A stretch of 50,178 nt of DNA from Patescibacteria group bacterium (GTDB taxonomy: Bacteria > Patescibacteriota > Doudnabacteria > UBA920). A program made the position numbers and the translations under genes. Location: positions 1 through 50,178 of the forward strand of contig JAMDAY010000007.1 in assembly GCA_023484515.1 (NCBI GenBank), in the 5' to 3' direction. Shown here one piece after another: positions 1 through 50,178 of the stretch; position 1 is the first letter of the stretch, and every line of letters starts with the position of its first letter. The notes under the pieces were generated by a model. It saw only the letters and a list, made by a program, of their open reading frames with translations. It did no database searches and was not told the DNA's origin.

Positions 1-1
1 C

Positions 2-97
2 GTTGATCGGGCAGTCAGAGAACTTAATCACCGTCCCAGAAAACGCTTAAACTACCTTACCCCTTACGAGGTCTTTGTTAAGGGCCTTAAGCCCTAA
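2..97 (+). CDS. IS30-family transposase, C-terminal fragment (cut by window edge)
   Basis: The reading frame open from the first bases ends at the stop at 95-97 and encodes about 31 residues. They include RELNHRPRKRLNYLTPYEVF, the usual C-terminus of the DDE integrase domain of IS30-family transposases (N-x-R-P-R-K-x-L-x-Y-x-T-P-x-E). The catalytic part lies outside the window. The roughly 30 bases after the stop (98-128) are where the right terminal inverted repeat of such an element would sit, but the left end is not visible to prove it. Whether the transposase is intact cannot be judged. Confidence 0.75.
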   Translation, partial: VDRAVRELNHRPRKRLNYLTPYEVFVKGLKP

Positions 98-270
98 GGG
101 CGGTTGCACTTCAAGCTAGAATGTAGGGCACTCGCTACACTCGCCAGCCCAATTGCCCCACCCACGCTCCCCGCGCCTCCTGTGTCATTCCGGACAATTT
201 GGAAAATATCAAATTTGACTCTCTCTCTAATCTGCTAATCTGAACTGTCACTCCAAAGGAGGTGGCTGTA

Positions 271-477
271 ATGGAAGAGGTCGCAGAAGAGTTGATGGCG
301 ATCGTAGAACGCCTGACTGTTCAGGCAACGAAAATGGCTATTCTGGGCGTTGATCCAAACCCGCTTTTTGAAGAAGCCCAAAAACTTCTCCATATCGCGA
401 CGATATTGGGATTGATGCAAATCCGAGCAACCCTGCTGGACGAAAAACCTACAAGCCAGCCGGGTATCGGCGGATAA
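271..477 (+). CDS. Small hypothetical protein (68 aa)
   Basis: An ATG at 271 follows a strong AAAGGAGG ribosome binding site (255-262), so this start is preferred over a GTG at 262 that overlaps the site. The product is acidic at the N-terminus (MEEVAEEL) and predicted mainly helical, with an amphipathic central part and a short Pro/Gly-rich tail (SQPGIGG). There is no signal peptide or cysteine, and I do not recognise the family. A strong intrinsic terminator follows 23 bp after the stop, so it looks like a single-gene unit. It sits just downstream of the IS30 end and is one of few genes here with a full AGGAGG site. It could be accessory DNA brought in with the element, but that is inference. 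Confidence 0.6.
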   Translation: MEEVAEELMAIVERLTVQATKMAILGVDPNPLFEEAQKLLHIATILGLMQIRATLLDEKPTSQPGIGG

Positions 478-500
478 CCGCCATATCCCCATATACAACG

Positions 501-548
501 CCGCCAGCAAGCCCCATTCGGGCAACTTGCTGGCGGTATATTTTTTTA
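501..548 (+). terminator. Intrinsic terminator of the 68-aa gene
   Basis: An 11-bp perfect stem (501-511 with 526-536, CCGCCAGCAAG/CTTGCTGGCGG) is followed within 5 bases by a run of seven T residues. Confidence 0.85.
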
Positions 549-561
549 TAATCACTGCCGG

Positions 562-603
562 ATCCTCTTGCGCTATTGTGCTAGCACAGTAGCGCAAGAG
601 GAT
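562..603. repeat. 42-bp near-perfect palindrome
   Basis: The two 21-base halves are reverse complements with one mismatch, and the centre is GCT|AGC. There is no T-run next to it, so it is not an obvious terminator. It belongs to a group of unusually long palindromes in this window. Confidence 0.8.
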
Positions 604-629
604 AAACGGCCAAAAGGCTGAAAATGGCT

Positions 630-669
630 AAAATAAACGGCTCAAATAGCCATTTGAGCCGTTTATTTT
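630..669. repeat. 40-bp palindrome, possible bidirectional terminator
   Basis: Perfect 18-bp arms (630-647 and 652-669) surround a 4-base centre. The stem ends are A/T-rich, so it could stop transcription from either side. It lies about 95 bp beyond the 3' end of the minus-strand dedA gene. Confidence 0.7.
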
Positions 670-763
670 GAAAAATATTATTATCTCACTTTATGCTGTC
701 AAATTGGGACAAGTAGCCGCCAGGCCTGTTTTTTAAGGGCATCCGATTATTGTTAAATAATTT

Positions 764-1393
764 TTACGCCTCGGCTTCCAGTTTCCTGTGCTTTAAATGC
801 CGGTAAAACCACCAGGCTATGCCAAGTATAATTAGCGCGACAATTGCAATATCCAGGCCGTGCAGCCTGTTACGGAAAGTCTCCCAATTTTCCCCCAGTT
901 TCATCCCCACGTATCCCAAAGGCAGGCACCAAAGGAAAGACCCGAAAAACGAATACCATAAAAATTTCCAAAAAGGCATTTTGGAAATTCCGGCTGGCAG
1001 GGAAATATAGGTGCGCACCACCGGCAGCAAGCGGCCCACAAAAGTGGAAAATACCCCGTACTTGGCAAAAAACTTGTCCGCCATTTTTAGGTCATGATGG
1101 GAAAACAAAATATACTTGCCGTACTTTTGAATAAACGGCCTGCCGCCTTTTAAGCCTATCCAGTATAAAATTGCCGAACCGACAGAAGAGCCAATACCTC
1201 CGGCCAAAGCAATCCCCCACAAATTCATCCTGCCCAGAAAAACCGCGTAACCGGAAAAAGGCATTATAATTTCACTGGGCAGCGGAATAGCTGCGCTCTC
1301 TATTGCCATAAGCAAGGCAACCCCCGGATAGCCGAGGGTGGAAATGGTATGGGTGACAAAGGAAGTAACGGTTGACAGAATTGATGAAATCAT
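764..1393 (-). CDS. DedA family integral membrane protein
   Basis: A 209-residue polytopic membrane protein. It has the DedA (SNARE-associated/VTT) hallmarks: an acidic proline-rich re-entrant segment ESAAIPLPSE around residues 32-41 and the conserved F-x-G-R-x-x-P-x-x-R-T motif followed by SLPAG around residues 117-135. DedA proteins are membrane transporters or scramblases linked to undecaprenyl-phosphate or phospholipid flipping and membrane homeostasis. Which substrate applies here cannot be read from sequence. Length is normal for the family, and a basic C-terminal tail (RHLKHRKLE) should be cytoplasmic. It lies 22 bp downstream of smc on the same strand and may be co-transcribed with it. 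Confidence 0.9.
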   Translation of the reverse strand: MISSILSTVTSFVTHTISTLGYPGVALLMAIESAAIPLPSEIIMPFSGYAVFLGRMNLWGIALAGGIGSSVGSAILYWIGLKGGRPFIQKYGKYILFSHHDLKMADKFFAKYGVFSTFVGRLLPVVRTYISLPAGISKMPFWKFLWYSFFGSFLWCLPLGYVGMKLGENWETFRNRLHGLDIAIVALIILGIAWWFYRHLKHRKLEAEA

Positions 1394-1415
1394 ATTTTAA
1401 AAATTTACAGGCATT

Positions 1416-4040
1416 TTATTTTGCGTATTGTTTTGCCTGGTCTAATTTTACGCTTAACAGTTTTGACACCCCGTCATCGCCCATAGTCACCCCGTAAAGG
1501 ATGCTGGCCTGGGCCATGGTTTCGCGGTTGTGGGTAATGGTCACAAACTGGGTCTGGTGCGACAAAGTGGACAAAATTTGCCCGAAGCGGATAGTGTTGG
1601 CGTCGTCCAAAGCCGCGTCCACCTCGTCCAAGACTACAAATGGTGACGGAAAGCAGGTCAAAAGGCTACACAGCAGGGCGATGGAAGTCAGCGCCCGCTC
1701 CCCGCCTGACAAAGCCTGAATGGACGAAAGTTTTTTGTTCGGCGGGGTGGCTTTAATGTCCACGCCAATAATATGGCTGCCGCCCTGCTCGTATTTCTGG
1801 ATAATTTTCTCTTCCGGGCGAAGCTTCTCTCCTTCAGTTTCATCTGCCGGTTCTTCTCCCGCTTCCGGTGCCGCCTCTTCCGCCGCAGCTTCCTCTTTCA
1901 ATACGCTTAAATACGCCCGGCCGCCGTTGAAAAGCAAACGGAAGTAATTTTCAAACTTTTCGTTTACCTTATGGAAGGCCTCGTTGAATTTTTGCTTTAT
2001 ATGGACGTCTAATTCGTCAATAATATTGCGCAAGTCCGTCATTCCCTGTTTAAGATCGTTTACCTGGGCTGTGAGATTGGTATATCTGGATTCCGTCTCG
2101 CGATACTCCTTTAAGGTCAGTTCGTCCATGCCGCCTATCATTTCCAATTGGTTTTTTAGCCTTAAGATTTTTTCTTCCAGACCTTCGGTCTGTCCGGCGG
2201 GGCGCTCTTTTTGCAGCAACTCCCAAATGCCGGCTCCCAATACGCGCAACGCTTCTTCCCGCAAAATGTCCATTTGGGTATCGTATTTGGCCTTTTCCAC
2301 CTGCAACTGCGACTGCTGGTCTTTTGTCTTGGAAAGCTGGTCCTGCTGCGCGCGCAACTGGTTTTCGCTTTGATGAATTACTTTTTGCTTGGCCGTTTCC
2401 TCGTCATAATATGACTTTAACGAATCCTCCAATGCTGCCACCTCTTTGGCCTGCGTTTCCACTTCGGCCTTAATGCGGTATTCTTCCGCTACCAGGCTTT
2501 GCCAAAATTCGTCAATTGAACTGCTCTGGGCTTTTTTCAGTTCCAGCTCCAAATGCAATTTTTCCTGCTGCAATTTTTGCAGCTCTTTTTCCAAAAATTC
2601 CAGTTGGATTTTTTCCTTAGACGCTTTTATGTCCAGGCCGGCGGCCAGCTTGTCGGCTTCCTCTTTTTGCTTTAGCACCCCCTCCAATTCGCGCTGAAAC
2701 GCGGCCAAAGCCGCTTCCGGATTTCGCACTGTCTCCTTAGCCACGCTTTTAAACCGGATAAAACCTTGCTGCAAATTTTCCACTAAAGATTTAACCTGCC
2801 CAATGTCCTGGCTCTGCTGAACTTGAGTCTGAAATTCCAGAAAAACCTTGTCTAAGGCTTCCAATTCCAGGTCGAACAGCGACCAGTCTATCTGTACCGG
2901 ATTTTTGGAACTGGCGTAAAGCTTGTCCAATTTTTGGGTAATTTGCTGCAACGCCTGGCGTTGCTGCTGCAACTCCCGGCCGGCTTGGTTAAAATTATTT
3001 TGGGCTGCGCCAATTTTTTCCCCGACTTCCAAAATTTGCCGTTCTTTGTTATGCAATTCCACCTGTAAAGTCCGGGCGTCGCCGACATTGGCGGTTTTTT
3101 GGCTTTGCATTTTGCCGCGGACCAGGCTTAAATCTTCCAACAATTTATTCTTTTGGCTTTGGAATTTATTTAACCGGTCTTGCAAATCCTTGTATTTTCC
3201 GCTAGCGCCGTTGCTTTGCGCCTCCATGTTTTCAAGCCGCTGCCGTTCGCGCTGGATTATTTCTTCCTGTCTGGCTCGCTCTTCCTGCAGCAAAGCCAGT
3301 CGCTGCTGGAAACTATCCAAAGCGGTTTTTAAATTCCAGTAGGACTTGCCGTAAAATTCCTGCTGTAAAATTTTCAAATCAGTTTCCAACTGCGCGCGCG
3401 CTTCCATTTTTTTTGCCTGCCTTCTCAGGCTTTTCAGGCGCGGCTCTATTTCGTTGATCAAGTCTTCGGCGCGCATCAAATTATTGGCCGTCTGCTCCAG
3501 GCGGCGCAGGGTTTTTTCGCGCTTAATCTGGTAGGTCTTAATCCCGCTGGCTTCGTCCAGTAAATTTTTCACTTCGGCCGGCCCCTGCAAGATCATCTGG
3601 TCAATGGTGCCCTGTCCGATTACGGTATAGCGCGACGTGCCAATGTTGCTTTTTAAAACCAGGTCAATAATGTCCAACAGCCGGACGCGGTTGCCGTTAA
3701 GCAGGTATTCGCTCTCGCCGCTGCGGTCAATGCGCCGGCCAATGCTGACTTCCGCGGCATCCACCGGAATGCGGCGGTCGCGATTGTCAAACGTGGCAAC
3801 AACCTCGGCAAAACCCAGGCGCGTTTTTTTGTCACTGCCCGCGAATATCACGTCTTCGCTTTTCTTGCCACGGATCAGCTTTGGCGATTGTTCGCCCAGC
3901 ACCCAGCGAATGGCGTCCGCCACATTGCTTTTGCCGCTGCCATTGGGCCCCACCACAGCAATAATCCCCTGGGAAAATTCCAAGGCGGTCTTTTGCGCGA
4001 ACGACTTGAATCCGTGGATTTCTAAGCGTTTTAAATACAT
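1416..4040 (-). CDS. smc: Chromosome segregation SMC ATPase, short form apparently lacking a canonical hinge
   Basis: An 874-residue SMC-type ATPase for chromosome organisation. The N-terminal head carries Walker A GPNGSGKSN (residues 31-39). Two long Gln/Glu/Lys-rich coiled-coil regions follow. The C-terminal head has the ABC signature ALSGGERAL (about 776) and Walker B VVLDEVDAALDD (about 803). Bacterial SMC is usually about 1150-1200 residues. The middle (about 330-520) reads as helical sequence without the Gly-rich globular hinge expected there. An acidic low-complexity insertion (about 712-742, rich in E and A) interrupts the C-terminal head. ATG at 4038-4040 has no Shine-Dalgarno, and a TATTAT box lies only 4 bases upstream, suggesting an almost leaderless mRNA. 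A RecN- or SbcC-like role is less likely because the head termini match SMC. Confidence 0.88.
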   Translation of the reverse strand: MYLKRLEIHGFKSFAQKTALEFSQGIIAVVGPNGSGKSNVADAIRWVLGEQSPKLIRGKKSEDVIFAGSDKKTRLGFAEVVATFDNRDRRIPVDAAEVSIGRRIDRSGESEYLLNGNRVRLLDIIDLVLKSNIGTSRYTVIGQGTIDQMILQGPAEVKNLLDEASGIKTYQIKREKTLRRLEQTANNLMRAEDLINEIEPRLKSLRRQAKKMEARAQLETDLKILQQEFYGKSYWNLKTALDSFQQRLALLQEERARQEEIIQRERQRLENMEAQSNGASGKYKDLQDRLNKFQSQKNKLLEDLSLVRGKMQSQKTANVGDARTLQVELHNKERQILEVGEKIGAAQNNFNQAGRELQQQRQALQQITQKLDKLYASSKNPVQIDWSLFDLELEALDKVFLEFQTQVQQSQDIGQVKSLVENLQQGFIRFKSVAKETVRNPEAALAAFQRELEGVLKQKEEADKLAAGLDIKASKEKIQLEFLEKELQKLQQEKLHLELELKKAQSSSIDEFWQSLVAEEYRIKAEVETQAKEVAALEDSLKSYYDEETAKQKVIHQSENQLRAQQDQLSKTKDQQSQLQVEKAKYDTQMDILREEALRVLGAGIWELLQKERPAGQTEGLEEKILRLKNQLEMIGGMDELTLKEYRETESRYTNLTAQVNDLKQGMTDLRNIIDELDVHIKQKFNEAFHKVNEKFENYFRLLFNGGRAYLSVLKEEAAAEEAAPEAGEEPADETEGEKLRPEEKIIQKYEQGGSHIIGVDIKATPPNKKLSSIQALSGGERALTSIALLCSLLTCFPSPFVVLDEVDAALDDANTIRFGQILSTLSHQTQFVTITHNRETMAQASILYGVTMGDDGVSKLLSVKLDQAKQYAK

Positions 4041-4062
4041 AGTTATAATATCAAACTTAAAA

Positions 4063-4195
4063 CTTCAAATAACAAATAATTCCAAATATTAAATATCCAA
4101 AAGCTTGCAAATTGGGGAAATTTGGATATTGGATGTTTGAAAATTGGGCATTTATTGGGAATTTGTTATTTGATATTTGTAATTTATTGTAACTG
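4063..4195. repeat. AT-rich inverted-repeat tract
   Basis: The tract between smc and rnc is made of degenerate units such as ATTTGTTATTTGA and GGATATTGGA. The left half (4063-4115) is roughly the reverse complement of the right half (4120-4195), so the DNA could fold on itself. Related units recur at 4925, 13524, 13971, 15296, 24985, 41240 and inside murF. Confidence 0.65.
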
Positions 4196-4222
4196 TTTGT
4201 TTTTCTTGTATTTCGTAAGAGA

Positions 4223-4915
4223 TTAAAAACTATTATTTTTTAAGGCGTTCTCCGCGGCCGAAAGTTCCGCTTCCTGCTTGGAAGGGCCGCTGCCGCGGCC
4301 GACTTCAATAGTGCCGACCATGGCGGCAATTACGAAAACCTTATTGTGGTCAGGGCCGGTTTCATTTACCACGCTGTAAGTGGGGGTAATGCCCCGCTTT
4401 TCCTGGACCAATTCCTGCAGGCGCGACTTGGGATCCAAGTATTTTTCCCCGGCGATAATTTTCGGCAATTCCACTAAAACTTCCTTTTCTATAAAATTCC
4501 TCGTGGCGTCATAGCCGCCGTCCAAATACAAGGCGCCTATGACCGCTTCAATGCAGTTGGCCAATATAACCTGCCGCGCGCGCCCCGTGTCTTTGGCTTC
4601 GCCCCGCGACATCAGCAAAAAATTTTCCAAGCCCAAGCGCTTGGCAATATCGGACAACATTTTATAATTCACCAGTGCGCTGCGAAAATTGGTCAGTTCC
4701 CCCTCCGGATGCGGATAATTTTTATACAAATGTTCCGTGGCTACCAGCTCCAGCACCGCGTCGCCTAAAAATTCCAACCGCTCGTTATGGGGCAAATGGA
4801 AACCGCGGTTCTCGTTCAGGTAGGACCGGTGGGTAAAGGCGGAAAGGAAAAGTTCGGGATTATTAATTGGGGTTCGTAACACTTTCTCTAACTCTGGCTG
4901 GTCTAAAGTGGGCAT
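4223..4915 (-). CDS. rnc: Ribonuclease III
   Basis: A 230-residue double-strand-specific endoribonuclease for rRNA and mRNA processing. The N-terminal catalytic domain holds the family signature NERLEFLGDAVLELVATE (about residues 43-60) with the metal-binding Glu and Asp, and a second acidic cluster near IEAVIGALYLDGG (about 119-131). The C-terminal double-stranded-RNA-binding domain starts near DPKSRLQELVQ (about 160) and ends AEAEL-like with a run of small residues before NNSF. Length and domain order are standard. It lies downstream of the tRNA-Val gene on the same strand, separated by hairpin repeats. Confidence 0.96.
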   Translation of the reverse strand: MPTLDQPELEKVLRTPINNPELFLSAFTHRSYLNENRGFHLPHNERLEFLGDAVLELVATEHLYKNYPHPEGELTNFRSALVNYKMLSDIAKRLGLENFLLMSRGEAKDTGRARQVILANCIEAVIGALYLDGGYDATRNFIEKEVLVELPKIIAGEKYLDPKSRLQELVQEKRGITPTYSVVNETGPDHNKVFVIAAMVGTIEVGRGSGPSKQEAELSAAENALKNNSF

Positions 4916-4924
4916 TTAGGATTA

Positions 4925-4985
4925 AATTCCTAATATCCAATTTCTAATTCCCAATAAAGATTGGGTATTGGAAATTGGAGATTAC
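4925..4985. repeat. AT-rich hairpin repeat between rnc and tRNA-Val
   Basis: Units of the form ATATCCAATTTCTAATTCCCAAT are followed by their approximate reverse complement (ATTGGGTATTGGAAATTGG), giving a stem of about 23 bp with mismatches around a short loop. It is the same repeat family as at 4063 and 15296. Confidence 0.65.
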
Positions 4986-4993
4986 TTATGATA

Positions 4994-5068
4994 TGGTGGG
5001 CGGTATAGGGATTGAACCTATGGCCTACTCTACGTCAAAGAGTCGCTCTACCACTGAGCTAACCGCCC
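4994..5068 (-). tRNA. tRNA-Val (anticodon GAC)
   Basis: The minus strand folds as a full cloverleaf: acceptor GGGCGGT/ACCGCCC, D-stem GCTC/GAGC, anticodon stem ACTCT/AGAGT with loop TTGACGT (GAC at 34-36), and T-loop TTCAATC. The discriminator A and CCA are encoded. Confidence 0.95.
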
Positions 5069-5095
5069 TTATTACGATAAATGACTTAATGCTAT

Positions 5096-6025
5096 TTAAA
5101 CAGGGGCTACCGGAGAAACAAACATTTCCTTGGATTTGGCCGGTTCTTCGCCTTTTACGGGCGTCACCATTTGCAGGAAAAAAAGCAGCAAGGCAGTATT
5201 TAAAAAAACATTCAAACCGGCCAAAAGCAGCCAAAAGAAAAATGCTTCCAGTCCCTTCGCTGTTAACAGCATAGCAGAAAATCCAAAATTACCCAAGTTG
5301 CCCGAACTGAACAGGTTAATAAAAATTTTAGTTAAAAAAATCAGCGACACCCCTACCATGAAGCTGACACCGTAAATTATTATCAGCAAAAAAGTCAGTC
5401 CCAAAATTTGGCTCCAGTTAGTAACAAAAAAATCCGTCCCTAAATTCAGGGCTTTGCCGAAATTATGCTTAAATATAACAATAAAATAAAACGTAAAAAT
5501 ATTCAGGCAGGAAATGGTAAAGGCCAGCGGGATAAAGAACAAAGACCCCAGGATCCAAAACAAAATCTGGTAAGCGGGATCGCTAATAAGCAAAAACGGC
5601 GCTCCCAGCAGCCCAAAAGCTACAATAACCATTAAAGCCGAAGTCAGCAGGCTGACTTTAACGGTTGGCCACATAAACTGCGCGCTCTTTTTTCCCTGTT
5701 CCCGCACTTCCGGCCGCTTGGTTTCCAAAATTGACCGGGTGGACAAAATAAGCATTATCTTGCTCCAATTGGTCAGCAAAAGCCCCAGTACGGAAACAAG
5801 CAAAATTGTCAGACTGAGCAAGGCCAATTTACCGGGATGATCCTGGAAAAAAACCAACAGATCGCCAATGGTGGCGCGCTTGCTTAAATCCCGCAAGGGA
5901 ATATCCTGGAAATGCAAAAAATTCAAATTAAAAGCTCCAATAACAAACAGCCCGAAGACCCATAGGATCAAATAATGCCTGGTAATCCTATAGGAATCTT
6001 TTAATATCTTGGTATAAGACAACAT
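5096..6025 (-). CDS. Hypothetical polytopic membrane protein (309 aa)
   Basis: A 309-residue protein with about six hydrophobic helices. They lie roughly at residues 18-36, 68-88, 120-145, 150-185, 200-235 and 255-285, separated by short polar loops. A basic N-terminus (KILKDSYRITRHY) and a charged C-terminal tail after the last helix (VKGEEPAKSKE) suggest both ends are cytoplasmic. No catalytic motif is visible and I do not recognise a named family. The layout resembles the membrane domain found N-terminal to some glycerophosphodiesterases and many uncharacterised CPR proteins, which is only a weak analogy. It lies 83 bp downstream of ftsH on the same strand. A link to membrane-protein quality control is possible but unproven. 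Confidence 0.7.
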   Translation of the reverse strand: MLSYTKILKDSYRITRHYLILWVFGLFVIGAFNLNFLHFQDIPLRDLSKRATIGDLLVFFQDHPGKLALLSLTILLVSVLGLLLTNWSKIMLILSTRSILETKRPEVREQGKKSAQFMWPTVKVSLLTSALMVIVAFGLLGAPFLLISDPAYQILFWILGSLFFIPLAFTISCLNIFTFYFIVIFKHNFGKALNLGTDFFVTNWSQILGLTFLLIIIYGVSFMVGVSLIFLTKIFINLFSSGNLGNFGFSAMLLTAKGLEAFFFWLLLAGLNVFLNTALLLFFLQMVTPVKGEEPAKSKEMFVSPVAPV

Positions 6026-6108
6026 AAATTACTAACGGAATAAAAACCAGCAAAAATCACGAATAAGCTTAGTTATCAGATTTCCCCTAAAGCTGCCCTT
6101 GATCCAAG

Positions 6109-7986
6109 CTACACAGATGTTTCTTCTGTCGGCAAAGCCTGAAATTCCGGGACTTTCTTTTTCTCGGCCGGAATTATGTCCTTAACTATTTCGTTAAATT
6201 GTTCCTGTTCCAAGGTTTCTTCCTTAACCAGCCTTTGGGCAATGGTTTCCAGGTAGCTGCGGTATTTTACCAGCAAGTCAGTGGCCGTTTGCAGGCCCTG
6301 CCGCATTATTTTGCTGACTTCCTCGTCAATCTTCCTGGCCACTTCTTCGCTGTAATTTTTTTGTTCCGTAATTTCCCTGCCTAAAAATACCATTTCGTGA
6401 TGGTCGCCCAGGGAAACCGGTCCTAATTCTTCGCTCATGCCGTAATTCATGACCAGCCTGCGGGCCATGCTAGTGGCCACTTTCAGGTCGTTGGAAGCGC
6501 CAGTAGTCAATTCCTTGAAGATTAGTTTTTCCGCGGCATAACCGCCAAGCAACGCCGCAATTTCGTCCAAAAAGCTTTGCCGCGTGTGCAAATGCTTGTC
6601 TTCCACCGGCAGCTTCATGGTATAGCCGGCAGCCCGGCCGCGGGAAATAATGGAAACTTTATGCACCGGATCGGAATTAGGCAGAACCGTGCCCACCAGC
6701 GCATGGCCGCCTTCGTGAAAAGCGGTAATCTCTTTTTCCTGGGGGGAAAGAATGTGACTTTTGCGCTGCGGCCCGAGCATGACTTTTTCTATGGATTCGC
6801 GCAATTCCATATTTCCAATTTCCTTTTTATTCAGCCTGGCGGCTAAAATGGCAGATTCGTTTATTAAATTGGCCAGGTCCGCCCCGGAAAAACCCGGAGT
6901 GCGTTCCGCAATCTTGCGCAAATTCACGTCTTTGGCTAAAGGCTTGTTTTTAGCATGGACCTTCAGAATTTCCTCGCGGTCGCGGATATCCGGCAAATCC
7001 AGGACCACCTGGCGGTCAAAACGGCCGGGACGGAGCAGCGCCGGATCCAGCACGTCCGGGCGGTTGGTTGCCGCCATTACGATAACGTTGGTATCGGTTT
7101 CAAACCCGTCCATCTCCACTAAAATCTGGTTTAAAGTCTGTTCGCGCTCGTCATGGCCGCCTCCCAGGCCGGCTCCGCGCTGGCGGCCGACCGCGTCAAT
7201 TTCGTCAATAAATATTATGCAGGGGGCGTTCCGCTTGGCCTTTTTGAACAAATCCCGCACGCGGGCGGCGCCCACGCCCACGAACATCTCCACGAATTCG
7301 CTGCCGGAGATATGGAAAAACGGCACATTGGCTTCGCCGGCCACGGCCCGCGACAACAAGGTTTTCCCTACGCCGGGGGAACCGAGCAATAAAACGCCTC
7401 GCGGAATTTTTGCCCCCAGGGACAAAAACTTCTGCGGAAAACGCAAAAACTCCACAATTTCCTTTAATTCTTCTTTGGCTTCCTTGGCTCCGGCCACGTC
7501 CATAAACTTTACGCGGTTTTTGCGCTCGTCATTCAGCCGGACCGAGCTTTGCCCAAAACTCAAGGCGCGGTTATTGGTGCCTTGCACCTGCCTCATTAGG
7601 AAGTAAATGAAAACGGAAATTAGCACTAACGGAATCAAATACGGCAAAACCGCGCTGGCCAAATTGGTGGCCACGGATCCGGTTTTATATTCCACGTTTA
7701 TGTCGCCTAACTTGCCGGGATCTGCGCCTAAATCTTTCAACGCGGCTACGGCGTCGGTATTTTTGCCCAAATTTGCCGAATCTTGCGTGCTGCTGTCCTT
7801 TAATTTTGCCGTGACCGTACTGTCGGTCACCGCCAGGCTGTCCACCTTGCCCTGGTTTACCAAATTCTTAATTTCCGTCAGCGGCACCTGGTTGACCTTG
7901 CTGTTATCGGAAAAGGCGGCAAAAATTCCGGTAATAAACAAAAAACCGATTAAAATAAAAATAATGTTCTTAACAATTTTTCCCAT
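6109..7986 (-). CDS. ftsH: ATP-dependent zinc metalloprotease FtsH
   Basis: A 625-residue membrane-anchored AAA+ protease that degrades misfolded and regulatory proteins. A first transmembrane helix (about 7-25) and a second (about 112-132) flank an extracytoplasmic domain. The AAA module has Walker A GSPGVGKT (about 200-207), Walker [16 protein letters not shown], and the second region of homology ending in RPGRFDRQV. The peptidase zinc site HEGGH is near residue 423. Length and order are normal. The ATG at 7984-7986 is preceded by AAGGAAAATT, a usable ribosome binding site. It appears to be a separate unit, since the next gene upstream is tRNA-Leu. Confidence 0.97.
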
Positions 7987-8302
7987 AATTTTCCTTAAAT
8001 GAATCCAAAATTAAAAATAATTTTTCTCCTGATTGATTAACAACAATCCTTTATCAGCAGATTTATATTATACAATTTATATGACGTAAAATCAAGCCCG
8101 AGTTTACCTGAAATTATGGGCAGTTTGGGAAAATTGATGTTGCTTGAAGATAAAATAATAAGTTTAACGGCTTAGCCGACCCTGTTTGCGCTTTCAATAA
8201 ACTTAAGATGTTTGCAACACTTAGCTCCGATTTGCTGACTGCAGTCCTACTTCGCATAAAGCTTCGTAGGATAAATCGTAGCTTTAGCGAAGAAGTGGTG
8301 GG

Positions 8303-8326
8303 CCACGTCGTTCGCGAACGACGTGG
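8303..8326. repeat. 24-bp perfect palindrome touching tRNA-Leu 3' end
   Basis: Two 12-base halves (CCACGTCGTTCG and its complement) form a perfect palindrome whose last three bases are the encoded CCA of tRNA-Leu. The flanking 9-mer GTGGTGGGC is present on both sides (8295 and 8323). It could end the tRNA transcript, but there is no T-run. Confidence 0.75.
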
Positions 8327-8410
8327 TGGGCGAGGAGGGACTCGAACCCTCACTCTCTTTCGAGAATGCGCTCCTAAGGCGCACGCCTATGCCAATTCGG
8401 CTACTCGCCC
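8324..8410 (-). tRNA. tRNA-Leu (anticodon UAG)
   Basis: The minus strand gives acceptor GGGCGAG/CTCGCCC, anticodon stem TGCGC/GCGCA with loop CTTAGGA (UAG), the long variable arm expected for leucine, T-loop TTCGAGT, discriminator A and encoded CCA. Confidence 0.95.
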
Positions 8411-8504
8411 AAAAACCCTATATATTGTAGCGTTTCAGTCTTAAATTGGCAATTTTGGAAAACAAAAAAACACGCGTAGTGCGTATTTAATTGTTGCTAA
8501 AATA

Positions 8505-9266
8505 TTAGGCCAGCTTGCTTAAGTAAGCGGTAACAATGTCGTTTGATGTTAGTAAATTGGAAAGAATGGTAATAATCGCATAAGCCATTAGCACCACCAC
8601 TACGCCGATTATGGCGTTCATAATGGTCTTGCGGCCTTTTTCCGAAGTTTCTTCATTACCGCCGGCCGTAATATACCAAAACCCGCCTACCACCAGCATG
8701 CCGACGGCGATCATGCCGGCAAAGGTTAGTAGATATTGGATTACTTTTACAATCAAGCCGACCAAAGTTGTACTGCCTGCCAGCCCATTCTGGTTGGAAG
8801 GAGGCACGCAAGTTCCCCCTGCCTGCACCATCCCCTGGGCAGCGCAATCCGGACCAATTGCTCCACTGGCCGCGCCAGGTTCTGTTCCGCCGGCAGAAGC
8901 CAATCCCAATTTAGCCAGAACCTGCTGGTCCGCCACTCCGCTTGCGGTAAAACCAGAGTGGTTTTGGTATATTAATACCCCCGCTTCCGTCTCGGGACCA
9001 AACTGACCGTCCACCGCGATTGGGCTAAAATCCGCGTTAAGCCCAGGCAATACGTTATTCAAGGCGCTTTGCAGAACGCAAACCTTGTCGCAGCGCGAAC
9101 CTCTTTGCAAAGTGGTGGAAGAATTAGTGCAATTGCTGTCGGTGCCGGAATATTTGCCATTGGCGCAAGTGGTAGCTAATGCGCTTCCCATGCCCATCAA
9201 CCAAAAAAAGAGCGCTACAATGCCAATAACAGAAGATAAATTTAAAATTTTATTTTGTTTCAACAT
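8505..9266 (-). CDS. Peptidoglycan-binding-like domain fused to a VirB2/TrbC-type pilin module
   Basis: From ATG 9266 the product is about 253 residues. An upstream in-frame TTG at 9299 would overlap the previous gene. A signal peptide is followed by a Cys-containing ectodomain resembling the PG_binding_1 fold (VCVLQSALNNVLPGL then VDGQFGPETEAGVLIYQ, about residues 60-110). After a Gly/Ala-rich linker comes a two-helix C-terminal module with GGFWYITAGGNEETSEKG between the helices. That module is shared by all six genes of this cluster and resembles VirB2/TrbC pilins and small T4SS membrane proteins. The spacing to the preceding gene is 4 bp and there is no clear Shine-Dalgarno, so translational coupling is likely. 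It is last in the array. The peptidoglycan-binding part suggests anchoring to the wall (inference). Confidence 0.8.
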   Translation of the reverse strand: MLKQNKILNLSSVIGIVALFFWLMGMGSALATTCANGKYSGTDSNCTNSSTTLQRGSRCDKVCVLQSALNNVLPGLNADFSPIAVDGQFGPETEAGVLIYQNHSGFTASGVADQQVLAKLGLASAGGTEPGAASGAIGPDCAAQGMVQAGGTCVPPSNQNGLAGSTTLVGLIVKVIQYLLTFAGMIAVGMLVVGGFWYITAGGNEETSEKGRKTIMNAIIGVVVVLMAYAIITILSNLLTSNDIVTAYLSKLA

Positions 9267-9270
9267 CTGA

Positions 9271-9699
9271 TTAATTGCTAATATAAACGGAAGGGCCAAT
9301 TAAGGTGTTTTGGATTACGCGGATTATGGCATAAGACATAACCACTATGATTATGCCAATGATGGCATTGGTTACGGTCTTGCGGCCTTTTTCCGCGGTT
9401 TCCTCGTTGCCGCCAGAGGTTAAATACCAAAACCCGCCAATGACAACAAATAAAACGGCAATAGTCCCTGCAAAAAATAACAACAAATAAATTATTCCTA
9501 CTATTAAATCCATTAAATTAGTGGAACTGGCCAGGCCCGTGCCGAACAGGCCGGAAAATCTTCCAGTAGATATGCCTATGGTAAACGGGTTGCCGGAAAT
9601 ATTTAAACCTGCCGCAAACGCCAATTGCGGTGCAGCCAGAAATAATCCAATGAGGATTATTTGCCAAGCGTTTCCAATACGACCCATAATTTTTTTCAT
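9271..9699 (-). CDS. VirB2/TrbC-type pilin-like protein (142 aa)
   Basis: A signal peptide ending near PQLAFAAG (about residue 30) is followed by a short Gly/Ser-rich exported stretch. Two hydrophobic helices (about 63-87 and 104-125) surround the cytoplasmic-type loop GGFWYLTSGGNEETAEKG. The composition and layout match small two-helix VirB2/TrbC pilins and their many CPR paralogues. It is a compact member of the six-gene array, with almost no added ectodomain. A promoter at 9746-9775 suggests the last two genes can also be transcribed separately. A pilus or secretion-channel subunit is plausible. A structural role is inferred, not shown. Confidence 0.8.
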   Translation of the reverse strand: MKKIMGRIGNAWQIILIGLFLAAPQLAFAAGLNISGNPFTIGISTGRFSGLFGTGLASSTNLMDLIVGIIYLLLFFAGTIAVLFVVIGGFWYLTSGGNEETAEKGRKTVTNAIIGIIIVVMSYAIIRVIQNTLIGPSVYISN

Positions 9700-9745
9700 A
9701 ATTTTTATGCCCTTAACGGCGTCCGCCTTACAAGAAAGCTATGAG

Positions 9746-9775
9746 ATAATAAGCATTATGGCCAATGCTTGCCAA
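9746..9775 (-). promoter_or_regulatory. Putative promoter upstream of the 142-aa pilin gene
   Basis: On the minus strand, TTGGCA (9770-9775) and TATTAT (9746-9751) are separated by 18 bp. The gap between the two pilin genes here (9700-9910) is the largest in the cluster and holds no ORF I would support. Confidence 0.5.
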
Positions 9776-9910
9776 ATTGCATCCGGACATTGTCCTTGCA
9801 AGCGAGAAAAGCGCCGTCAAAAATTTTTTAAAACTTAAAGACAAAACTCATTTTACCCTTAAGTCTGGCCCCCAAGCCGAGTTGAGGACCATGTGCTTTA
9901 AAAGCTGAAA

Positions 9911-10312
9911 TTATACGTTCGTAGGCCTGGTGACAAAATTGGCGACCACATTCACTATTACGTAAGAAAGAATAATTATAACAATACCAATAATGGCATT
10001 GATGGCTGTGTTTTTGCCTTTTTCCGCGGTTTCCTCGTTGCCGGCCGAAGTAATATACCAAAAGCCGCCAATGATAAGGAACAATACCGCAATACCAAAA
10101 GCAATGCCGAGCAGCCAGTTAATTACGGTCCTTATAAGGCCGTTAATGTCCGACCCAGCGCTGCAGTTTAAGCCGGTTTTCGGATCGCAAGGGAATGATT
10201 GGCTAAGCTGGGCAAAACCCACCAAGGGCATTATGGCCAAGGCAAACACCGCGACCATCTCTGCAACCTTAAGCCAGTTTATTTTCTTTAATGTTTGTTT
10301 CAAGCTGTTCAC
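9911..10312 (-). CDS. VirB2/TrbC-type pilin-like protein (133 aa)
   Basis: The N-terminal signal sequence ends around VGFAQ (about 35). A short exported segment with two cysteines (FPCDPKTGLNC) follows, then two hydrophobic helices around the array motif GGFWYITSAGNEETAEKG. The listed start is GTG at 10312. GAGAGGGG lies immediately upstream, too close for GTG, and is better spaced for a TTG at 10303, so the true protein may be three residues shorter. It is the same family as its neighbours on both sides. The two cysteines could form a disulfide outside the cell. Confidence 0.8.
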   Translation of the reverse strand: MNSLKQTLKKINWLKVAEMVAVFALAIMPLVGFAQLSQSFPCDPKTGLNCSAGSDINGLIRTVINWLLGIAFGIAVLFLIIGGFWYITSAGNEETAEKGKNTAINAIIGIVIIILSYVIVNVVANFVTRPTNV

Positions 10313-10392
10313 CCCCTCTCATTACTTTCCATCCTATTTTTTGCTGATTATATAATACACCAAAACTGCTTTTTTGGGAAATTTTTACGAAA

Positions 10393-11562
10393 TTATGGCC
10401 TGGTTATTGTCTGCTCGCCTCCGCCAATGGCTTGCCCGCAAATTTTTACGCTGACTTTAAACGAACTTGGATTGCCGCTGGCTCCGGCTTCTCCTAAAGT
10501 ATAACCCCTGACTGTCAGTGTTTCGCCAGGCCCTTGCTGTGCGCCATTGACGTAAAAAGTGATTAATTGGCTGGCGGCCGGGGTATTGGAACACATAATT
10601 TTTACGTTAGTATTGGTTGCGCTAATGCTTAGGTGCAAATCCCGGTTGTTGTTGGTCCAGTTGGTCGTAAAGCTGGAGCCTTGCGCCGCCTGGTTAATTT
10701 GTTCCTGGGTATAAGCTCCTCCCACGCCGGAAAAATCCGCAACCTGTTTGACCGTAACCTGTTGCTGCGCAATTTGGATGCCGCACATATTCACCGCCAC
10801 CGTTCCGGAGCTGGCAGGCAATTGGCTGGCCGGCATTTCCAGCGTGCCCGTGCGGGACGACTGCCCCTGCCTGGCCAATTCAATACTGCCTAAATTTTGC
10901 CCGCTCCAATAAACCGTAATGTAAGCCTGGTCCGCAGAATCACTATTACAAACCTTTCTTATGCTCGGCTCGTCGTTAAAGCTGTAAATTGCGGTAATAA
11001 CAAGCTTGCCGTTGCTGGGCACCTCGGACGGTATGGTAATGCCCGCGGCAACGTTTGCCGCAGCCTGCTCGGAAGTTAATTCGGCCGGCGGAGTGGTATT
11101 CCTTTCGCTTGGGGTGGAAGGCGTAACGTTTGTTCCGCTATTTCCCCCTCCGGCATTGCCCAAATTTCCGGACAAAGCATTGGTGGTAATGCGCACTATT
11201 GCCGTAGCCATGACAATTACCACTAAACCAATAATGGAATTAATTATGGTTTTTCGTCCTTTTTCCGCCTGTTCTTCGCTGCCTGCAGCGGTTAAATACC
11301 AATATCCGCCCATGATTAAAAACACAATGGTCACGGTTCCAGCCAATCCCAAGGCATATTTTATCCCTACAATTAAAGCTTGCTGGAGAGAACAAATAAT
11401 TGGCGTTCCTCCCAAGGTATCTATTTCTTTGCCGTTGATGTTAATTACAAATTTGTTCCTAAAATCGGCGCAGGCATCGGCTGCGCGGGCAGGCAGGGCA
11501 AATGCCGCTGCGTTAAAAATTAGAGCGGCGGCAAGCGCAAATTTAAATATTTTTGATTTCAT
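10393..11562 (-). CDS. Pilin-like module followed by a large C-terminal extracellular region
   Basis: Start ATG 11562 is preferred over ATG 11580, which overlaps the previous gene. The product is about 389 residues. The signal peptide ends at PARAAD, then comes a short Cys-containing segment and two hydrophobic helices around GGYWYLTAAGSEEQAEKG. Unlike its neighbours, the variable domain is at the C-terminus: a Ser/Thr/Pro linker (NVTPSTPSERNTTPP) and then about 220 residues predicted beta-rich, with two repeat-like halves each containing a lone cysteine near VNMCG or VKICG. This suggests immunoglobulin-like or adhesin domains. The inverted order (pilin first, ectodomain last) is unusual within the array. 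The function is unproven. Confidence 0.75.
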   Translation of the reverse strand: MKSKIFKFALAAALIFNAAAFALPARAADACADFRNKFVININGKEIDTLGGTPIICSLQQALIVGIKYALGLAGTVTIVFLIMGGYWYLTAAGSEEQAEKGRKTIINSIIGLVVIVMATAIVRITTNALSGNLGNAGGGNSGTNVTPSTPSERNTTPPAELTSEQAAANVAAGITIPSEVPSNGKLVITAIYSFNDEPSIRKVCNSDSADQAYITVYWSGQNLGSIELARQGQSSRTGTLEMPASQLPASSGTVAVNMCGIQIAQQQVTVKQVADFSGVGGAYTQEQINQAAQGSSFTTNWTNNNRDLHLSISATNTNVKIMCSNTPAASQLITFYVNGAQQGPGETLTVRGYTLGEAGASGNPSSFKVSVKICGQAIGGGEQTITRP

Positions 11563-11567
11563 TTTAG

Positions 11568-12983
11568 TTAGATAAACCATTTATATCCGCGCAGCCAGCT
11601 TGTGGGGTTGGCGGGGAAGGATATATTGAAAAAATTCTGGACAATGGCAATAACGCTAAAAGCCAGTAAGGCAATGCCCAAGCCGATTATGGCCCAGGTT
11701 ACGGTTTTCTTGGCCGAAGTAAAGGCCTCTTCGTTTCCCTGCGCCATGACCATCTTGAAGCCGCCAATAATTATGAATACCACGGCCCAGATGCCCACTA
11801 TAGCCAAAAACCCGCGCATTATAAGCAAAATCATGTCAGTCAGCGAGTCCACCGGCAAAGGGTTTTCCAGGCAATACTTGGAATAATTCGGATCCTTGTC
11901 CGCCCCCGCTCTTGTGCAGTCAAACGCCACGACCGGAGGAGCTGTTTCGCCTGGTTGCTTTCCTCCTGCGGAGCTTGATGTTACGCAAACCCCCGAAGAA
12001 TTACAAGTAAAGCCCGCCTCACACACGCCTTCTTCATAATCAGCGCAAGACTGGCACTTGCCAGTGTCGTAATCGCAATAATTTGATTTGCATTCGCTGC
12101 TGTCATTGCATGCTATGCCGTTATTTTTTAAACCACCGCCGGAACCGCTTACTTGGATTACAACCTTGCCCTGCCCGATTCGTGATTGGGTTCCTGCCTG
12201 CCATAAATCAACATAAATTGTATGTGAGCCATTTCCCAAGCCCTTGTTTGAACTTATTTGGATTGGCCATTGGTTTACTGTTGTCATGCCGGGACGGTAA
12301 ATTTTGGAAGTATCTACGGTATCGGTTATTAAAGAATTACTGTAATTACTATCAGAATATATATTCACATATACTTGCTTAATAGCGGAGCCAATTTCAA
12401 ATTTATCCGGATCAGTGGTAATTTGCACTTTAATCCCTTGGTCAGTATCCTTATATGAATCTTTTAAAGGCAGGACTCTTACATCAAAATCCCCTCCTGC
12501 CCCCCCTCCGGTAATATTTACTGTAAAATATTTATCAGGAACCGTTATGTTTTTAGGGCTTAACACTGCCAACCTAAAAACAATCTGCCCTGGATTACTA
12601 AGGTTAGTTTGAGCTTGAGGATATAAAGTCTTAAGGTTTACATTATAAATTTTAGTTAACGTATTCCCTTGAAAAGTAATAATTGCTTCATTTTCTAAAG
12701 AGTAGATTTTTCCGCTTTTCATTACATATCCGAAATATAAATGTAAATTTGCATCACAATCTTTTTGAACGCCAGCGCTGACTATTTTGACATTAAACAC
12801 TAAGTTGGTCTCATTTACACTAGCAGTGCTCTTATTGCCTGTGAACGTCACGTTGTAGCCACAATCTGCCTTGGCCTTAGGTAGTATTCCAAACCCAAAA
12901 AACTCCGTAAGCAAAAGCATTATTAGGGCGGCGGAGCGGAGGAGGAGAGAAATTTTATTTATGGTTTTTTGTTTGAAAAACAT
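11568..12983 (-). CDS. Large exported protein with beta domains, Cys-rich segment and C-terminal pilin-like helices
   Basis: A 471-residue protein. The N-terminal signal helix ends at KAKADC. Two beta-rich domains (about 40-155 and 165-285) are followed by a short Cys-rich stretch (about 290-335, at least eight cysteines spaced like EGF or dickkopf repeats) and an acidic linker. The C-terminal two-helix module has GGFKMVMAQGNEEAFTSAKK between the helices. The module is recognisably homologous to the other five genes but diverged (no GGFWYLT). In VirB2-like fashion the helices would sit in the membrane with the beta domains outside. It could be a tip or adhesin subunit (inference). It is second in the array, 12 bp after the first gene. 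Confidence 0.72.
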   Translation of the reverse strand: MFFKQKTINKISLLLRSAALIMLLLTEFFGFGILPKAKADCGYNVTFTGNKSTASVNETNLVFNVKIVSAGVQKDCDANLHLYFGYVMKSGKIYSLENEAIITFQGNTLTKIYNVNLKTLYPQAQTNLSNPGQIVFRLAVLSPKNITVPDKYFTVNITGGGAGGDFDVRVLPLKDSYKDTDQGIKVQITTDPDKFEIGSAIKQVYVNIYSDSNYSNSLITDTVDTSKIYRPGMTTVNQWPIQISSNKGLGNGSHTIYVDLWQAGTQSRIGQGKVVIQVSGSGGGLKNNGIACNDSSECKSNYCDYDTGKCQSCADYEEGVCEAGFTCNSSGVCVTSSSAGGKQPGETAPPVVAFDCTRAGADKDPNYSKYCLENPLPVDSLTDMILLIMRGFLAIVGIWAVVFIIIGGFKMVMAQGNEEAFTSAKKTVTWAIIGLGIALLAFSVIAIVQNFFNISFPANPTSWLRGYKWFI

Positions 12984-12995
12984 AACCTCTGGTTT

Positions 12996-13487
12996 CTATT
13001 TGGTTTTCAATTCTTCGTTAATGGGATTAACGGAAGGATCGTCGGCATCGCTGCTCCGGCAGTCGTTATAATTGGTAATGGTAATATAAGTCATGGGGTT
13101 CCTTAAGTCCACCTTGCACCGGGAACGCAAAATAAAATTAACTGCCGTGTTTACGAACAAAAATCCCAGCATGGCAAACACAAACCCCACCACGGCCTGG
13201 GTCAAGGCCTTGCGCCGTTTGGTCACGCTTTCCTCGTTGCCCATGGTGGTGATTAGCCAAAACCCGGCGTTTACCACCTGGTATACGGCATAAGCCCCCG
13301 CCAAAGCCACCAGCCAGTTAGTCACGCGCGCTATTAACACAAAAGCGTCAACCACCGTGCAAGGCTTTTCCCCGTTGCCGCCACAGGGAACAAGTCCGGC
13401 AGCATGGGTTGCGGAGGGGATTATCAATACGGCAAAAATTGCCAAGATAAACGTAATTAAATATAATTTTCTTTCATTTGATTTCAT
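12996..13487 (-). CDS. VirB2/TrbC-type pilin-like protein, first gene of the array
   Basis: The chosen start at ATG 13487 gives 163 residues; the ORF is open further upstream but runs through the promoter. The signal peptide ends at ATHAAG, then comes CGGNGEKPC, with two cysteines. Two helices flank the variant loop GFWLITTMGNEESVTKRRK, and the C-terminal tail contains two more cysteines. A TATAAT box on the minus strand (13506-13511) lies about 18 bp upstream of the start, with a TTGA-containing segment in the AT-rich repeat at -35. This is probably the main promoter for all six genes, which follow at 4-210 bp spacing on one strand. Confidence 0.78.
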   Translation of the reverse strand: MKSNERKLYLITFILAIFAVLIIPSATHAAGLVPCGGNGEKPCTVVDAFVLIARVTNWLVALAGAYAVYQVVNAGFWLITTMGNEESVTKRRKALTQAVVGFVFAMLGFLFVNTAVNFILRSRCKVDLRNPMTYITITNYNDCRSSDADDPSVNPINEELKTK

Positions 13488-13523
13488 GATGAGTTCTTTT
13501 GATTTATTATAACACACCTTGAC

Positions 13524-13548
13524 TAATTTCAAATACCAAATTACAAAT
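13524..13548. repeat. Left inverted repeat flanking the four-helix-bundle gene
   Basis: These 25 bases are the reverse complement of 13971-13995 with one mismatch. The pair encloses exactly one gene. Confidence 0.75.
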
Positions 13549-13579
13549 TCCAAATCAATATCAAAAAAATAATGTCAAA

Positions 13580-13954
13580 TTACCCTTTGCTGTTAGCCCT
13601 GGTTTTATTAATGATAGCTGAAAATATAAGCAATAATTCATTTGCCTCTTTCCATAACAATCTGGCTTGCTGCTGCAATGTTGGTTCAGCTTTAGCTATC
13701 ATCCTTAGCCAATACCTCGTTTCTTTGGACTCTTTTTTACAAATTCCTATTTTATGCCCGAAATCTTTTCTGGACTCTGCTGAATCAGCTTCACAATAAT
13801 TGGCTCCGATTGAAGTCCCTGATTTAACAAATTGCGTTATAAGAGGTACCGTAATTGGGTTTTGCGTAATCAGTTTTGCAAAATCCATAACCCTTTCGCC
13901 AAATACTGCTGTCCTTTCTTCCAGATCATATTTTAAATTTGTTTTATTTGCCAT
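13580..13954 (-). CDS. Four-helix-bundle protein (23S rRNA intervening-sequence protein family)
   Basis: A 124-residue, all-helical protein with the family features: FAKLITQNPITVPLITQFVKSGTSIGANYCEAD, then SRKDFGHKIGICKKESKETRYWL, and a final helix. Relatives are encoded inside 23S rRNA intervening sequences of spirochaetes and others, and they are scattered as stand-alone genes in CPR and Bacteroidetes. The molecular function is unknown. The gene sits alone between two 25-bp inverted repeats (13524 and 13971), suggesting it may move or have moved as a small cassette. No ribosome binding site is visible. It is convergent with nothing and shares the minus strand with both neighbours. Confidence 0.88.
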   Translation of the reverse strand: MANKTNLKYDLEERTAVFGERVMDFAKLITQNPITVPLITQFVKSGTSIGANYCEADSAESRKDFGHKIGICKKESKETRYWLRMIAKAEPTLQQQARLLWKEANELLLIFSAIINKTRANSKG

Positions 13955-13970
13955 TTGAACTTTATTTGAT

Positions 13971-13995
13971 ATTTGTAATTTGTTATTTGAAATTA
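13971..13995. repeat. Right inverted repeat flanking the four-helix-bundle gene
   Basis: ATTTGTAATTTGTTATTTGA plus five bases. It is complementary to 13524-13548 at 24 of 25 positions. Its end overlaps the last codons of the lipoprotein gene (stop at 13993). Confidence 0.75.
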
Positions 13996-15294
13996 ATAGT
14001 TCTGCTGCCCCAGGGCTCCAACCTGCTGCTCGGCCTGGCTTAAGGCTTCCTGCGTGGACAGGCCGTTTAAAATGACGTTGTCTATCATTTTCCCGAAAAT
14101 ATCGTCCATTTTTTGCTGGTCCGGCTTGTAAAACGTCTTAGCCGTCAAATTAGCATTGGCAAACACGCCAATCTCCGGATCCTGAATTTGCAGTTCTATT
14201 AAGTCCTTGCGCGAGGACGGCACCTTGTTTTCCGCATAAAACTTGTCCAAATATTCCTTGCTGGTCAAATTTTTAATTAAGTCCCAGGCTCCGGCCTGGT
14301 ATTTGGTCTGTTTGCTTACCGCCAAACCCCAATAATTGGCAAAATTCACGGACGGATCGTCCAAATTAGGCTGCGGCACGCCGGTGACGTCAAAATTCAA
14401 ATTCGGGGATTTCTGCAAAATAGTCTGCCTGGTATAAGAATAGCTGTACAAAAATGCGGCGCGGCCGTTGGCAAACGCGTCTATGGAATAATCGCTCCGG
14501 CTGTTCCAGTTGTAATTGGAATTTGAAGGGTCGGCAAACGAAGTGTAAAAATCCAAAGCCGACAAGCCCGGATTAATGTTATTGCCGTTTTTTTCCACGG
14601 TCCGCCCGAAAGTCGGATACAGGCCGTCGCTGGAGAACGGCATCGCCCCCTGCTGCAGCATCATGAGATATAAAATATCAACGGCGCGGTTCACATTGCT
14701 ATTGGTTCCCATGGCCACGCCGCTGCGCGTAAAGTATCCTTTGCCGTCCGACCGCTTAATTCTTTGCACCTGGCTGGACAATTCGGCCCAGGTTTTGGGC
14801 GGCGTGGCAATGCCGGCCGTTCCCAGCAAATCTTTATTATAGTAAAGCGCCAGGCTGTCCACGGACATGGCCGCGCCGTAAATTTTTCCGTCCTTGGTAA
14901 AGTCGCTGACCACCGCGTCCACAAAAGCGTTTTTAAAATCTTTCATGGTCCAAACGTTATCCGGCGCGGGCGCAACCTTGTCCAAATATTGGGGCAGCCA
15001 GGAATTATTTATGACAAAAATATCCGGACCGTTGCCCGAAGCCAGGGCGTTAAGCAAGTCCTGCTGGTAAGTGTTTATGTTTTTCTTGGTAAACACAATG
15101 CTCACGTTAGGATGCTTGCTCTGGTAATCTTGGAGTAACGGCTGCATGCTTTGGCTGTCTTCAAATACCATCCAGACATTTAAAGTGGCGCGGGCGGCTG
15201 TCTGGGTCGTCCCGCCTCCGCCGCATCCGGCCGATAACAATAAAATGCCAATCAACGCAAAAAATATTTTAAAAATTTTTAATTTTGGTTTCAT
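13993..15294 (-). CDS. Extracellular solute-binding lipoprotein (ABC sugar-type)
   Basis: About 433 residues from ATG 15294. A second ATG 21 bases upstream is inside the AT-rich repeat and is less likely. The lipoprotein signal ends in the lipobox LLSAGC, so the cysteine would be lipidated and the protein anchored outside the membrane; lspA is encoded at 18549. The mature part matches the family-1 solute-binding fold: LNVWMVFEDSQSMQPLLQDY, then NGPDIFVINNSWLPQY, then the aromatic-rich C-terminal half. The usual substrates are oligosaccharides or glycerol-3-phosphate. No permease or ATPase gene lies nearby, so its partner is elsewhere or it works as an orphan binding protein. Confidence 0.88.
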   Translation of the reverse strand: MKPKLKIFKIFFALIGILLLSAGCGGGGTTQTAARATLNVWMVFEDSQSMQPLLQDYQSKHPNVSIVFTKKNINTYQQDLLNALASGNGPDIFVINNSWLPQYLDKVAPAPDNVWTMKDFKNAFVDAVVSDFTKDGKIYGAAMSVDSLALYYNKDLLGTAGIATPPKTWAELSSQVQRIKRSDGKGYFTRSGVAMGTNSNVNRAVDILYLMMLQQGAMPFSSDGLYPTFGRTVEKNGNNINPGLSALDFYTSFADPSNSNYNWNSRSDYSIDAFANGRAAFLYSYSYTRQTILQKSPNLNFDVTGVPQPNLDDPSVNFANYWGLAVSKQTKYQAGAWDLIKNLTSKEYLDKFYAENKVPSSRKDLIELQIQDPEIGVFANANLTAKTFYKPDQQKMDDIFGKMIDNVILNGLSTQEALSQAEQQVGALGQQNY

Positions 15295-15295
15295 T

Positions 15296-15397
15296 TTGAA
15301 ATTTCCAATATCCAATATCCAATTTCCAATTAATATCCAATGCTTAAATTTTAAAATTAGGGATTCATTGGATATTGAAAATTGATAATTGGGAATT
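15296..15397. repeat. AT-rich inverted-repeat tract upstream of the lipoprotein
   Basis: Left units TTCCAATATCCAATATCCAA and right units TTGGATATTGAAAATTGATA are mutually complementary around an A/T centre. Same family as at 4063 and 4925. Confidence 0.7.
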
Positions 15398-16292
15398 AAA
15401 TTTTTAATCCCTTTAAATACTCCTTAAAATCTTCCTTTAAATCCTCATGTTTTAACCCGAACTCAACTACGGTTTTTAAGTATTCCAGCTTATTGCCGCA
15501 ATCGTAATACTTGCCACCCTGTATTTCCAAGGCGTAGCACTCTTTTTTCTGCTCCAACAAAATATTTACGGCGTCCAAATAAACCAGTTCACGGGGGGTA
15601 TTTTCCTGCTCCAGCCGGCGCATGGCTTCTTCTATGGCGTTAAACATTTCCGGGCCGTAGGCAAAACCGGAAATTACGGCATAATCGGAATCTAAGCGTC
15701 CCGGGCCCGGTTTTTCCACCACTTTGTCAATTTTCAACACACCGGGCTCCACTTCTTTGCCGGCCGCGTAGCCGTATCTTTTGTAATCTTCCGGTTTATT
15801 TAACCGGAGACTGGCCATAACCGCGCTGCCGCCCAGCCGCTCAAAAGCCGCCACCAACTGCTGGCTGCGGGTGGGCATGGCCTGGATAAAATCGTCGCCC
15901 CACAGCACTAAAAACGGCTCATTACCAACAAAGTCCCGCGCGTTCCAAATGGGCGTGGCATTCCCGAGCGGGCCTTTTTGCCGGACAAAGTAAAAATTGG
16001 CCAAATTGGCAATCCGGCGGATTTCTTCCAAAGCTTCCTGCTTGCCCGACTCCTCCAGGCGTTTTTCCAGCTCAAACGGATAGTCAAAATGGTCTTCTAT
16101 GCTGCGCTTGGCCTGGCCGGTGACTATGATAATGTCTTCTATCCCGGCGCTGACCGCGTCTTCCACGGCATACTGGATAATGGGCTTGTCCACAATGGGC
16201 AGCATCTCCTTGGGCTGCGCCTTGGTGGCCGGCAAGAACCTGGTACCATAACCAGCCGCCGGAATTATCGCTTTGCGTATTTTTTTGATCAT
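15396..16292 (-). CDS. galU: UTP-glucose-1-phosphate uridylyltransferase
   Basis: A 298-residue nucleotidyltransferase that makes UDP-glucose for glycan synthesis. The nucleotide-binding signature AAGYGTRFLPATKAQPKEML is at residues 12-31, then IVDKPIIQYAVEDAVSAGI, LWGDDF near 129, and the EKPGPG region near 193. These are typical of bacterial GalU, and the length is standard. On the minus strand a TATAAT box (16302-16307) lies only 9 bases before the ATG and there is no Shine-Dalgarno, so the transcript is nearly leaderless. It may supply UDP-sugars to the glycosyltransferase at 34882 and to surface polysaccharide (inference). Confidence 0.95.
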   Translation of the reverse strand: MIKKIRKAIIPAAGYGTRFLPATKAQPKEMLPIVDKPIIQYAVEDAVSAGIEDIIIVTGQAKRSIEDHFDYPFELEKRLEESGKQEALEEIRRIANLANFYFVRQKGPLGNATPIWNARDFVGNEPFLVLWGDDFIQAMPTRSQQLVAAFERLGGSAVMASLRLNKPEDYKRYGYAAGKEVEPGVLKIDKVVEKPGPGRLDSDYAVISGFAYGPEMFNAIEEAMRRLEQENTPRELVYLDAVNILLEQKKECYALEIQGGKYYDCGNKLEYLKTVVEFGLKHEDLKEDFKEYLKGLKI

Positions 16293-16409
16293 AATGAATG
16301 TATTATAACACTTTTAACGCATCTTAAAAAACTGCAAATATTATCTCTATTAACTTTTGATTTCCGCCAAACCGCAACCTTTGGCATTTTACATTAAGCT
16401 ATAAAACTC

Positions 16410-16445
16410 ATACTAACAACTTGCGCGGCCGCGCATTATGATAGT
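16410..16445 (+). promoter_or_regulatory. Inverted copy of the regulator's promoter/operator, at its 3' end
   Basis: This 36-base segment matches the reverse complement of 16984-17019 at 31 positions. It includes the palindrome TGCGCGGCCGCGCA (16422-16435) and a TATGAT in the same relative place as the TATAAT upstream of the gene. It overlaps the stop codon of the PaaX/Cas2-like gene. It could drive plus-strand (antisense to galU) transcription or serve as a second operator. Confidence 0.6.
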
Positions 16446-16978
16446 AAACCAAATTTTTTTCGCAGAATATTGTCATCATCCAATTCATCCAGCCTTCCAA
16501 ACCTGATAAATTCAATTAATTTTGACTGCTTCAAATAAGCAACCGCATCGCGGCTCAAAGGACGGGGACTTATAAATACGCTTGCCTGCAACTTAACAAA
16601 ATTATTTTGCTTAAGCAACCTTCTTAATTTATCACGCTTGTCCTTGGTGTCTTCTGGGATGTCAAAAATTACCAACCTCCATTTGCCATCCCAATTTTTT
16701 TTATTTGATTGCGGAAAAACCATTGCTTTCGCCAATAAAACCTCTAACTGGCCTTTTTGCGTCAAACTGATAAACCTCTTGCCGTTCTTGCTTATTTCCT
16801 TAATAAAACCTTTTTGCTTCAAATGATAAAGATTGTCATAAACAAATTTCTTTCTTTTTCCATATATTTGCCTTTTAATCCATTCGCTGCTCCCCTCTAC
16901 GGGCCAGGTAAAAAGCCCTGTCGCTTCGCCGACGGCAGCTAACAGCTCGCTGGAAAATGTCCCATATTTACTGGGCAT
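16436..16978 (-). CDS. PaaX-like transcriptional repressor with Cas2-like C-terminal domain
   Basis: A 180-residue protein. The N-terminal winged-helix region (about 1-85: helices, then RFISLTQKGQLEVLLAKA) resembles PaaX. The C-terminal ferredoxin-like domain starts at WDGKWRLVIFDIPEDTKDKR (about 96) and continues LLKQNNFVKLQASVFISPRP, the pattern that leads to annotation as Cas2 in CPR genomes. No CRISPR repeats or Cas1 occur here, so a regulator is more likely than an adaptation nuclease. TATAAT at 16987-16992 lies 8 bases before the ATG, giving a leaderless mRNA, and the GC-rich palindrome sits just upstream of it, indicating autorepression (inference). The promoter/operator is repeated in inverted orientation at the 3' end. 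A paralogue lies at 38510. Confidence 0.8.
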   Translation of the reverse strand: MPSKYGTFSSELLAAVGEATGLFTWPVEGSSEWIKRQIYGKRKKFVYDNLYHLKQKGFIKEISKNGKRFISLTQKGQLEVLLAKAMVFPQSNKKNWDGKWRLVIFDIPEDTKDKRDKLRRLLKQNNFVKLQASVFISPRPLSRDAVAYLKQSKLIEFIRFGRLDELDDDNILRKKFGLLS

Positions 16979-16983
16979 ATAAT

Positions 16984-17019
16984 ACTATTATAGCACGCGG
17001 CCGCGCAAGATGTTAGTAT
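16984..17019 (-). promoter_or_regulatory. Promoter/operator of the PaaX/Cas2-like gene
   Basis: On the minus strand a CTAACA-like element, the palindromic core CGCGGCCGCG and TATAAT (16987-16992) are packed into 36 bp, so a bound protein would block RNA polymerase. The ATG is 8 bases downstream of TATAAT. Confidence 0.65.
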
Positions 17020-17046
17020 AATTGTTATTATGGTTATGCCGCGCAA

Positions 17047-18552
17047 TTACTCTGTCTTCGGGCGATAATGTATAGCCTCCGCCAAATTGTCGCAATTAAT
17101 GGTTTCCAAACCGGCCAAATCCGCAATGGTGCGGGCTACTTTTAAGATGCGGTGCAGGCTGCGGCCGGAAAAATTATAGCGCTGCATGGCGGTCTTAACC
17201 ACCTGCTGCTCCGGCTCGCCTAAACGGCAATGCTCTTTTAACTCCACCAAGTCCATTTCGCTGTTGGTTTTTACCTTTTTAAATCTTGCTCGCTGGCGCG
17301 ACCGGGCAAGCTGCACCCGTCCTTTTACGGAAAGCGAAGTTTCCGCCGGAGCCGGGGCCGTCATTTTCTCGTAGGCCAAACGCGGCACTTCCACGTGCAA
17401 ATCTATGCGATCCAGAAGCGGGCCTGATACTTTTTTCTGGTATTTGAAAATCTGCCCCGGGCTGCACTGGCAGCGCTTAACCTGGTCGCCCAAATACCCG
17501 CAAGGGCAGGGGTTCTGCGCCGCCACCAGGGTAAACTTGGCTGGAAACGTAAAGCTGCCGCTGGCGCGCGAGACCGTAACTACCCCGTCTTCCAGCGGCT
17601 GGCGCAAAGCCTCCAAAACATTGCGGGGAAATTCGGGGAATTCGTCCAAAAATAAAATTCCGCGGTGCGATAAAGTAATCTCCCCGGGCTTGGGATTATT
17701 ACCCCCTCCCACCAAAGCCACGTTAGATGTCGTATGGTGCGGGTTGCGGATAGGCCTGCTGGTAATCAAAGATCCCGGCAGCTTGCCAGAAATGCTGTAA
17801 ATTTTTGTCAGCTCCAGTGCCTCCTCCAGGGATAAATCCGGCAAAATACCGGCCATGGCCCTCGCCAACAAAGTCTTGCCGCTGCCCGGCGGCCCGGAAA
17901 GCAGAATATTATGCCCGCCGGCCGCGGCAATCTCCAGCGCGCGCTTGGCCGATTCCTGCCCGGCAATATCTTTCATATCCAGCGGCGGTTGGAAATTGCG
18001 CAAAATCTCCTCCACATTCTGCGGCTTTAGCGGCCTTAACTTTTCCATATCCAGCAAATGCCCAAGCAGGTCTTTTAAACTATTAACAGGGAATACCTTT
18101 AAACCGCCCACCAAAGCCCCTTCTTTGGCGTTTTCTTTCGGCACGTATAATTCTTTTACGCCAAGTTCCCGGGCTTTCATGGCCGCAGCCAAAATTCCCG
18201 GCACGCTGCGCAATTGCCCGTCCAAGGACAACTCTCCCAAAAACAATTTGCCCTTAGGCTCAAAACTTGCCTGCTCCGAAGCCAGTAAAATTGCCAGGGC
18301 AATGGGCAAGTCGAACAGCGTTCCCAGTTTGGGCACGTCTGCGGGAGCTAAATTCACGGACACGCGAGTTTGCGGATAAAAACATCCGGAATTTTTTATG
18401 GCGGTCTTTACCCGCTCCCGGCTTTCCTGCACCGCCGTATCCGGAAGACCCACCACAATAGTTGCGGGCAAGCCGTTGGTAACGTCCGCTTCCACCTCCA
18501 CCGGCGCGGCGTCCAGCCCGATTACGGTTGCCGAAAGCACTTTGGAAATCAT
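17047..18552 (-). CDS. comM: YifB/ComM-type Mg-chelatase-like AAA+ ATPase
   Basis: A 501-residue protein of the ComM family, hexameric helicases that promote branch migration during natural transformation. The N-terminal Lon-substrate-like domain starts MISKVLSATVIGLDAAPVEV and contains VNLAPADVPKLGT. The AAA+ core has Walker A SGPPGSGKTLLARAM (about 219) and Walker B GILFLDEFPEF, then a Cys cluster (NPCPCGYLGD) and the C-terminal Mg_chelatase_C region ending NLAEAIHYRPK. Its start overlaps the lspA stop by 4 bp (ATGA), so translation is coupled. Together with recA at 23910 and the pilin array, uptake and recombination of DNA is a plausible context. That link is inference. Confidence 0.94.
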   Translation of the reverse strand: MISKVLSATVIGLDAAPVEVEADVTNGLPATIVVGLPDTAVQESRERVKTAIKNSGCFYPQTRVSVNLAPADVPKLGTLFDLPIALAILLASEQASFEPKGKLFLGELSLDGQLRSVPGILAAAMKARELGVKELYVPKENAKEGALVGGLKVFPVNSLKDLLGHLLDMEKLRPLKPQNVEEILRNFQPPLDMKDIAGQESAKRALEIAAAGGHNILLSGPPGSGKTLLARAMAGILPDLSLEEALELTKIYSISGKLPGSLITSRPIRNPHHTTSNVALVGGGNNPKPGEITLSHRGILFLDEFPEFPRNVLEALRQPLEDGVVTVSRASGSFTFPAKFTLVAAQNPCPCGYLGDQVKRCQCSPGQIFKYQKKVSGPLLDRIDLHVEVPRLAYEKMTAPAPAETSLSVKGRVQLARSRQRARFKKVKTNSEMDLVELKEHCRLGEPEQQVVKTAMQRYNFSGRSLHRILKVARTIADLAGLETINCDNLAEAIHYRPKTE

Positions 18553-19046
18553 GCGCGTTTTGGCTTATTTATCTGATACCATAATAATACCACAATGCCT
18601 AAGATTATATAAAAATCGGCCAGGTTGAATATTCCGCTGAAAAGGTAGATAAAATCCCTGACATGGCCGCTAAGGATTCTTTCCGCAATGTTGGAAACGG
18701 CTCCGGCAAAGATCAAAGTCCACGCTGCCGCTTCCGGCCGGGAAAAAAAATCCATTTTTTTCTTTACATATGCTCCCATGAAAAACAAAATTATGGCGTA
18801 CAATAAGTACATCAGCCAGGGCGGCAACGGCAGGCTGAATGCGAATTGGGAATTAAAAAACAAATATTTCCTTATGGCCGGCGGCCAAACATTTAAAAAA
18901 TTTCCAAAGCCTGAACTGAACGCAAAATGCTTGACCAGCTGGTCAATTAAGACCAACGCTGCGCCGAAAGCTAAATAAAAAACGAAAGCACCCCTTCCGG
19001 CAGTTCTCTCGCTTTTCATCTTAGAATTATTGTCAGCTTTCTCCAT
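18549..19046 (-). CDS. lspA: Lipoprotein signal peptidase (signal peptidase II)
   Basis: A 165-residue membrane aspartyl protease that removes signal peptides from prolipoproteins. Four hydrophobic helices are visible (about 21-38, 70-92, 105-123, 135-157). Conserved boxes are present: LIDQLVKH (D-Q-x-x-K), NSQFAFS, then AGAVSNIAERILSGHVRDFI and FNLADFYI, whose two aspartates are the catalytic pair. The usual N-x-x-D-R before the first catalytic Asp is replaced by NIAER. The start may be at 19046 or at an in-frame ATG nine codons later; no ribosome binding site decides. It overlaps comM by 4 bp. Confidence 0.92.
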   Translation of the reverse strand: MEKADNNSKMKSERTAGRGAFVFYLAFGAALVLIDQLVKHFAFSSGFGNFLNVWPPAIRKYLFFNSQFAFSLPLPPWLMYLLYAIILFFMGAYVKKKMDFFSRPEAAAWTLIFAGAVSNIAERILSGHVRDFIYLFSGIFNLADFYIILGIVVLLWYQINKPKRA

Positions 19047-19102
19047 GTTAAAGTTCCGTCTTAAGGAGAATTTGCAATTTGATATCTGGCGCTTGAAATT
19101 TC

Positions 19103-19408
19103 TTATATGGCCTTATCCGCCCACGGGATGGCGCGCAACCGCTCTTCGGAAATTTCCTTGCCGGAGCCGTCAACTCCATAAGTGCCATCTTCTATTCTTT
19201 GCAAAGCCTTGTTGATTTTTTCCAAATCGCCGCTCATCCTGGCGATTAAGTCCTGGTTAACTTCGTCCACCTGGATCTCTTCGGCATTCCCGTCCACGTC
19301 GTCGCCCAATTCCGTATGAGGGTGCAGATCAGCCAAGTCGCGTTCCAGCCTGGCTTTATTTTCCAACAATTCCTTTTTCATTTCTTGGATAAATTCTTGT
19401 GAAAGCAT
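19103..19408 (-). CDS. TraR/DksA-like protein lacking zinc-finger cysteines
   Basis: Start ATG 19408 (101 residues). The longer ORF to 19438 begins inside the promoter's TATAAT and is rejected. The protein has a coiled-coil-like helix pair (MKKELLENKARLERDLADL, then MSGDLEKINKALQRIEDGTYG), as in DksA/TraR proteins that insert into the RNA polymerase secondary channel. The zinc finger is degenerate: the expected CxxC after YG reads VDGSGKEISEERL, and the second CxxC is absent because the protein ends at PWADKAI. Promoter: TTGCAG (19459-19464), 16 bp, TATAAT (19437-19442). It may modulate transcription. The tip residues would decide whether it acts like DksA. Confidence 0.82.
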   Translation of the reverse strand: MLSQEFIQEMKKELLENKARLERDLADLHPHTELGDDVDGNAEEIQVDEVNQDLIARMSGDLEKINKALQRIEDGTYGVDGSGKEISEERLRAIPWADKAI

Positions 19409-19502
19409 ATGTTTTCTTTTAAAATTTATTACTGTCATTATACCCCATTTGAAATTTTCTGCAACAAAAAAACGCCTAGCGGCTGGAAATCCCGGGCATT
19501 AA

Positions 19503-20030
19503 TAGAAAAAGCGCCTCTTACGGCGCCTCATAGTAGATTACTTAGGCGGTAATGAGGCGCTATAACCCAAACATGCTCGGCGAATCATCGCCGATGATGC
19601 AGGGCTTAAATCTGTTTAAGCCCTAAACCATCGGCAATGGTCCACACTCTGGCAGTTCAGGCCTTCCCGAATAGCTTCGGGAGAAAGCGTCTGAATTCCA
19701 ATCTGATTTCAAACTGCACTTTAAACTTTTCTTATGGTCGCCCGAAGCGACCCCAAACATTTTTATTTTTATTTTGAAAATAAAATTTTTGTTTTTGGTT
19801 ATTTGTTGGGGAACAAACAACTTGCCGCATACCCGAAGGTTTGCAGCCTTCATTTTTGTTTTTGTTTTTCAGACAGCCTAGATTGGATAGGCTATGACGA
19901 AAAGTTTAAAGGAAAACTGCCTTTAATCGTTTTAAATTCAAAACAGGTTCCCTTTGTCCAGTTTTATACAATGTTAGATTGGGTTTTTAAGGTGCTTTTT
20001 GTTTCTAGAAGTTTTCCACATCCATACTGT
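19503..20030 (-). ncRNA. Unassigned structured RNA of about 525 nt
   Basis: No supported ORF lies between 19439 and 20195, yet a consensus promoter (20037-20065) starts a minus-strand transcript that ends at a hairpin and T-run (19504-19530). Many stable local helices are visible in the minus-strand RNA. They include GGTCGC/GCGACC with a TTCGG loop (near 19745), TCCCGAA/TTCGGGA (near 19675), AGGGCTTAAA/TTTAAGCCCT (19600-19625), TCGGCGA/TCGCCGA (19577-19596) and AGCCTA/TAGGCT (19875-19895). The right arm of a 9-bp stem (19552-19560 with 19523-19531) overlaps the left arm of the terminator hairpin, so the two exclude each other. I looked for tmRNA, RNase P RNA and SRP RNA landmarks and did not find them. 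It could be a highly divergent RNase P or tmRNA, or a new class. Confidence 0.55.
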
Positions 20031-20036
20031 ATATTC

Positions 20037-20065
20037 ATCATAGCAAGCTTTTTGCTGTTTGTCAA
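20037..20065 (-). promoter_or_regulatory. Consensus sigma-70-type promoter for the 525-nt RNA
   Basis: Minus strand: perfect TTGACA (20060-20065), 17-bp spacer, TATGAT (20037-20042). It is the best -35/-10 pair seen in this window. Confidence 0.8.
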
Positions 20066-20195
20066 TCCTTAGCGGTATTTTTTTTATTTTCCCCAATGTT
20101 TCCAGGGATTTTATCATATCTTAACCTTATAAATGCAAAAAAATACCCGTTGGATAACCTGTGGATAAAGCAAAATTTCAGTAATAAATAAAACT

Positions 20196-22484
20196 CTAAA
20201 TTAATTTAAAATTATTCAGGTTTTTTAGATAGCTTAAAAAATCCTGGCCGTAAGGCTGGGCTAGCCTTGGATCAAAAATATAAAGGTATTTTAATTCATT
20301 TGTGCTGAAAAACTGCAGAATGCTGTGAAAGTTATAAAGCGCCTTAGGCAGATAGAAATCGCCGAACGGATCGGGAAATTGCCTGGATACGGCCTCTGTA
20401 TAAGGATGGGCATTTTGTTCAAACGGCAACTGGCAGACCACCAGGGTTTTTATTTTTAAGCGGCCGGTCGGGCTGACGTTCCCGCGGTTGCGCAGGGCTT
20501 TTAATATAAATTTGTTAGTGGCCAGCAACAAACCGTTATTATTAATGGAAAAATTGCGGAATATTTTATTGCTGCCGCCGGAAGAAACTTGGCTAAATAA
20601 CGAAGCGTGGGGCTTTAGTTCAAAATAATAACGGTCATAAAATTCCCTGACCTGGGGGCCTCCTCCAAACAATACTGCTGCGGGCAGGCTGTCATTCTGT
20701 AATAATGGGATAAGTTGCTGTTCTGAAACCGCTTTTAACACGATATGGCATTTGACTGTATTCCTCTTTAACTTTCCGCTTTTTTTTTGCTTCAGCGCAA
20801 TTTGCCTGTAATCCTCCAAGCCGAGGCGTGAAACAAAATATTTCAAAACTTTTTCATGCCCAAGCGAATCTGCAAATGCAATTTTTTTAAAAGGCAAAAG
20901 AATTTTTTTAACTTTACCTGCAATATCCAAAGGGCTGCTGTAAAACCCGCAACGATGCTCCCCTAATTCTATCCATCTGACCTGGCTTTTGTCGCTGCGG
21001 AAAAATTTTTCCAGGCTGCCGCAAATTTTTTTTATTTCCGCTGACCTTAAATCCCTATTTATTATTTCCATCTTTGCCAGATAATTTTTTGCGGCCTTGA
21101 AGATTTTTTGGTAATTCTCCGCATATTCGTATTGTTCCGTAACTTCCACAAACTGTACCGGCAAATGTTTATACAACAAAGCGCTCACTAAACCGAAAAA
21201 TAAGTCCGTTGCCAGCAAAGCCTGCTCCACCGCAGCCCGGTACCTGGGTAGTCCAATATTAATTTCAGGATTGTAAATTGATTTTAACAGATAATTAATT
21301 TTTCCCCACGTCGCCTTAACCCCGATATTCAAACCGGCCTGTTCCTCAAATTCCTGCAAACCGCAAAACACCACAAAACGCTTAATACATTGGCGTTTTT
21401 TGGACAGTTGCAAAAAGGTCTGGTAATCGGTCGCTGCCAGCAATGATTTTGCGGGATCTTCCGCAAGGCCGCCGGAAACCGACTCTCTAAACTGACCGCC
21501 AAAAAAAGACAAATTCAGGTCCAGCAGGGTCTTGCTTTGCCAGTTGGTGTTTTTCCAAACTAAAATTTTCAGCAAGAATTTAATTTCGTCGGCAGAGTGA
21601 TTTTTCTTGTTTAGAAATTTCTTGAATTTTTCTTCGGAAAACAAATGCTCGGCAGAAAAAATCGCTTCCGCCAGCCCTTGCTCCCAAAACTTTATCACTT
21701 GCTGGTGTTTTGGCAGCACCAGCAAAATTTTCTCTTTGGACTGGCCCAAACTTTCCGCCAGTTCCTCCACATAATCCGCTTGCAAGGGATAATTGTAAAT
21801 GACCTGCGGGACAAGCTCAAGCTTTTTTTTCTTTCTCCGGAACAACGCGGGCTTGGCGAAGATCCGTTTTCTGCGGCTTGAGCGGACTTTGGAAAACTTT
21901 GCTTCCAGCAAGGGCTCCCAGGCAAGGTCATGCCCGGAAATTAATTCCTTAATTTGCGTTTGCATCTGCCGGGAAAAACTCTGGTATATCCCAATTAACT
22001 TTCCCAACAAATAAAAACAAGCGCGGCTATCCGCAAGGGCGCGGTGCGCTTTTTTGTGCGAAATGCCGAACTTGTGCATTAAATTTTCCAGATTGTAACT
22101 ATGGTGGGTTGGCAGCAAAAACTGCACCAAGTCCAGCGTGTCTATGGACTGGCCTGAAAATTTTATGCCCGCGCTTTCCAAAAATTTAATGTCAAACGCC
22201 ACATTGTGTCCCACAATTACATCCTTGCCCAGCTTGCCTTGTAAAAATTCCCGATATTCGGAAAATCTTGGAGCCTCTTCCAACTCTTTTTGGGTGATCC
22301 CTGTCAGGCCGTGGATATGCGCCGGCACCGGCCTAGCCGGCTTGAATGCCTGGCTCCACTCTTCCAAAATCTTTACCTTGTTTTTTTGGACCGTAAACTT
22401 TACAAACCCCACCTCCAAAACTTCGCATTTGTCCGGGTCAAACCCGCTCGTCTCAATGTCCAGGCTGCAGTAAATTTTATCCAT
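20196..22484 (-). CDS. DEDDh 3'-5' exonuclease fused to a DinG-like region without ATPase motifs
   Basis: A 762-residue protein. Residues 1-175 form a DnaQ/epsilon-type exonuclease: SLDIETSG (D9, E11), VGHNVAFDIKFLESAG (Asp near 98) and AHRALADSRA (His and Asp near 146-151) supply the DEDDh residues. The remaining 580 residues are basic and resemble the DinG/XPD helicase frame in outline, ending with a stretch like the DinG C-terminus (FDPRLAQPYGQDFLSYL). I see no Walker A or B motif, so the helicase half appears inactive or strongly diverged. DnaQ-DinG fusions are known in Firmicutes. It is 6 bp downstream of a TrmB-type regulator in one operon. A role in DNA repair or processing is inferred. 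Confidence 0.75.
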   Translation of the reverse strand: MDKIYCSLDIETSGFDPDKCEVLEVGFVKFTVQKNKVKILEEWSQAFKPARPVPAHIHGLTGITQKELEEAPRFSEYREFLQGKLGKDVIVGHNVAFDIKFLESAGIKFSGQSIDTLDLVQFLLPTHHSYNLENLMHKFGISHKKAHRALADSRACFYLLGKLIGIYQSFSRQMQTQIKELISGHDLAWEPLLEAKFSKVRSSRRKRIFAKPALFRRKKKKLELVPQVIYNYPLQADYVEELAESLGQSKEKILLVLPKHQQVIKFWEQGLAEAIFSAEHLFSEEKFKKFLNKKNHSADEIKFLLKILVWKNTNWQSKTLLDLNLSFFGGQFRESVSGGLAEDPAKSLLAATDYQTFLQLSKKRQCIKRFVVFCGLQEFEEQAGLNIGVKATWGKINYLLKSIYNPEINIGLPRYRAAVEQALLATDLFFGLVSALLYKHLPVQFVEVTEQYEYAENYQKIFKAAKNYLAKMEIINRDLRSAEIKKICGSLEKFFRSDKSQVRWIELGEHRCGFYSSPLDIAGKVKKILLPFKKIAFADSLGHEKVLKYFVSRLGLEDYRQIALKQKKSGKLKRNTVKCHIVLKAVSEQQLIPLLQNDSLPAAVLFGGGPQVREFYDRYYFELKPHASLFSQVSSGGSNKIFRNFSINNNGLLLATNKFILKALRNRGNVSPTGRLKIKTLVVCQLPFEQNAHPYTEAVSRQFPDPFGDFYLPKALYNFHSILQFFSTNELKYLYIFDPRLAQPYGQDFLSYLKNLNNFKLI

Positions 22485-22490
22485 AGGATT

Positions 22491-23240
22491 TTATTTTAGC
22501 GCATTCCACATAATTTCAAAAGCCATGCGCTGCATTTGGTTAATTTCCTTGCTTTCAACAATTACGCCGATAAAATTTTCGGTATGCGATATTAGCGCGA
22601 CTTTGTCCGCGTAAATTTCCGTGTCCGCGGAAAATTGCCACTGGCCTCCTGGCACGACCTTGATTTCGCGTAAAGTTGATTGCGCTTGCGGCAAAATTTC
22701 CCGGGTAGTCGGAAAGTCCGGCACAATCATTTTTATCCTGATTTTCCGACGCACCCGTTCGTCCACGTACCAGTCCATATACTCTCGCGGCATAAACTGA
22801 TAATAGTCGCGAAAGCCGGTATAACTTAAAATCACACCGCCTCCATGCAAGCTGCCCAGCGTGTCCTGGTAGAGATCTTTCATGCCGCCGACGCCTTCGT
22901 AAAAAGTAATGCGCGGTTTGTAAGGAATAACATTATGAATGGCTTTTAGTTCTGGCAATAAATGATCAACCAGATTAATTTTGTCCTGGAGTTCTTGTTT
23001 TAAGTTAACCGGATTTTCCACAAAAAAGAACCGGTGCTTATGCTTTATGCCAGTCTTGATTAAACCGTCCCGGATCATTTCCGGCACAATATTGTAAACC
23101 GTGGTCCGCTTCAACCCGGTTTTGTTTGCCAAATCAATCACACTGGCTTCCCCCAACTCCAAAACCGCCAAATAAATTTTGGCCTTTTTCTCATGGAACC
23201 CTAATTTTTCCAAAGATTCTTCCAGCCTGGCCATAAGCAT
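22491..23240 (-). CDS. TrmB-family transcriptional regulator
   Basis: A 249-residue protein. The N-terminal winged helix (about 1-80: LEKLGFHEKKAKIYLAVLEL, then VIDLANKTGLKRTTVYNIV) is typical TrmB. The C-terminal effector region (VGGMKDLYQDTL, then WYVDERVRRKIRIKMIVP) matches the phospholipase-D-like sensor part of TrmB. TrmB proteins commonly sense sugars. AGGG lies 8 bases before the second in-frame ATG (23234), so the protein probably begins MARLEES. An inverted repeat TGTCTA-N6-TAGACA lies upstream (23316) in the divergent region shared with the small plus-strand gene at 23442. It is the first gene of an operon with the exonuclease fusion. Confidence 0.85.
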   Translation of the reverse strand: MLMARLEESLEKLGFHEKKAKIYLAVLELGEASVIDLANKTGLKRTTVYNIVPEMIRDGLIKTGIKHKHRFFFVENPVNLKQELQDKINLVDHLLPELKAIHNVIPYKPRITFYEGVGGMKDLYQDTLGSLHGGGVILSYTGFRDYYQFMPREYMDWYVDERVRRKIRIKMIVPDFPTTREILPQAQSTLREIKVVPGGQWQFSADTEIYADKVALISHTENFIGVIVESKEINQMQRMAFEIMWNALK

Positions 23241-23315
23241 AACCCTGTGTCCATCCGAAATCCGCCGTTAGGCGGGTATACGGGACCCAATAGCATCAAC
23301 TTATTGATTATATTT

Positions 23316-23333
23316 TGTCTACCTTTTTAGACA
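23316..23333. promoter_or_regulatory. Putative TrmB operator TGTCTA-N6-TAGACA
   Basis: A perfect 6-bp inverted repeat with a 6-bp spacer in the divergent intergenic region. A further half-site TAGACA is at 23396-23401, close to the start region of the plus-strand gene. The 6-N6-6 geometry matches the sites beside the other two TrmB genes. Confidence 0.55.
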
Positions 23334-23441
23334 TCATAATATTACCATTAAATCTAATAATAATCAATATTTAAACTACCCTCTTGGCATTTTTATAGAC
23401 ATTTTCCCTTAAAATGTTATTTTTAATATCCAGGAGGAAAT

Positions 23442-23750
23442 ATGGATACGACGGAAGTAAATTGGAGCGACAACGGCCAGATGATTGGTTTCAGTATTTT
23501 GATCCGAACTCCGGACAACCCTTTGTGGGAAGCCCAGGCAGTGGGCGGCCACATATTTTACGCAAGGTCTCCCATTGAAGTATTTTACGAACTATCCCGC
23601 CGGAGGCACGGGATTAAATTTTTCCCTTGCCCTATGAAGGGTTGGGGCAAGGCCGCCTTGTCTCCTTTAATTGAATGCCTGCAGACGGTGCCAAATCCGG
23701 CAAACTTTGATATGGTTCAAAGCCTGTTAAAGCGCCTGCAAGAGTTATAG
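23442..23750 (+). CDS. Small hypothetical protein (102 aa), divergent from TrmB regulator
   Basis: ATG 23442 follows CCAGGAGGAAAT, a strong ribosome binding site. The product is a soluble alpha/beta-looking protein (MIGFSILIRTPDNPLW, then VGGHIFYARSPIEVFYEL, then a Pro-containing segment and the amphipathic C-terminal helix MVQSLLKRLQEL). It has no signal peptide or known motif. An intrinsic terminator-like hairpin with T-rich tail follows (23760-23815). It is divergently placed to the TrmB gene, so it is a candidate target of that regulator. Confidence 0.6.
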   Translation: MDTTEVNWSDNGQMIGFSILIRTPDNPLWEAQAVGGHIFYARSPIEVFYELSRRRHGIKFFPCPMKGWGKAALSPLIECLQTVPNPANFDMVQSLLKRLQEL

Positions 23751-23840
23751 CTTCAAATCCTCCCCCGCCCGCGCGATAATTCCAAAATCGCCGATCGCGG
23801 GGGGTTCTTTTTGGGGCCTTTTGCCGAATGCGCTTTTAAG

Positions 23841-23886
23841 GCAGAAATTTAAACTCCCCGGTTGCCCGGGGAGTAAAATTTTCTGC
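23841..23886. terminator. Bidirectional terminator between the 102-aa gene and recA
   Basis: A long hairpin has a GC core (CTCCCCGG/CCGGGGAG) extended by A/T-rich arms (GCAGAAA/TTTCTGC). It fits as the minus-strand recA terminator and also faces the plus-strand gene. Confidence 0.75.
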
Positions 23887-23909
23887 CTTCGCGATATGCC
23901 AACTATGTA

Positions 23910-24974
<1,065 letters not shown>

Positions 24975-24984
24975 AAATATCAAA

Positions 24985-25085
24985 TTTTAAGATCCAAGCG
25001 CCAAGATCCAAATCTTCCGCAAACCTTTAAATCCAAGGCCTGAATTGGTTCTTGGATTCTTAAATCTTGATCCTTGGTGTTTAAT
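24985..25085. repeat. Inverted-repeat tract upstream of recA
   Basis: GATCCAAGCGCCAAGATCCA on the left is answered by CTTGGATTCTTAAATCTTGATCCTTGG on the right with imperfect complementarity. The tract also supplies the presumed recA promoter. Confidence 0.6.
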
Positions 25086-25102
25086 ATTCAAATTTATCCA
25101 GA

Positions 25103-26047
25103 CTACTTAATATTACCACTTTCCGAAAAAAATGGAATATCGGAGATACTTTCCCCCGGACGCCCCAAAACCCCCAGCGGCTGGCCGTTTAAAGTGACCT
25201 TAGTTACGCCGGCATCGGTAGTGGAAAGGACTATTTTTTGGGCGGCTTTAAGCGTCTTAGTGTCGCCGCTATGAAAAACCGCGGCCTGGCTTTGGCCGCC
25301 GTCTATGGCAAAGCTTGCCGTGGCGTCTCCAATAAACTCCAGCTTTAAATCCAAATCGCCTTCCGCCGTGCCGGCCGTGCTTTCCCCAATTATGGAAATG
25401 GTTTTGGACACGGACTTGTCAAACTTATTTTTTGCGGTAATAACCAGGTCTTTCTGCCCGGCCGTAATCCCAAGCTGTGTTTTAAAATTGCCTTCGCTGT
25501 CCACAAAAATGCTCTGGTTATTTATGGCAATGCCGGTGCCGGGATCGGTTTTGCCCCTGACGTTGACGAAAGAATCTTTAACAACCTGGCGGTCTTGAGG
25601 TTGAAAAATTTCCAAAGAAGGCGTTCTATTAATGGACATAACCTGCCAGGCAATGTAACCCATGGTCACCGCCGCAAACAGCAAGCCGAGGGCAATGCTG
25701 ACGGTTACGGGAGTGACAACCATCCTGCCTAAAATTTTTTTCTTAAGATAACCGCCTCCGGCGGCCTGGCTGCCCAACTGCTGCTGGATGCCTCGCTCTT
25801 TTTTGTACTGGCTTACCAATTCCCGCCCGTCCACGCTGTAAAACGCGGCGATTTTTTTTAAAAATCCCGTCATATAAATATCCGCCGGTAGCTGGCGGTA
25901 ATTTCCCTCTTCTAGGGCCGTAATAAACTTGGGGCTAATGCCGGTTTTGTCCGCGACTTTCTCCACGGCAAAGCCCAGGCTTTCCCGGACTTCCTTTAAA
26001 TATTCCCCCAAAGTTTCCAGTCTGATCCTCTTTTTTTCAAATGTCAT
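25103..26047 (-). CDS. RodZ-like cytoskeletal membrane protein
   Basis: A 314-residue bitopic protein. The N-terminal HTH_25 domain (about 8-85: LGEYLKEVRESLGFAVEKVA, then LEEGNYRQLPADIYMTGFLKK) is characteristic of RodZ, which links MreB to the elongation machinery. A single transmembrane helix lies about 115-137. Outside it are an immunoglobulin-like domain (about 150-220: SLEIFQPQDRQVVKDSFVNV) and a DUF4115-like beta domain at the C-terminus. No mreB gene is in this window. It lies between ftsK and recA on the same strand, separated from ftsK by a hairpin terminator, fitting a cell-shape and division neighbourhood. Confidence 0.87.
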   Translation of the reverse strand: MTFEKKRIRLETLGEYLKEVRESLGFAVEKVADKTGISPKFITALEEGNYRQLPADIYMTGFLKKIAAFYSVDGRELVSQYKKERGIQQQLGSQAAGGGYLKKKILGRMVVTPVTVSIALGLLFAAVTMGYIAWQVMSINRTPSLEIFQPQDRQVVKDSFVNVRGKTDPGTGIAINNQSIFVDSEGNFKTQLGITAGQKDLVITAKNKFDKSVSKTISIIGESTAGTAEGDLDLKLEFIGDATASFAIDGGQSQAAVFHSGDTKTLKAAQKIVLSTTDAGVTKVTLNGQPLGVLGRPGESISDIPFFSESGNIK

Positions 26048-26063
26048 ACAAAATTATTGCAAT

Positions 26064-26100
26064 AAAAACTCAAAAGCAATATTATGACTTTTGAGTTTTT
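26064..26100. terminator. Bidirectional terminator between ftsK and rodZ-like gene
   Basis: 13-bp perfect arms (AAAAACTCAAAAG/CTTTTGAGTTTTT) surround an 11-base loop, followed by A/T runs on both sides. Confidence 0.8.
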
Positions 26101-26145
26101 ATTTTTGATATTTATATTTTAGGAATTAAATCGGCAACAGGCCCT

Positions 26146-28410
26146 TTATTCCGGCCGATCTTCTTCTATTCCGTATTCCGCTTTTTCCTCAGGCGGCACA
26201 ACGCCGTACACTTCCCTTGGCTTGGCGCCTTCGCCGGGGCCGATAATGCCTTTTTCTTCCAGGATATCCAACAGCCGCGCGGCCCTGGCATAGCCAATGC
26301 GCAGCCGGCGCTGCAGCAAAGATGCCGAAGCCTTGCCCGCGCGCCGCACTTCCTGGGTGGCTTCTTCCAGCAGGGGATCCCCGTCCCCGCCGCTTTCCCC
26401 TTCCATGCCCGGAATGCCCAAAGGCCGCTTGGGCTTTTCCAAAATTTCCTCGTTATAAATTACCGCGCCGACCTGCTGCTTAAAGAAATCCACCACTTTT
26501 TTAACTTCCTTTTCCCCAATGTAAGCCCCTTGGATGCGCTTGGGTTTGTTAAACTCCGCGGAAGTGTAAAGCATGTCGCCGTTGCCCAACAGTTTTTCCG
26601 CGCCTGACATGTCCAGAATGGTCCGGCTGTCAATTTGGCTGGCTACGGCAAAAGCGATGCGGGAGGTAATGTTCGCCTTAATCAGGCCGGTAATAATTTC
26701 CACGCTCGGCCGCTGGGTGGCCAAAACCAGGTGAATGCCCACGGCGCGCGCCATCTGCGCCAGGCGCACAATGGCCGCTTCCACATCCGCCTGGGCTACG
26801 GCCATCAGGTCGGCCAGCTCGTCCACTATTATTACCAAATAAGGCAAAGCCAGGCCGGAAGATTCGTTATATTCAATAATATTCCTTTTGCCGGTTTCCG
26901 CCAGCAGCTTATAGCGCCGGTCCATTTCCGCCACCGCCCATTTTAAGGCGTTAACCGCTTTCTCGTGGTCCGTTACCACCGGCGTCAGCAAATGCGGGAT
27001 GCCATTATACAAGTTCAATTCCACGCGCTTGGGGTCCACCACAATGAATTTTACGTCCTGCGGCGTGTTGCGGTAAAGCAGGGAAATAAACAGGCTGTTA
27101 ATGCACACGCTCTTGCCCGTGCCCGTGGCTCCGGCTATCAGCATGTGTGGCATCTTGGCCAGATCCGTAACCATGGGATTGCCCGCAACATCGCGGCCCA
27201 AGGCAATGGCCAGCTTGCTTTTATGGTCCACAAATTCCTTGGTCTGCATGACTTCGCGCAGCCGCACAATGGCCGTAGCCTTGTTCGGCACCTCAATGCC
27301 GACCAGGGGTTTTCCGGGAATAGGCAGTTCCATGCGGATGGAATGGGCGGCCAAAGCCAGCGCCAGGTCGTTCTGCAAAGCCGCAATCTGCGAAAGCTTC
27401 ACGCCGGTGGCGGGCCGCAGGGTATATTGGGTCACGGTCGGCCCCACGTTGACTTCGCCCATTTCCACTTCTATGCCAAAATCCTGCAAAGTTTTTTTAA
27501 TTATGGCCACATTGGCCTCTATATTGCCGCTGTCCACTTCGGTCTGGTTGTCGTCCAACAGGTCAAAAGCCGGAAGTTTCCAGTCCTTGCGGTCTTCAAT
27601 CACTACCGATTCTATCTGCAGCGGCTGCTGTTTGGGGCTGTTAAGCACAATGGATTCCTTCGCGGGCTTAGGCAAGTCTGGCTGGCCTGCCGCGGCCGTT
27701 TCCTCTTGGGGCTCTTCTTTTAATTTCTTGTTCCGGTCAGTAACTTTATTATTAATAAAGCCCTGGGCGGCCATGCTGTTAATTTTAACTTCCGTGGCTG
27801 CTGGAGCCTTGGCGTAATTATCCGCTTCTTCCTGCTCTTTCTTTTGCCACAAGGCATGCAAAGGCACGTCAAAGGCCACTAATACCCCAATGACCAGCAA
27901 GGCGAACAACACCAAACTGCCGGCCCAAAACCCGAGCATCTGGTACAAAGGCTGGGAAAAAATTGCGCCCAAATAACCGCCGCCTTTCCCTTCGGCGGCC
28001 AAGGCAAAGCCGGTCAGGGAATTGTCGGCCGGATAAATAAAAATATGGACCAACCCCGCAATGCCGCCAACCGACAGCAAAGTTCCCAGGTAAATCCGCC
28101 AGTAAAAACCGCGGTCTTCGTCTTCCTCCGGCAGCCGCTGCCTGGCCAGCATGACGGCTACCAGGATCAGGAGGGCCGGGACAAAATAAGCCAAAAACCC
28201 AAACATCCACCTCAATACATTCAGCAAAGCCTGCCCGAAGCTGCCGGCCAAGTCCACGGCCGCCAGCAAAGTCACCAAGCCCAGCAGTATAAACACCACC
28301 ACGGCGATTCCGCGCTTGGTTTCTTCCGCAAGGCCCAGCTTGGGCCTGCTTATGGCAAATTTTCTTTCAGTTAGCGTTTTCTGGTTTTTTTCCTTTTTGT
28401 GTCTGCCCAT
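26146..28410 (-). CDS. ftsK: DNA translocase FtsK/SpoIIIE
   Basis: A 754-residue septal DNA pump. Four transmembrane helices lie in the first ~190 residues, followed by an acidic/Gln-rich linker. The alpha domain (about 275-350) precedes the RecA-like motor with Walker A AGATGTGKSVCINSL (about 423) and Walker B YLVIIVDELADLM. A C-terminal gamma winged helix (about 680-740: DPLLEEATQEVRRAGKASAS, then RIGYARAARLLDIL) recognises KOPS-type sites. The domain order is complete and normal. No ribosome binding site is seen before ATG 28410. It would coordinate chromosome segregation with the SMC at 1416. Confidence 0.96.
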   Translation of the reverse strand: MGRHKKEKNQKTLTERKFAISRPKLGLAEETKRGIAVVVFILLGLVTLLAAVDLAGSFGQALLNVLRWMFGFLAYFVPALLILVAVMLARQRLPEEDEDRGFYWRIYLGTLLSVGGIAGLVHIFIYPADNSLTGFALAAEGKGGGYLGAIFSQPLYQMLGFWAGSLVLFALLVIGVLVAFDVPLHALWQKKEQEEADNYAKAPAATEVKINSMAAQGFINNKVTDRNKKLKEEPQEETAAAGQPDLPKPAKESIVLNSPKQQPLQIESVVIEDRKDWKLPAFDLLDDNQTEVDSGNIEANVAIIKKTLQDFGIEVEMGEVNVGPTVTQYTLRPATGVKLSQIAALQNDLALALAAHSIRMELPIPGKPLVGIEVPNKATAIVRLREVMQTKEFVDHKSKLAIALGRDVAGNPMVTDLAKMPHMLIAGATGTGKSVCINSLFISLLYRNTPQDVKFIVVDPKRVELNLYNGIPHLLTPVVTDHEKAVNALKWAVAEMDRRYKLLAETGKRNIIEYNESSGLALPYLVIIVDELADLMAVAQADVEAAIVRLAQMARAVGIHLVLATQRPSVEIITGLIKANITSRIAFAVASQIDSRTILDMSGAEKLLGNGDMLYTSAEFNKPKRIQGAYIGEKEVKKVVDFFKQQVGAVIYNEEILEKPKRPLGIPGMEGESGGDGDPLLEEATQEVRRAGKASASLLQRRLRIGYARAARLLDILEEKGIIGPGEGAKPREVYGVVPPEEKAEYGIEEDRPE

Positions 28411-28454
28411 AGGTATGTTTTTCTCCCAAAAAATTATCTATTGTGTTTTCGCTT

Positions 28455-28561
28455 AAACAATGGGCATTTTTGCATTGGATGATTTTATTTTAAATAATTT
28501 GCCCAACGTTCTCAATTAGCAATTTGACATCGTTCAACGAATGCAAAAATGCCCATTGTTT
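28455..28561. repeat. 107-bp element with 22-bp perfect terminal inverted repeats
   Basis: AAACAATGGGCATTTTTGCATT (28455-28476) is exactly complementary to 28540-28561, enclosing 63 bp without an ORF. The inner ends continue with partial complementarity (CAACGTTC/CGTTCAACG). It could be a miniature transposable element or encode a long hairpin RNA. Confidence 0.8.
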
Positions 28562-28587
28562 ACATTCTACCACTTTTCCCGCGAATT

Positions 28588-29376
28588 TTAAACTCCCTTT
28601 CCGCGCGCCGGAACCCCTTGCAGCCAAGCCATTTGAAACAAACTTTTTAAAATGTCGGCTAACGATTTGCTTTCTATTATTACCGCCATATAATGCGGCT
28701 TTTTTATCATCATCATTAGCACTTTATTTTCATAGATGTTTATTTCGCCGTGAAAATCCAAAATGCCAGGCAGTTGTTCGGGCTTGATCCAGCGGAACTC
28801 GGTATAGGCAAGCGAACCGCGGTAATCCGCCATCCACCTGCGCCCCTTGGGCGTGTCAAGCAGCAGCATTTGTTCGTGTATCTTGCGCAAACTCCGCTGC
28901 CGGTTGTATTCCTGCCCCCACTTTTTAAATTCGGGCGTATCATAGCCTTCTATGTCCGCAATTGACAAAATTATTTCCTTTGATTCCAAACTTTCGTTGT
29001 AAAGCGACTTTGCGCCCTCCACCCCTTCCTGGAAACGGATGGTAGGTTTTTCCGCGAGCTTGTAAACGGAAACCAGTTCGGGCAAAACCGCTTCGGTTTC
29101 CCTTAGCCGCCGCTCCCATTGGTTTTTGCGGTTTTCCACGTACTGCACCAGCCTGCGCGGATGCTGGGCAACGTAATGGATTTTTTTGCCTTGGCCGGAA
29201 GCACGGCTTACCAAGCCTTGTTCGCTTAACTTTTCCAAAACCACATAGCCAAGCGTGCGGGCGACGCCAGCTTTTTTGGTAATTTCCGTAACCGTGGAAG
29301 GCCCGCTTTGCAGCAATGTTTCGTAAATTTTGGCTTCGTGCTTGTCTAACCCAATATGGTGGATAATATTATTCAT
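28588..29376 (-). CDS. TrmB-family transcriptional regulator
   Basis: A 262-residue protein. The N-terminal winged helix (IGLDKHEAKIYETLLQSGPS, then EITKKAGVARTLGYVVLEKL) is followed by a linker helix and the effector domain (IRFQEGVEGAKSLYNESLES). The C-terminal part is predicted alpha/beta, ending near SKSLADILKSLFQMAWLQG. It is divergent from the radical SAM gene at 29577. Both sides of the divergent region carry AGGTTAAC-type sites, one next to this gene (29392-29412) and one just before the radical SAM gene's ribosome binding site, so it probably controls itself and that operon. The ligand is unknown. Confidence 0.85.
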   Translation of the reverse strand: MNNIIHHIGLDKHEAKIYETLLQSGPSTVTEITKKAGVARTLGYVVLEKLSEQGLVSRASGQGKKIHYVAQHPRRLVQYVENRKNQWERRLRETEAVLPELVSVYKLAEKPTIRFQEGVEGAKSLYNESLESKEIILSIADIEGYDTPEFKKWGQEYNRQRSLRKIHEQMLLLDTPKGRRWMADYRGSLAYTEFRWIKPEQLPGILDFHGEINIYENKVLMMMIKKPHYMAVIIESKSLADILKSLFQMAWLQGVPARGKGV

Positions 29377-29391
29377 AACCAGGAGGACTAA

Positions 29392-29412
29392 TTGTTAGGT
29401 TAACTGTAACAA
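29392..29412. promoter_or_regulatory. Putative operator next to the TrmB gene
   Basis: TTGTTA-N9-TAACAA, with AGGTTAAC (29397-29404) inside it. It shares the 8-mer AGGTTAAC with the site at 29545-29564. Confidence 0.5.
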
Positions 29413-29544
29413 CTTTAACATAATTTGTCAAAATATATTTACAAAAACTTTCATTTATTTGATTAAGCTTTTAAATATAAGGTTATTCTGACTATAAATG
29501 ACATAATCATATTTACAAAATTCTAATTACCAGTAAAATTCAAA

Positions 29545-29564
29545 GTTAACCTGGCAAGGTTAAC
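29545..29564. promoter_or_regulatory. Putative TrmB operator (TTAACC-N6-GGTTAA)
   Basis: A 20-bp inverted repeat GTTAACCT-N4-AGGTTAAC ends 3 bases before the AAGGAGG of the radical SAM gene, so binding would block transcription of that operon. Confidence 0.65.
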
Positions 29565-29576
29565 CTAAGGAGGAAA

Positions 29577-31322
29577 ATGAAAATCAGGATACTTTCCATT
29601 ATCCCCCGGTTTCCGCAGTTGCGGATTATCCCGGGGAAAGGAAGCCCGCTTCAGGGCCTGGTTGACAGGGAAGGAATGGTTCTTTCCTACGACAACCAGC
29701 GCAACTATCCGCTGGCCTGCGCCCCTTACGCCACGGCGCGCATGCTCCAATCCGCGCTGCCGCATGACCAAATTGAAATGTCAGTCCTCAACCTGGCCGC
29801 AGTCCCACGGCAGATGTCGCTGGACGAAACCTGGCAAGAAAAATATCTCTCGCCCGCCAAGTACACCATTCCTTACGGGAATTCAACGATAGAAGTCCGT
29901 TACATCGGAGTGGCAATCCAAGTCGTCCCAGGAATCAAAGAGATATTAAAAAACCACGACCTGATTGTGGTTCCGATTTCCTTTGAAACCCACGTTCCCG
30001 AACTCGAGAGTATGGGGTTTTACATCAAAGCGATGACCCGCCACATTCCCTCACTCGCTTGCGGCACCGGCGTATGGGGAAGAGAGATTTATCTGAACGG
30101 TTACGGTCGCTGCTTCGATTACGTTTACACCGGTACTGTGCAGGACGATGGGGAAAAAATCCTTCTCGCCATATTAGAAGGCAACAACAAACTTCTTTCT
30201 AAAACGGCAGGAATGACTTTATTTCTCGATCGCTGTTGGCAGATGTCCAATCCAGCCTCCCGCAGCTTCTGGAGACTCCCTGAAAAGCGTGCCGCTGACA
30301 TTAACCACTGGAAAGAAAACCTGCCCAACTACTACCGCTGGACCGAGCCAAAAGTCACCATGGTCGGCCGGCCTGACCTGGCAACAGGTTCCGGCGCGAA
30401 TCCGCTCTTGGAATACTGCTGCGGATTCCAGGATCTATCGCTGGAAGTCGCGGCCAAACAGTCTCAAGCCGGATTTAACGCCATATTCGCGGCTGACGAA
30501 ATCGCCCCGGTCAGCGGTTGCCCGCGCGAATGCGACTTCTGCCATACGGCAGGCAAGGGTTTTGCGCAGAGGGATGAGTACTACATTATCTCGCTGTTGC
30601 AACAGTACGCCAAATGGGAGGCGACGGACATTATCCCAACCGACGACCAAGTCGTGCTGGCAGCTGCCGGCAATACCTATGCGGCTGAACGGCAAATCCG
30701 CATCTTTCAAACCGCGCAAAAACTGGGTATGCGATTCTTCTACGGCAACGGCATCGAAACCAAATCGCTGCTAAAGATCTTCCGGCAAGCCGAAAAAGAT
30801 CCGGTATACGCGGAATACGCTGATCTATTCCTCGACCGCATGGGCTACTTGCAACTTCCCCTGGAAGAAGAAAACGTGGTCATCGGCGAGGCTACCAAGC
30901 TCCGCAAGCTGTCAATGGGTATTTCCGGGTTCGAGCAGGTTCTCGCTTACGTTGACCAGTACAACCGGCGAACTGGCAGGGAAGTTGAAGTCGCCATGAA
31001 CATTATCATGGATCCGCTGGCGACGGAAGTTGATATGCGGGAGTTCTACGAACGCATGGACAAGTTCTCGGCGGCCTATCCCAGCCTGACCCGGGCCACG
31101 CTGTTCCAGGAGATTGACAGCTCGTGCGCGCCCCACGTCCAGACGAATTTCTTGCGATACTCGGATGCTGCCCGATACTCCCCGGTACTGAAACTGGTCT
31201 CCATCCCCCAGCTCGGTCCCATGGATCAAGGCTCAAACTGGCAGGAACGGCAATTTGCCACGCTGCTCAAGGTCCAGGCGCAGTATTCCACGAGAAAACT
31301 CGCGGGAGGAACGTATCGCTAA
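29577..31322 (+). CDS. Radical SAM protein with N-terminal Rossmann-like domain
   Basis: A 581-residue protein starting 3 bases after AAGGAGGAAA. The Fe-S motif CPRECDFC (C315, C319, C322; C-x3-C-x2-C) marks a radical SAM core, followed by VVLAAAGNTYAAERQIRIF and YGNGIETKSLLKIF, as expected for the barrel. Residues 1-280 contain an alpha/beta domain (HDLIVVPISFETHVPELESM, then VYTGTVQDDGEKILLAILEG) like the B12-binding domain that precedes many radical SAM enzymes, but the DxHxxG cobalamin motif is not seen. The substrate is unknown. It is divergent from a TrmB regulator and 53 bp upstream of a methyltransferase, forming a small regulated operon. Its G+C-rich codons and full Shine-Dalgarno differ from most neighbours, hinting at transfer. 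Confidence 0.82.
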   Translation: MKIRILSIIPRFPQLRIIPGKGSPLQGLVDREGMVLSYDNQRNYPLACAPYATARMLQSALPHDQIEMSVLNLAAVPRQMSLDETWQEKYLSPAKYTIPYGNSTIEVRYIGVAIQVVPGIKEILKNHDLIVVPISFETHVPELESMGFYIKAMTRHIPSLACGTGVWGREIYLNGYGRCFDYVYTGTVQDDGEKILLAILEGNNKLLSKTAGMTLFLDRCWQMSNPASRSFWRLPEKRAADINHWKENLPNYYRWTEPKVTMVGRPDLATGSGANPLLEYCCGFQDLSLEVAAKQSQAGFNAIFAADEIAPVSGCPRECDFCHTAGKGFAQRDEYYIISLLQQYAKWEATDIIPTDDQVVLAAAGNTYAAERQIRIFQTAQKLGMRFFYGNGIETKSLLKIFRQAEKDPVYAEYADLFLDRMGYLQLPLEEENVVIGEATKLRKLSMGISGFEQVLAYVDQYNRRTGREVEVAMNIIMDPLATEVDMREFYERMDKFSAAYPSLTRATLFQEIDSSCAPHVQTNFLRYSDAARYSPVLKLVSIPQLGPMDQGSNWQERQFATLLKVQAQYSTRKLAGGTYR

Positions 31323-31375
31323 CTTGCGGCGTCGGTTTAGGGGAAACCGGCGCTGCATCTTTAACTGGATTATTT

Positions 31376-32227
31376 ATGAACAACACAACTTTCAACTTCA
31401 AAGTCAATATTCATCCCACAAAAAAAGAGTTCAAACAAATGGGCACGCTTCCGCGCGAGATTTTCCGCCGGACTGCGGAGGCCAGATTTTCCGCGCTTGA
31501 CCGGGATTATATTAAACGGAAATTTGAAGAAGAAAGGTTTCCGGTGACCGGCAACCGGCTTATGTCCAACTACCTGCTGCGTTACTTGCGGGACAATCCC
31601 AGTTTGAAAAGCAAAAAAGAGATCCTTTTATTGGACATTGGCAGTGCAGGCGGAGCTTTAAGCACCCTGTTCGCCATTGATGCCTTGGACAAGGCAGGCC
31701 TGTTAACACAAGCCCGCATTCTCCTGGTTGACGTTGCAAACAACGCCCTAAAAGCGACTGTGGAAGGAAACTTCACGCTGCCGCCAAAATTCATCAAAGC
31801 TAACAAGCTTGGACGATTCGGCTCAAACGGCGGCCGGTTGCGGGGCATCTTGGCCAAGCAGGCAAAATACTTCTGTGCGGATACGGTCAGCCTGCCAAAG
31901 GAAATTAGAAACGTGGACATCTGCATTTCCGGTTTTACCCACCATCACCTGAATCTGGCCGACAAAAAGCTGGCATGCGGGGAAATGGAAAGGGTGACGC
32001 GGCTAGGCGGATTTGTTGGGATAGCGGATGAAAGCCTGGCCTACCGGGATTATCTGGCCTGGCTGAAGTTCCATGCCGAAGAAAAAAACAGCAGCGGCAT
32101 GCCGGTTCCCATTGCGCAGGAATGTTTTATTGCTCTTTCCAAGCACGTTGCGCTGTTTAAAAGGCTGGAGGCCAGATGGAAAAACCGCGGGCGGGAATAT
32201 TATTGTTTTGCCGGCGTAAAAAAATAA
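31376..32227 (+). CDS. Class I SAM-dependent methyltransferase-like protein
   Basis: The frame is open from 31124, but that part overlaps the radical SAM gene. ATG 31376 gives 283 residues. Motif I is ILLLDIGSAGGALSTLFAID (about 82-101), an acidic residue ends strand 2 (ILLVDVANNALKAT), and ADTVSLPKEIRNVDICISGF followed by THHHLNLADKKLA fills the position of motifs III-IV. There is a basic N-terminal helical region and no transmembrane segment. It is closely linked to the radical SAM gene and followed by a strong terminator, so both form one transcription unit. A joint modification pathway (for example methylation of a small molecule, peptide or lipid head) is inferred. The start is uncertain because no ribosome binding site precedes it. 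Confidence 0.75.
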   Translation: MNNTTFNFKVNIHPTKKEFKQMGTLPREIFRRTAEARFSALDRDYIKRKFEEERFPVTGNRLMSNYLLRYLRDNPSLKSKKEILLLDIGSAGGALSTLFAIDALDKAGLLTQARILLVDVANNALKATVEGNFTLPPKFIKANKLGRFGSNGGRLRGILAKQAKYFCADTVSLPKEIRNVDICISGFTHHHLNLADKKLACGEMERVTRLGGFVGIADESLAYRDYLAWLKFHAEEKNSSGMPVPIAQECFIALSKHVALFKRLEARWKNRGREYYCFAGVKK

Positions 32228-32231
32228 CGCC

Positions 32232-32264
32232 AAAGGCGCGGAAACCCCACCTCCGCGCCTTTTT
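32232..32264 (+). terminator. Terminator of the radical SAM/methyltransferase operon
   Basis: 11-bp arms AAAGGCGCGGA/TCCGCGCCTTT with a 9-base loop, followed by TTTTTG. Confidence 0.9.
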
Positions 32265-32280
32265 GTTTCGCTCGATTGAA

Positions 32281-32324
32281 GTTTGTGTCATTTTTACCAC
32301 ATATGTGGTAAAAATGACACAAAC
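32281..32324. repeat. 44-bp perfect loopless palindrome
   Basis: Two 22-base halves are exact reverse complements with centre ACAT|ATGT. There is no T-run at its edge beyond the palindrome itself. The same length as the palindrome at 38454 but a different sequence. Confidence 0.9.
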
Positions 32325-32525
32325 CCAACCTTCCCGATTTTAATTTACATCAAAATCCACCTTGACGGATAAATAATTTAGACTCTGTTTTTATCATCTC
32401 TATTTCTTTTTGCAAATGTCTCATTTTGTAACGAACATATGTTTAGTATTTAATAGTAACGTTGATATTTGGCAAGATAAGCCAATTGGCATAACCAAGC
32501 AAATCAAGTTAAGGATGAGAGATCG

Positions 32526-33248
32526 CTAGCTTAACCCTTTTCCCATCTTCCACCTTTGTTCAAACAATTCATCCATCATTGCCGCATAAGGGGCGTAGTC
32601 AAACCTCATGCCAACGGCTTCTTGGATATTATTAGGGTCGTAAGATGTAAAATATACAATATGGTGGTCATAAATATAAATTCTGGCTTCCATATTGGGA
32701 AAATATTTTATCTCTATACCCGCTTTTTTCCAACTACGAATTTTTGCCGGAGTGACTTCGTCCATATTTTGCACAATAAGCCTGACTTTCACGCCTCTTT
32801 CCGCGGCCCGTTGGTTTGCCAATAGCGTTTCAGCAGGCAGTTCCAATCCCGAAGCAATTAAATTAATACTTTCCTTGGCTTGGTAAGTATCCCTTTTGGT
32901 CATACGCAGGGTCTGTATTCTTTTTTGGACAAAAACTAAGTCTAATAATTTATGCCGGCAAAAGGTAAATGTCTTTCTGCCAAAAATATTTTGGAAATCC
33001 TGGCGCATAACCGAAGAAAACACATCCAACCCCTCGGACGCCGGTTTGGCAATAAACTTAACCGGGTATTTTTCCACCTCTTTAATTAATCCCAATTCAA
33101 TTAGTTGTTTTGCGGCTCGGTAAACGGTATTGGGGAAAATTTTTAAAACCTCTCCTATTTCCTTGGCTGATTTTGCTTTGTTCTCTTCAAGATTTTTGTA
33201 TACTGCTGCCGCTTGCGGTGTCAGAACTTTAAGTAAAATATTGGTCAT
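32526..33248 (-). CDS. TrmB-family regulator with phospholipase-D-like sensor
   Basis: A 240-residue protein. A winged helix (about 5-70: LTPQAAAVYKNLEENKAKSA, then EVLKIFPNTVYRAAKQLIEL) precedes a helical linker and a PLD-like effector domain (LLANQRAAERGVKVRLIVQN, then ARIYIYDHHIVYFTSYDP) that would bind a small ligand. It is divergent from the secreted-protein gene at 33323. A perfect inverted repeat (33255) directly before its start suggests autoregulation and control of that gene. It is the third TrmB-type protein in the window and the shortest. Confidence 0.8.
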   Translation of the reverse strand: MTNILLKVLTPQAAAVYKNLEENKAKSAKEIGEVLKIFPNTVYRAAKQLIELGLIKEVEKYPVKFIAKPASEGLDVFSSVMRQDFQNIFGRKTFTFCRHKLLDLVFVQKRIQTLRMTKRDTYQAKESINLIASGLELPAETLLANQRAAERGVKVRLIVQNMDEVTPAKIRSWKKAGIEIKYFPNMEARIYIYDHHIVYFTSYDPNNIQEAVGMRFDYAPYAAMMDELFEQRWKMGKGLS

Positions 33249-33254
33249 AAGGTA

Positions 33255-33278
33255 ATTTTAACCATTTTTGGTTAAAAT
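33255..33278. promoter_or_regulatory. Putative TrmB operator (TTAACC-N6-GGTTAA)
   Basis: A perfect 10-bp inverted repeat ATTTTAACCA/TGGTTAAAAT around TTTT lies 6 bases upstream of the TrmB ATG. Its core has the same half-site and spacing as 29545-29564. Confidence 0.65.
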
Positions 33279-33322
33279 AGCAATAATGATAACATGCTAT
33301 ACAACAAAAGAAAGGATGGAAA

Positions 33323-33919
33323 ATGAAACGCTTAATACTAGCTTTCGGCTGTATAATTTCCCTGGCGATGGCGCAAAATGCAAACCACCATGTCGGAACA
33401 GAAACCGAATTGGCGGCAAACGGCAGTGTCGCAAATTACCTGTTCTATAATTACCACCATTTCGACAAGGCGCTTGGTTTGTCCGCCATAGCATTCCATG
33501 CCATTTCCGGCGACGGTTCCAAAATTACCGAGTCAGGTGCGGGTCCAAGCTTCCAAACAAAACGCTGGTTTTTAAATACCTATATAGGGGGCACTGCAGA
33601 CAAAAGGCTGGCCATTGCGTTGTTTGGAGCAGTAAAACTGCCCGGAAAGTTTTCCGCCACTGCAATGACCGATCCTAAATTTCAGATCGGTAACGGACCA
33701 CCCACGGTTTGGTTTTGCAAGGCCTGGCTGGGCAGGCATAATTTTTATGCCCGCTGGGAATACTTTTCCGTGTCCCATTCGGAAGCCGTTTCCGGCAAGG
33801 CGGGCTTTGAAGTAAGGCTTCACCCAAATGAGAATATTGAAGCATTTGGCAACCCTTACTACGATTACCGCCGCCACGCTTATGGCATTCAAGGGGGATT
33901 CCGGCTTAGGATTTTTTAG
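33323..33919 (+). CDS. Secreted beta-rich protein of unknown function (198 aa)
   Basis: The N-terminal signal peptide is cleaved near SLAMAQ (about residue 17). The mature part alternates polar and aromatic residues in short strands (FLNTYIGG, LAIALFGAVKLPG, NFYARWEYFSV, AGFEVRLHP), with the last strand AYGIQGGFRLRIF ending in Phe. That pattern resembles small outer-membrane barrels or lipid-binding beta proteins. Such a barrel would be odd in a CPR cell without an outer membrane, so transfer from a diderm or a soluble secreted barrel is possible. GAAAGGATGGAAA before the ATG can serve as ribosome binding site. A terminator follows. It is divergent from a TrmB gene and probably its target. 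Confidence 0.65.
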   Translation: MKRLILAFGCIISLAMAQNANHHVGTETELAANGSVANYLFYNYHHFDKALGLSAIAFHAISGDGSKITESGAGPSFQTKRWFLNTYIGGTADKRLAIALFGAVKLPGKFSATAMTDPKFQIGNGPPTVWFCKAWLGRHNFYARWEYFSVSHSEAVSGKAGFEVRLHPNENIEAFGNPYYDYRRHAYGIQGGFRLRIF

Positions 33920-33933
33920 CAATACTTCCAGGG

Positions 33934-33961
33934 CGTCGGATACCAGTCCGACGTTTTTTTT
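33934..33961 (+). terminator. Terminator of the secreted beta-rich protein gene
   Basis: CGTCGGA/TCCGACG stem with a 6-base loop, followed by eight T residues. Confidence 0.88.
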
Positions 33962-34034
33962 GTTTTACTGGGTGCAATTTCCATATACTCCGTCATTTGA
34001 GGACATAAATGACGGGACAGGCCTCCCTTTCTCT

Positions 34035-34074
34035 TATATGAACATAAAATCCGGCCGGATTTTATGTTCATATA
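34035..34074. repeat. 40-bp perfect loopless palindrome
   Basis: Two 20-base halves are exact reverse complements with centre CCGG|CCGG. It lies between two convergent terminators in a 220-bp gap without a gene. Confidence 0.9.
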
Positions 34075-34079
34075 TGCCA

Positions 34080-34104
34080 AAACCCCGCCCAATGGGCGGG
34101 GTTT
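34080..34104 (-). terminator. Terminator of the hsp20 gene
   Basis: AAACCCCGCCC/GGGCGGGGTTT stem with a 3-base loop. On the minus strand TTTTGG follows the stem. Confidence 0.85.
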
Positions 34105-34140
34105 GCATAAATTTATTTTCTGTTCGCGCTGATTCCTTTT

Positions 34141-34701
34141 CTAAAGTCCTTTCACCCTAACCTTCTTGGTTTTGGCCTTGGCCGCTTTGGGAATTATGAC
34201 GGTTAAAATTCCGTCTTTCAGGTCGGCCTCAATGTGCTCGCTGTCAATGTCAACGGGAATTATGACGCTGCGGGAAAAATTCCCCCAATAGCATTCCTGA
34301 TAAAAATAGTCGTCGGCGCTGACGCTTTCCTCTTTCCTGCGGGAGCCTTTTATGGTGACCATGTCATTAGCCACCGTAATATCTATATCCTCAGGCCGGA
34401 CGCCGGCAATGGTAGACTTAATAATCACGTTATCTTTGGTTTGATACATGTCTATATTTAACTGACCTTCAAAATCGCTCATCCATTCTTCCCCTTCCTT
34501 TCCCTTTGTTTCCGCCACGGGAGCCTCTTCCACCTGTTCCTCCACTACCATTTCTTCTTCGTCTCCCACGTCGTCAGGGGACAGCTCTTCGGCCTCCATT
34601 TCAGAATCTTCAGTTTGTGAAACATTATTGTTTTGCATAACGTCTTCTGCCACATCCCCTCCCATAATCTTACCAAAAAAGGAAGTGTTTTTCTTAGCCA
34701 T
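34141..34701 (-). CDS. Small heat-shock protein (Hsp20/alpha-crystallin)
   Basis: A 186-residue chaperone that holds unfolding proteins. The alpha-crystallin domain spans about 78-180: LNIDMYQTKDNVIIKSTIAG, then PEDIDITVANDMVTIKGSR, NFSRSVIIPVDIDSEHIEAD and the conserved GILTVIIPK. The N-terminal arm (about 10-75) is unusually acidic and low-complexity, with many Glu and Val. It lacks the hydrophobic character of most Hsp20 arms, so oligomer formation may differ. A promoter of TTGACG, 17 bp, TAATAT (34782-34810) lies upstream. No CIRCE or similar heat-shock operator was recognised. Confidence 0.92.
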   Translation of the reverse strand: MAKKNTSFFGKIMGGDVAEDVMQNNNVSQTEDSEMEAEELSPDDVGDEEEMVVEEQVEEAPVAETKGKEGEEWMSDFEGQLNIDMYQTKDNVIIKSTIAGVRPEDIDITVANDMVTIKGSRRKEESVSADDYFYQECYWGNFSRSVIIPVDIDSEHIEADLKDGILTVIIPKAAKAKTKKVRVKGL

Positions 34702-34781
34702 ACATTTTATAATTAATAACCCCGTCGTTTGATTAGCACGCTTTACTTTGGTATTTGGGGTAAATAAATCCCAGTAGCTTT

Positions 34782-34810
34782 ATATTATAGGATTCGGAAA
34801 AATCCGTCAA
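34782..34810 (-). promoter_or_regulatory. Putative promoter of hsp20
   Basis: Minus strand TTGACG (34805-34810) and TAATAT (34782-34787) with 17-bp spacing; an overlapping TATAAT (34784-34789) has 15-bp spacing. Confidence 0.55.
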
Positions 34811-34881
34811 ACTATTGTAAAACAGCCCGCAAAGCCCTAAATTTGGCCGCCTTTTCGTGCAACAAGGCGTAACAACCGGTT

Positions 34882-36009
34882 TTAACCAATCCCTGTCTTT
34901 GACAGGGCAAAATTGTTATACTTACGGGAAAAAATTTCGTTTACGGCTCCTTTAATGCAATTTTCTCTTAAAATATTGTTGATGTTTTTATTCCGCAATA
35001 AAGAATTTTTAAATACTCCTGTTTCCAACTCTTTCCTTACTTCCAAAATTAAATTTTTTGGCTTGGGCATTATCAGGTGCTTTTCCACCAGGTAGTCATA
35101 ATTGAATTTTTCTTGCCCGGGCAGCATGTAAGAAATTATCATGGGCAAGCGGTATTGCAAGGCTTCGGTAATAGACAATCCGCCCGGCTTGGTAATAAAA
35201 ATGTCCGCAATGGCATACAGCTCCTGCATGGGCGAATAAAAACCTAAAATCGTAACATTGGGAAAAGATATTCCAGCCAGTAATTTTTGGTATGCTTTTT
35301 TATTTTTGCCGCAAAAAACAACCGCATGAAATTTTTTTTCCGCCGCCAGCTCTTTTATAAGGCCATATTCAATCCCCGTGCCCAAAGACCCGCTGCCCAA
35401 TAAAATAACTTTTTTTTCGGGATTAATGCCTAATTTTGCCTTTACGAGGCTGGCATTTATCTCCATTTTAGGCTTTAGGCACATGCCGCAGACAAATATT
35501 TTATCCGCAGGGATGTCAAGAGCAACCATTTCCCGTTTTTGCTCCTCAATATTGGCCAAATAAAAGTCCGCCTCGTCGTACAGCCAGTAACGGTGCAGGT
35601 GGAAATCGCTAAACCCAATGCCGAACGGTCCGGCATAAGCGCCGGTCTTCTTTAAATAAGCGATAACGGCGGAAGCCGCGGCCTGGACGGTAATGATTAA
35701 ATCAGGGTTGTATTCCTGGATAATTTTCTTCGCGTTCTGGCAATTTTTAGAAGCCACCCTTATTCGGAAAGGCAGGCTCAATTGGGTAAAAAGCCTGTTA
35801 GTGTATAAAAAACTCCAAACAAAAGGGAGGTAAACGTTTATAATATGATGCAGCCAAGTGCCAAAATCCACCAGCCTGCCGCCCTGCACTTTATAAATGT
35901 CTTCCAGCCTGACTTCGTATCCGGCTGACTTTAATTCCGTGCAAATATTTTCCGCCATGGTCTTATGTCCCAATCCGATTGAAGTGTGAAAAATTAAAAT
36001 TTTTTTCAT
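34882..36009 (-). CDS. MGDG-synthase/UgtP-like glycosyltransferase
   Basis: A 375-residue GT-B glycosyltransferase. The N-terminal acceptor domain starts KKILIFHTSIGLGHKTMAENI, the MGDG_synth pattern (S-x-G-x-G-H), followed by DLIITVQAAASAVIAYLKKT. The C-terminal donor domain has ILLGSGSLGTGIEYG, VTILGFYSPMQELYAIADIF and the nucleotide-sugar motif ITKPGGLSITEAL (about 270-282). It probably makes glycolipids (glycosyl diacylglycerols) at the membrane from UDP-sugars, possibly using UDP-glucose from GalU. MurG is a related alternative, but its UDP-GlcNAc motifs are not matched. It is 28 bp downstream of the cyclase gene, probably in one operon. Confidence 0.85.
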   Translation of the reverse strand: MKKILIFHTSIGLGHKTMAENICTELKSAGYEVRLEDIYKVQGGRLVDFGTWLHHIINVYLPFVWSFLYTNRLFTQLSLPFRIRVASKNCQNAKKIIQEYNPDLIITVQAAASAVIAYLKKTGAYAGPFGIGFSDFHLHRYWLYDEADFYLANIEEQKREMVALDIPADKIFVCGMCLKPKMEINASLVKAKLGINPEKKVILLGSGSLGTGIEYGLIKELAAEKKFHAVVFCGKNKKAYQKLLAGISFPNVTILGFYSPMQELYAIADIFITKPGGLSITEALQYRLPMIISYMLPGQEKFNYDYLVEKHLIMPKPKNLILEVRKELETGVFKNSLLRNKNINNILRENCIKGAVNEIFSRKYNNFALSKTGIG

Positions 36010-36037
36010 TAATTATTGTTCTTTAATTTCCAACCTG

Positions 36038-36676
36038 TTATCCAACCCTTGCCACCACCCGGCAGGGCGCGGCTTCGGTTTGGAATTTGGCGGGTAGGGC
36101 GATTACTTCAAAATCGGGGCGGCTGATTAGGTGGTGGAGGTTGGCTAAATTTTCTATGATCAAGATTTCTTTTTCCAAAAGCATCTTGTGGATGGCATAG
36201 GGAGCTTTGTCAGGGCTTGGGCTGTCCAGGCCGATCATTTTAACGCCTGATTCAATAATTTGCCGGGCAAAGCCTTCGGTTAAAACAGGATGGTCTTCAA
36301 AATATCCCGCTTGCTTGTAATTTTTACCCCAGCCGGTTAAGATCAGCAAAATTTCGGCCTTGCGCAACGAGGGGACTCCTCGTGCAGCACGAGGAGTCCC
36401 CTCGTTAATGTTATCAATTTCGTTTTTCTCCCTAATGTCAACCAACATCCCCCGGCCGATAAACTTGTTTGCGGAAAAATCGGAAATTAGTTTGCCCCCT
36501 TTTATAAAATGCGCCGGCGCGTCCAAATGCGTGCCGGCATGGGTCCCCATTTTAATTTGATAATTTAAATACCCGGCATTTTCATAATCAGCAGACTTAA
36601 TTGTTTCCACGGCAGGGTCACCGGGAAAAACCGGAGTAGCCGGCGAAACCGCATATGTTAAATCTATCAATTCCAT
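36038..36676 (-). CDS. Cyclase/kynurenine formamidase-like metal hydrolase with inserted palindrome
   Basis: A 212-residue cyclase-family (KynB-like) protein. The metal-binding signature HAGTHLDAPAHF is at about 45-56, and MIGLDSPSPD and the C-terminal ENLANLHHL are also family features. These enzymes hydrolyse N-formylkynurenine or related amides; the substrate here is unknown. Around residues 90-104 the segment NEGTPRAARGVPSL is encoded almost exactly by a 41-bp perfect palindrome (36366-36406). It sits where family members have a short turn, so it looks like an in-frame insertion of about 14 residues. It lies 3 bp after aspA, with which it is surely co-transcribed. Confidence 0.85.
   Translation of the reverse strand: MELIDLTYAVSPATPVFPGDPAVETIKSADYENAGYLNYQIKMGTHAGTHLDAPAHFIKGGKLISDFSANKFIGRGMLVDIREKNEIDNINEGTPRAARGVPSLRKAEILLILTGWGKNYKQAGYFEDHPVLTEGFARQIIESGVKMIGLDSPSPDKAPYAIHKMLLEKEILIIENLANLHHLISRPDFEVIALPAKFQTEAAPCRVVARVG
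36366..36406. repeat. 41-bp palindrome inside the cyclase coding sequence
   Basis: Arms of 20 bp are perfect (AACGAGGGGACTCCTCGTGC and its complement) around one central base. It keeps the reading frame when read as part of a 42-nt unit. Confidence 0.92.
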
Positions 36677-36679
36677 AAG

Positions 36680-38005
36680 TTATGCCTTAAATAAAGATAC
36701 GGCTTTTTCAAATTCTTCCTTATCCATTAAACCCTTTTCCAAAACCAGGGCGCGGATGGTTTTGCCGGAAGAAACAGATTCCTTAACCAGACAGGCTGCG
36801 GCGTCGTATCCCAATTTTGGCGAAAGCAGGGTTGCGTAGGCAGTAGATTTTTCCAAATGCTCCAGGCATTTTTCCTTGTTTGCCTTAAGGGTTAAAACGC
36901 AATCCTTGGCAAATTTTTCCAAAACTTCCGCAGCCAGCCGGAGCGACATTATTAAGTTGTCCGCAATGGTCGGCCCCATGACGCACAATTCCAATTGCGA
37001 AGCCTGGGCTGCATGCTCTATGCTCAAGTTGCTGCCGGACACCCAAAAATACAATTGGTTCACCGTTTCCGGCAAAATAGGGTTAACCTTGCCCGGCATT
37101 ATGGAAGAACCTTTTTGCAATTCCGCCAGAACAATTTCCCCCAAGCCGCCTTTAGGCCCGCTGGAAAGCAGCCTGATGTCATTGGCAATTTTGCTGGCGT
37201 CCAAACACAGCAAAGTCAGCATCTGCGACATCATGGCAAAATCCGTCTGACTGCTGGTTTGGGACATTAAACTGGCCGCCGGCTTAAAATACAGCTTGGC
37301 TATCTTATTTAATTCGACATAAACCGTCTTGAGATATTTAGGCGACGCATTAACGCAGTCGCCAATAGCCGTGCCACCCAAGTTAAGTTCCAAAAAATAA
37401 GGGACGGTTTCCTTAATGCGTTTTTGGTTGCGCCGCAAAGTTTCGGCAAAAGACTGGAATTCCGCGCCAAGCGTGGTGGGGACGGCGTCTTGCAAATGCG
37501 TGCGGCCGAGTTTGGGGATATTCTGGAATTCCCGGGCCTTCTTTTCAAATGCCGTAATTACCCCGTCTAAAACTTTTAACAAACGGTTAGCCAGCCTGAC
37601 GGAAGCGACTTTTAAAGCCGAAGGATTAACGTCGTTGGTAGACTGGCTGCGGTTAACGTGGTCGTTAGGATGCACAATAATATTTTCCCCCTGCTCGCGC
37701 AAAATTTCGTTCGCCCTGCCGGCTACTATTTCGTTCACGTTCATGTTAATGGACGTTCCGGCCCCGCCCTGCAAAACCGGCAGCTTAAACTGGCCGTCCA
37801 GCCGGCCCAGCAATATTTCCTCGCACGCCCGCACAATGGCAGCCCGGCGCTGCCTGTCCAAATTCCCCGCCAAATAATTGGCATTGGCCGCGGCCTTTTT
37901 TATTTCCGCAATCGCATAAATAAACTCCATTGAAACCGGCGGCGCGGAAAACGAAAAATTATTTAGAGCCTTTCGCGTTTGCTCACCATAATATATTTTT
38001 GGCAT
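36680..38005 (-). CDS. aspA: Aspartate ammonia-lyase (aspartase/fumarase superfamily)
   Basis: A 441-residue lyase. The superfamily signature GSSIMPGKVNP lies at about 299-309. Other conserved regions are NVNEIVAGRANEIL, HPNDHVNRSQSTNDVNPSAL and LGRTHLQDAVPTTLG. Aspartase and fumarase class II share these motifs. The wording MNVNEVIA-like and LQ-GGAGTS in region 1 fits aspartase best, but fumarase cannot be excluded. It interconverts aspartate and fumarate plus ammonia, a surprising activity in a reduced genome. It is the first gene of an operon with the cyclase and perhaps the glycosyltransferase. Confidence 0.85.
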   Translation of the reverse strand: MPKIYYGEQTRKALNNFSFSAPPVSMEFIYAIAEIKKAAANANYLAGNLDRQRRAAIVRACEEILLGRLDGQFKLPVLQGGAGTSINMNVNEIVAGRANEILREQGENIIVHPNDHVNRSQSTNDVNPSALKVASVRLANRLLKVLDGVITAFEKKAREFQNIPKLGRTHLQDAVPTTLGAEFQSFAETLRRNQKRIKETVPYFLELNLGGTAIGDCVNASPKYLKTVYVELNKIAKLYFKPAASLMSQTSSQTDFAMMSQMLTLLCLDASKIANDIRLLSSGPKGGLGEIVLAELQKGSSIMPGKVNPILPETVNQLYFWVSGSNLSIEHAAQASQLELCVMGPTIADNLIMSLRLAAEVLEKFAKDCVLTLKANKEKCLEHLEKSTAYATLLSPKLGYDAAACLVKESVSSGKTIRALVLEKGLMDKEEFEKAVSLFKA

Positions 38006-38043
38006 TGATTCTTTATGTTTAAATACTTAAACGGCAAATAATA

Positions 38044-38169
38044 CTACCGCACCATCACTTCAAATTGTCCTTCCGCAAGTTTAACCATTGGCAGATCTTC
38101 TGAAAATAATTTGCCGCCATCAGGTGACTTATGAGGACGCCCTCCGATTAAAATAAATTTTGTATCCAT
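38044..38169 (-). CDS. Short ORF resembling the N-terminus of a peptidase S51 protein (41 aa)
   Basis: ATG 38169 to TAG 38044 encodes 41 residues beginning MDTKFILIGGRPHKSPDGG. The beta-strand plus GG start resembles the N-terminus of peptidase E/cyanophycinase-like (S51) proteins, but nothing of the catalytic part follows. AGGA lies 2 bases before the ATG, which is short. It could be a real small protein or the truncated remnant of a longer gene. It sits between aspA and tRNA-Ser on the minus strand. Confidence 0.35.
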   Translation of the reverse strand: MDTKFILIGGRPHKSPDGGKLFSEDLPMVKLAEGQFEVMVR

Positions 38170-38188
38170 AATCCTAAACTAAAACTAC

Positions 38189-38278
38189 TGGCGGAGAGGG
38201 AGGGATTCGAACCCTCGAACCCCTTGCGGGGTTACCGGTTTTCGAGACCAGCGCACTAGACCGCTATGCGACCTCTCC
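38189..38278 (-). tRNA. tRNA-Ser (anticodon CGA)
   Basis: Acceptor GGAGAGG/CCTCTCC, anticodon loop CTCGAAA (CGA), a long variable arm (ACCCCGCAAGGGGT), T-loop TTCGAAT, discriminator G and encoded CCA. Confidence 0.95.
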
Positions 38279-38308
38279 ATGGCGGCTTTATTTCTTTTTT
38301 CCCTAACT

Positions 38309-38337
38309 ATTATACCAAAAAGCGTCTATACTGTCAG
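38309..38337 (-). promoter_or_regulatory. Promoter of tRNA-Ser
   Basis: Minus strand CTGACA (38332-38337), 17 bp, TATAAT (38309-38314), about 30 bases before the tRNA. Confidence 0.7.
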
Positions 38338-38453
38338 GCGTAATTAAGACATTGTTTCAACTTTAGTTATTTTCGGACTCGCATTTAATATTGCTTTTGA
38401 ACTAAAACCTTACCATCTTCAAGTAACAATAATTTCCTATTCATACCAGGTCT

Positions 38454-38497
38454 ATTAGTAGACACCTTATGACGATCGTCATAAGGTGTCTACTAAT
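38454..38497. repeat. 44-bp perfect palindrome containing TGACGATCGTCA, at the 3' side of the PaaX/Cas2-like gene
   Basis: Two 22-base halves are exact reverse complements. The centre is the same 12-mer TGACGATCGTCA that lies in the gene's own promoter at 39108-39119. On the plus strand a T-run follows, so it could also terminate plus-strand transcripts. Confidence 0.9.
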
Positions 38498-38509
38498 TTT
38501 TTGCACACC

Positions 38510-39085
38510 TTATTTTATATCAAACATCTTTTTTAACATCTCTTCGTCGTCAGGTTCGTCAACCCTAAAAATTCTAATATACTTTACCAGCTCTGTTTGC
38601 TTTAAATATTCAACGGCTTCCTTATTGAATGGGTAGGGATTAATAAATACGCTTTTTTGTAATTGCTTAAATCCGTTTGTTTTTAATAAATACCTTAATT
38701 TATTTCTTTCCGCCCTTGCGTCTTCGGGAATATCAAAAAACACTATCCTCCACTTACCATCCCAATCAGTCTGGGTGTGCATCTGAGCTTTAATAAATAA
38801 TGCTTCCAGCCTCCCCTGTTCGGTCAGAACATACAAATTTTTTCTTTTGTCCTTTGGATCTTTAGAAACCTTAAGCCATCCTTTTTCTTCCAGCCGCTCC
38901 ATTACTTTATAACAAAGGCGGATAGTGCTCGTGTCAATTTTTCCACTAAACAACCTATTTGTATAACGCGTTTTACTTTCAAAAGGGCGGGGAATTAAAT
39001 CAGCAAAAGTAAAAAAATACAAAAGGACTTTTGCCGCGGCGCTAAATTCCTCTTTATTCTTTCTTGTCGTATGTCCCCTTTTCAT
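38510..39085 (-). CDS. PaaX-like transcriptional repressor with Cas2-like C-terminal domain (second copy)
   Basis: A 191-residue paralogue of the protein at 16436. The winged-helix part (about 15-100: KVLLYFFTFADLIPRPFESK, then YVLTEQGRLEALFIKAQ) precedes the Cas2-like domain beginning WDGKWRIVFFDIPEDARAER (about 108). It ends FRVDEPDDEEMLKKMFDIK, where the other ends similarly. The ATG is 6 bases downstream of TATAAT (39092-39097), so the mRNA is leaderless. The -35 TTGACG is part of the palindrome TTGACGATCGTCA, implying autorepression. The same palindrome core occurs just past the stop (38454). No CRISPR array or cas genes are nearby. Confidence 0.8.
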   Translation of the reverse strand: MKRGHTTRKNKEEFSAAAKVLLYFFTFADLIPRPFESKTRYTNRLFSGKIDTSTIRLCYKVMERLEEKGWLKVSKDPKDKRKNLYVLTEQGRLEALFIKAQMHTQTDWDGKWRIVFFDIPEDARAERNKLRYLLKTNGFKQLQKSVFINPYPFNKEAVEYLKQTELVKYIRIFRVDEPDDEEMLKKMFDIK

Positions 39086-39090
39086 GACAA

Positions 39091-39136
39091 AATTATACCC
39101 CGTTATCTGACGATCGTCAATTAATGGGGTATAATT
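39091..39136. promoter_or_regulatory. Symmetric divergent promoter with internal operator
   Basis: A 46-bp near-palindrome (3 mismatched pairs). On the minus strand TTGACG (39115-39120), 17 bp, TATAAT (39092-39097). On the plus strand CTGACG (39107-39112), 17 bp, TATAAT (39130-39135). TGACGATCGTCA at the centre overlaps both -35 boxes. Plus-strand transcription would run antisense into rnhB. Confidence 0.8.
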
Positions 39137-39197
39137 AATAATTTGAAAATGTAAATTTTTATTATAATAAAGCTAGAGGCTGGAGATGTTAAAATAT

Positions 39198-39879
39198 TTA
39201 GCGGTTAATATAATTACCGCAGAAAGTTCTGCGGTGGATGGGCGACAAGCCGTTTTCTAAAATCATCTTTCGGTGATGGAGCGTTCCATAGCCTTTATGT
39301 CGCGCAAAATCATAGGCCGGGAATTTCTCATGCAGTTTTTCCATCAAGCCATCGCGGTAGGCTTTGGCGATAATGGACGCGGCGGCAACAGAAAAGACCT
39401 TAAAGTCCCCATCCACCACGGCTTCCTGTTCAACCTCAATCCCCGGAATTTTAAACTTTCCATCTACCAACAAAAATATTTTTTCTGTTTGACATGCAAC
39501 AGAACCGGTTCCAAAAATTTTGGGGTTCGCGAAAAACATTTTTCAAAATTTTTTTTACCGCCAGATTCATCGCCTTCAGAGTTGCATGGTGGATGTTGAT
39601 CTTGTCTATCACTCCCGGCTTCACTGCGCCGACGCTCCAGCCCAAGATGCTTTCCTTAAGAAACGAAGATAACTCCTCGCGCTTCTTTGCGGTGAGCAAT
39701 TTGCTGTCGCGGATTTCATGGAACCATTCGGTTTGCTCCATGAATTTCATTTCGTCTAATTTTAAAATTACCGCCCCCGCCACTACCGGCCCGGCCAGGC
39801 TGCCCCGACCGACTTCGTCGCAGCCAATAACATAACGGAAGCCTTGCTTAATTTTTTTCTTCTCGCATTTTAAGTCCAT
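39198..39879 (-). pseudogene. rnhB: Ribonuclease HII, interrupted by a frameshift
   Basis: Two overlapping frames together give a full RNase HII, which removes RNA from RNA-DNA hybrids. The first frame (39879 downward) has GCDEVGRGSLAGPVVAGAV (catalytic Asp-Glu) and RDSKLLTAKKREEL. The second (ending 39198) has FLLVDGKFKIPG and the SVAAASIIAKAYRD motif. The joined length is 682 bases, one more than a multiple of three. A stop just before 39540 in the second frame means the shift lies between about 39480 and 39540, where short A and T runs occur. It could be a true mutation, a programmed frameshift or a sequencing error. rnhB is normally important but RNase HI may compensate. Confidence 0.85.
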
Positions 39880-39895
39880 AAATCTTCATGCGCCA

Positions 39896-39925
39896 TGCAG
39901 GGGCGGGCCCGGACCCGCCCCTGCA
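39896..39925. terminator. GC-rich hairpin between ddl and rnhB
   Basis: Arms TGCAGGGGCGGG/CCCGCCCCTGCA (12 bp) around CCCGGA lie downstream of ddl. There is no T-run, so factor-independent termination is doubtful. Confidence 0.45.
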
Positions 39926-40026
39926 GTTTAACATCAAACTCGTTTCCCCAAACAAGCGGTTTCACTGACTATCCTTATAATTATACCGACGCTGCCAATG
40001 AAACAAAATTATTTTACTTTTTATTG

Positions 40027-41235
40027 TTACTGCAGCTTCTTGGAGTTCAGCTTCTGCGAATTAAGCTGCTTTAAAATGTTGGATTCAAACGTAAAATTTA
40101 CGGAACGCTTTTGCTTATATTTTTCTTCGGCCAGCTTAACCAGTTCTTGCAGCAGCTGGTCCAATTCCACGCCGCTCGCTTTCCATAAATGATTATACAA
40201 AGTTCCGGGCAGCGGGTTGACTTCGTTGGAAAAAAACTTCTGCGCCTGTTTGTCAAACAAAAAATCCACCCGCGCAATGCCGCTGCAGCCTAAAATTTTA
40301 TAAACCTGTTTAGCTGTCTCTTGTATCTCTTCGGTCACTTGATCATTTAGCCGCGCCGGTATCACCAAACCGTTTTGCGCCTTGCCTAATTGCGCGCCGC
40401 CTTCCTTTAAATATTTTTCCTCAAAATCAAACAAGTCGCTGGAGAACACGGATTCCTGCAGCAGTGAAGCTTTCAAGCCGGTTTCACTGTTGCCAATTAT
40501 GCAGCAAGTCACGTCCATTAAATTTTCCACACCTTCTTCCACCAGCACTTTGTTGTCGTAATGCAAAGCCACTTCCAGCCGGAATTCCAAGTCTTTTAAA
40601 TCTTGATCTTTGACTTTCGCAATGCCAATAGAAGACCCCAAGTGCACCGGTTTGACAAACACCGGCCAGCGCAAATCATTTTTTATTTGATTGATAATAC
40701 TTTGCCTGTCCCGTTCCCAATCTTGTTTGAAAAAATAAATAAATTTGGTGGTAGGTATATTATGGACCTGGTACATTTGTTTGGTTAAAGCCTTGTCCAT
40801 GGCAATGGCGGACGAAGGCACGTCGCAGCCCACGTAAGGGATGCCAAACATTTCAAACAGCCCCTGAATAGTCCCGTCTTCCCCGTAAGAGCCATGGAAA
40901 GCGGGAAACGCCAAGTCCACGGAAATGGTCCGCGACATTAATCCTTTGCGCCTGAATACCATTTTACCGAATGACTCTTCCAAATCAAGATAATATTCGT
41001 AAAACCTTTTTTCCTGTTCCACCTTGGCACCGGGGTCGGAAAATAATTTTAACGACCCCAGTTCTTCACCCAGCATCCACCTGCCCTGCTTGGTAATGTA
41101 AATTGGCGTAACTTGGTAATTTAACTTTTTTAGGCCGCTTATAATTAATTGTGCGGTAATAATGGAGACGTCGTGCTCCGGACTTCCGCTGCCAAAAAAT
41201 ACTCCAATATTTTTTTTTCTTAATTCTTGTTCCAT
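40027..41235 (-). CDS. ddl: D-alanine-D-alanine ligase
   Basis: A 402-residue ATP-grasp enzyme making the D-Ala-D-Ala end of peptidoglycan precursors. Diagnostic regions are GVFFGSGSPEHDVSIITAQ (N-terminal), FPAFHGSYGEDGTIQGLFEM, YVGCDVPSSAIAMDKALTKQ, FVKPVHLGSSIGIAKVKD, GIARVDFLF, and NEVNPLPGTLYNHLW at the metal site. The last ~12 residues (LNSQKLNSKKLQ) look like translated repeat DNA extending the normal C-terminus. It lies 32 bp downstream of murF on the same strand, which together provide the pentapeptide end of the cell wall. Confidence 0.96.
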   Translation of the reverse strand: MEQELRKKNIGVFFGSGSPEHDVSIITAQLIISGLKKLNYQVTPIYITKQGRWMLGEELGSLKLFSDPGAKVEQEKRFYEYYLDLEESFGKMVFRRKGLMSRTISVDLAFPAFHGSYGEDGTIQGLFEMFGIPYVGCDVPSSAIAMDKALTKQMYQVHNIPTTKFIYFFKQDWERDRQSIINQIKNDLRWPVFVKPVHLGSSIGIAKVKDQDLKDLEFRLEVALHYDNKVLVEEGVENLMDVTCCIIGNSETGLKASLLQESVFSSDLFDFEEKYLKEGGAQLGKAQNGLVIPARLNDQVTEEIQETAKQVYKILGCSGIARVDFLFDKQAQKFFSNEVNPLPGTLYNHLWKASGVELDQLLQELVKLAEEKYKQKRSVNFTFESNILKQLNSQKLNSKKLQ

Positions 41236-41267
41236 AATTCTTAATTCCTAATTCTTAATTCTAAATT

Positions 41268-42707
41268 TTATACGTACTGGTCTCCCCAATCGTTCTGGAA
41301 CATCACCACATCCCCTGGACGCAAAATGTTTTTTAAATTTTCGTGGGCCTCGGGCGCGGTATTAAACCAAATAATTTGCGGTTTCTGCCTTTCCCCTAAT
41401 TCATAATTCCTAATTCCTAATTCTATATTTGGCGTCACGCTGTTTTTTATCAAAACGACCACATCCGCCGCACCGGCCAACTGTTCGCCTATTCGGCGAT
41501 GCAATTCAGCAGCCGCCTTTCCCGTTTCCACCATGCCCGGCGTAATAAAAACTTTGCGCCGGTTTTCAAATTGCTCTAAAACTTTTATAGCCTCGCTTAC
41601 GCCTTGCGGGTTGGCGTTGTAACTGTCGTCTATTACCAAAATGTCCCCTGCCCCGGCAATGGGCTGTAGCCGGTGCTCTACCGGTTTTACTTTTCCTATT
41701 CCTTTTCTAATTTCTTCATCAGCCATACCCAATTCTCTTGCAATTATAACCGCCCCGCTAACGTCTCCGAGCGAATATTTCCCCATCAGGCTTACTTCAA
41801 CCTTGCCTAAACCTTCCATTACCCCTTCCCACCCCAATTTCTCAGGAGAGAATTTTTGAAATTTGAAATTGGAAATTTGAAATTTTTCAACCCTATGGTC
41901 CGGCCAGGCATATTCTTTATAATGATCCATGACATTTCCATCGTCGCCATTTAAAACCACCAGCGCCTTTTCCTTAGTTCCGCCGACAAGTTCAAAAATT
42001 GTGGCCGTGACCGTTTCCATTCTTTTCATCCGTTCCAGATGCGCTTCGTTAATTCCCGTAACTACCGCAATATCCGGCCGCGCAATTTCGCAAATCTCCT
42101 TAATGTCGCCTTGGTAATGCTCCCCCATTTCTATAATGGCAATTTGCGTTTTTTCGCCAAGATATTTTAACGCCCACCGCGCAATTCCTACCGGCGTATT
42201 TATGCTCTCTGGTGTTGCTAAAACCTGAAACCTAACCCCCAAAACCTGTTTTAGCACTTCCTTCATAGTAGTCTTACCGTAACTGCCGGCAATGCCAATA
42301 ACTTTCAAATTCTCTAATTCCCTAATTCTCTTTTTCGCTCTTCCAATAATAATTTTCTTTGCCAAAAAATCCAAGGGCCATAGCAGCCATAAGGCCAGGG
42401 CAAACAACAAGAAATAAAAAAAGAATAACATTATCAGGCTGACGGAAAAGACCAGCCAGGAGCCGATTACGGAATTTTTGTAAATATGGTGGAACAGCAC
42501 GGCCAGCAGCAAAGCCAAAATTAAGTGCAAACCCATGGCCACCAACGCCAGCCCCCGCGCCTTGTTAGTCCACACCAACCGCTTCCTTAACGGCTCCCTG
42601 GACGGCATTAAACCCTTTTTAAACACCAACTTCCAAAACCGCCGGAGTTCGTAGTTTTCCAGTTGCAAAAGGTATAACTGGTATTTAATTATGTTAAACG
42701 GTTTCAT
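41268..42707 (-). CDS. murF: MurF-like UDP-MurNAc-tripeptide:D-Ala-D-Ala ligase with membrane N-terminus
   Basis: Start ATG 42707 (MKPFNIIKYQLYLLQ; 479 residues). The ORF is open to 42764, but that part lies in an inverted-repeat element. The ATPase loop is VIGIAGSYGKTTMKEVL, followed by IEMGEHYQGDIKEICEIARP, INEAHLERMKRMETVTATI, and the Mur ligase C-domain (VIDDSYNANPQGVSEAIKVL). The usual N-terminal UDP-binding domain is replaced by a basic segment and three hydrophobic helices (about 50-115), placing the enzyme at the membrane. Two stretches, FQISNFKFQKFS (about 273-285) and NIELGIRNYELGE (about 428-440), are translated AT-rich repeats. It is linked to ddl, which supplies D-Ala-D-Ala. Confidence 0.88.
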   Translation of the reverse strand: MKPFNIIKYQLYLLQLENYELRRFWKLVFKKGLMPSREPLRKRLVWTNKARGLALVAMGLHLILALLLAVLFHHIYKNSVIGSWLVFSVSLIMLFFFYFLLFALALWLLWPLDFLAKKIIIGRAKKRIRELENLKVIGIAGSYGKTTMKEVLKQVLGVRFQVLATPESINTPVGIARWALKYLGEKTQIAIIEMGEHYQGDIKEICEIARPDIAVVTGINEAHLERMKRMETVTATIFELVGGTKEKALVVLNGDDGNVMDHYKEYAWPDHRVEKFQISNFKFQKFSPEKLGWEGVMEGLGKVEVSLMGKYSLGDVSGAVIIARELGMADEEIRKGIGKVKPVEHRLQPIAGAGDILVIDDSYNANPQGVSEAIKVLEQFENRRKVFITPGMVETGKAAAELHRRIGEQLAGAADVVVLIKNSVTPNIELGIRNYELGERQKPQIIWFNTAPEAHENLKNILRPGDVVMFQNDWGDQYV

Positions 42708-42751
42708 AAGTAGCGTTCGTAAATTACTAAATTTTTTATAGTAGCAAGCTT

Positions 42752-42847
42752 TGATGGTTCCCATCCGGTATAAATGATCTTTAAATTATTGGATAATGAT
42801 CATCGTCAGCCTAACTTTGGGAAGATTGTCCCGGATGGGAGCCATCA
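42752..42847. repeat. 96-bp element with 17-bp terminal inverted repeats
   Basis: TGATGGTTCCCATCCGG (42752-42768) is complementary to 42831-42847 with one mismatch, enclosing 62 bp. It lies between the hydrolase and murF starts and contains no supported gene. Confidence 0.75.
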
Positions 42848-42949
42848 ATTACAATCAACCGCTTATGCATACCGGCATCCCTATATATAACAAGATTCTT
42901 AATACCAATTTGTATATTAGTGAAAATTTGTATATTTGCGATTACTCCT

Positions 42950-43720
42950 TTATATGTTTGCAAACACTGCTAATATTTTTGCAAACTCCTCCGGCTGGTC
43001 AACAAAACTGAAATGCCCGGCGTTCGGCAGCACTTCCAGCTTTGATCCGGCGATCAACTGCCGCATCCTTTTGCCAAACTCTATTGGCGTGGCCTTGTCG
43101 TTTTCTCCCCAAATGATTAAGGTTGGAATGCTTACCTTTTTCATGTCTTCCGTCAAATCTTCGTTTATGACTTTTACGTAAGTTTGTTGCAGCTCCGGCG
43201 TGGCCACGTAATCTTCGGCCCCTATTTTCCGATAGATCCCCTGCCGCAACCCTTGCATAAATTGGGGTTTAAAAACCGGCTTTACCGCTTTGGCAAGCGT
43301 GGCCATTAAGCTTTTTTTTGGCCGGCTGCCTGCAAAACCGGCGCTGTCTGCCAATACCAGCCCCTTGATCAGTTCGGGATTATTCGCCGCCAGCTTAATT
43401 GCCACCCTGCCGCCAAAAGAATGACCGACCAGAATGACGTTTTCCAATTCCAATTTTTTTATAAACTCCCAGACCGCTACCGCGTAATCCCCCACCGACC
43501 AGGCGGTTTTAGGAACCTCCGACCCCCCAAACCCAGGCAAATCAATAGCAAAATAATTTAATCTTTCAATCTTTAAATCTTTTAATCTTTTAACCACCCC
43601 ATTCCACGCTTCCTTGTTTGACCGCCAGCCATGCAAAAACAGCAAAGCCGCGCCGGCTTCCCGGCCTGCATTTTCGCTGTAAGATATTAACAAATTCCTG
43701 ACAACAATCTGTTTGTTCAT
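42950..43720 (-). CDS. Alpha/beta hydrolase
   Basis: A 256-residue alpha/beta-hydrolase fold protein. The oxyanion segment is LLFLHGWRSNKEAWNGVV (about 27-44), the nucleophile elbow is LVGHSFGGRVAIKLA (Ser near 102), the acid region is LIIWGENDKATP (Asp near 204), and the catalytic His is in LPNAGHFSFVDQPEEF (about 237). It has no signal peptide or transmembrane helix, so it is cytoplasmic. It could be a carboxylesterase or lipase of lipid turnover. The substrate is unknown. Confidence 0.9.
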   Translation of the reverse strand: MNKQIVVRNLLISYSENAGREAGAALLFLHGWRSNKEAWNGVVKRLKDLKIERLNYFAIDLPGFGGSEVPKTAWSVGDYAVAVWEFIKKLELENVILVGHSFGGRVAIKLAANNPELIKGLVLADSAGFAGSRPKKSLMATLAKAVKPVFKPQFMQGLRQGIYRKIGAEDYVATPELQQTYVKVINEDLTEDMKKVSIPTLIIWGENDKATPIEFGKRMRQLIAGSKLEVLPNAGHFSFVDQPEEFAKILAVFANI

Positions 43721-43793
43721 CTACTATATAATAGCATTGCCTAAATCTTTTAGACAATATATAATATTTAAGCGAATTTACAATAATAAATCG

Positions 43794-43867
43794 CGGGATG
43801 TAGTATACCGGTAGTACGCGCGCTTCGGGTGCGTGAAGACCGGGTTCAATTCCCGGCATCCCGACCA
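43794..43867 (+). tRNA. tRNA-Pro (anticodon CGG)
   Basis: Acceptor CGGGATG/CATCCCG, anticodon stem CGCGC/GCGTG with loop TTCGGGT (CGG), T-loop TTCAATT, discriminator A and encoded CCA. C1-G72 fits proline. Confidence 0.95.
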
Positions 43868-43914
43868 ATAAAAATGCTCAAATTTCCCAAGGAAATTTGA
43901 GCATTTTTATTGGT
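43864..43914. terminator. Bidirectional terminator between convergent tRNA genes
   Basis: 24-bp perfect arms around CAA join the CCA ends of tRNA-Pro and tRNA-Ala. The stem carries A/T runs at both bases. Confidence 0.8.
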
Positions 43915-43984
43915 GGACCAACCGGGAATCGGACCCGGAACTCATCCATGCCATGGATGCGTATTACCACTATACTATTGGCCC
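43911..43984 (-). tRNA. tRNA-Ala (anticodon GGC)
   Basis: Acceptor GGGCCAA/TTGGTCC with the G3-U70 wobble pair that identifies alanine tRNA, anticodon stem CATCC/GGATG with loop ATGGCAT (GGC), and encoded CCA. Confidence 0.95.
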
Positions 43985-44010
43985 TAACTAAATTTGCCTG
44001 CCAGATAATT

Positions 44011-44265
44011 TTATCTGATATTTTGAAATTGTTCAAGGAGCCGCTCTATTTGGTTAAATTGATTGCGGAAGGCCGGGATAATCCCCATGGCATTTAAGAT
44101 ATAAATGATAATTGACAAGGCAATAGCCGCTCCGGCCACGCTCCCCAACCCGCTTAACACTCCATAAAAAAACGCCCGCCACATCCCGTTTTTGGATGTT
44201 TTTTTGTTTATGTCGGCCAAATTCCGGTTAATTGCGTCCAATTGGTTTTTTAAATCCTGGTCCAT
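44011..44265 (-). CDS. Small membrane protein (DUF5665-like)
   Basis: 84 residues. The N-terminal half is polar and coiled-coil-like (LKNQLDAINRNLADINKKTS). Then comes a Gly/Ala-rich transmembrane segment (FFYGVLSGLGSVAGAAIALS), a second hydrophobic stretch IIIYILNAMGII, and the amphipathic tail NQFNQIERLLEQF. The GLGSVAGAA pattern is typical of small DUF5665 proteins common in CPR and Firmicutes; the function is unknown. It lies between tRNA-Ala and tRNA-Arg on the same strand. Confidence 0.75.
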   Translation of the reverse strand: MDQDLKNQLDAINRNLADINKKTSKNGMWRAFFYGVLSGLGSVAGAAIALSIIIYILNAMGIIPAFRNQFNQIERLLEQFQNIR

Positions 44266-44314
44266 AATATTTAAATTAAGCCTAAGTCTTTAAATAATTT
44301 TCATAGTCTCTATA

Positions 44315-44389
44315 TGGTGCCCTCGGAGGGAATCGGACCCCCATCTTATCCTTAGGACGGATCTGCTCTATCCATTGAGCTACGAAGGC
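44315..44389 (-). tRNA. tRNA-Arg (anticodon CCU)
   Basis: Acceptor GCCTTCG/CGAGGGC, D-arm GCTC/GAGC, anticodon loop GTCCTAA (CCU), T-loop TCCGATT and encoded CCA. CCU reads AGG. Confidence 0.92.
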
Positions 44390-44657
44390 GTAAAATATTA
44401 TAAGCAGCTAAAAAATTATATCATAAAATAGCTTTGTGATAAAATTATTTTATCAAGCCGTGCAAGACCATTTCTTAAGACTCCCTTATGGGATAAGTAT
44501 TCTTAGCATGGATTTACTATTGATCATTATCAGATAATCTTAAGTCTATTAATTCCAGAAGAAAGTCTTAAGGAAGCTAAACAAAGTAAATCTAAGTGTC
44601 TCAAATTAATATATATTATAGCACTTTTTATCTATTTTGTCCAATTTATCTAAAATT

Positions 44658-46049
44658 ATGCCAAAGTGGGAAGAAATTCCAAAATTTAAGGTATTTTTAC
44701 TTAAAATTTGCATTTTTTTCTTTGTTTTTACCCTAACTTTCCCTGTTAGGCACATTTTTTTCAATTATTTAAGCTACATTTTGGGCGAATATAGTGATTT
44801 TACCTCATTTTCTTTATATCTAAGCGATATTATGTTAGTAGTGCTATTTTTCACCACGTGGTGGACTTTTCTACCACGTGGTAGGGAAATCTATGATTCA
44901 ATAAAATACTATATTCCTTTGTATTTATGCGGTATTTTGACATTTTTTATTAAATTTGATCATAATTGGCCTTTAAGCCTATATTTTTTAGTAAAACTAG
45001 GGGAATTGATTGTTGCATATGGAACATTCCATATACTATTTACTAAAATTAGCCTAAAACATTGGTTTTTTAAGGTTTTTAACGCATTTGCCACCACAGA
45101 AGCACTTATAGCATTAATTCAATTCGCAAAACAAGGACCATTAGGCCTGAACAAGCTAGGGGAGCAACTAATTTATCCAAACGCCCTAGGAGTAGCCAAA
45201 ATTATAATTGCTGGCAAAACCTACATCCGCGCTTACGGAACCTTTCCTCATCCCAACCTCTTGTCAGCTTTCTTGATTGTTGGTATTTTTGCTTCAATTT
45301 ATCTTTTCTACCAAATTGATAACAAAATCGCCAAAATTTGCTACGCAATATGCTTGTTTATTAATATTTTTGGCCTTACAGTAACGTTTTCACGTGGAGC
45401 ATTTTTAGCCTTCGGCATCGGACTGGTTGTATTTTTTGGATATTTGATAATAAAACGGCAAAAAATCCCGAATTTTAACCAGGTTGTTATAGTTATGGTT
45501 ATTGTTATTGTTTCTGCCTTGGGTTCGTTAAGCACATTCAAGCCTTTCTTATTAACTCGCGCCACAATTTCTGACCAAGCAACCGTGGAAAGGAAATTGT
45601 ATAACCATATTGCGCTCAAAATGATTTTGAACCATCCAATAACCGGAATTGGGGCAGGGGAGAGTGTGCTTCACATGCAACAGTACTCGCCAATTAACCT
45701 AACTTCCTGGCAAACCCAACCTATTCATAATTATTTTTTGCTAGCTACCGCGGAATTGGGAATTGTAACCGCAGTGATATTGATTTGGATTATTCTGTGG
45801 CATGGCTGGGTATTGCTTAAATCTTTTATTTATAGATCTCAACCCCTAATTCAAATCAAAAACGGGTCAGACGCACTTTACACGCTGACCTTATTTAGCC
45901 TGCTAATTTGCTTTCTGGTTCTAATGCAATTTGACCACTATTTTTATACGCTCCAACAAACCCAATTCTTGTTTTGGATTGTTTTAGGAATTATTGCCGC
46001 GGCAATTTTAAACCCTTCTCCAAAAATTGAAGAAGGGCAAGGCTTGTGA
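44658..46049 (+). CDS. O-antigen ligase/polymerase (Wzy/WaaL-like)
   Basis: About 463 residues from ATG 44658; TTG at 44637 is an alternative and neither has a ribosome binding site. It has around twelve hydrophobic helices. The large loop near residues 320-370 with HPITGIGAGESVLHMQ and QPIHNYFLLATAELGIVTAV matches the Wzy_C signature of O-antigen ligases and polymerases, and RAYGTFPHPNLLSAFL is the other conserved region. It joins or polymerises lipid-linked glycans at the outer face of the membrane. A low-GC, AT-rich gene compared with its neighbours, and alone without other glycan genes here. Near residues 65-74 two copies of ACCACGTGGT occur in the DNA. Confidence 0.85.
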   Translation: MPKWEEIPKFKVFLLKICIFFFVFTLTFPVRHIFFNYLSYILGEYSDFTSFSLYLSDIMLVVLFFTTWWTFLPRGREIYDSIKYYIPLYLCGILTFFIKFDHNWPLSLYFLVKLGELIVAYGTFHILFTKISLKHWFFKVFNAFATTEALIALIQFAKQGPLGLNKLGEQLIYPNALGVAKIIIAGKTYIRAYGTFPHPNLLSAFLIVGIFASIYLFYQIDNKIAKICYAICLFINIFGLTVTFSRGAFLAFGIGLVVFFGYLIIKRQKIPNFNQVVIVMVIVIVSALGSLSTFKPFLLTRATISDQATVERKLYNHIALKMILNHPITGIGAGESVLHMQQYSPINLTSWQTQPIHNYFLLATAELGIVTAVILIWIILWHGWVLLKSFIYRSQPLIQIKNGSDALYTLTLFSLLICFLVLMQFDHYFYTLQQTQFLFWIVLGIIAAAILNPSPKIEEGQGL

Positions 46050-46169
46050 CTATTTATCTTTGCAAGATAAGTTGAACGAATTATGCTGATTGATGGAAAA
46101 AATTGTTCAACTTAATATGCCGTGCACAAAAAATATTAAATCCTATATCTTACATCATAAATCTAAATT

Positions 46170-46640
46170 TTACTTATGATATTCTTTTCCCGCCAAAATC
46201 ATGCACGCCCGGTAAATTTGTTCTTCCAAAAGCACGCGCGCAAAGTTGTGCGTAAACGTAAGAGGGGACAGGGAAATGGAATAATTGCTGAACTGGTGCA
46301 AAGATTCGTGCAAGCCAATGCCGCTGCCAATGACAAACGTCAGTTCTTTGCCCAGGCCGCCAATCCTTTGCAAAAAAACGGAAAAATCTTTGGAGTTCCG
46401 CTGTGTGCCTTTTTCTTCCATTAAAATTACAATCCCGTCCGGGGGAAGGTGTTTGGCAATTTTTTCCGCTTCCTGGGCCTTAACTTTTTCCAAGTCAAAA
46501 TTCTTGCCGTAAGAAACTTCCGGCAATTCTACCATCTTAACCTTGGCAAAAGGCTTAAGCCGCTTTAGATATTCCTGCTCCAACTCTTTAAAACAAGGCT
46601 CTTTAAATTTTCCTAAGGCAATAATGGTAATTTTGAACAT
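46170..46640 (-). CDS. rlmH: 23S rRNA (pseudouridine-1915-N3)-methyltransferase RlmH
   Basis: A 156-residue SPOUT methyltransferase acting on the 23S rRNA helix 69 loop in assembled ribosomes. Family features are ITIIALGKFKEPCFKELEQEYLKRL at the N-terminus, ILMEEKGTQRNSKDFSVFLQ, the knot motif TFVIGSGIGLHESL, and the C-terminal LSPLTFTHNFARVLLEEQIYRACMI. Here FVIGSGIGLHESL replaces the more usual FVIGGADGL form. Length is normal. A 36-bp palindrome (46657-46692) lies directly upstream. Confidence 0.93.
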   Translation of the reverse strand: MFKITIIALGKFKEPCFKELEQEYLKRLKPFAKVKMVELPEVSYGKNFDLEKVKAQEAEKIAKHLPPDGIVILMEEKGTQRNSKDFSVFLQRIGGLGKELTFVIGSGIGLHESLHQFSNYSISLSPLTFTHNFARVLLEEQIYRACMILAGKEYHK

Positions 46641-46656
46641 AATCCTTCCGATATTT

Positions 46657-46692
46657 TCCTCTCATAAATCACGGCCGTGGTTTATGAGAGGA
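46657..46692. repeat. 36-bp near-perfect palindrome upstream of rlmH
   Basis: Two 18-base halves (TCCTCTCATAAATCACGG and complement with one mismatch). A T-run follows on the plus strand, so it may terminate plus-strand transcripts. Confidence 0.85.
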
Positions 46693-46827
46693 TTTTTATA
46701 AACCCATTTTAACGCCCTTTCGGCGCTTTACTACTTTATCACATTACGCTAAAATATAACAGCGCTCTATAATATTTATAAGCGTTTTTCTTCGCAGGGC
46801 TTGCCCTGCATAGCTTTAGCGAAACAG

Positions 46828-46901
46828 GGGCCTGTAGCATAGTGGTAGTGCATGGCATTCGCATTGCCGGGACGGGGGTTCGATTCCCCCCAGGTCCACC
46901 A
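46828..46901 (+). tRNA. tRNA-Ala (anticodon CGC)
   Basis: Acceptor GGGCCTG/CAGGTCC with the G3-U70 pair of alanine tRNAs, anticodon loop TTCGCAT (CGC), T-loop TTCGATT and encoded CCA. A TATAAT about 55 bases upstream (near 46771) is a likely promoter. Confidence 0.95.
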
Positions 46902-46930
46902 AACCCCCATAATAGCATATAGAAATTTTT

Positions 46931-46975
46931 AATTATCGGCATTAGCCTTTGTGGCTAATGCCGATAATTTTTCAT
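46931..46975 (+). terminator. Terminator after tRNA-Ala (CGC)
   Basis: 17-bp perfect arms AATTATCGGCATTAGCC and complement around TTTGT, followed by a T-run. Confidence 0.88.
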
Positions 46976-47014
46976 ACTCTTGTTAAATAATAAACCAGGT
47001 ATTATCATTAAACC

Positions 47015-48112
47015 ATGAATGGAAAACTTCAATTTAGGAACTCTTACATTGAATCTATCGACGGGATAGACTATTTAAGCCTTGACGAAAAGAATTATTA
47101 TGATACGGGTTTTGCCACGGGAATTCTTCTTGCCAAATCCGGCTATAAAATTATCAAACTTTTAAGAAACCCCCTTGTAAAAATACTTTTATGGCTTCTC
47201 TATCTTAAATATAAAATTAGAATTAAGGGCGTCAGTATTCCAGAGGAATACCAAGACGAGCTTAATGGCTGTGCAGATGCCATTAAAGTTCGTTATAAAT
47301 ATTTGCTCTTTATAAATCTAATTTATGAAATAAAGGGCTGTTCAGGTTTTGCCTTTTATAATCCTGACGGAACTTTGCTCCTCGCTCATAATACTGATGT
47401 CCCGGAATTCTGGGCAAAATTCGCCATGCGGTATATGAAACCGCTTGTGACAAAAGTGTCAATCCCGGGTAAAAATTGCTTCGTCCATGTTTCTCACCCG
47501 CTTATGTTGGGAGCTCTAAACGGTTATAATGATAAAGGAATAGCCATTTCCTCACATGATGCAGGCGGTGTTTACGCTAAAATTATTAAAGGCAACACGA
47601 GCGCATCCTGTGCGGTTAAAATTATTTTGGAATCTGCAAAAAACTTAACTGATGTACAAGAAATAGCCCGTAGAAATCCCACTTATTACCCGAGAATTAT
47701 GATTGTTGCAAGTGAAAAAGAAAACCTAACTTCTATTCTTGAGGAGTATCCATCAGATTACAATTTTATAAACGCTAAAGGCTGCCCGTATATTTTTTCC
47801 ACCAACCATTACCAAAGCCAAAAAATGCGCCAATACCATAGAGAATTTAAAAAAGGCAGTTTAGACAGATTAACCTGTTTAATGGGAAGCCTGTCTGGGA
47901 AAAAGACTTTATCAGTTCAAGAAGCCATTGAAATTTTAAAAGACCATAGAAACGGCATACAACGTGACACCACGGGATATTCCATTGCGAATATTGGAAC
48001 AATACAAAGTTTCGTTTTTGACATAACCAATGGCTGTATTTATATTTCAAACAGTAATAAGTTACCCGTTTCTCTACACGGTAATTTTGTTAAGGTCCAT
48101 GCTTTGTTATAA
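47015..48112 (+). CDS. Acyl-CoA:6-APA acyltransferase-like Ntn hydrolase (peptidase C45 family)
   Basis: A 365-residue protein. KGCSGFAFYNPDGTLLLAHNTD (about 107-128) has the pattern of C45/AAT-type Ntn hydrolases: the Cys after KG would be the nucleophile revealed by self-cleavage, followed by the conserved N-x-D. ALNGYNDKGIAISSHDAG (about 170) and the C-terminal NIGTIQSFVFDITNGCIYIS also match. The N-terminal ~105 residues (hydrophobic segment LVKILLWLLYLKYKIR) form the proregion and may associate with the membrane. Substrates range from N-acyl amides to bile salts; none can be assigned. TATTAT lies 8 bases before ATG 47015 and there is no ribosome binding site, suggesting a leaderless mRNA. 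Confidence 0.75.
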   Translation: MNGKLQFRNSYIESIDGIDYLSLDEKNYYDTGFATGILLAKSGYKIIKLLRNPLVKILLWLLYLKYKIRIKGVSIPEEYQDELNGCADAIKVRYKYLLFINLIYEIKGCSGFAFYNPDGTLLLAHNTDVPEFWAKFAMRYMKPLVTKVSIPGKNCFVHVSHPLMLGALNGYNDKGIAISSHDAGGVYAKIIKGNTSASCAVKIILESAKNLTDVQEIARRNPTYYPRIMIVASEKENLTSILEEYPSDYNFINAKGCPYIFSTNHYQSQKMRQYHREFKKGSLDRLTCLMGSLSGKKTLSVQEAIEILKDHRNGIQRDTTGYSIANIGTIQSFVFDITNGCIYISNSNKLPVSLHGNFVKVHALL

Positions 48113-48200
48113 AGGAAATTTTTTACAAATATAAAAATATTGAACTATATTTAAAATACAAAGAAGAAGATTTCAATATTCCCATACTGCCTAGAAACTA

Positions 48201-48434
48201 ATGCATTATTTTTATTTATTTCGCTGCAAGGACGGCTCGCTTTATTCGGGGAGCACCAGTGATTTGAAAAAGCGGGAACAGGCACACAATTCCGGCAGGG
48301 GATCTAAATACGTCCGGGCGCATGGCGGGGGACAGATTGTTTACCATGAAAAATTCAGGTCGCTTTCCAAAGCCCTCAAGCGCGAAGCCCAAATAAAAAA
48401 ATGGCCACGGGCAAAAAAACTAAAATTACTTTAA
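48201..48434 (+). CDS. GIY-YIG nuclease family protein (UPF0213-like)
   Basis: 77 residues carrying the whole small GIY-YIG fold: HYFYLFRCKDGSLYSGSTSDL (the paired Y-x-Y and Y-x-G motifs), the Arg in LKKREQAHNSGRGSKYVRAH, and the Glu-containing helix SKALKREAQIKKWPRAKKL. Stand-alone proteins of this size are widespread and poorly characterised; they may process structured DNA. A strong terminator follows 3 bases after the stop. The start ATG has no clear ribosome binding site. Confidence 0.9.
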   Translation: MHYFYLFRCKDGSLYSGSTSDLKKREQAHNSGRGSKYVRAHGGGQIVYHEKFRSLSKALKREAQIKKWPRAKKLKLL

Positions 48435-48436
48435 CA

Positions 48437-48470
48437 AAATCCCCGTTCTTGGAAGAACGGGGATTTTATT
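48437..48470 (+). terminator. Terminator after the GIY-YIG gene
   Basis: 15-bp perfect arms AAAATCCCCGTTCTT and complement with a minimal centre, T-rich at the 3' side. It also faces the convergent HEPN gene and may serve both. Confidence 0.88.
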
Positions 48471-48483
48471 AAAAAGGCCGGGA

Positions 48484-48801
48484 TTATTCCAAATTTTTTA
48501 ACAATGCAGGTATTTCATTTATAGCTACATCATAAACAATGGACAAATCAACATCCATATAATGATGTACCAACCTATCCCGCATAGCCATGGCCTTATG
48601 CCAATCCACACCGGAATATTTATCGCGCGCATTTTGCGATAACCGCTTAGAAGCCTCGCCGATATTTTCAATCAACTTGAGCACAGCCAGCTGTAATTTT
48701 TCATCCACAATAAAATTTTCAAAATCCAAGTCTTGGGTATAGCCGACAACCTTACGGCCAAAATCCTTAATCTCTTCCAAATAAATTTTATCTTTGTCCA
48801 T
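48484..48801 (-). CDS. hepT: HEPN-domain ribonuclease toxin (HepT-like)
   Basis: 105 residues, helical, with the HEPN catalytic motif RDRLVHHY (R-x4-H-x-Y, about 73-80) and the preceding helices LAVLKLIENIGEASKRLSQN typical of DUF86/HepT. HepT cleaves RNA or tRNA ends and is neutralised by the MntA nucleotidyltransferase encoded just upstream. The two genes overlap by 14 bp, which couples their translation. No target can be deduced. Confidence 0.88.
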   Translation of the reverse strand: MDKDKIYLEEIKDFGRKVVGYTQDLDFENFIVDEKLQLAVLKLIENIGEASKRLSQNARDKYSGVDWHKAMAMRDRLVHHYMDVDLSIVYDVAINEIPALLKNLE

Positions 48802-49078
48802 AGATAATTTTTATATCTTTTTCGATTTGGGGCTTTAAAAATTTATTTATAGCTCCTTCAGTAACCAAATCAATATCTTTAAGCAACGAACTTCGCAATT
48901 CATCGTCAAGTTTTAAATAAGCAGCAAAAGTCGCCGGACCGGAAAACTTTACCAAGATGTCCACATCGCTGTCCGGCCTCGCCTGGCCTCTGGCTACACT
49001 GCCAAAAACTCCCGCGTAAGCAACTCGGTTTCTTTCTAAAATGGGGATAATAAGTTTTTTTACTTCCTCGATATCCAT
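48788..49078 (-). CDS. mntA: MNT-domain nucleotidyltransferase antitoxin (MntA-like)
   Basis: 96 residues. The minimal nucleotidyltransferase signature GSVARGQARPDSDVDILV (G-S-x10-D-x-D, about 26-43) and a further acid near KDIDLV (about 67) form the metal site. MntA modifies HepT (AMPylation of the HEPN Tyr), which inactivates it. It lies upstream of and overlaps hepT, the usual gene order for this module. A stabilisation or phage-defence role is known for the family. Confidence 0.9.
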   Translation of the reverse strand: MDIEEVKKLIIPILERNRVAYAGVFGSVARGQARPDSDVDILVKFSGPATFAAYLKLDDELRSSLLKDIDLVTEGAINKFLKPQIEKDIKIIYGQR

Positions 49079-49208
49079 AGCATAATCTTAGACGATTTAA
49101 CCAGGGCGGTCAAACAGCGGAATGGAAGTAAAGCGGGTCAGAATGTTGCGGCCATATCGGGTGGATCGAACTTTGCGCATCGTAATATTGTTGTTAGGTA
49201 AAATGGAT

Positions 49209-49543
49209 TTATGCCATTTTTGATCCATTAGAAACAAACCTTTCGGGCTGGGCCAAGACCACTTCGCCGGCAGGCAAATAGAATCCGCAAGTCAAAACTT
49301 CACTGAAAAAATTCGCGATTTGTTTTAAGGGAAAGTTAACAACGCAAATAACCTGCTTTCTATAAGTTCATCTTTTTTGTAGAAATGCGTAATTTGGGCG
49401 CTGGATTTTTTTATGCCGAATTCTCCCAAATCAATTGTCAACTTATAAGCCGGCTTTTTCGCTTCCGGAAAATCATTAACCGACAATATAGTTCCGACTC
49501 TTAATTCCACTTTTGCAAACTCTTGCCAAGTAATAGTTTCCAT
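49209..49543 (-). pseudogene. csaA: CsaA-like tRNA-binding protein, frameshifted
   Basis: The first frame from ATG 49543 reads METITWQEFAKVELRVGTIL and continues KSSAQITHFYKKDELIES, then ends early at 49325. A second frame beginning near 49355 reads QVICVVNFPLKQIANFFSEV and then LPAGEVVLAQPERFVSNGSK, ending at 49209. Joined, they give the standard ~111-residue OB-fold tRNA-binding protein (CsaA/YtpR C-terminal type). One base is missing near 49355-49360. Because the downstream part is still well conserved, the lesion is recent or a sequencing error. CsaA acts as a small chaperone or RNA-binding protein. Confidence 0.85.
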
Positions 49544-49566
49544 TTTGTTTATTCCTTTGTTAATTT

Positions 49567-49622
49567 TGGAAAGGGGGTTTTTAGGCCCCCTTCAAGCCCA
49601 TTATGCATCCTGGGCTTGAAGA
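49567..49622 (-). terminator. Tandem hairpins downstream of the radical SAM gene
   Basis: AAGGGGG/CCCCCTT (49571-49591, with an A/T loop) and CTTCAAGCCCA/TGGGCTTGAAG (49591-49622) lie side by side on the 3' side of the minus-strand gene. T-rich sequence follows the first on the minus strand. Confidence 0.65.
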
Positions 49623-49689
49623 AGCGGGGAAACAAAAATTTCCCCTAAAGTTGCACCCGCCCCAAGCCAAGCGGGGCGGGTGGGCCTGG

Positions 49690-49746
49690 CTAGCCGGGCT
49701 GTTGGCCCGGCGGCCGGCCGTCGTACGGCACATAGTCGTATTCCAC
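49690..49746 (-). CDS. 18-codon ORF after the radical SAM gene (candidate peptide)
   Basis: A GTG at 49746 starts 8 bases after AAGGAGG, which overlaps the stop of the radical SAM gene, and the frame closes at TAG 49690. It would encode 18 residues, MEYDYVPYDGRPPGQQPG, rich in Tyr, Pro and Gly. A strong ribosome binding site and the coupling to a radical SAM gene argue for translation. Its length is below normal RiPP precursors and there is no leader/core division. It may instead be a chance ORF. The peptide is too short for any family match. Confidence 0.4.
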   Translation of the reverse strand: MEYDYVPYDGRPPGQQPG

Positions 49747-49748
49747 GG

Positions 49749-50178
49749 TTATTTCCTCCTTCCTTTTTTCCAGGCATACCAGATGTCGCCGGCAGCATCC
49801 CTGGCAGATTTTTCCTGGGCGAGCCGGCCTTCCAGGAAATTGACCCCGAATTCAGTTTCGGTCTCAAAATACGGCTCGCTTTCGTTCCACGTCCAGCCGT
49901 CCCACCAAATCCCCGACAGCACCATGGCATGCTGCACAATCCGGACAGGGTTGAGCGTGGCCGCGCCGAATTCGAACGGCCAGTCGTAAAAACCAAATCG
50001 TTGCGGCGCAAAATCGGCCGGTCCACCGGCGCTGACGGGGTTGTAAAAAGCCCAGGACAGCTGCTTCAACCCGAATGCGCGCAGCCTTTGCACGCTCTGG
50101 CAAAACTCTTTTTCGGATTCACCCGGCGAGCCCAAAATCCAGAAACCGGTCGATACGATGCCGGCCCGGTTCAGCAAA
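49749..50178 (-). CDS. Radical SAM protein, C-terminal part (start beyond window)
   Basis: The frame is open at the right edge and ends with TAA at 49749, giving the last ~142 residues. STGFWILGSPGESEKEFCQS is the radical SAM segment ([F/W]-x-x-G-x-P-G-E-S/T) late in the barrel that precedes the C-terminal region. After it come RFGFYDWPFEF and a Trp-rich segment (GIWWDGWTWNESEPYFETE), a C-terminus I do not recognise from B12-radical SAM enzymes. The Fe-S cysteines lie outside the window. Codons are GC-rich, like the radical SAM gene at 29577. It is followed by a possible 18-codon ORF. Confidence 0.75.
   Translation of the reverse strand, partial: LLNRAGIVSTGFWILGSPGESEKEFCQSVQRLRAFGLKQLSWAFYNPVSAGGPADFAPQRFGFYDWPFEFGAATLNPVRIVQHAMVLSGIWWDGWTWNESEPYFETETEFGVNFLEGRLAQEKSARDAAGDIWYAWKKGRRK

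Follow-up and report, generated by a model that had tools for sequence, protein, structure and literature searches.

The window, i.e. the whole stretch of 50,178 nucleotides that was analysed, carries on its reverse strand a gene for a structured RNA, which is followed downstream by a gene of the DksA/TraR family and by lspA (Table 1). The transcript comprises ~525 nt, with its 5' end near position 20030 and its 3' end in a U tract near 19505, and the transcripts of the homologues are ~420-570 nt long. The first-pass annotation, made from the letters of the window alone, had proposed that a perfect promoter (TTGACA-17-TATGAT) and a terminator bracket about 525 nt, and both elements are seen: the promoter, a strong one of the sigma-70 type, scores 11/12, TTGACA and the -10 box are kept in every homologue for which upstream sequence is available (families f1-f5), and the terminator is a hairpin with a U tail. 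If the promoter/terminator scan of the window is taken alone, promoter-like sites do not exceed chance (2 found vs 2.5 expected).

Table 1. Features of the RNA gene and its surroundings; positions refer to the window.
Feature	Position	Strand	Remarks
RNA gene	19503..20030	-	promoter and terminator; homologues in 42/49 genomes of the class; compensated pairs
DnaA box TTATCCACA	20160..20168	-	upstream of promoter; function inferred
Promoter TTGACA-17-TATGAT	20065..20037	-	extended -10 (TG before the -10 box); score 11/12
Second DnaA-like site TTTTCCACA	20012-20020	+	inside transcript; function inferred
boxA GCACCTTAAAA	19985..19995	-	relaxed motif in 28/29 homologues
P1, 5' strand	19960..19965	-	pairs with 19710-19715; 86.5% of cells paired, little varied in f1
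P2 hairpin	19909..19954	-	19937-19954 with 19909-19926; 17 pairs, 7 with compensated double change
P3, 5' strand (long-range helix)	19899..19906	-	pairs with 19724-19731; compensated in f1 and across five families
P4 hairpin	19875..19893	-	110/110 cells paired over 22 loci, several stem sequences
P4 loop UCCAAUC (PK1, 5' strand)	19881-19887	-	pairs with PK1 3' strand
A-rich single-stranded linker AAAAACAAAAACAAAAA	19853..19869	-	near-invariant in f1-f5
P5 hairpin GGUCGC-UUC-GGGCGACC	19736..19752	-	just before P3 3' strand
P3, 3' strand	19724..19731	-	compensated in f1 and across five families
P1, 3' strand	19710..19715	-	part of the named-structure test in f1
PK1, 3' strand GAUUGGA	19697..19703	-	pairs with P4 loop; 152/154 cells paired over five families
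3' domain, P8 and P9	19579..19647	-	P8 19629-19647 with 19579-19596; P9 19616-19623 with 19602-19609; compensated pairs
Terminator hairpin and U tract	19505..19561	-	19554-19561 with 19510-19517; also present in homologues
Terminator GAGGCGCCGTAAGAGGCGC-TTTTT	19529..19505	-	hairpin, then U tail
DksA/TraR-family gene	19103..19408	-	ORF extendable to 19438; conserved start MLSQ at 19408; downstream neighbour, not part of RNA
lspA	18549-19046	-	after the dksA-like gene; invariant neighbour, not part of RNA

The strong hairpins described earlier for this region are borne out by its folding energy: the minimum free energy of 19503-20030 (reverse strand) is -183.8 kcal/mol, as compared with -124.3 +/- 7.0 kcal/mol for shuffled sequences (z = -8.5; none of 100 shuffles equally stable). 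In the sense of the RNA, the longest ORF comprises 76 aa and starts at a conserved AUG after the A-rich linker. In the homologues, the same ATG is directly followed by a stop codon, opens 3-48 unrelated codons or is absent. We rejected this ORF as a protein gene, as its frame is not conserved and often reduces to AUG-stop; a conserved ORF, which would have refuted the structured RNA proposed in the first-pass annotation, was looked for and not found.

According to the comparative analysis, the predicted fold is conserved and consists of a three-way junction of P1, P2 and P3, a pseudoknot formed by the P4 loop, an A-rich linker and a 3' domain composed of P8 and P9. RNAalifold predicts 86 pairs from 15 sequences of family f1, 51 of which show compensated double changes. 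The named structure that we tested in f1, i.e. P1, P2, P3, P4, PK1, P8, P9 and the terminator, has 94.9% of cells paired and compensated double changes in 40 of its 76 pairs; its covariation (0.383 vs 0.172 for shuffles) is reached by none of 500 shuffles and drops sharply when a strand is slid by one column. The alignment of relatives and the search for covariation proposed in the first-pass annotation have thus yielded compensated changes. P1 varies too little in f1 for a proof by covariation, and in f3, inspection by eye suggests the same helix with different letters (CAAACUACAGAC / GUCUAUAGUUUG). At the position of P5 the homologues have a short hairpin of varying sequence (GGUGUUAAAUCACC, GGUCUACGGACC and others). 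The 3' domain has 24 pairs, 21 of them with compensated double change, and P9 tops P8 in many species. A near-identical module, GGUUUAGGGCUUAAA..UUUAAGCCCUGCA (window positions 19602-19623), caps P8 in many f1 and all available f3 RNAs, whereas others lack it entirely, a pattern that resembles the exchange of a complete unit.

In the pseudoknot PK1, the P4 loop forms seven pairs with the segment immediately 3' of P1, and this helix persists in all five families while its letters differ: UCCAAUC/GAUUGGA in f1, UCUAGUC/GACUAGA, UCUAACC/GGUUAGA and UCUAAUC/GAUUAGA in f2, UUAAGUC/GACUUAG in f3, UCCAACC/GGUUGGA in f4, and ACCAGC/GCUGGU in f5. As the search for the partner strands of P3 and PK1 took the most complementary segment in each case, the raw pairing is inflated, which the swap and shuffle controls remedy only in part. 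The pairing score of PK1 with its own strands is 218.5, as compared with 181.7 +/- 5.9 when strands are swapped between species and 141.3 +/- 5.5 when one strand is shuffled, and P3, P4 and PK1 together have 430 of 440 cells paired over the five families, which is above all 2000 strand swaps. Moreover, the position of the PK1 partner is nearly constant (17-23 nt into the searched stretch), except in two divergent sequences; the match in sequence L023 is imperfect. Because of these controls and the nearly constant partner position we regard PK1 as a real helix.

A covariance model of the 5' half of the RNA finds it in 42 of the 49 genomes of the class Candidatus Doudnabacteria, usually with one copy each, and blastn detects it in 36 of 98 relatives, among them almost every relative from the same family. 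The weak matches of the covariance model in f4 and f5 are real, as they carry the promoter, hairpin P4, the linker and the downstream dksA-like gene; a second place in genome G026 (C6, E 5e-4) looks protein-coding and was rejected. A stricter pattern, P4 hairpin plus A-rich linker, was run over 84,980 species genomes and matched 28 stretches, all from Candidatus Doudnabacteria or Patescibacteria/bacterium MAGs and none from outside this group; the same pattern has no match in viral contigs (IMG/VR). With a broader pattern applied to 380 genomes of the phylum, no convincing copy was found in the 345 other Patescibacteria, its nine matches outside the class being no more numerous than those of the reversed-pattern control and lacking the hairpin, i.e. 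chance-like. Judged by these searches, the RNA is specific to the class Doudnabacteria, in line with the earlier guess that the DNA comes from the Candidate Phyla Radiation (CPR). We rejected a viral or mobile origin, given the absence from viral contigs, the usually single copy and the fixed synteny.

The first-pass annotation had wavered between RNase P RNA or tmRNA in disguise and a new large structured RNA. No family of Rfam 15, be it OLE, GOLLD, ROOL, HEARO, raiA or any other, reaches its curated cut-off at the locus (search of the window) or in the homologues from f2-f5, and we attribute weak matches in the region (RAGATH-19 and others, E at least 0.19, far below the cut-offs) to chance; the confident Rfam match that would have refuted the first-pass annotation did not appear. 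Neither the RNase P RNA models (RF00010/RF00011) nor the tmRNA covariance model (RF00023) or ARAGORN match at the locus, and both RNAs have genes elsewhere: RNase P RNA lies at G000:C9:13421-13643 (class A match, E 7e-16, with the AACAGAA..CGGCUUA landmark in the alignment) and tmRNA at G000:C33 (119.9 bits, above the cut-off). The disguise is thus ruled out, and the idea of a new large structured RNA is supported by the class-wide conservation, the compensated changes and the conserved pseudoknot. The RNase P RNA of this genome is itself divergent, with 53 bits far below the Rfam cut-off of 100 and the 5' part lying upstream of the matched place. Models of SRP RNA (small and large) and 6S RNA have no match in the genome, and the SRP helix-8 pattern (GNAR tetraloop, AGCAG side) is absent from this genome and most relatives, the four matches in 48 relatives being chance-like and none at this locus. 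The bacterial small SRP model detects no SRP RNA in any of 60 Patescibacteria, with positive controls, SRP RNA being either very divergent or lost there.

Near its 5' end the RNA contains a boxA. A relaxed boxA motif lies 5 to 83 nt after the -10 box in 28 of 29 homologues (1.2 expected), and 12 of the 29 have the exact consensus GYTCTTTAANA (0.04 expected), which is the boxA consensus of γ-proteobacteria (PMC5725501); the variants found are GYTCTTTAANA, GNACNTTAAAA and GNNCTTTGAAA. In this genome, GCACTTTAACA stands in the rrn leader, 275 nt ahead of 16S, and a boxA motif occurs in 14 of 22 rrn leaders of Doudnabacteria (0.2 expected), with the same variants as in the RNA. In the single-contig relative G038, the exact 12-mer of the RNA boxA occurs only at the RNA and the exact 11-mer of the rrn boxA only in the rrn leader. 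A possible pairing in f1 between part of boxA and UUUAAAGUGC, close to the 3' strands of P1 and P3, leaves room for a structural role of boxA in this family, which does not hold for f2 and f3. In some relatives the 16S rRNA matches span 1.9-3.1 kb (G047:C11:1887-5013, G040:C9:22268-24233, G025:C18:5697-7633), which points to long insertions or introns inside 16S.

CRISPR arrays are among the transcripts with boxA/Nus antitermination, and we know of no earlier case in which a boxA heads a stand-alone structured RNA gene. In other boxA/Nus transcripts, e.g. rRNA leaders and the suhB 5' UTR, the same boxA likewise follows soon after the start of an untranslated RNA (PMC5725501), whereas here it heads a stand-alone gene for a structured RNA of 0.5 kb. 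Non-coding RNAs were, as stated there, not considered in the published survey of boxA targets (PMC5725501).

The neighbourhood of the RNA is fixed: in essentially every genome in which the contig reaches far enough, and in all five families, the RNA is followed downstream by a dksA/traR-like gene and lspA, both read in its own direction. The upstream gene is usually DnaQ/DinG-like and is a different one in f2. The DksA/TraR protein matches DksA-type models of NCBIfam with E values of 3e-9 to 2e-13, which is below the curated cut-offs, and DksA-like chains in the PDB. In nearly all f1 and f3 genomes this protein lacks the zinc-finger cysteines; the orthologues from f2, f4 and f5 keep some of them. 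A TATAAT-like box precedes the start of the dksA-like gene, both in the alignment and in the homologue sequences, and together with the RNA's own terminator in the homologues it makes two transcription units likely.

Around the promoter, DnaA boxes are frequent, reaching 2.4 per kb in the region 50-450 nt 5' of P4 vs 0.13 elsewhere in the loci (19-fold; the comparison is mostly with coding DNA). The boxes were seen in the window and at homologous promoters in L011-L131, and most f1 genomes have perfect TTATCCACA. This density suggests that DnaA may control the RNA. The idea that the RNA marks oriC was rejected, as in G038 it lies ~60 kb from dnaA and the GC-skew minimum; in the window, the GC skew does not change sign. 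On the single 964-kb contig of that relative (G038:C1) the RNA is at 681.9 kb, on the strand reading away from dnaA and the GC-skew minimum, and the rrn operon (745.7 kb) is on the same side. The first-pass annotation had mentioned neither boxA nor the pseudoknot, nor the DnaA boxes or the constant neighbours dksA and lspA.

On balance, we consider it probable that the gene encodes a stand-alone, trans-acting, non-coding pseudoknotted RNA made by a boxA/Nus-modified polymerase, its biochemical role being an inference. That the locus is instead an artefact of reading, i.e. chance hairpins or the remnant of an mRNA or pseudogene, is hardly tenable: promoter-like sites of this kind are indeed expected by chance in AT-rich DNA, but the folding energy, the class-wide conservation and the lack of a conserved ORF speak against it, and the compensated changes have already refuted it. 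It is also very improbable that the RNA is a known housekeeping RNA in strongly diverged form, with SRP RNA and 6S RNA as the foremost candidates. Both remain undetected in this genome, and like them, as well as RNase P RNA and tmRNA, the RNA is present in single copy and class-wide, with a strong promoter and a terminator. However, SRP RNA was detected in none of the 60 Patescibacteria searched, among which are other classes that do not have the present RNA, and its absence is thus not tied to this locus. Moreover, the locus has neither the helix-8 pattern nor other landmarks or model matches of SRP or 6S RNA, its size and its three-way junction with pseudoknot are unlike the rod of SRP or 6S RNA, and RNase P RNA and tmRNA are separate genes.

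The main rival reading takes the RNA for a long leader acting in cis, by which read-through into the dksA-like/lspA operon would be controlled, i.e. an attenuator that possibly responds to Nus factors or a ligand. We regard this as unlikely, but the tight linkage keeps it alive, as the RNA lies directly upstream of these two genes across five families even though the upstream gene differs in f2, and DksA-family proteins and boxA both belong to the control of rRNA transcription. Against it stand the terminator after the RNA in the homologues, the apparent separate promoter of the dksA-like gene and a fold that by far exceeds usual leaders in size. No clear terminator/antiterminator alternative was noticed, albeit without a dedicated test, and the gene order may persist merely because it is rarely changed in this class, where lspA and often comM stay in place, too. 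Finally, instead of forming an RNP machine, the RNA could regulate in trans by sequestering a factor, either NusB/S10 via boxA or the DksA-like protein encoded next to it. The boxA in 28 of 29 homologues and the constant adjacency of the DksA-like gene would fit; yet a sponge would not need a conserved 0.5-kb fold with a pseudoknot, and one boxA per RNA would make a weak one, which renders sequestration quite improbable.

For the stand-alone RNA that we favour, we propose that NusB and S10 would bind boxA, for which there are no partner data, and that the Nus-modified polymerase would then transcribe the untranslated RNA without early (Rho) termination and help it to fold, both as for rRNA. 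The folded RNA may have a trans-acting role, either at the core of a stable RNP or as an RNA-only particle; transcript data that bear on this are lacking. The rRNA-type boxA, the fixed place next to a DksA-like gene and, in many species, DnaA boxes at the promoter suggest a task in ribosome production or growth control and not a mobile element. Thus, the RNA is probably an RNP scaffold or a regulator tied to ribosome production or growth, although this inference is indirect. The more specific idea of a large RNA machine of a new class, which would be produced in the manner of rRNA by boxA/Nus antitermination and would serve ribosome assembly or growth-rate control in Doudnabacteria, remains tentative and is rather doubtful at present.

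In size and elaboration the RNA appears most like the large ornate RNAs OLE, GOLLD and ROOL, an analogy for which no data on oligomerisation exist. GOLLD and ROOL are phage-linked, whereas this RNA has no match in viral contigs. All three are likewise non-coding RNAs of several hundred nucleotides with an elaborate long-range fold and a transcription unit of their own, and their function is likewise unknown or little known (PMC12286853). They occur, however, in other organisms, and the RNA from Doudnabacteria has no Rfam match, is single-copy and chromosomal, and combines fixed synteny with a boxA at its 5' end. It is about twice as long as the raiA motif RNA. The latter, raiA motif RNA/ModT, is likewise structured, stand-alone and widely conserved, with a housekeeping-like distribution and a link to growth control (PMC11706538), but belongs to another clade and has other neighbours, and again no Rfam match connects the two. 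We found no earlier description in the literature, subscription papers and bioRxiv being outside the scope of the search. "Large structured RNA of unknown function" is an already recognised, loose category; what is new, judged by Rfam 15 and the searched literature, is the family, the fold and the arrangement of boxA.

Large structured bacterial RNAs that are conserved throughout a class are very rare; the present one belongs to the CPR. As the reduced genomes of the CPR usually shed non-essential functions, the retention of a 0.5-kb RNA in nearly all genomes of the class argues for an important job. If our reading is true, this would be a boxA-headed gene for a structured RNA that is not rRNA, which raises the testable question whether Nus factors may help the transcription and folding of structured RNAs beyond rRNA, and the RNA itself points to an unknown RNA machine or regulator in Doudnabacteria.
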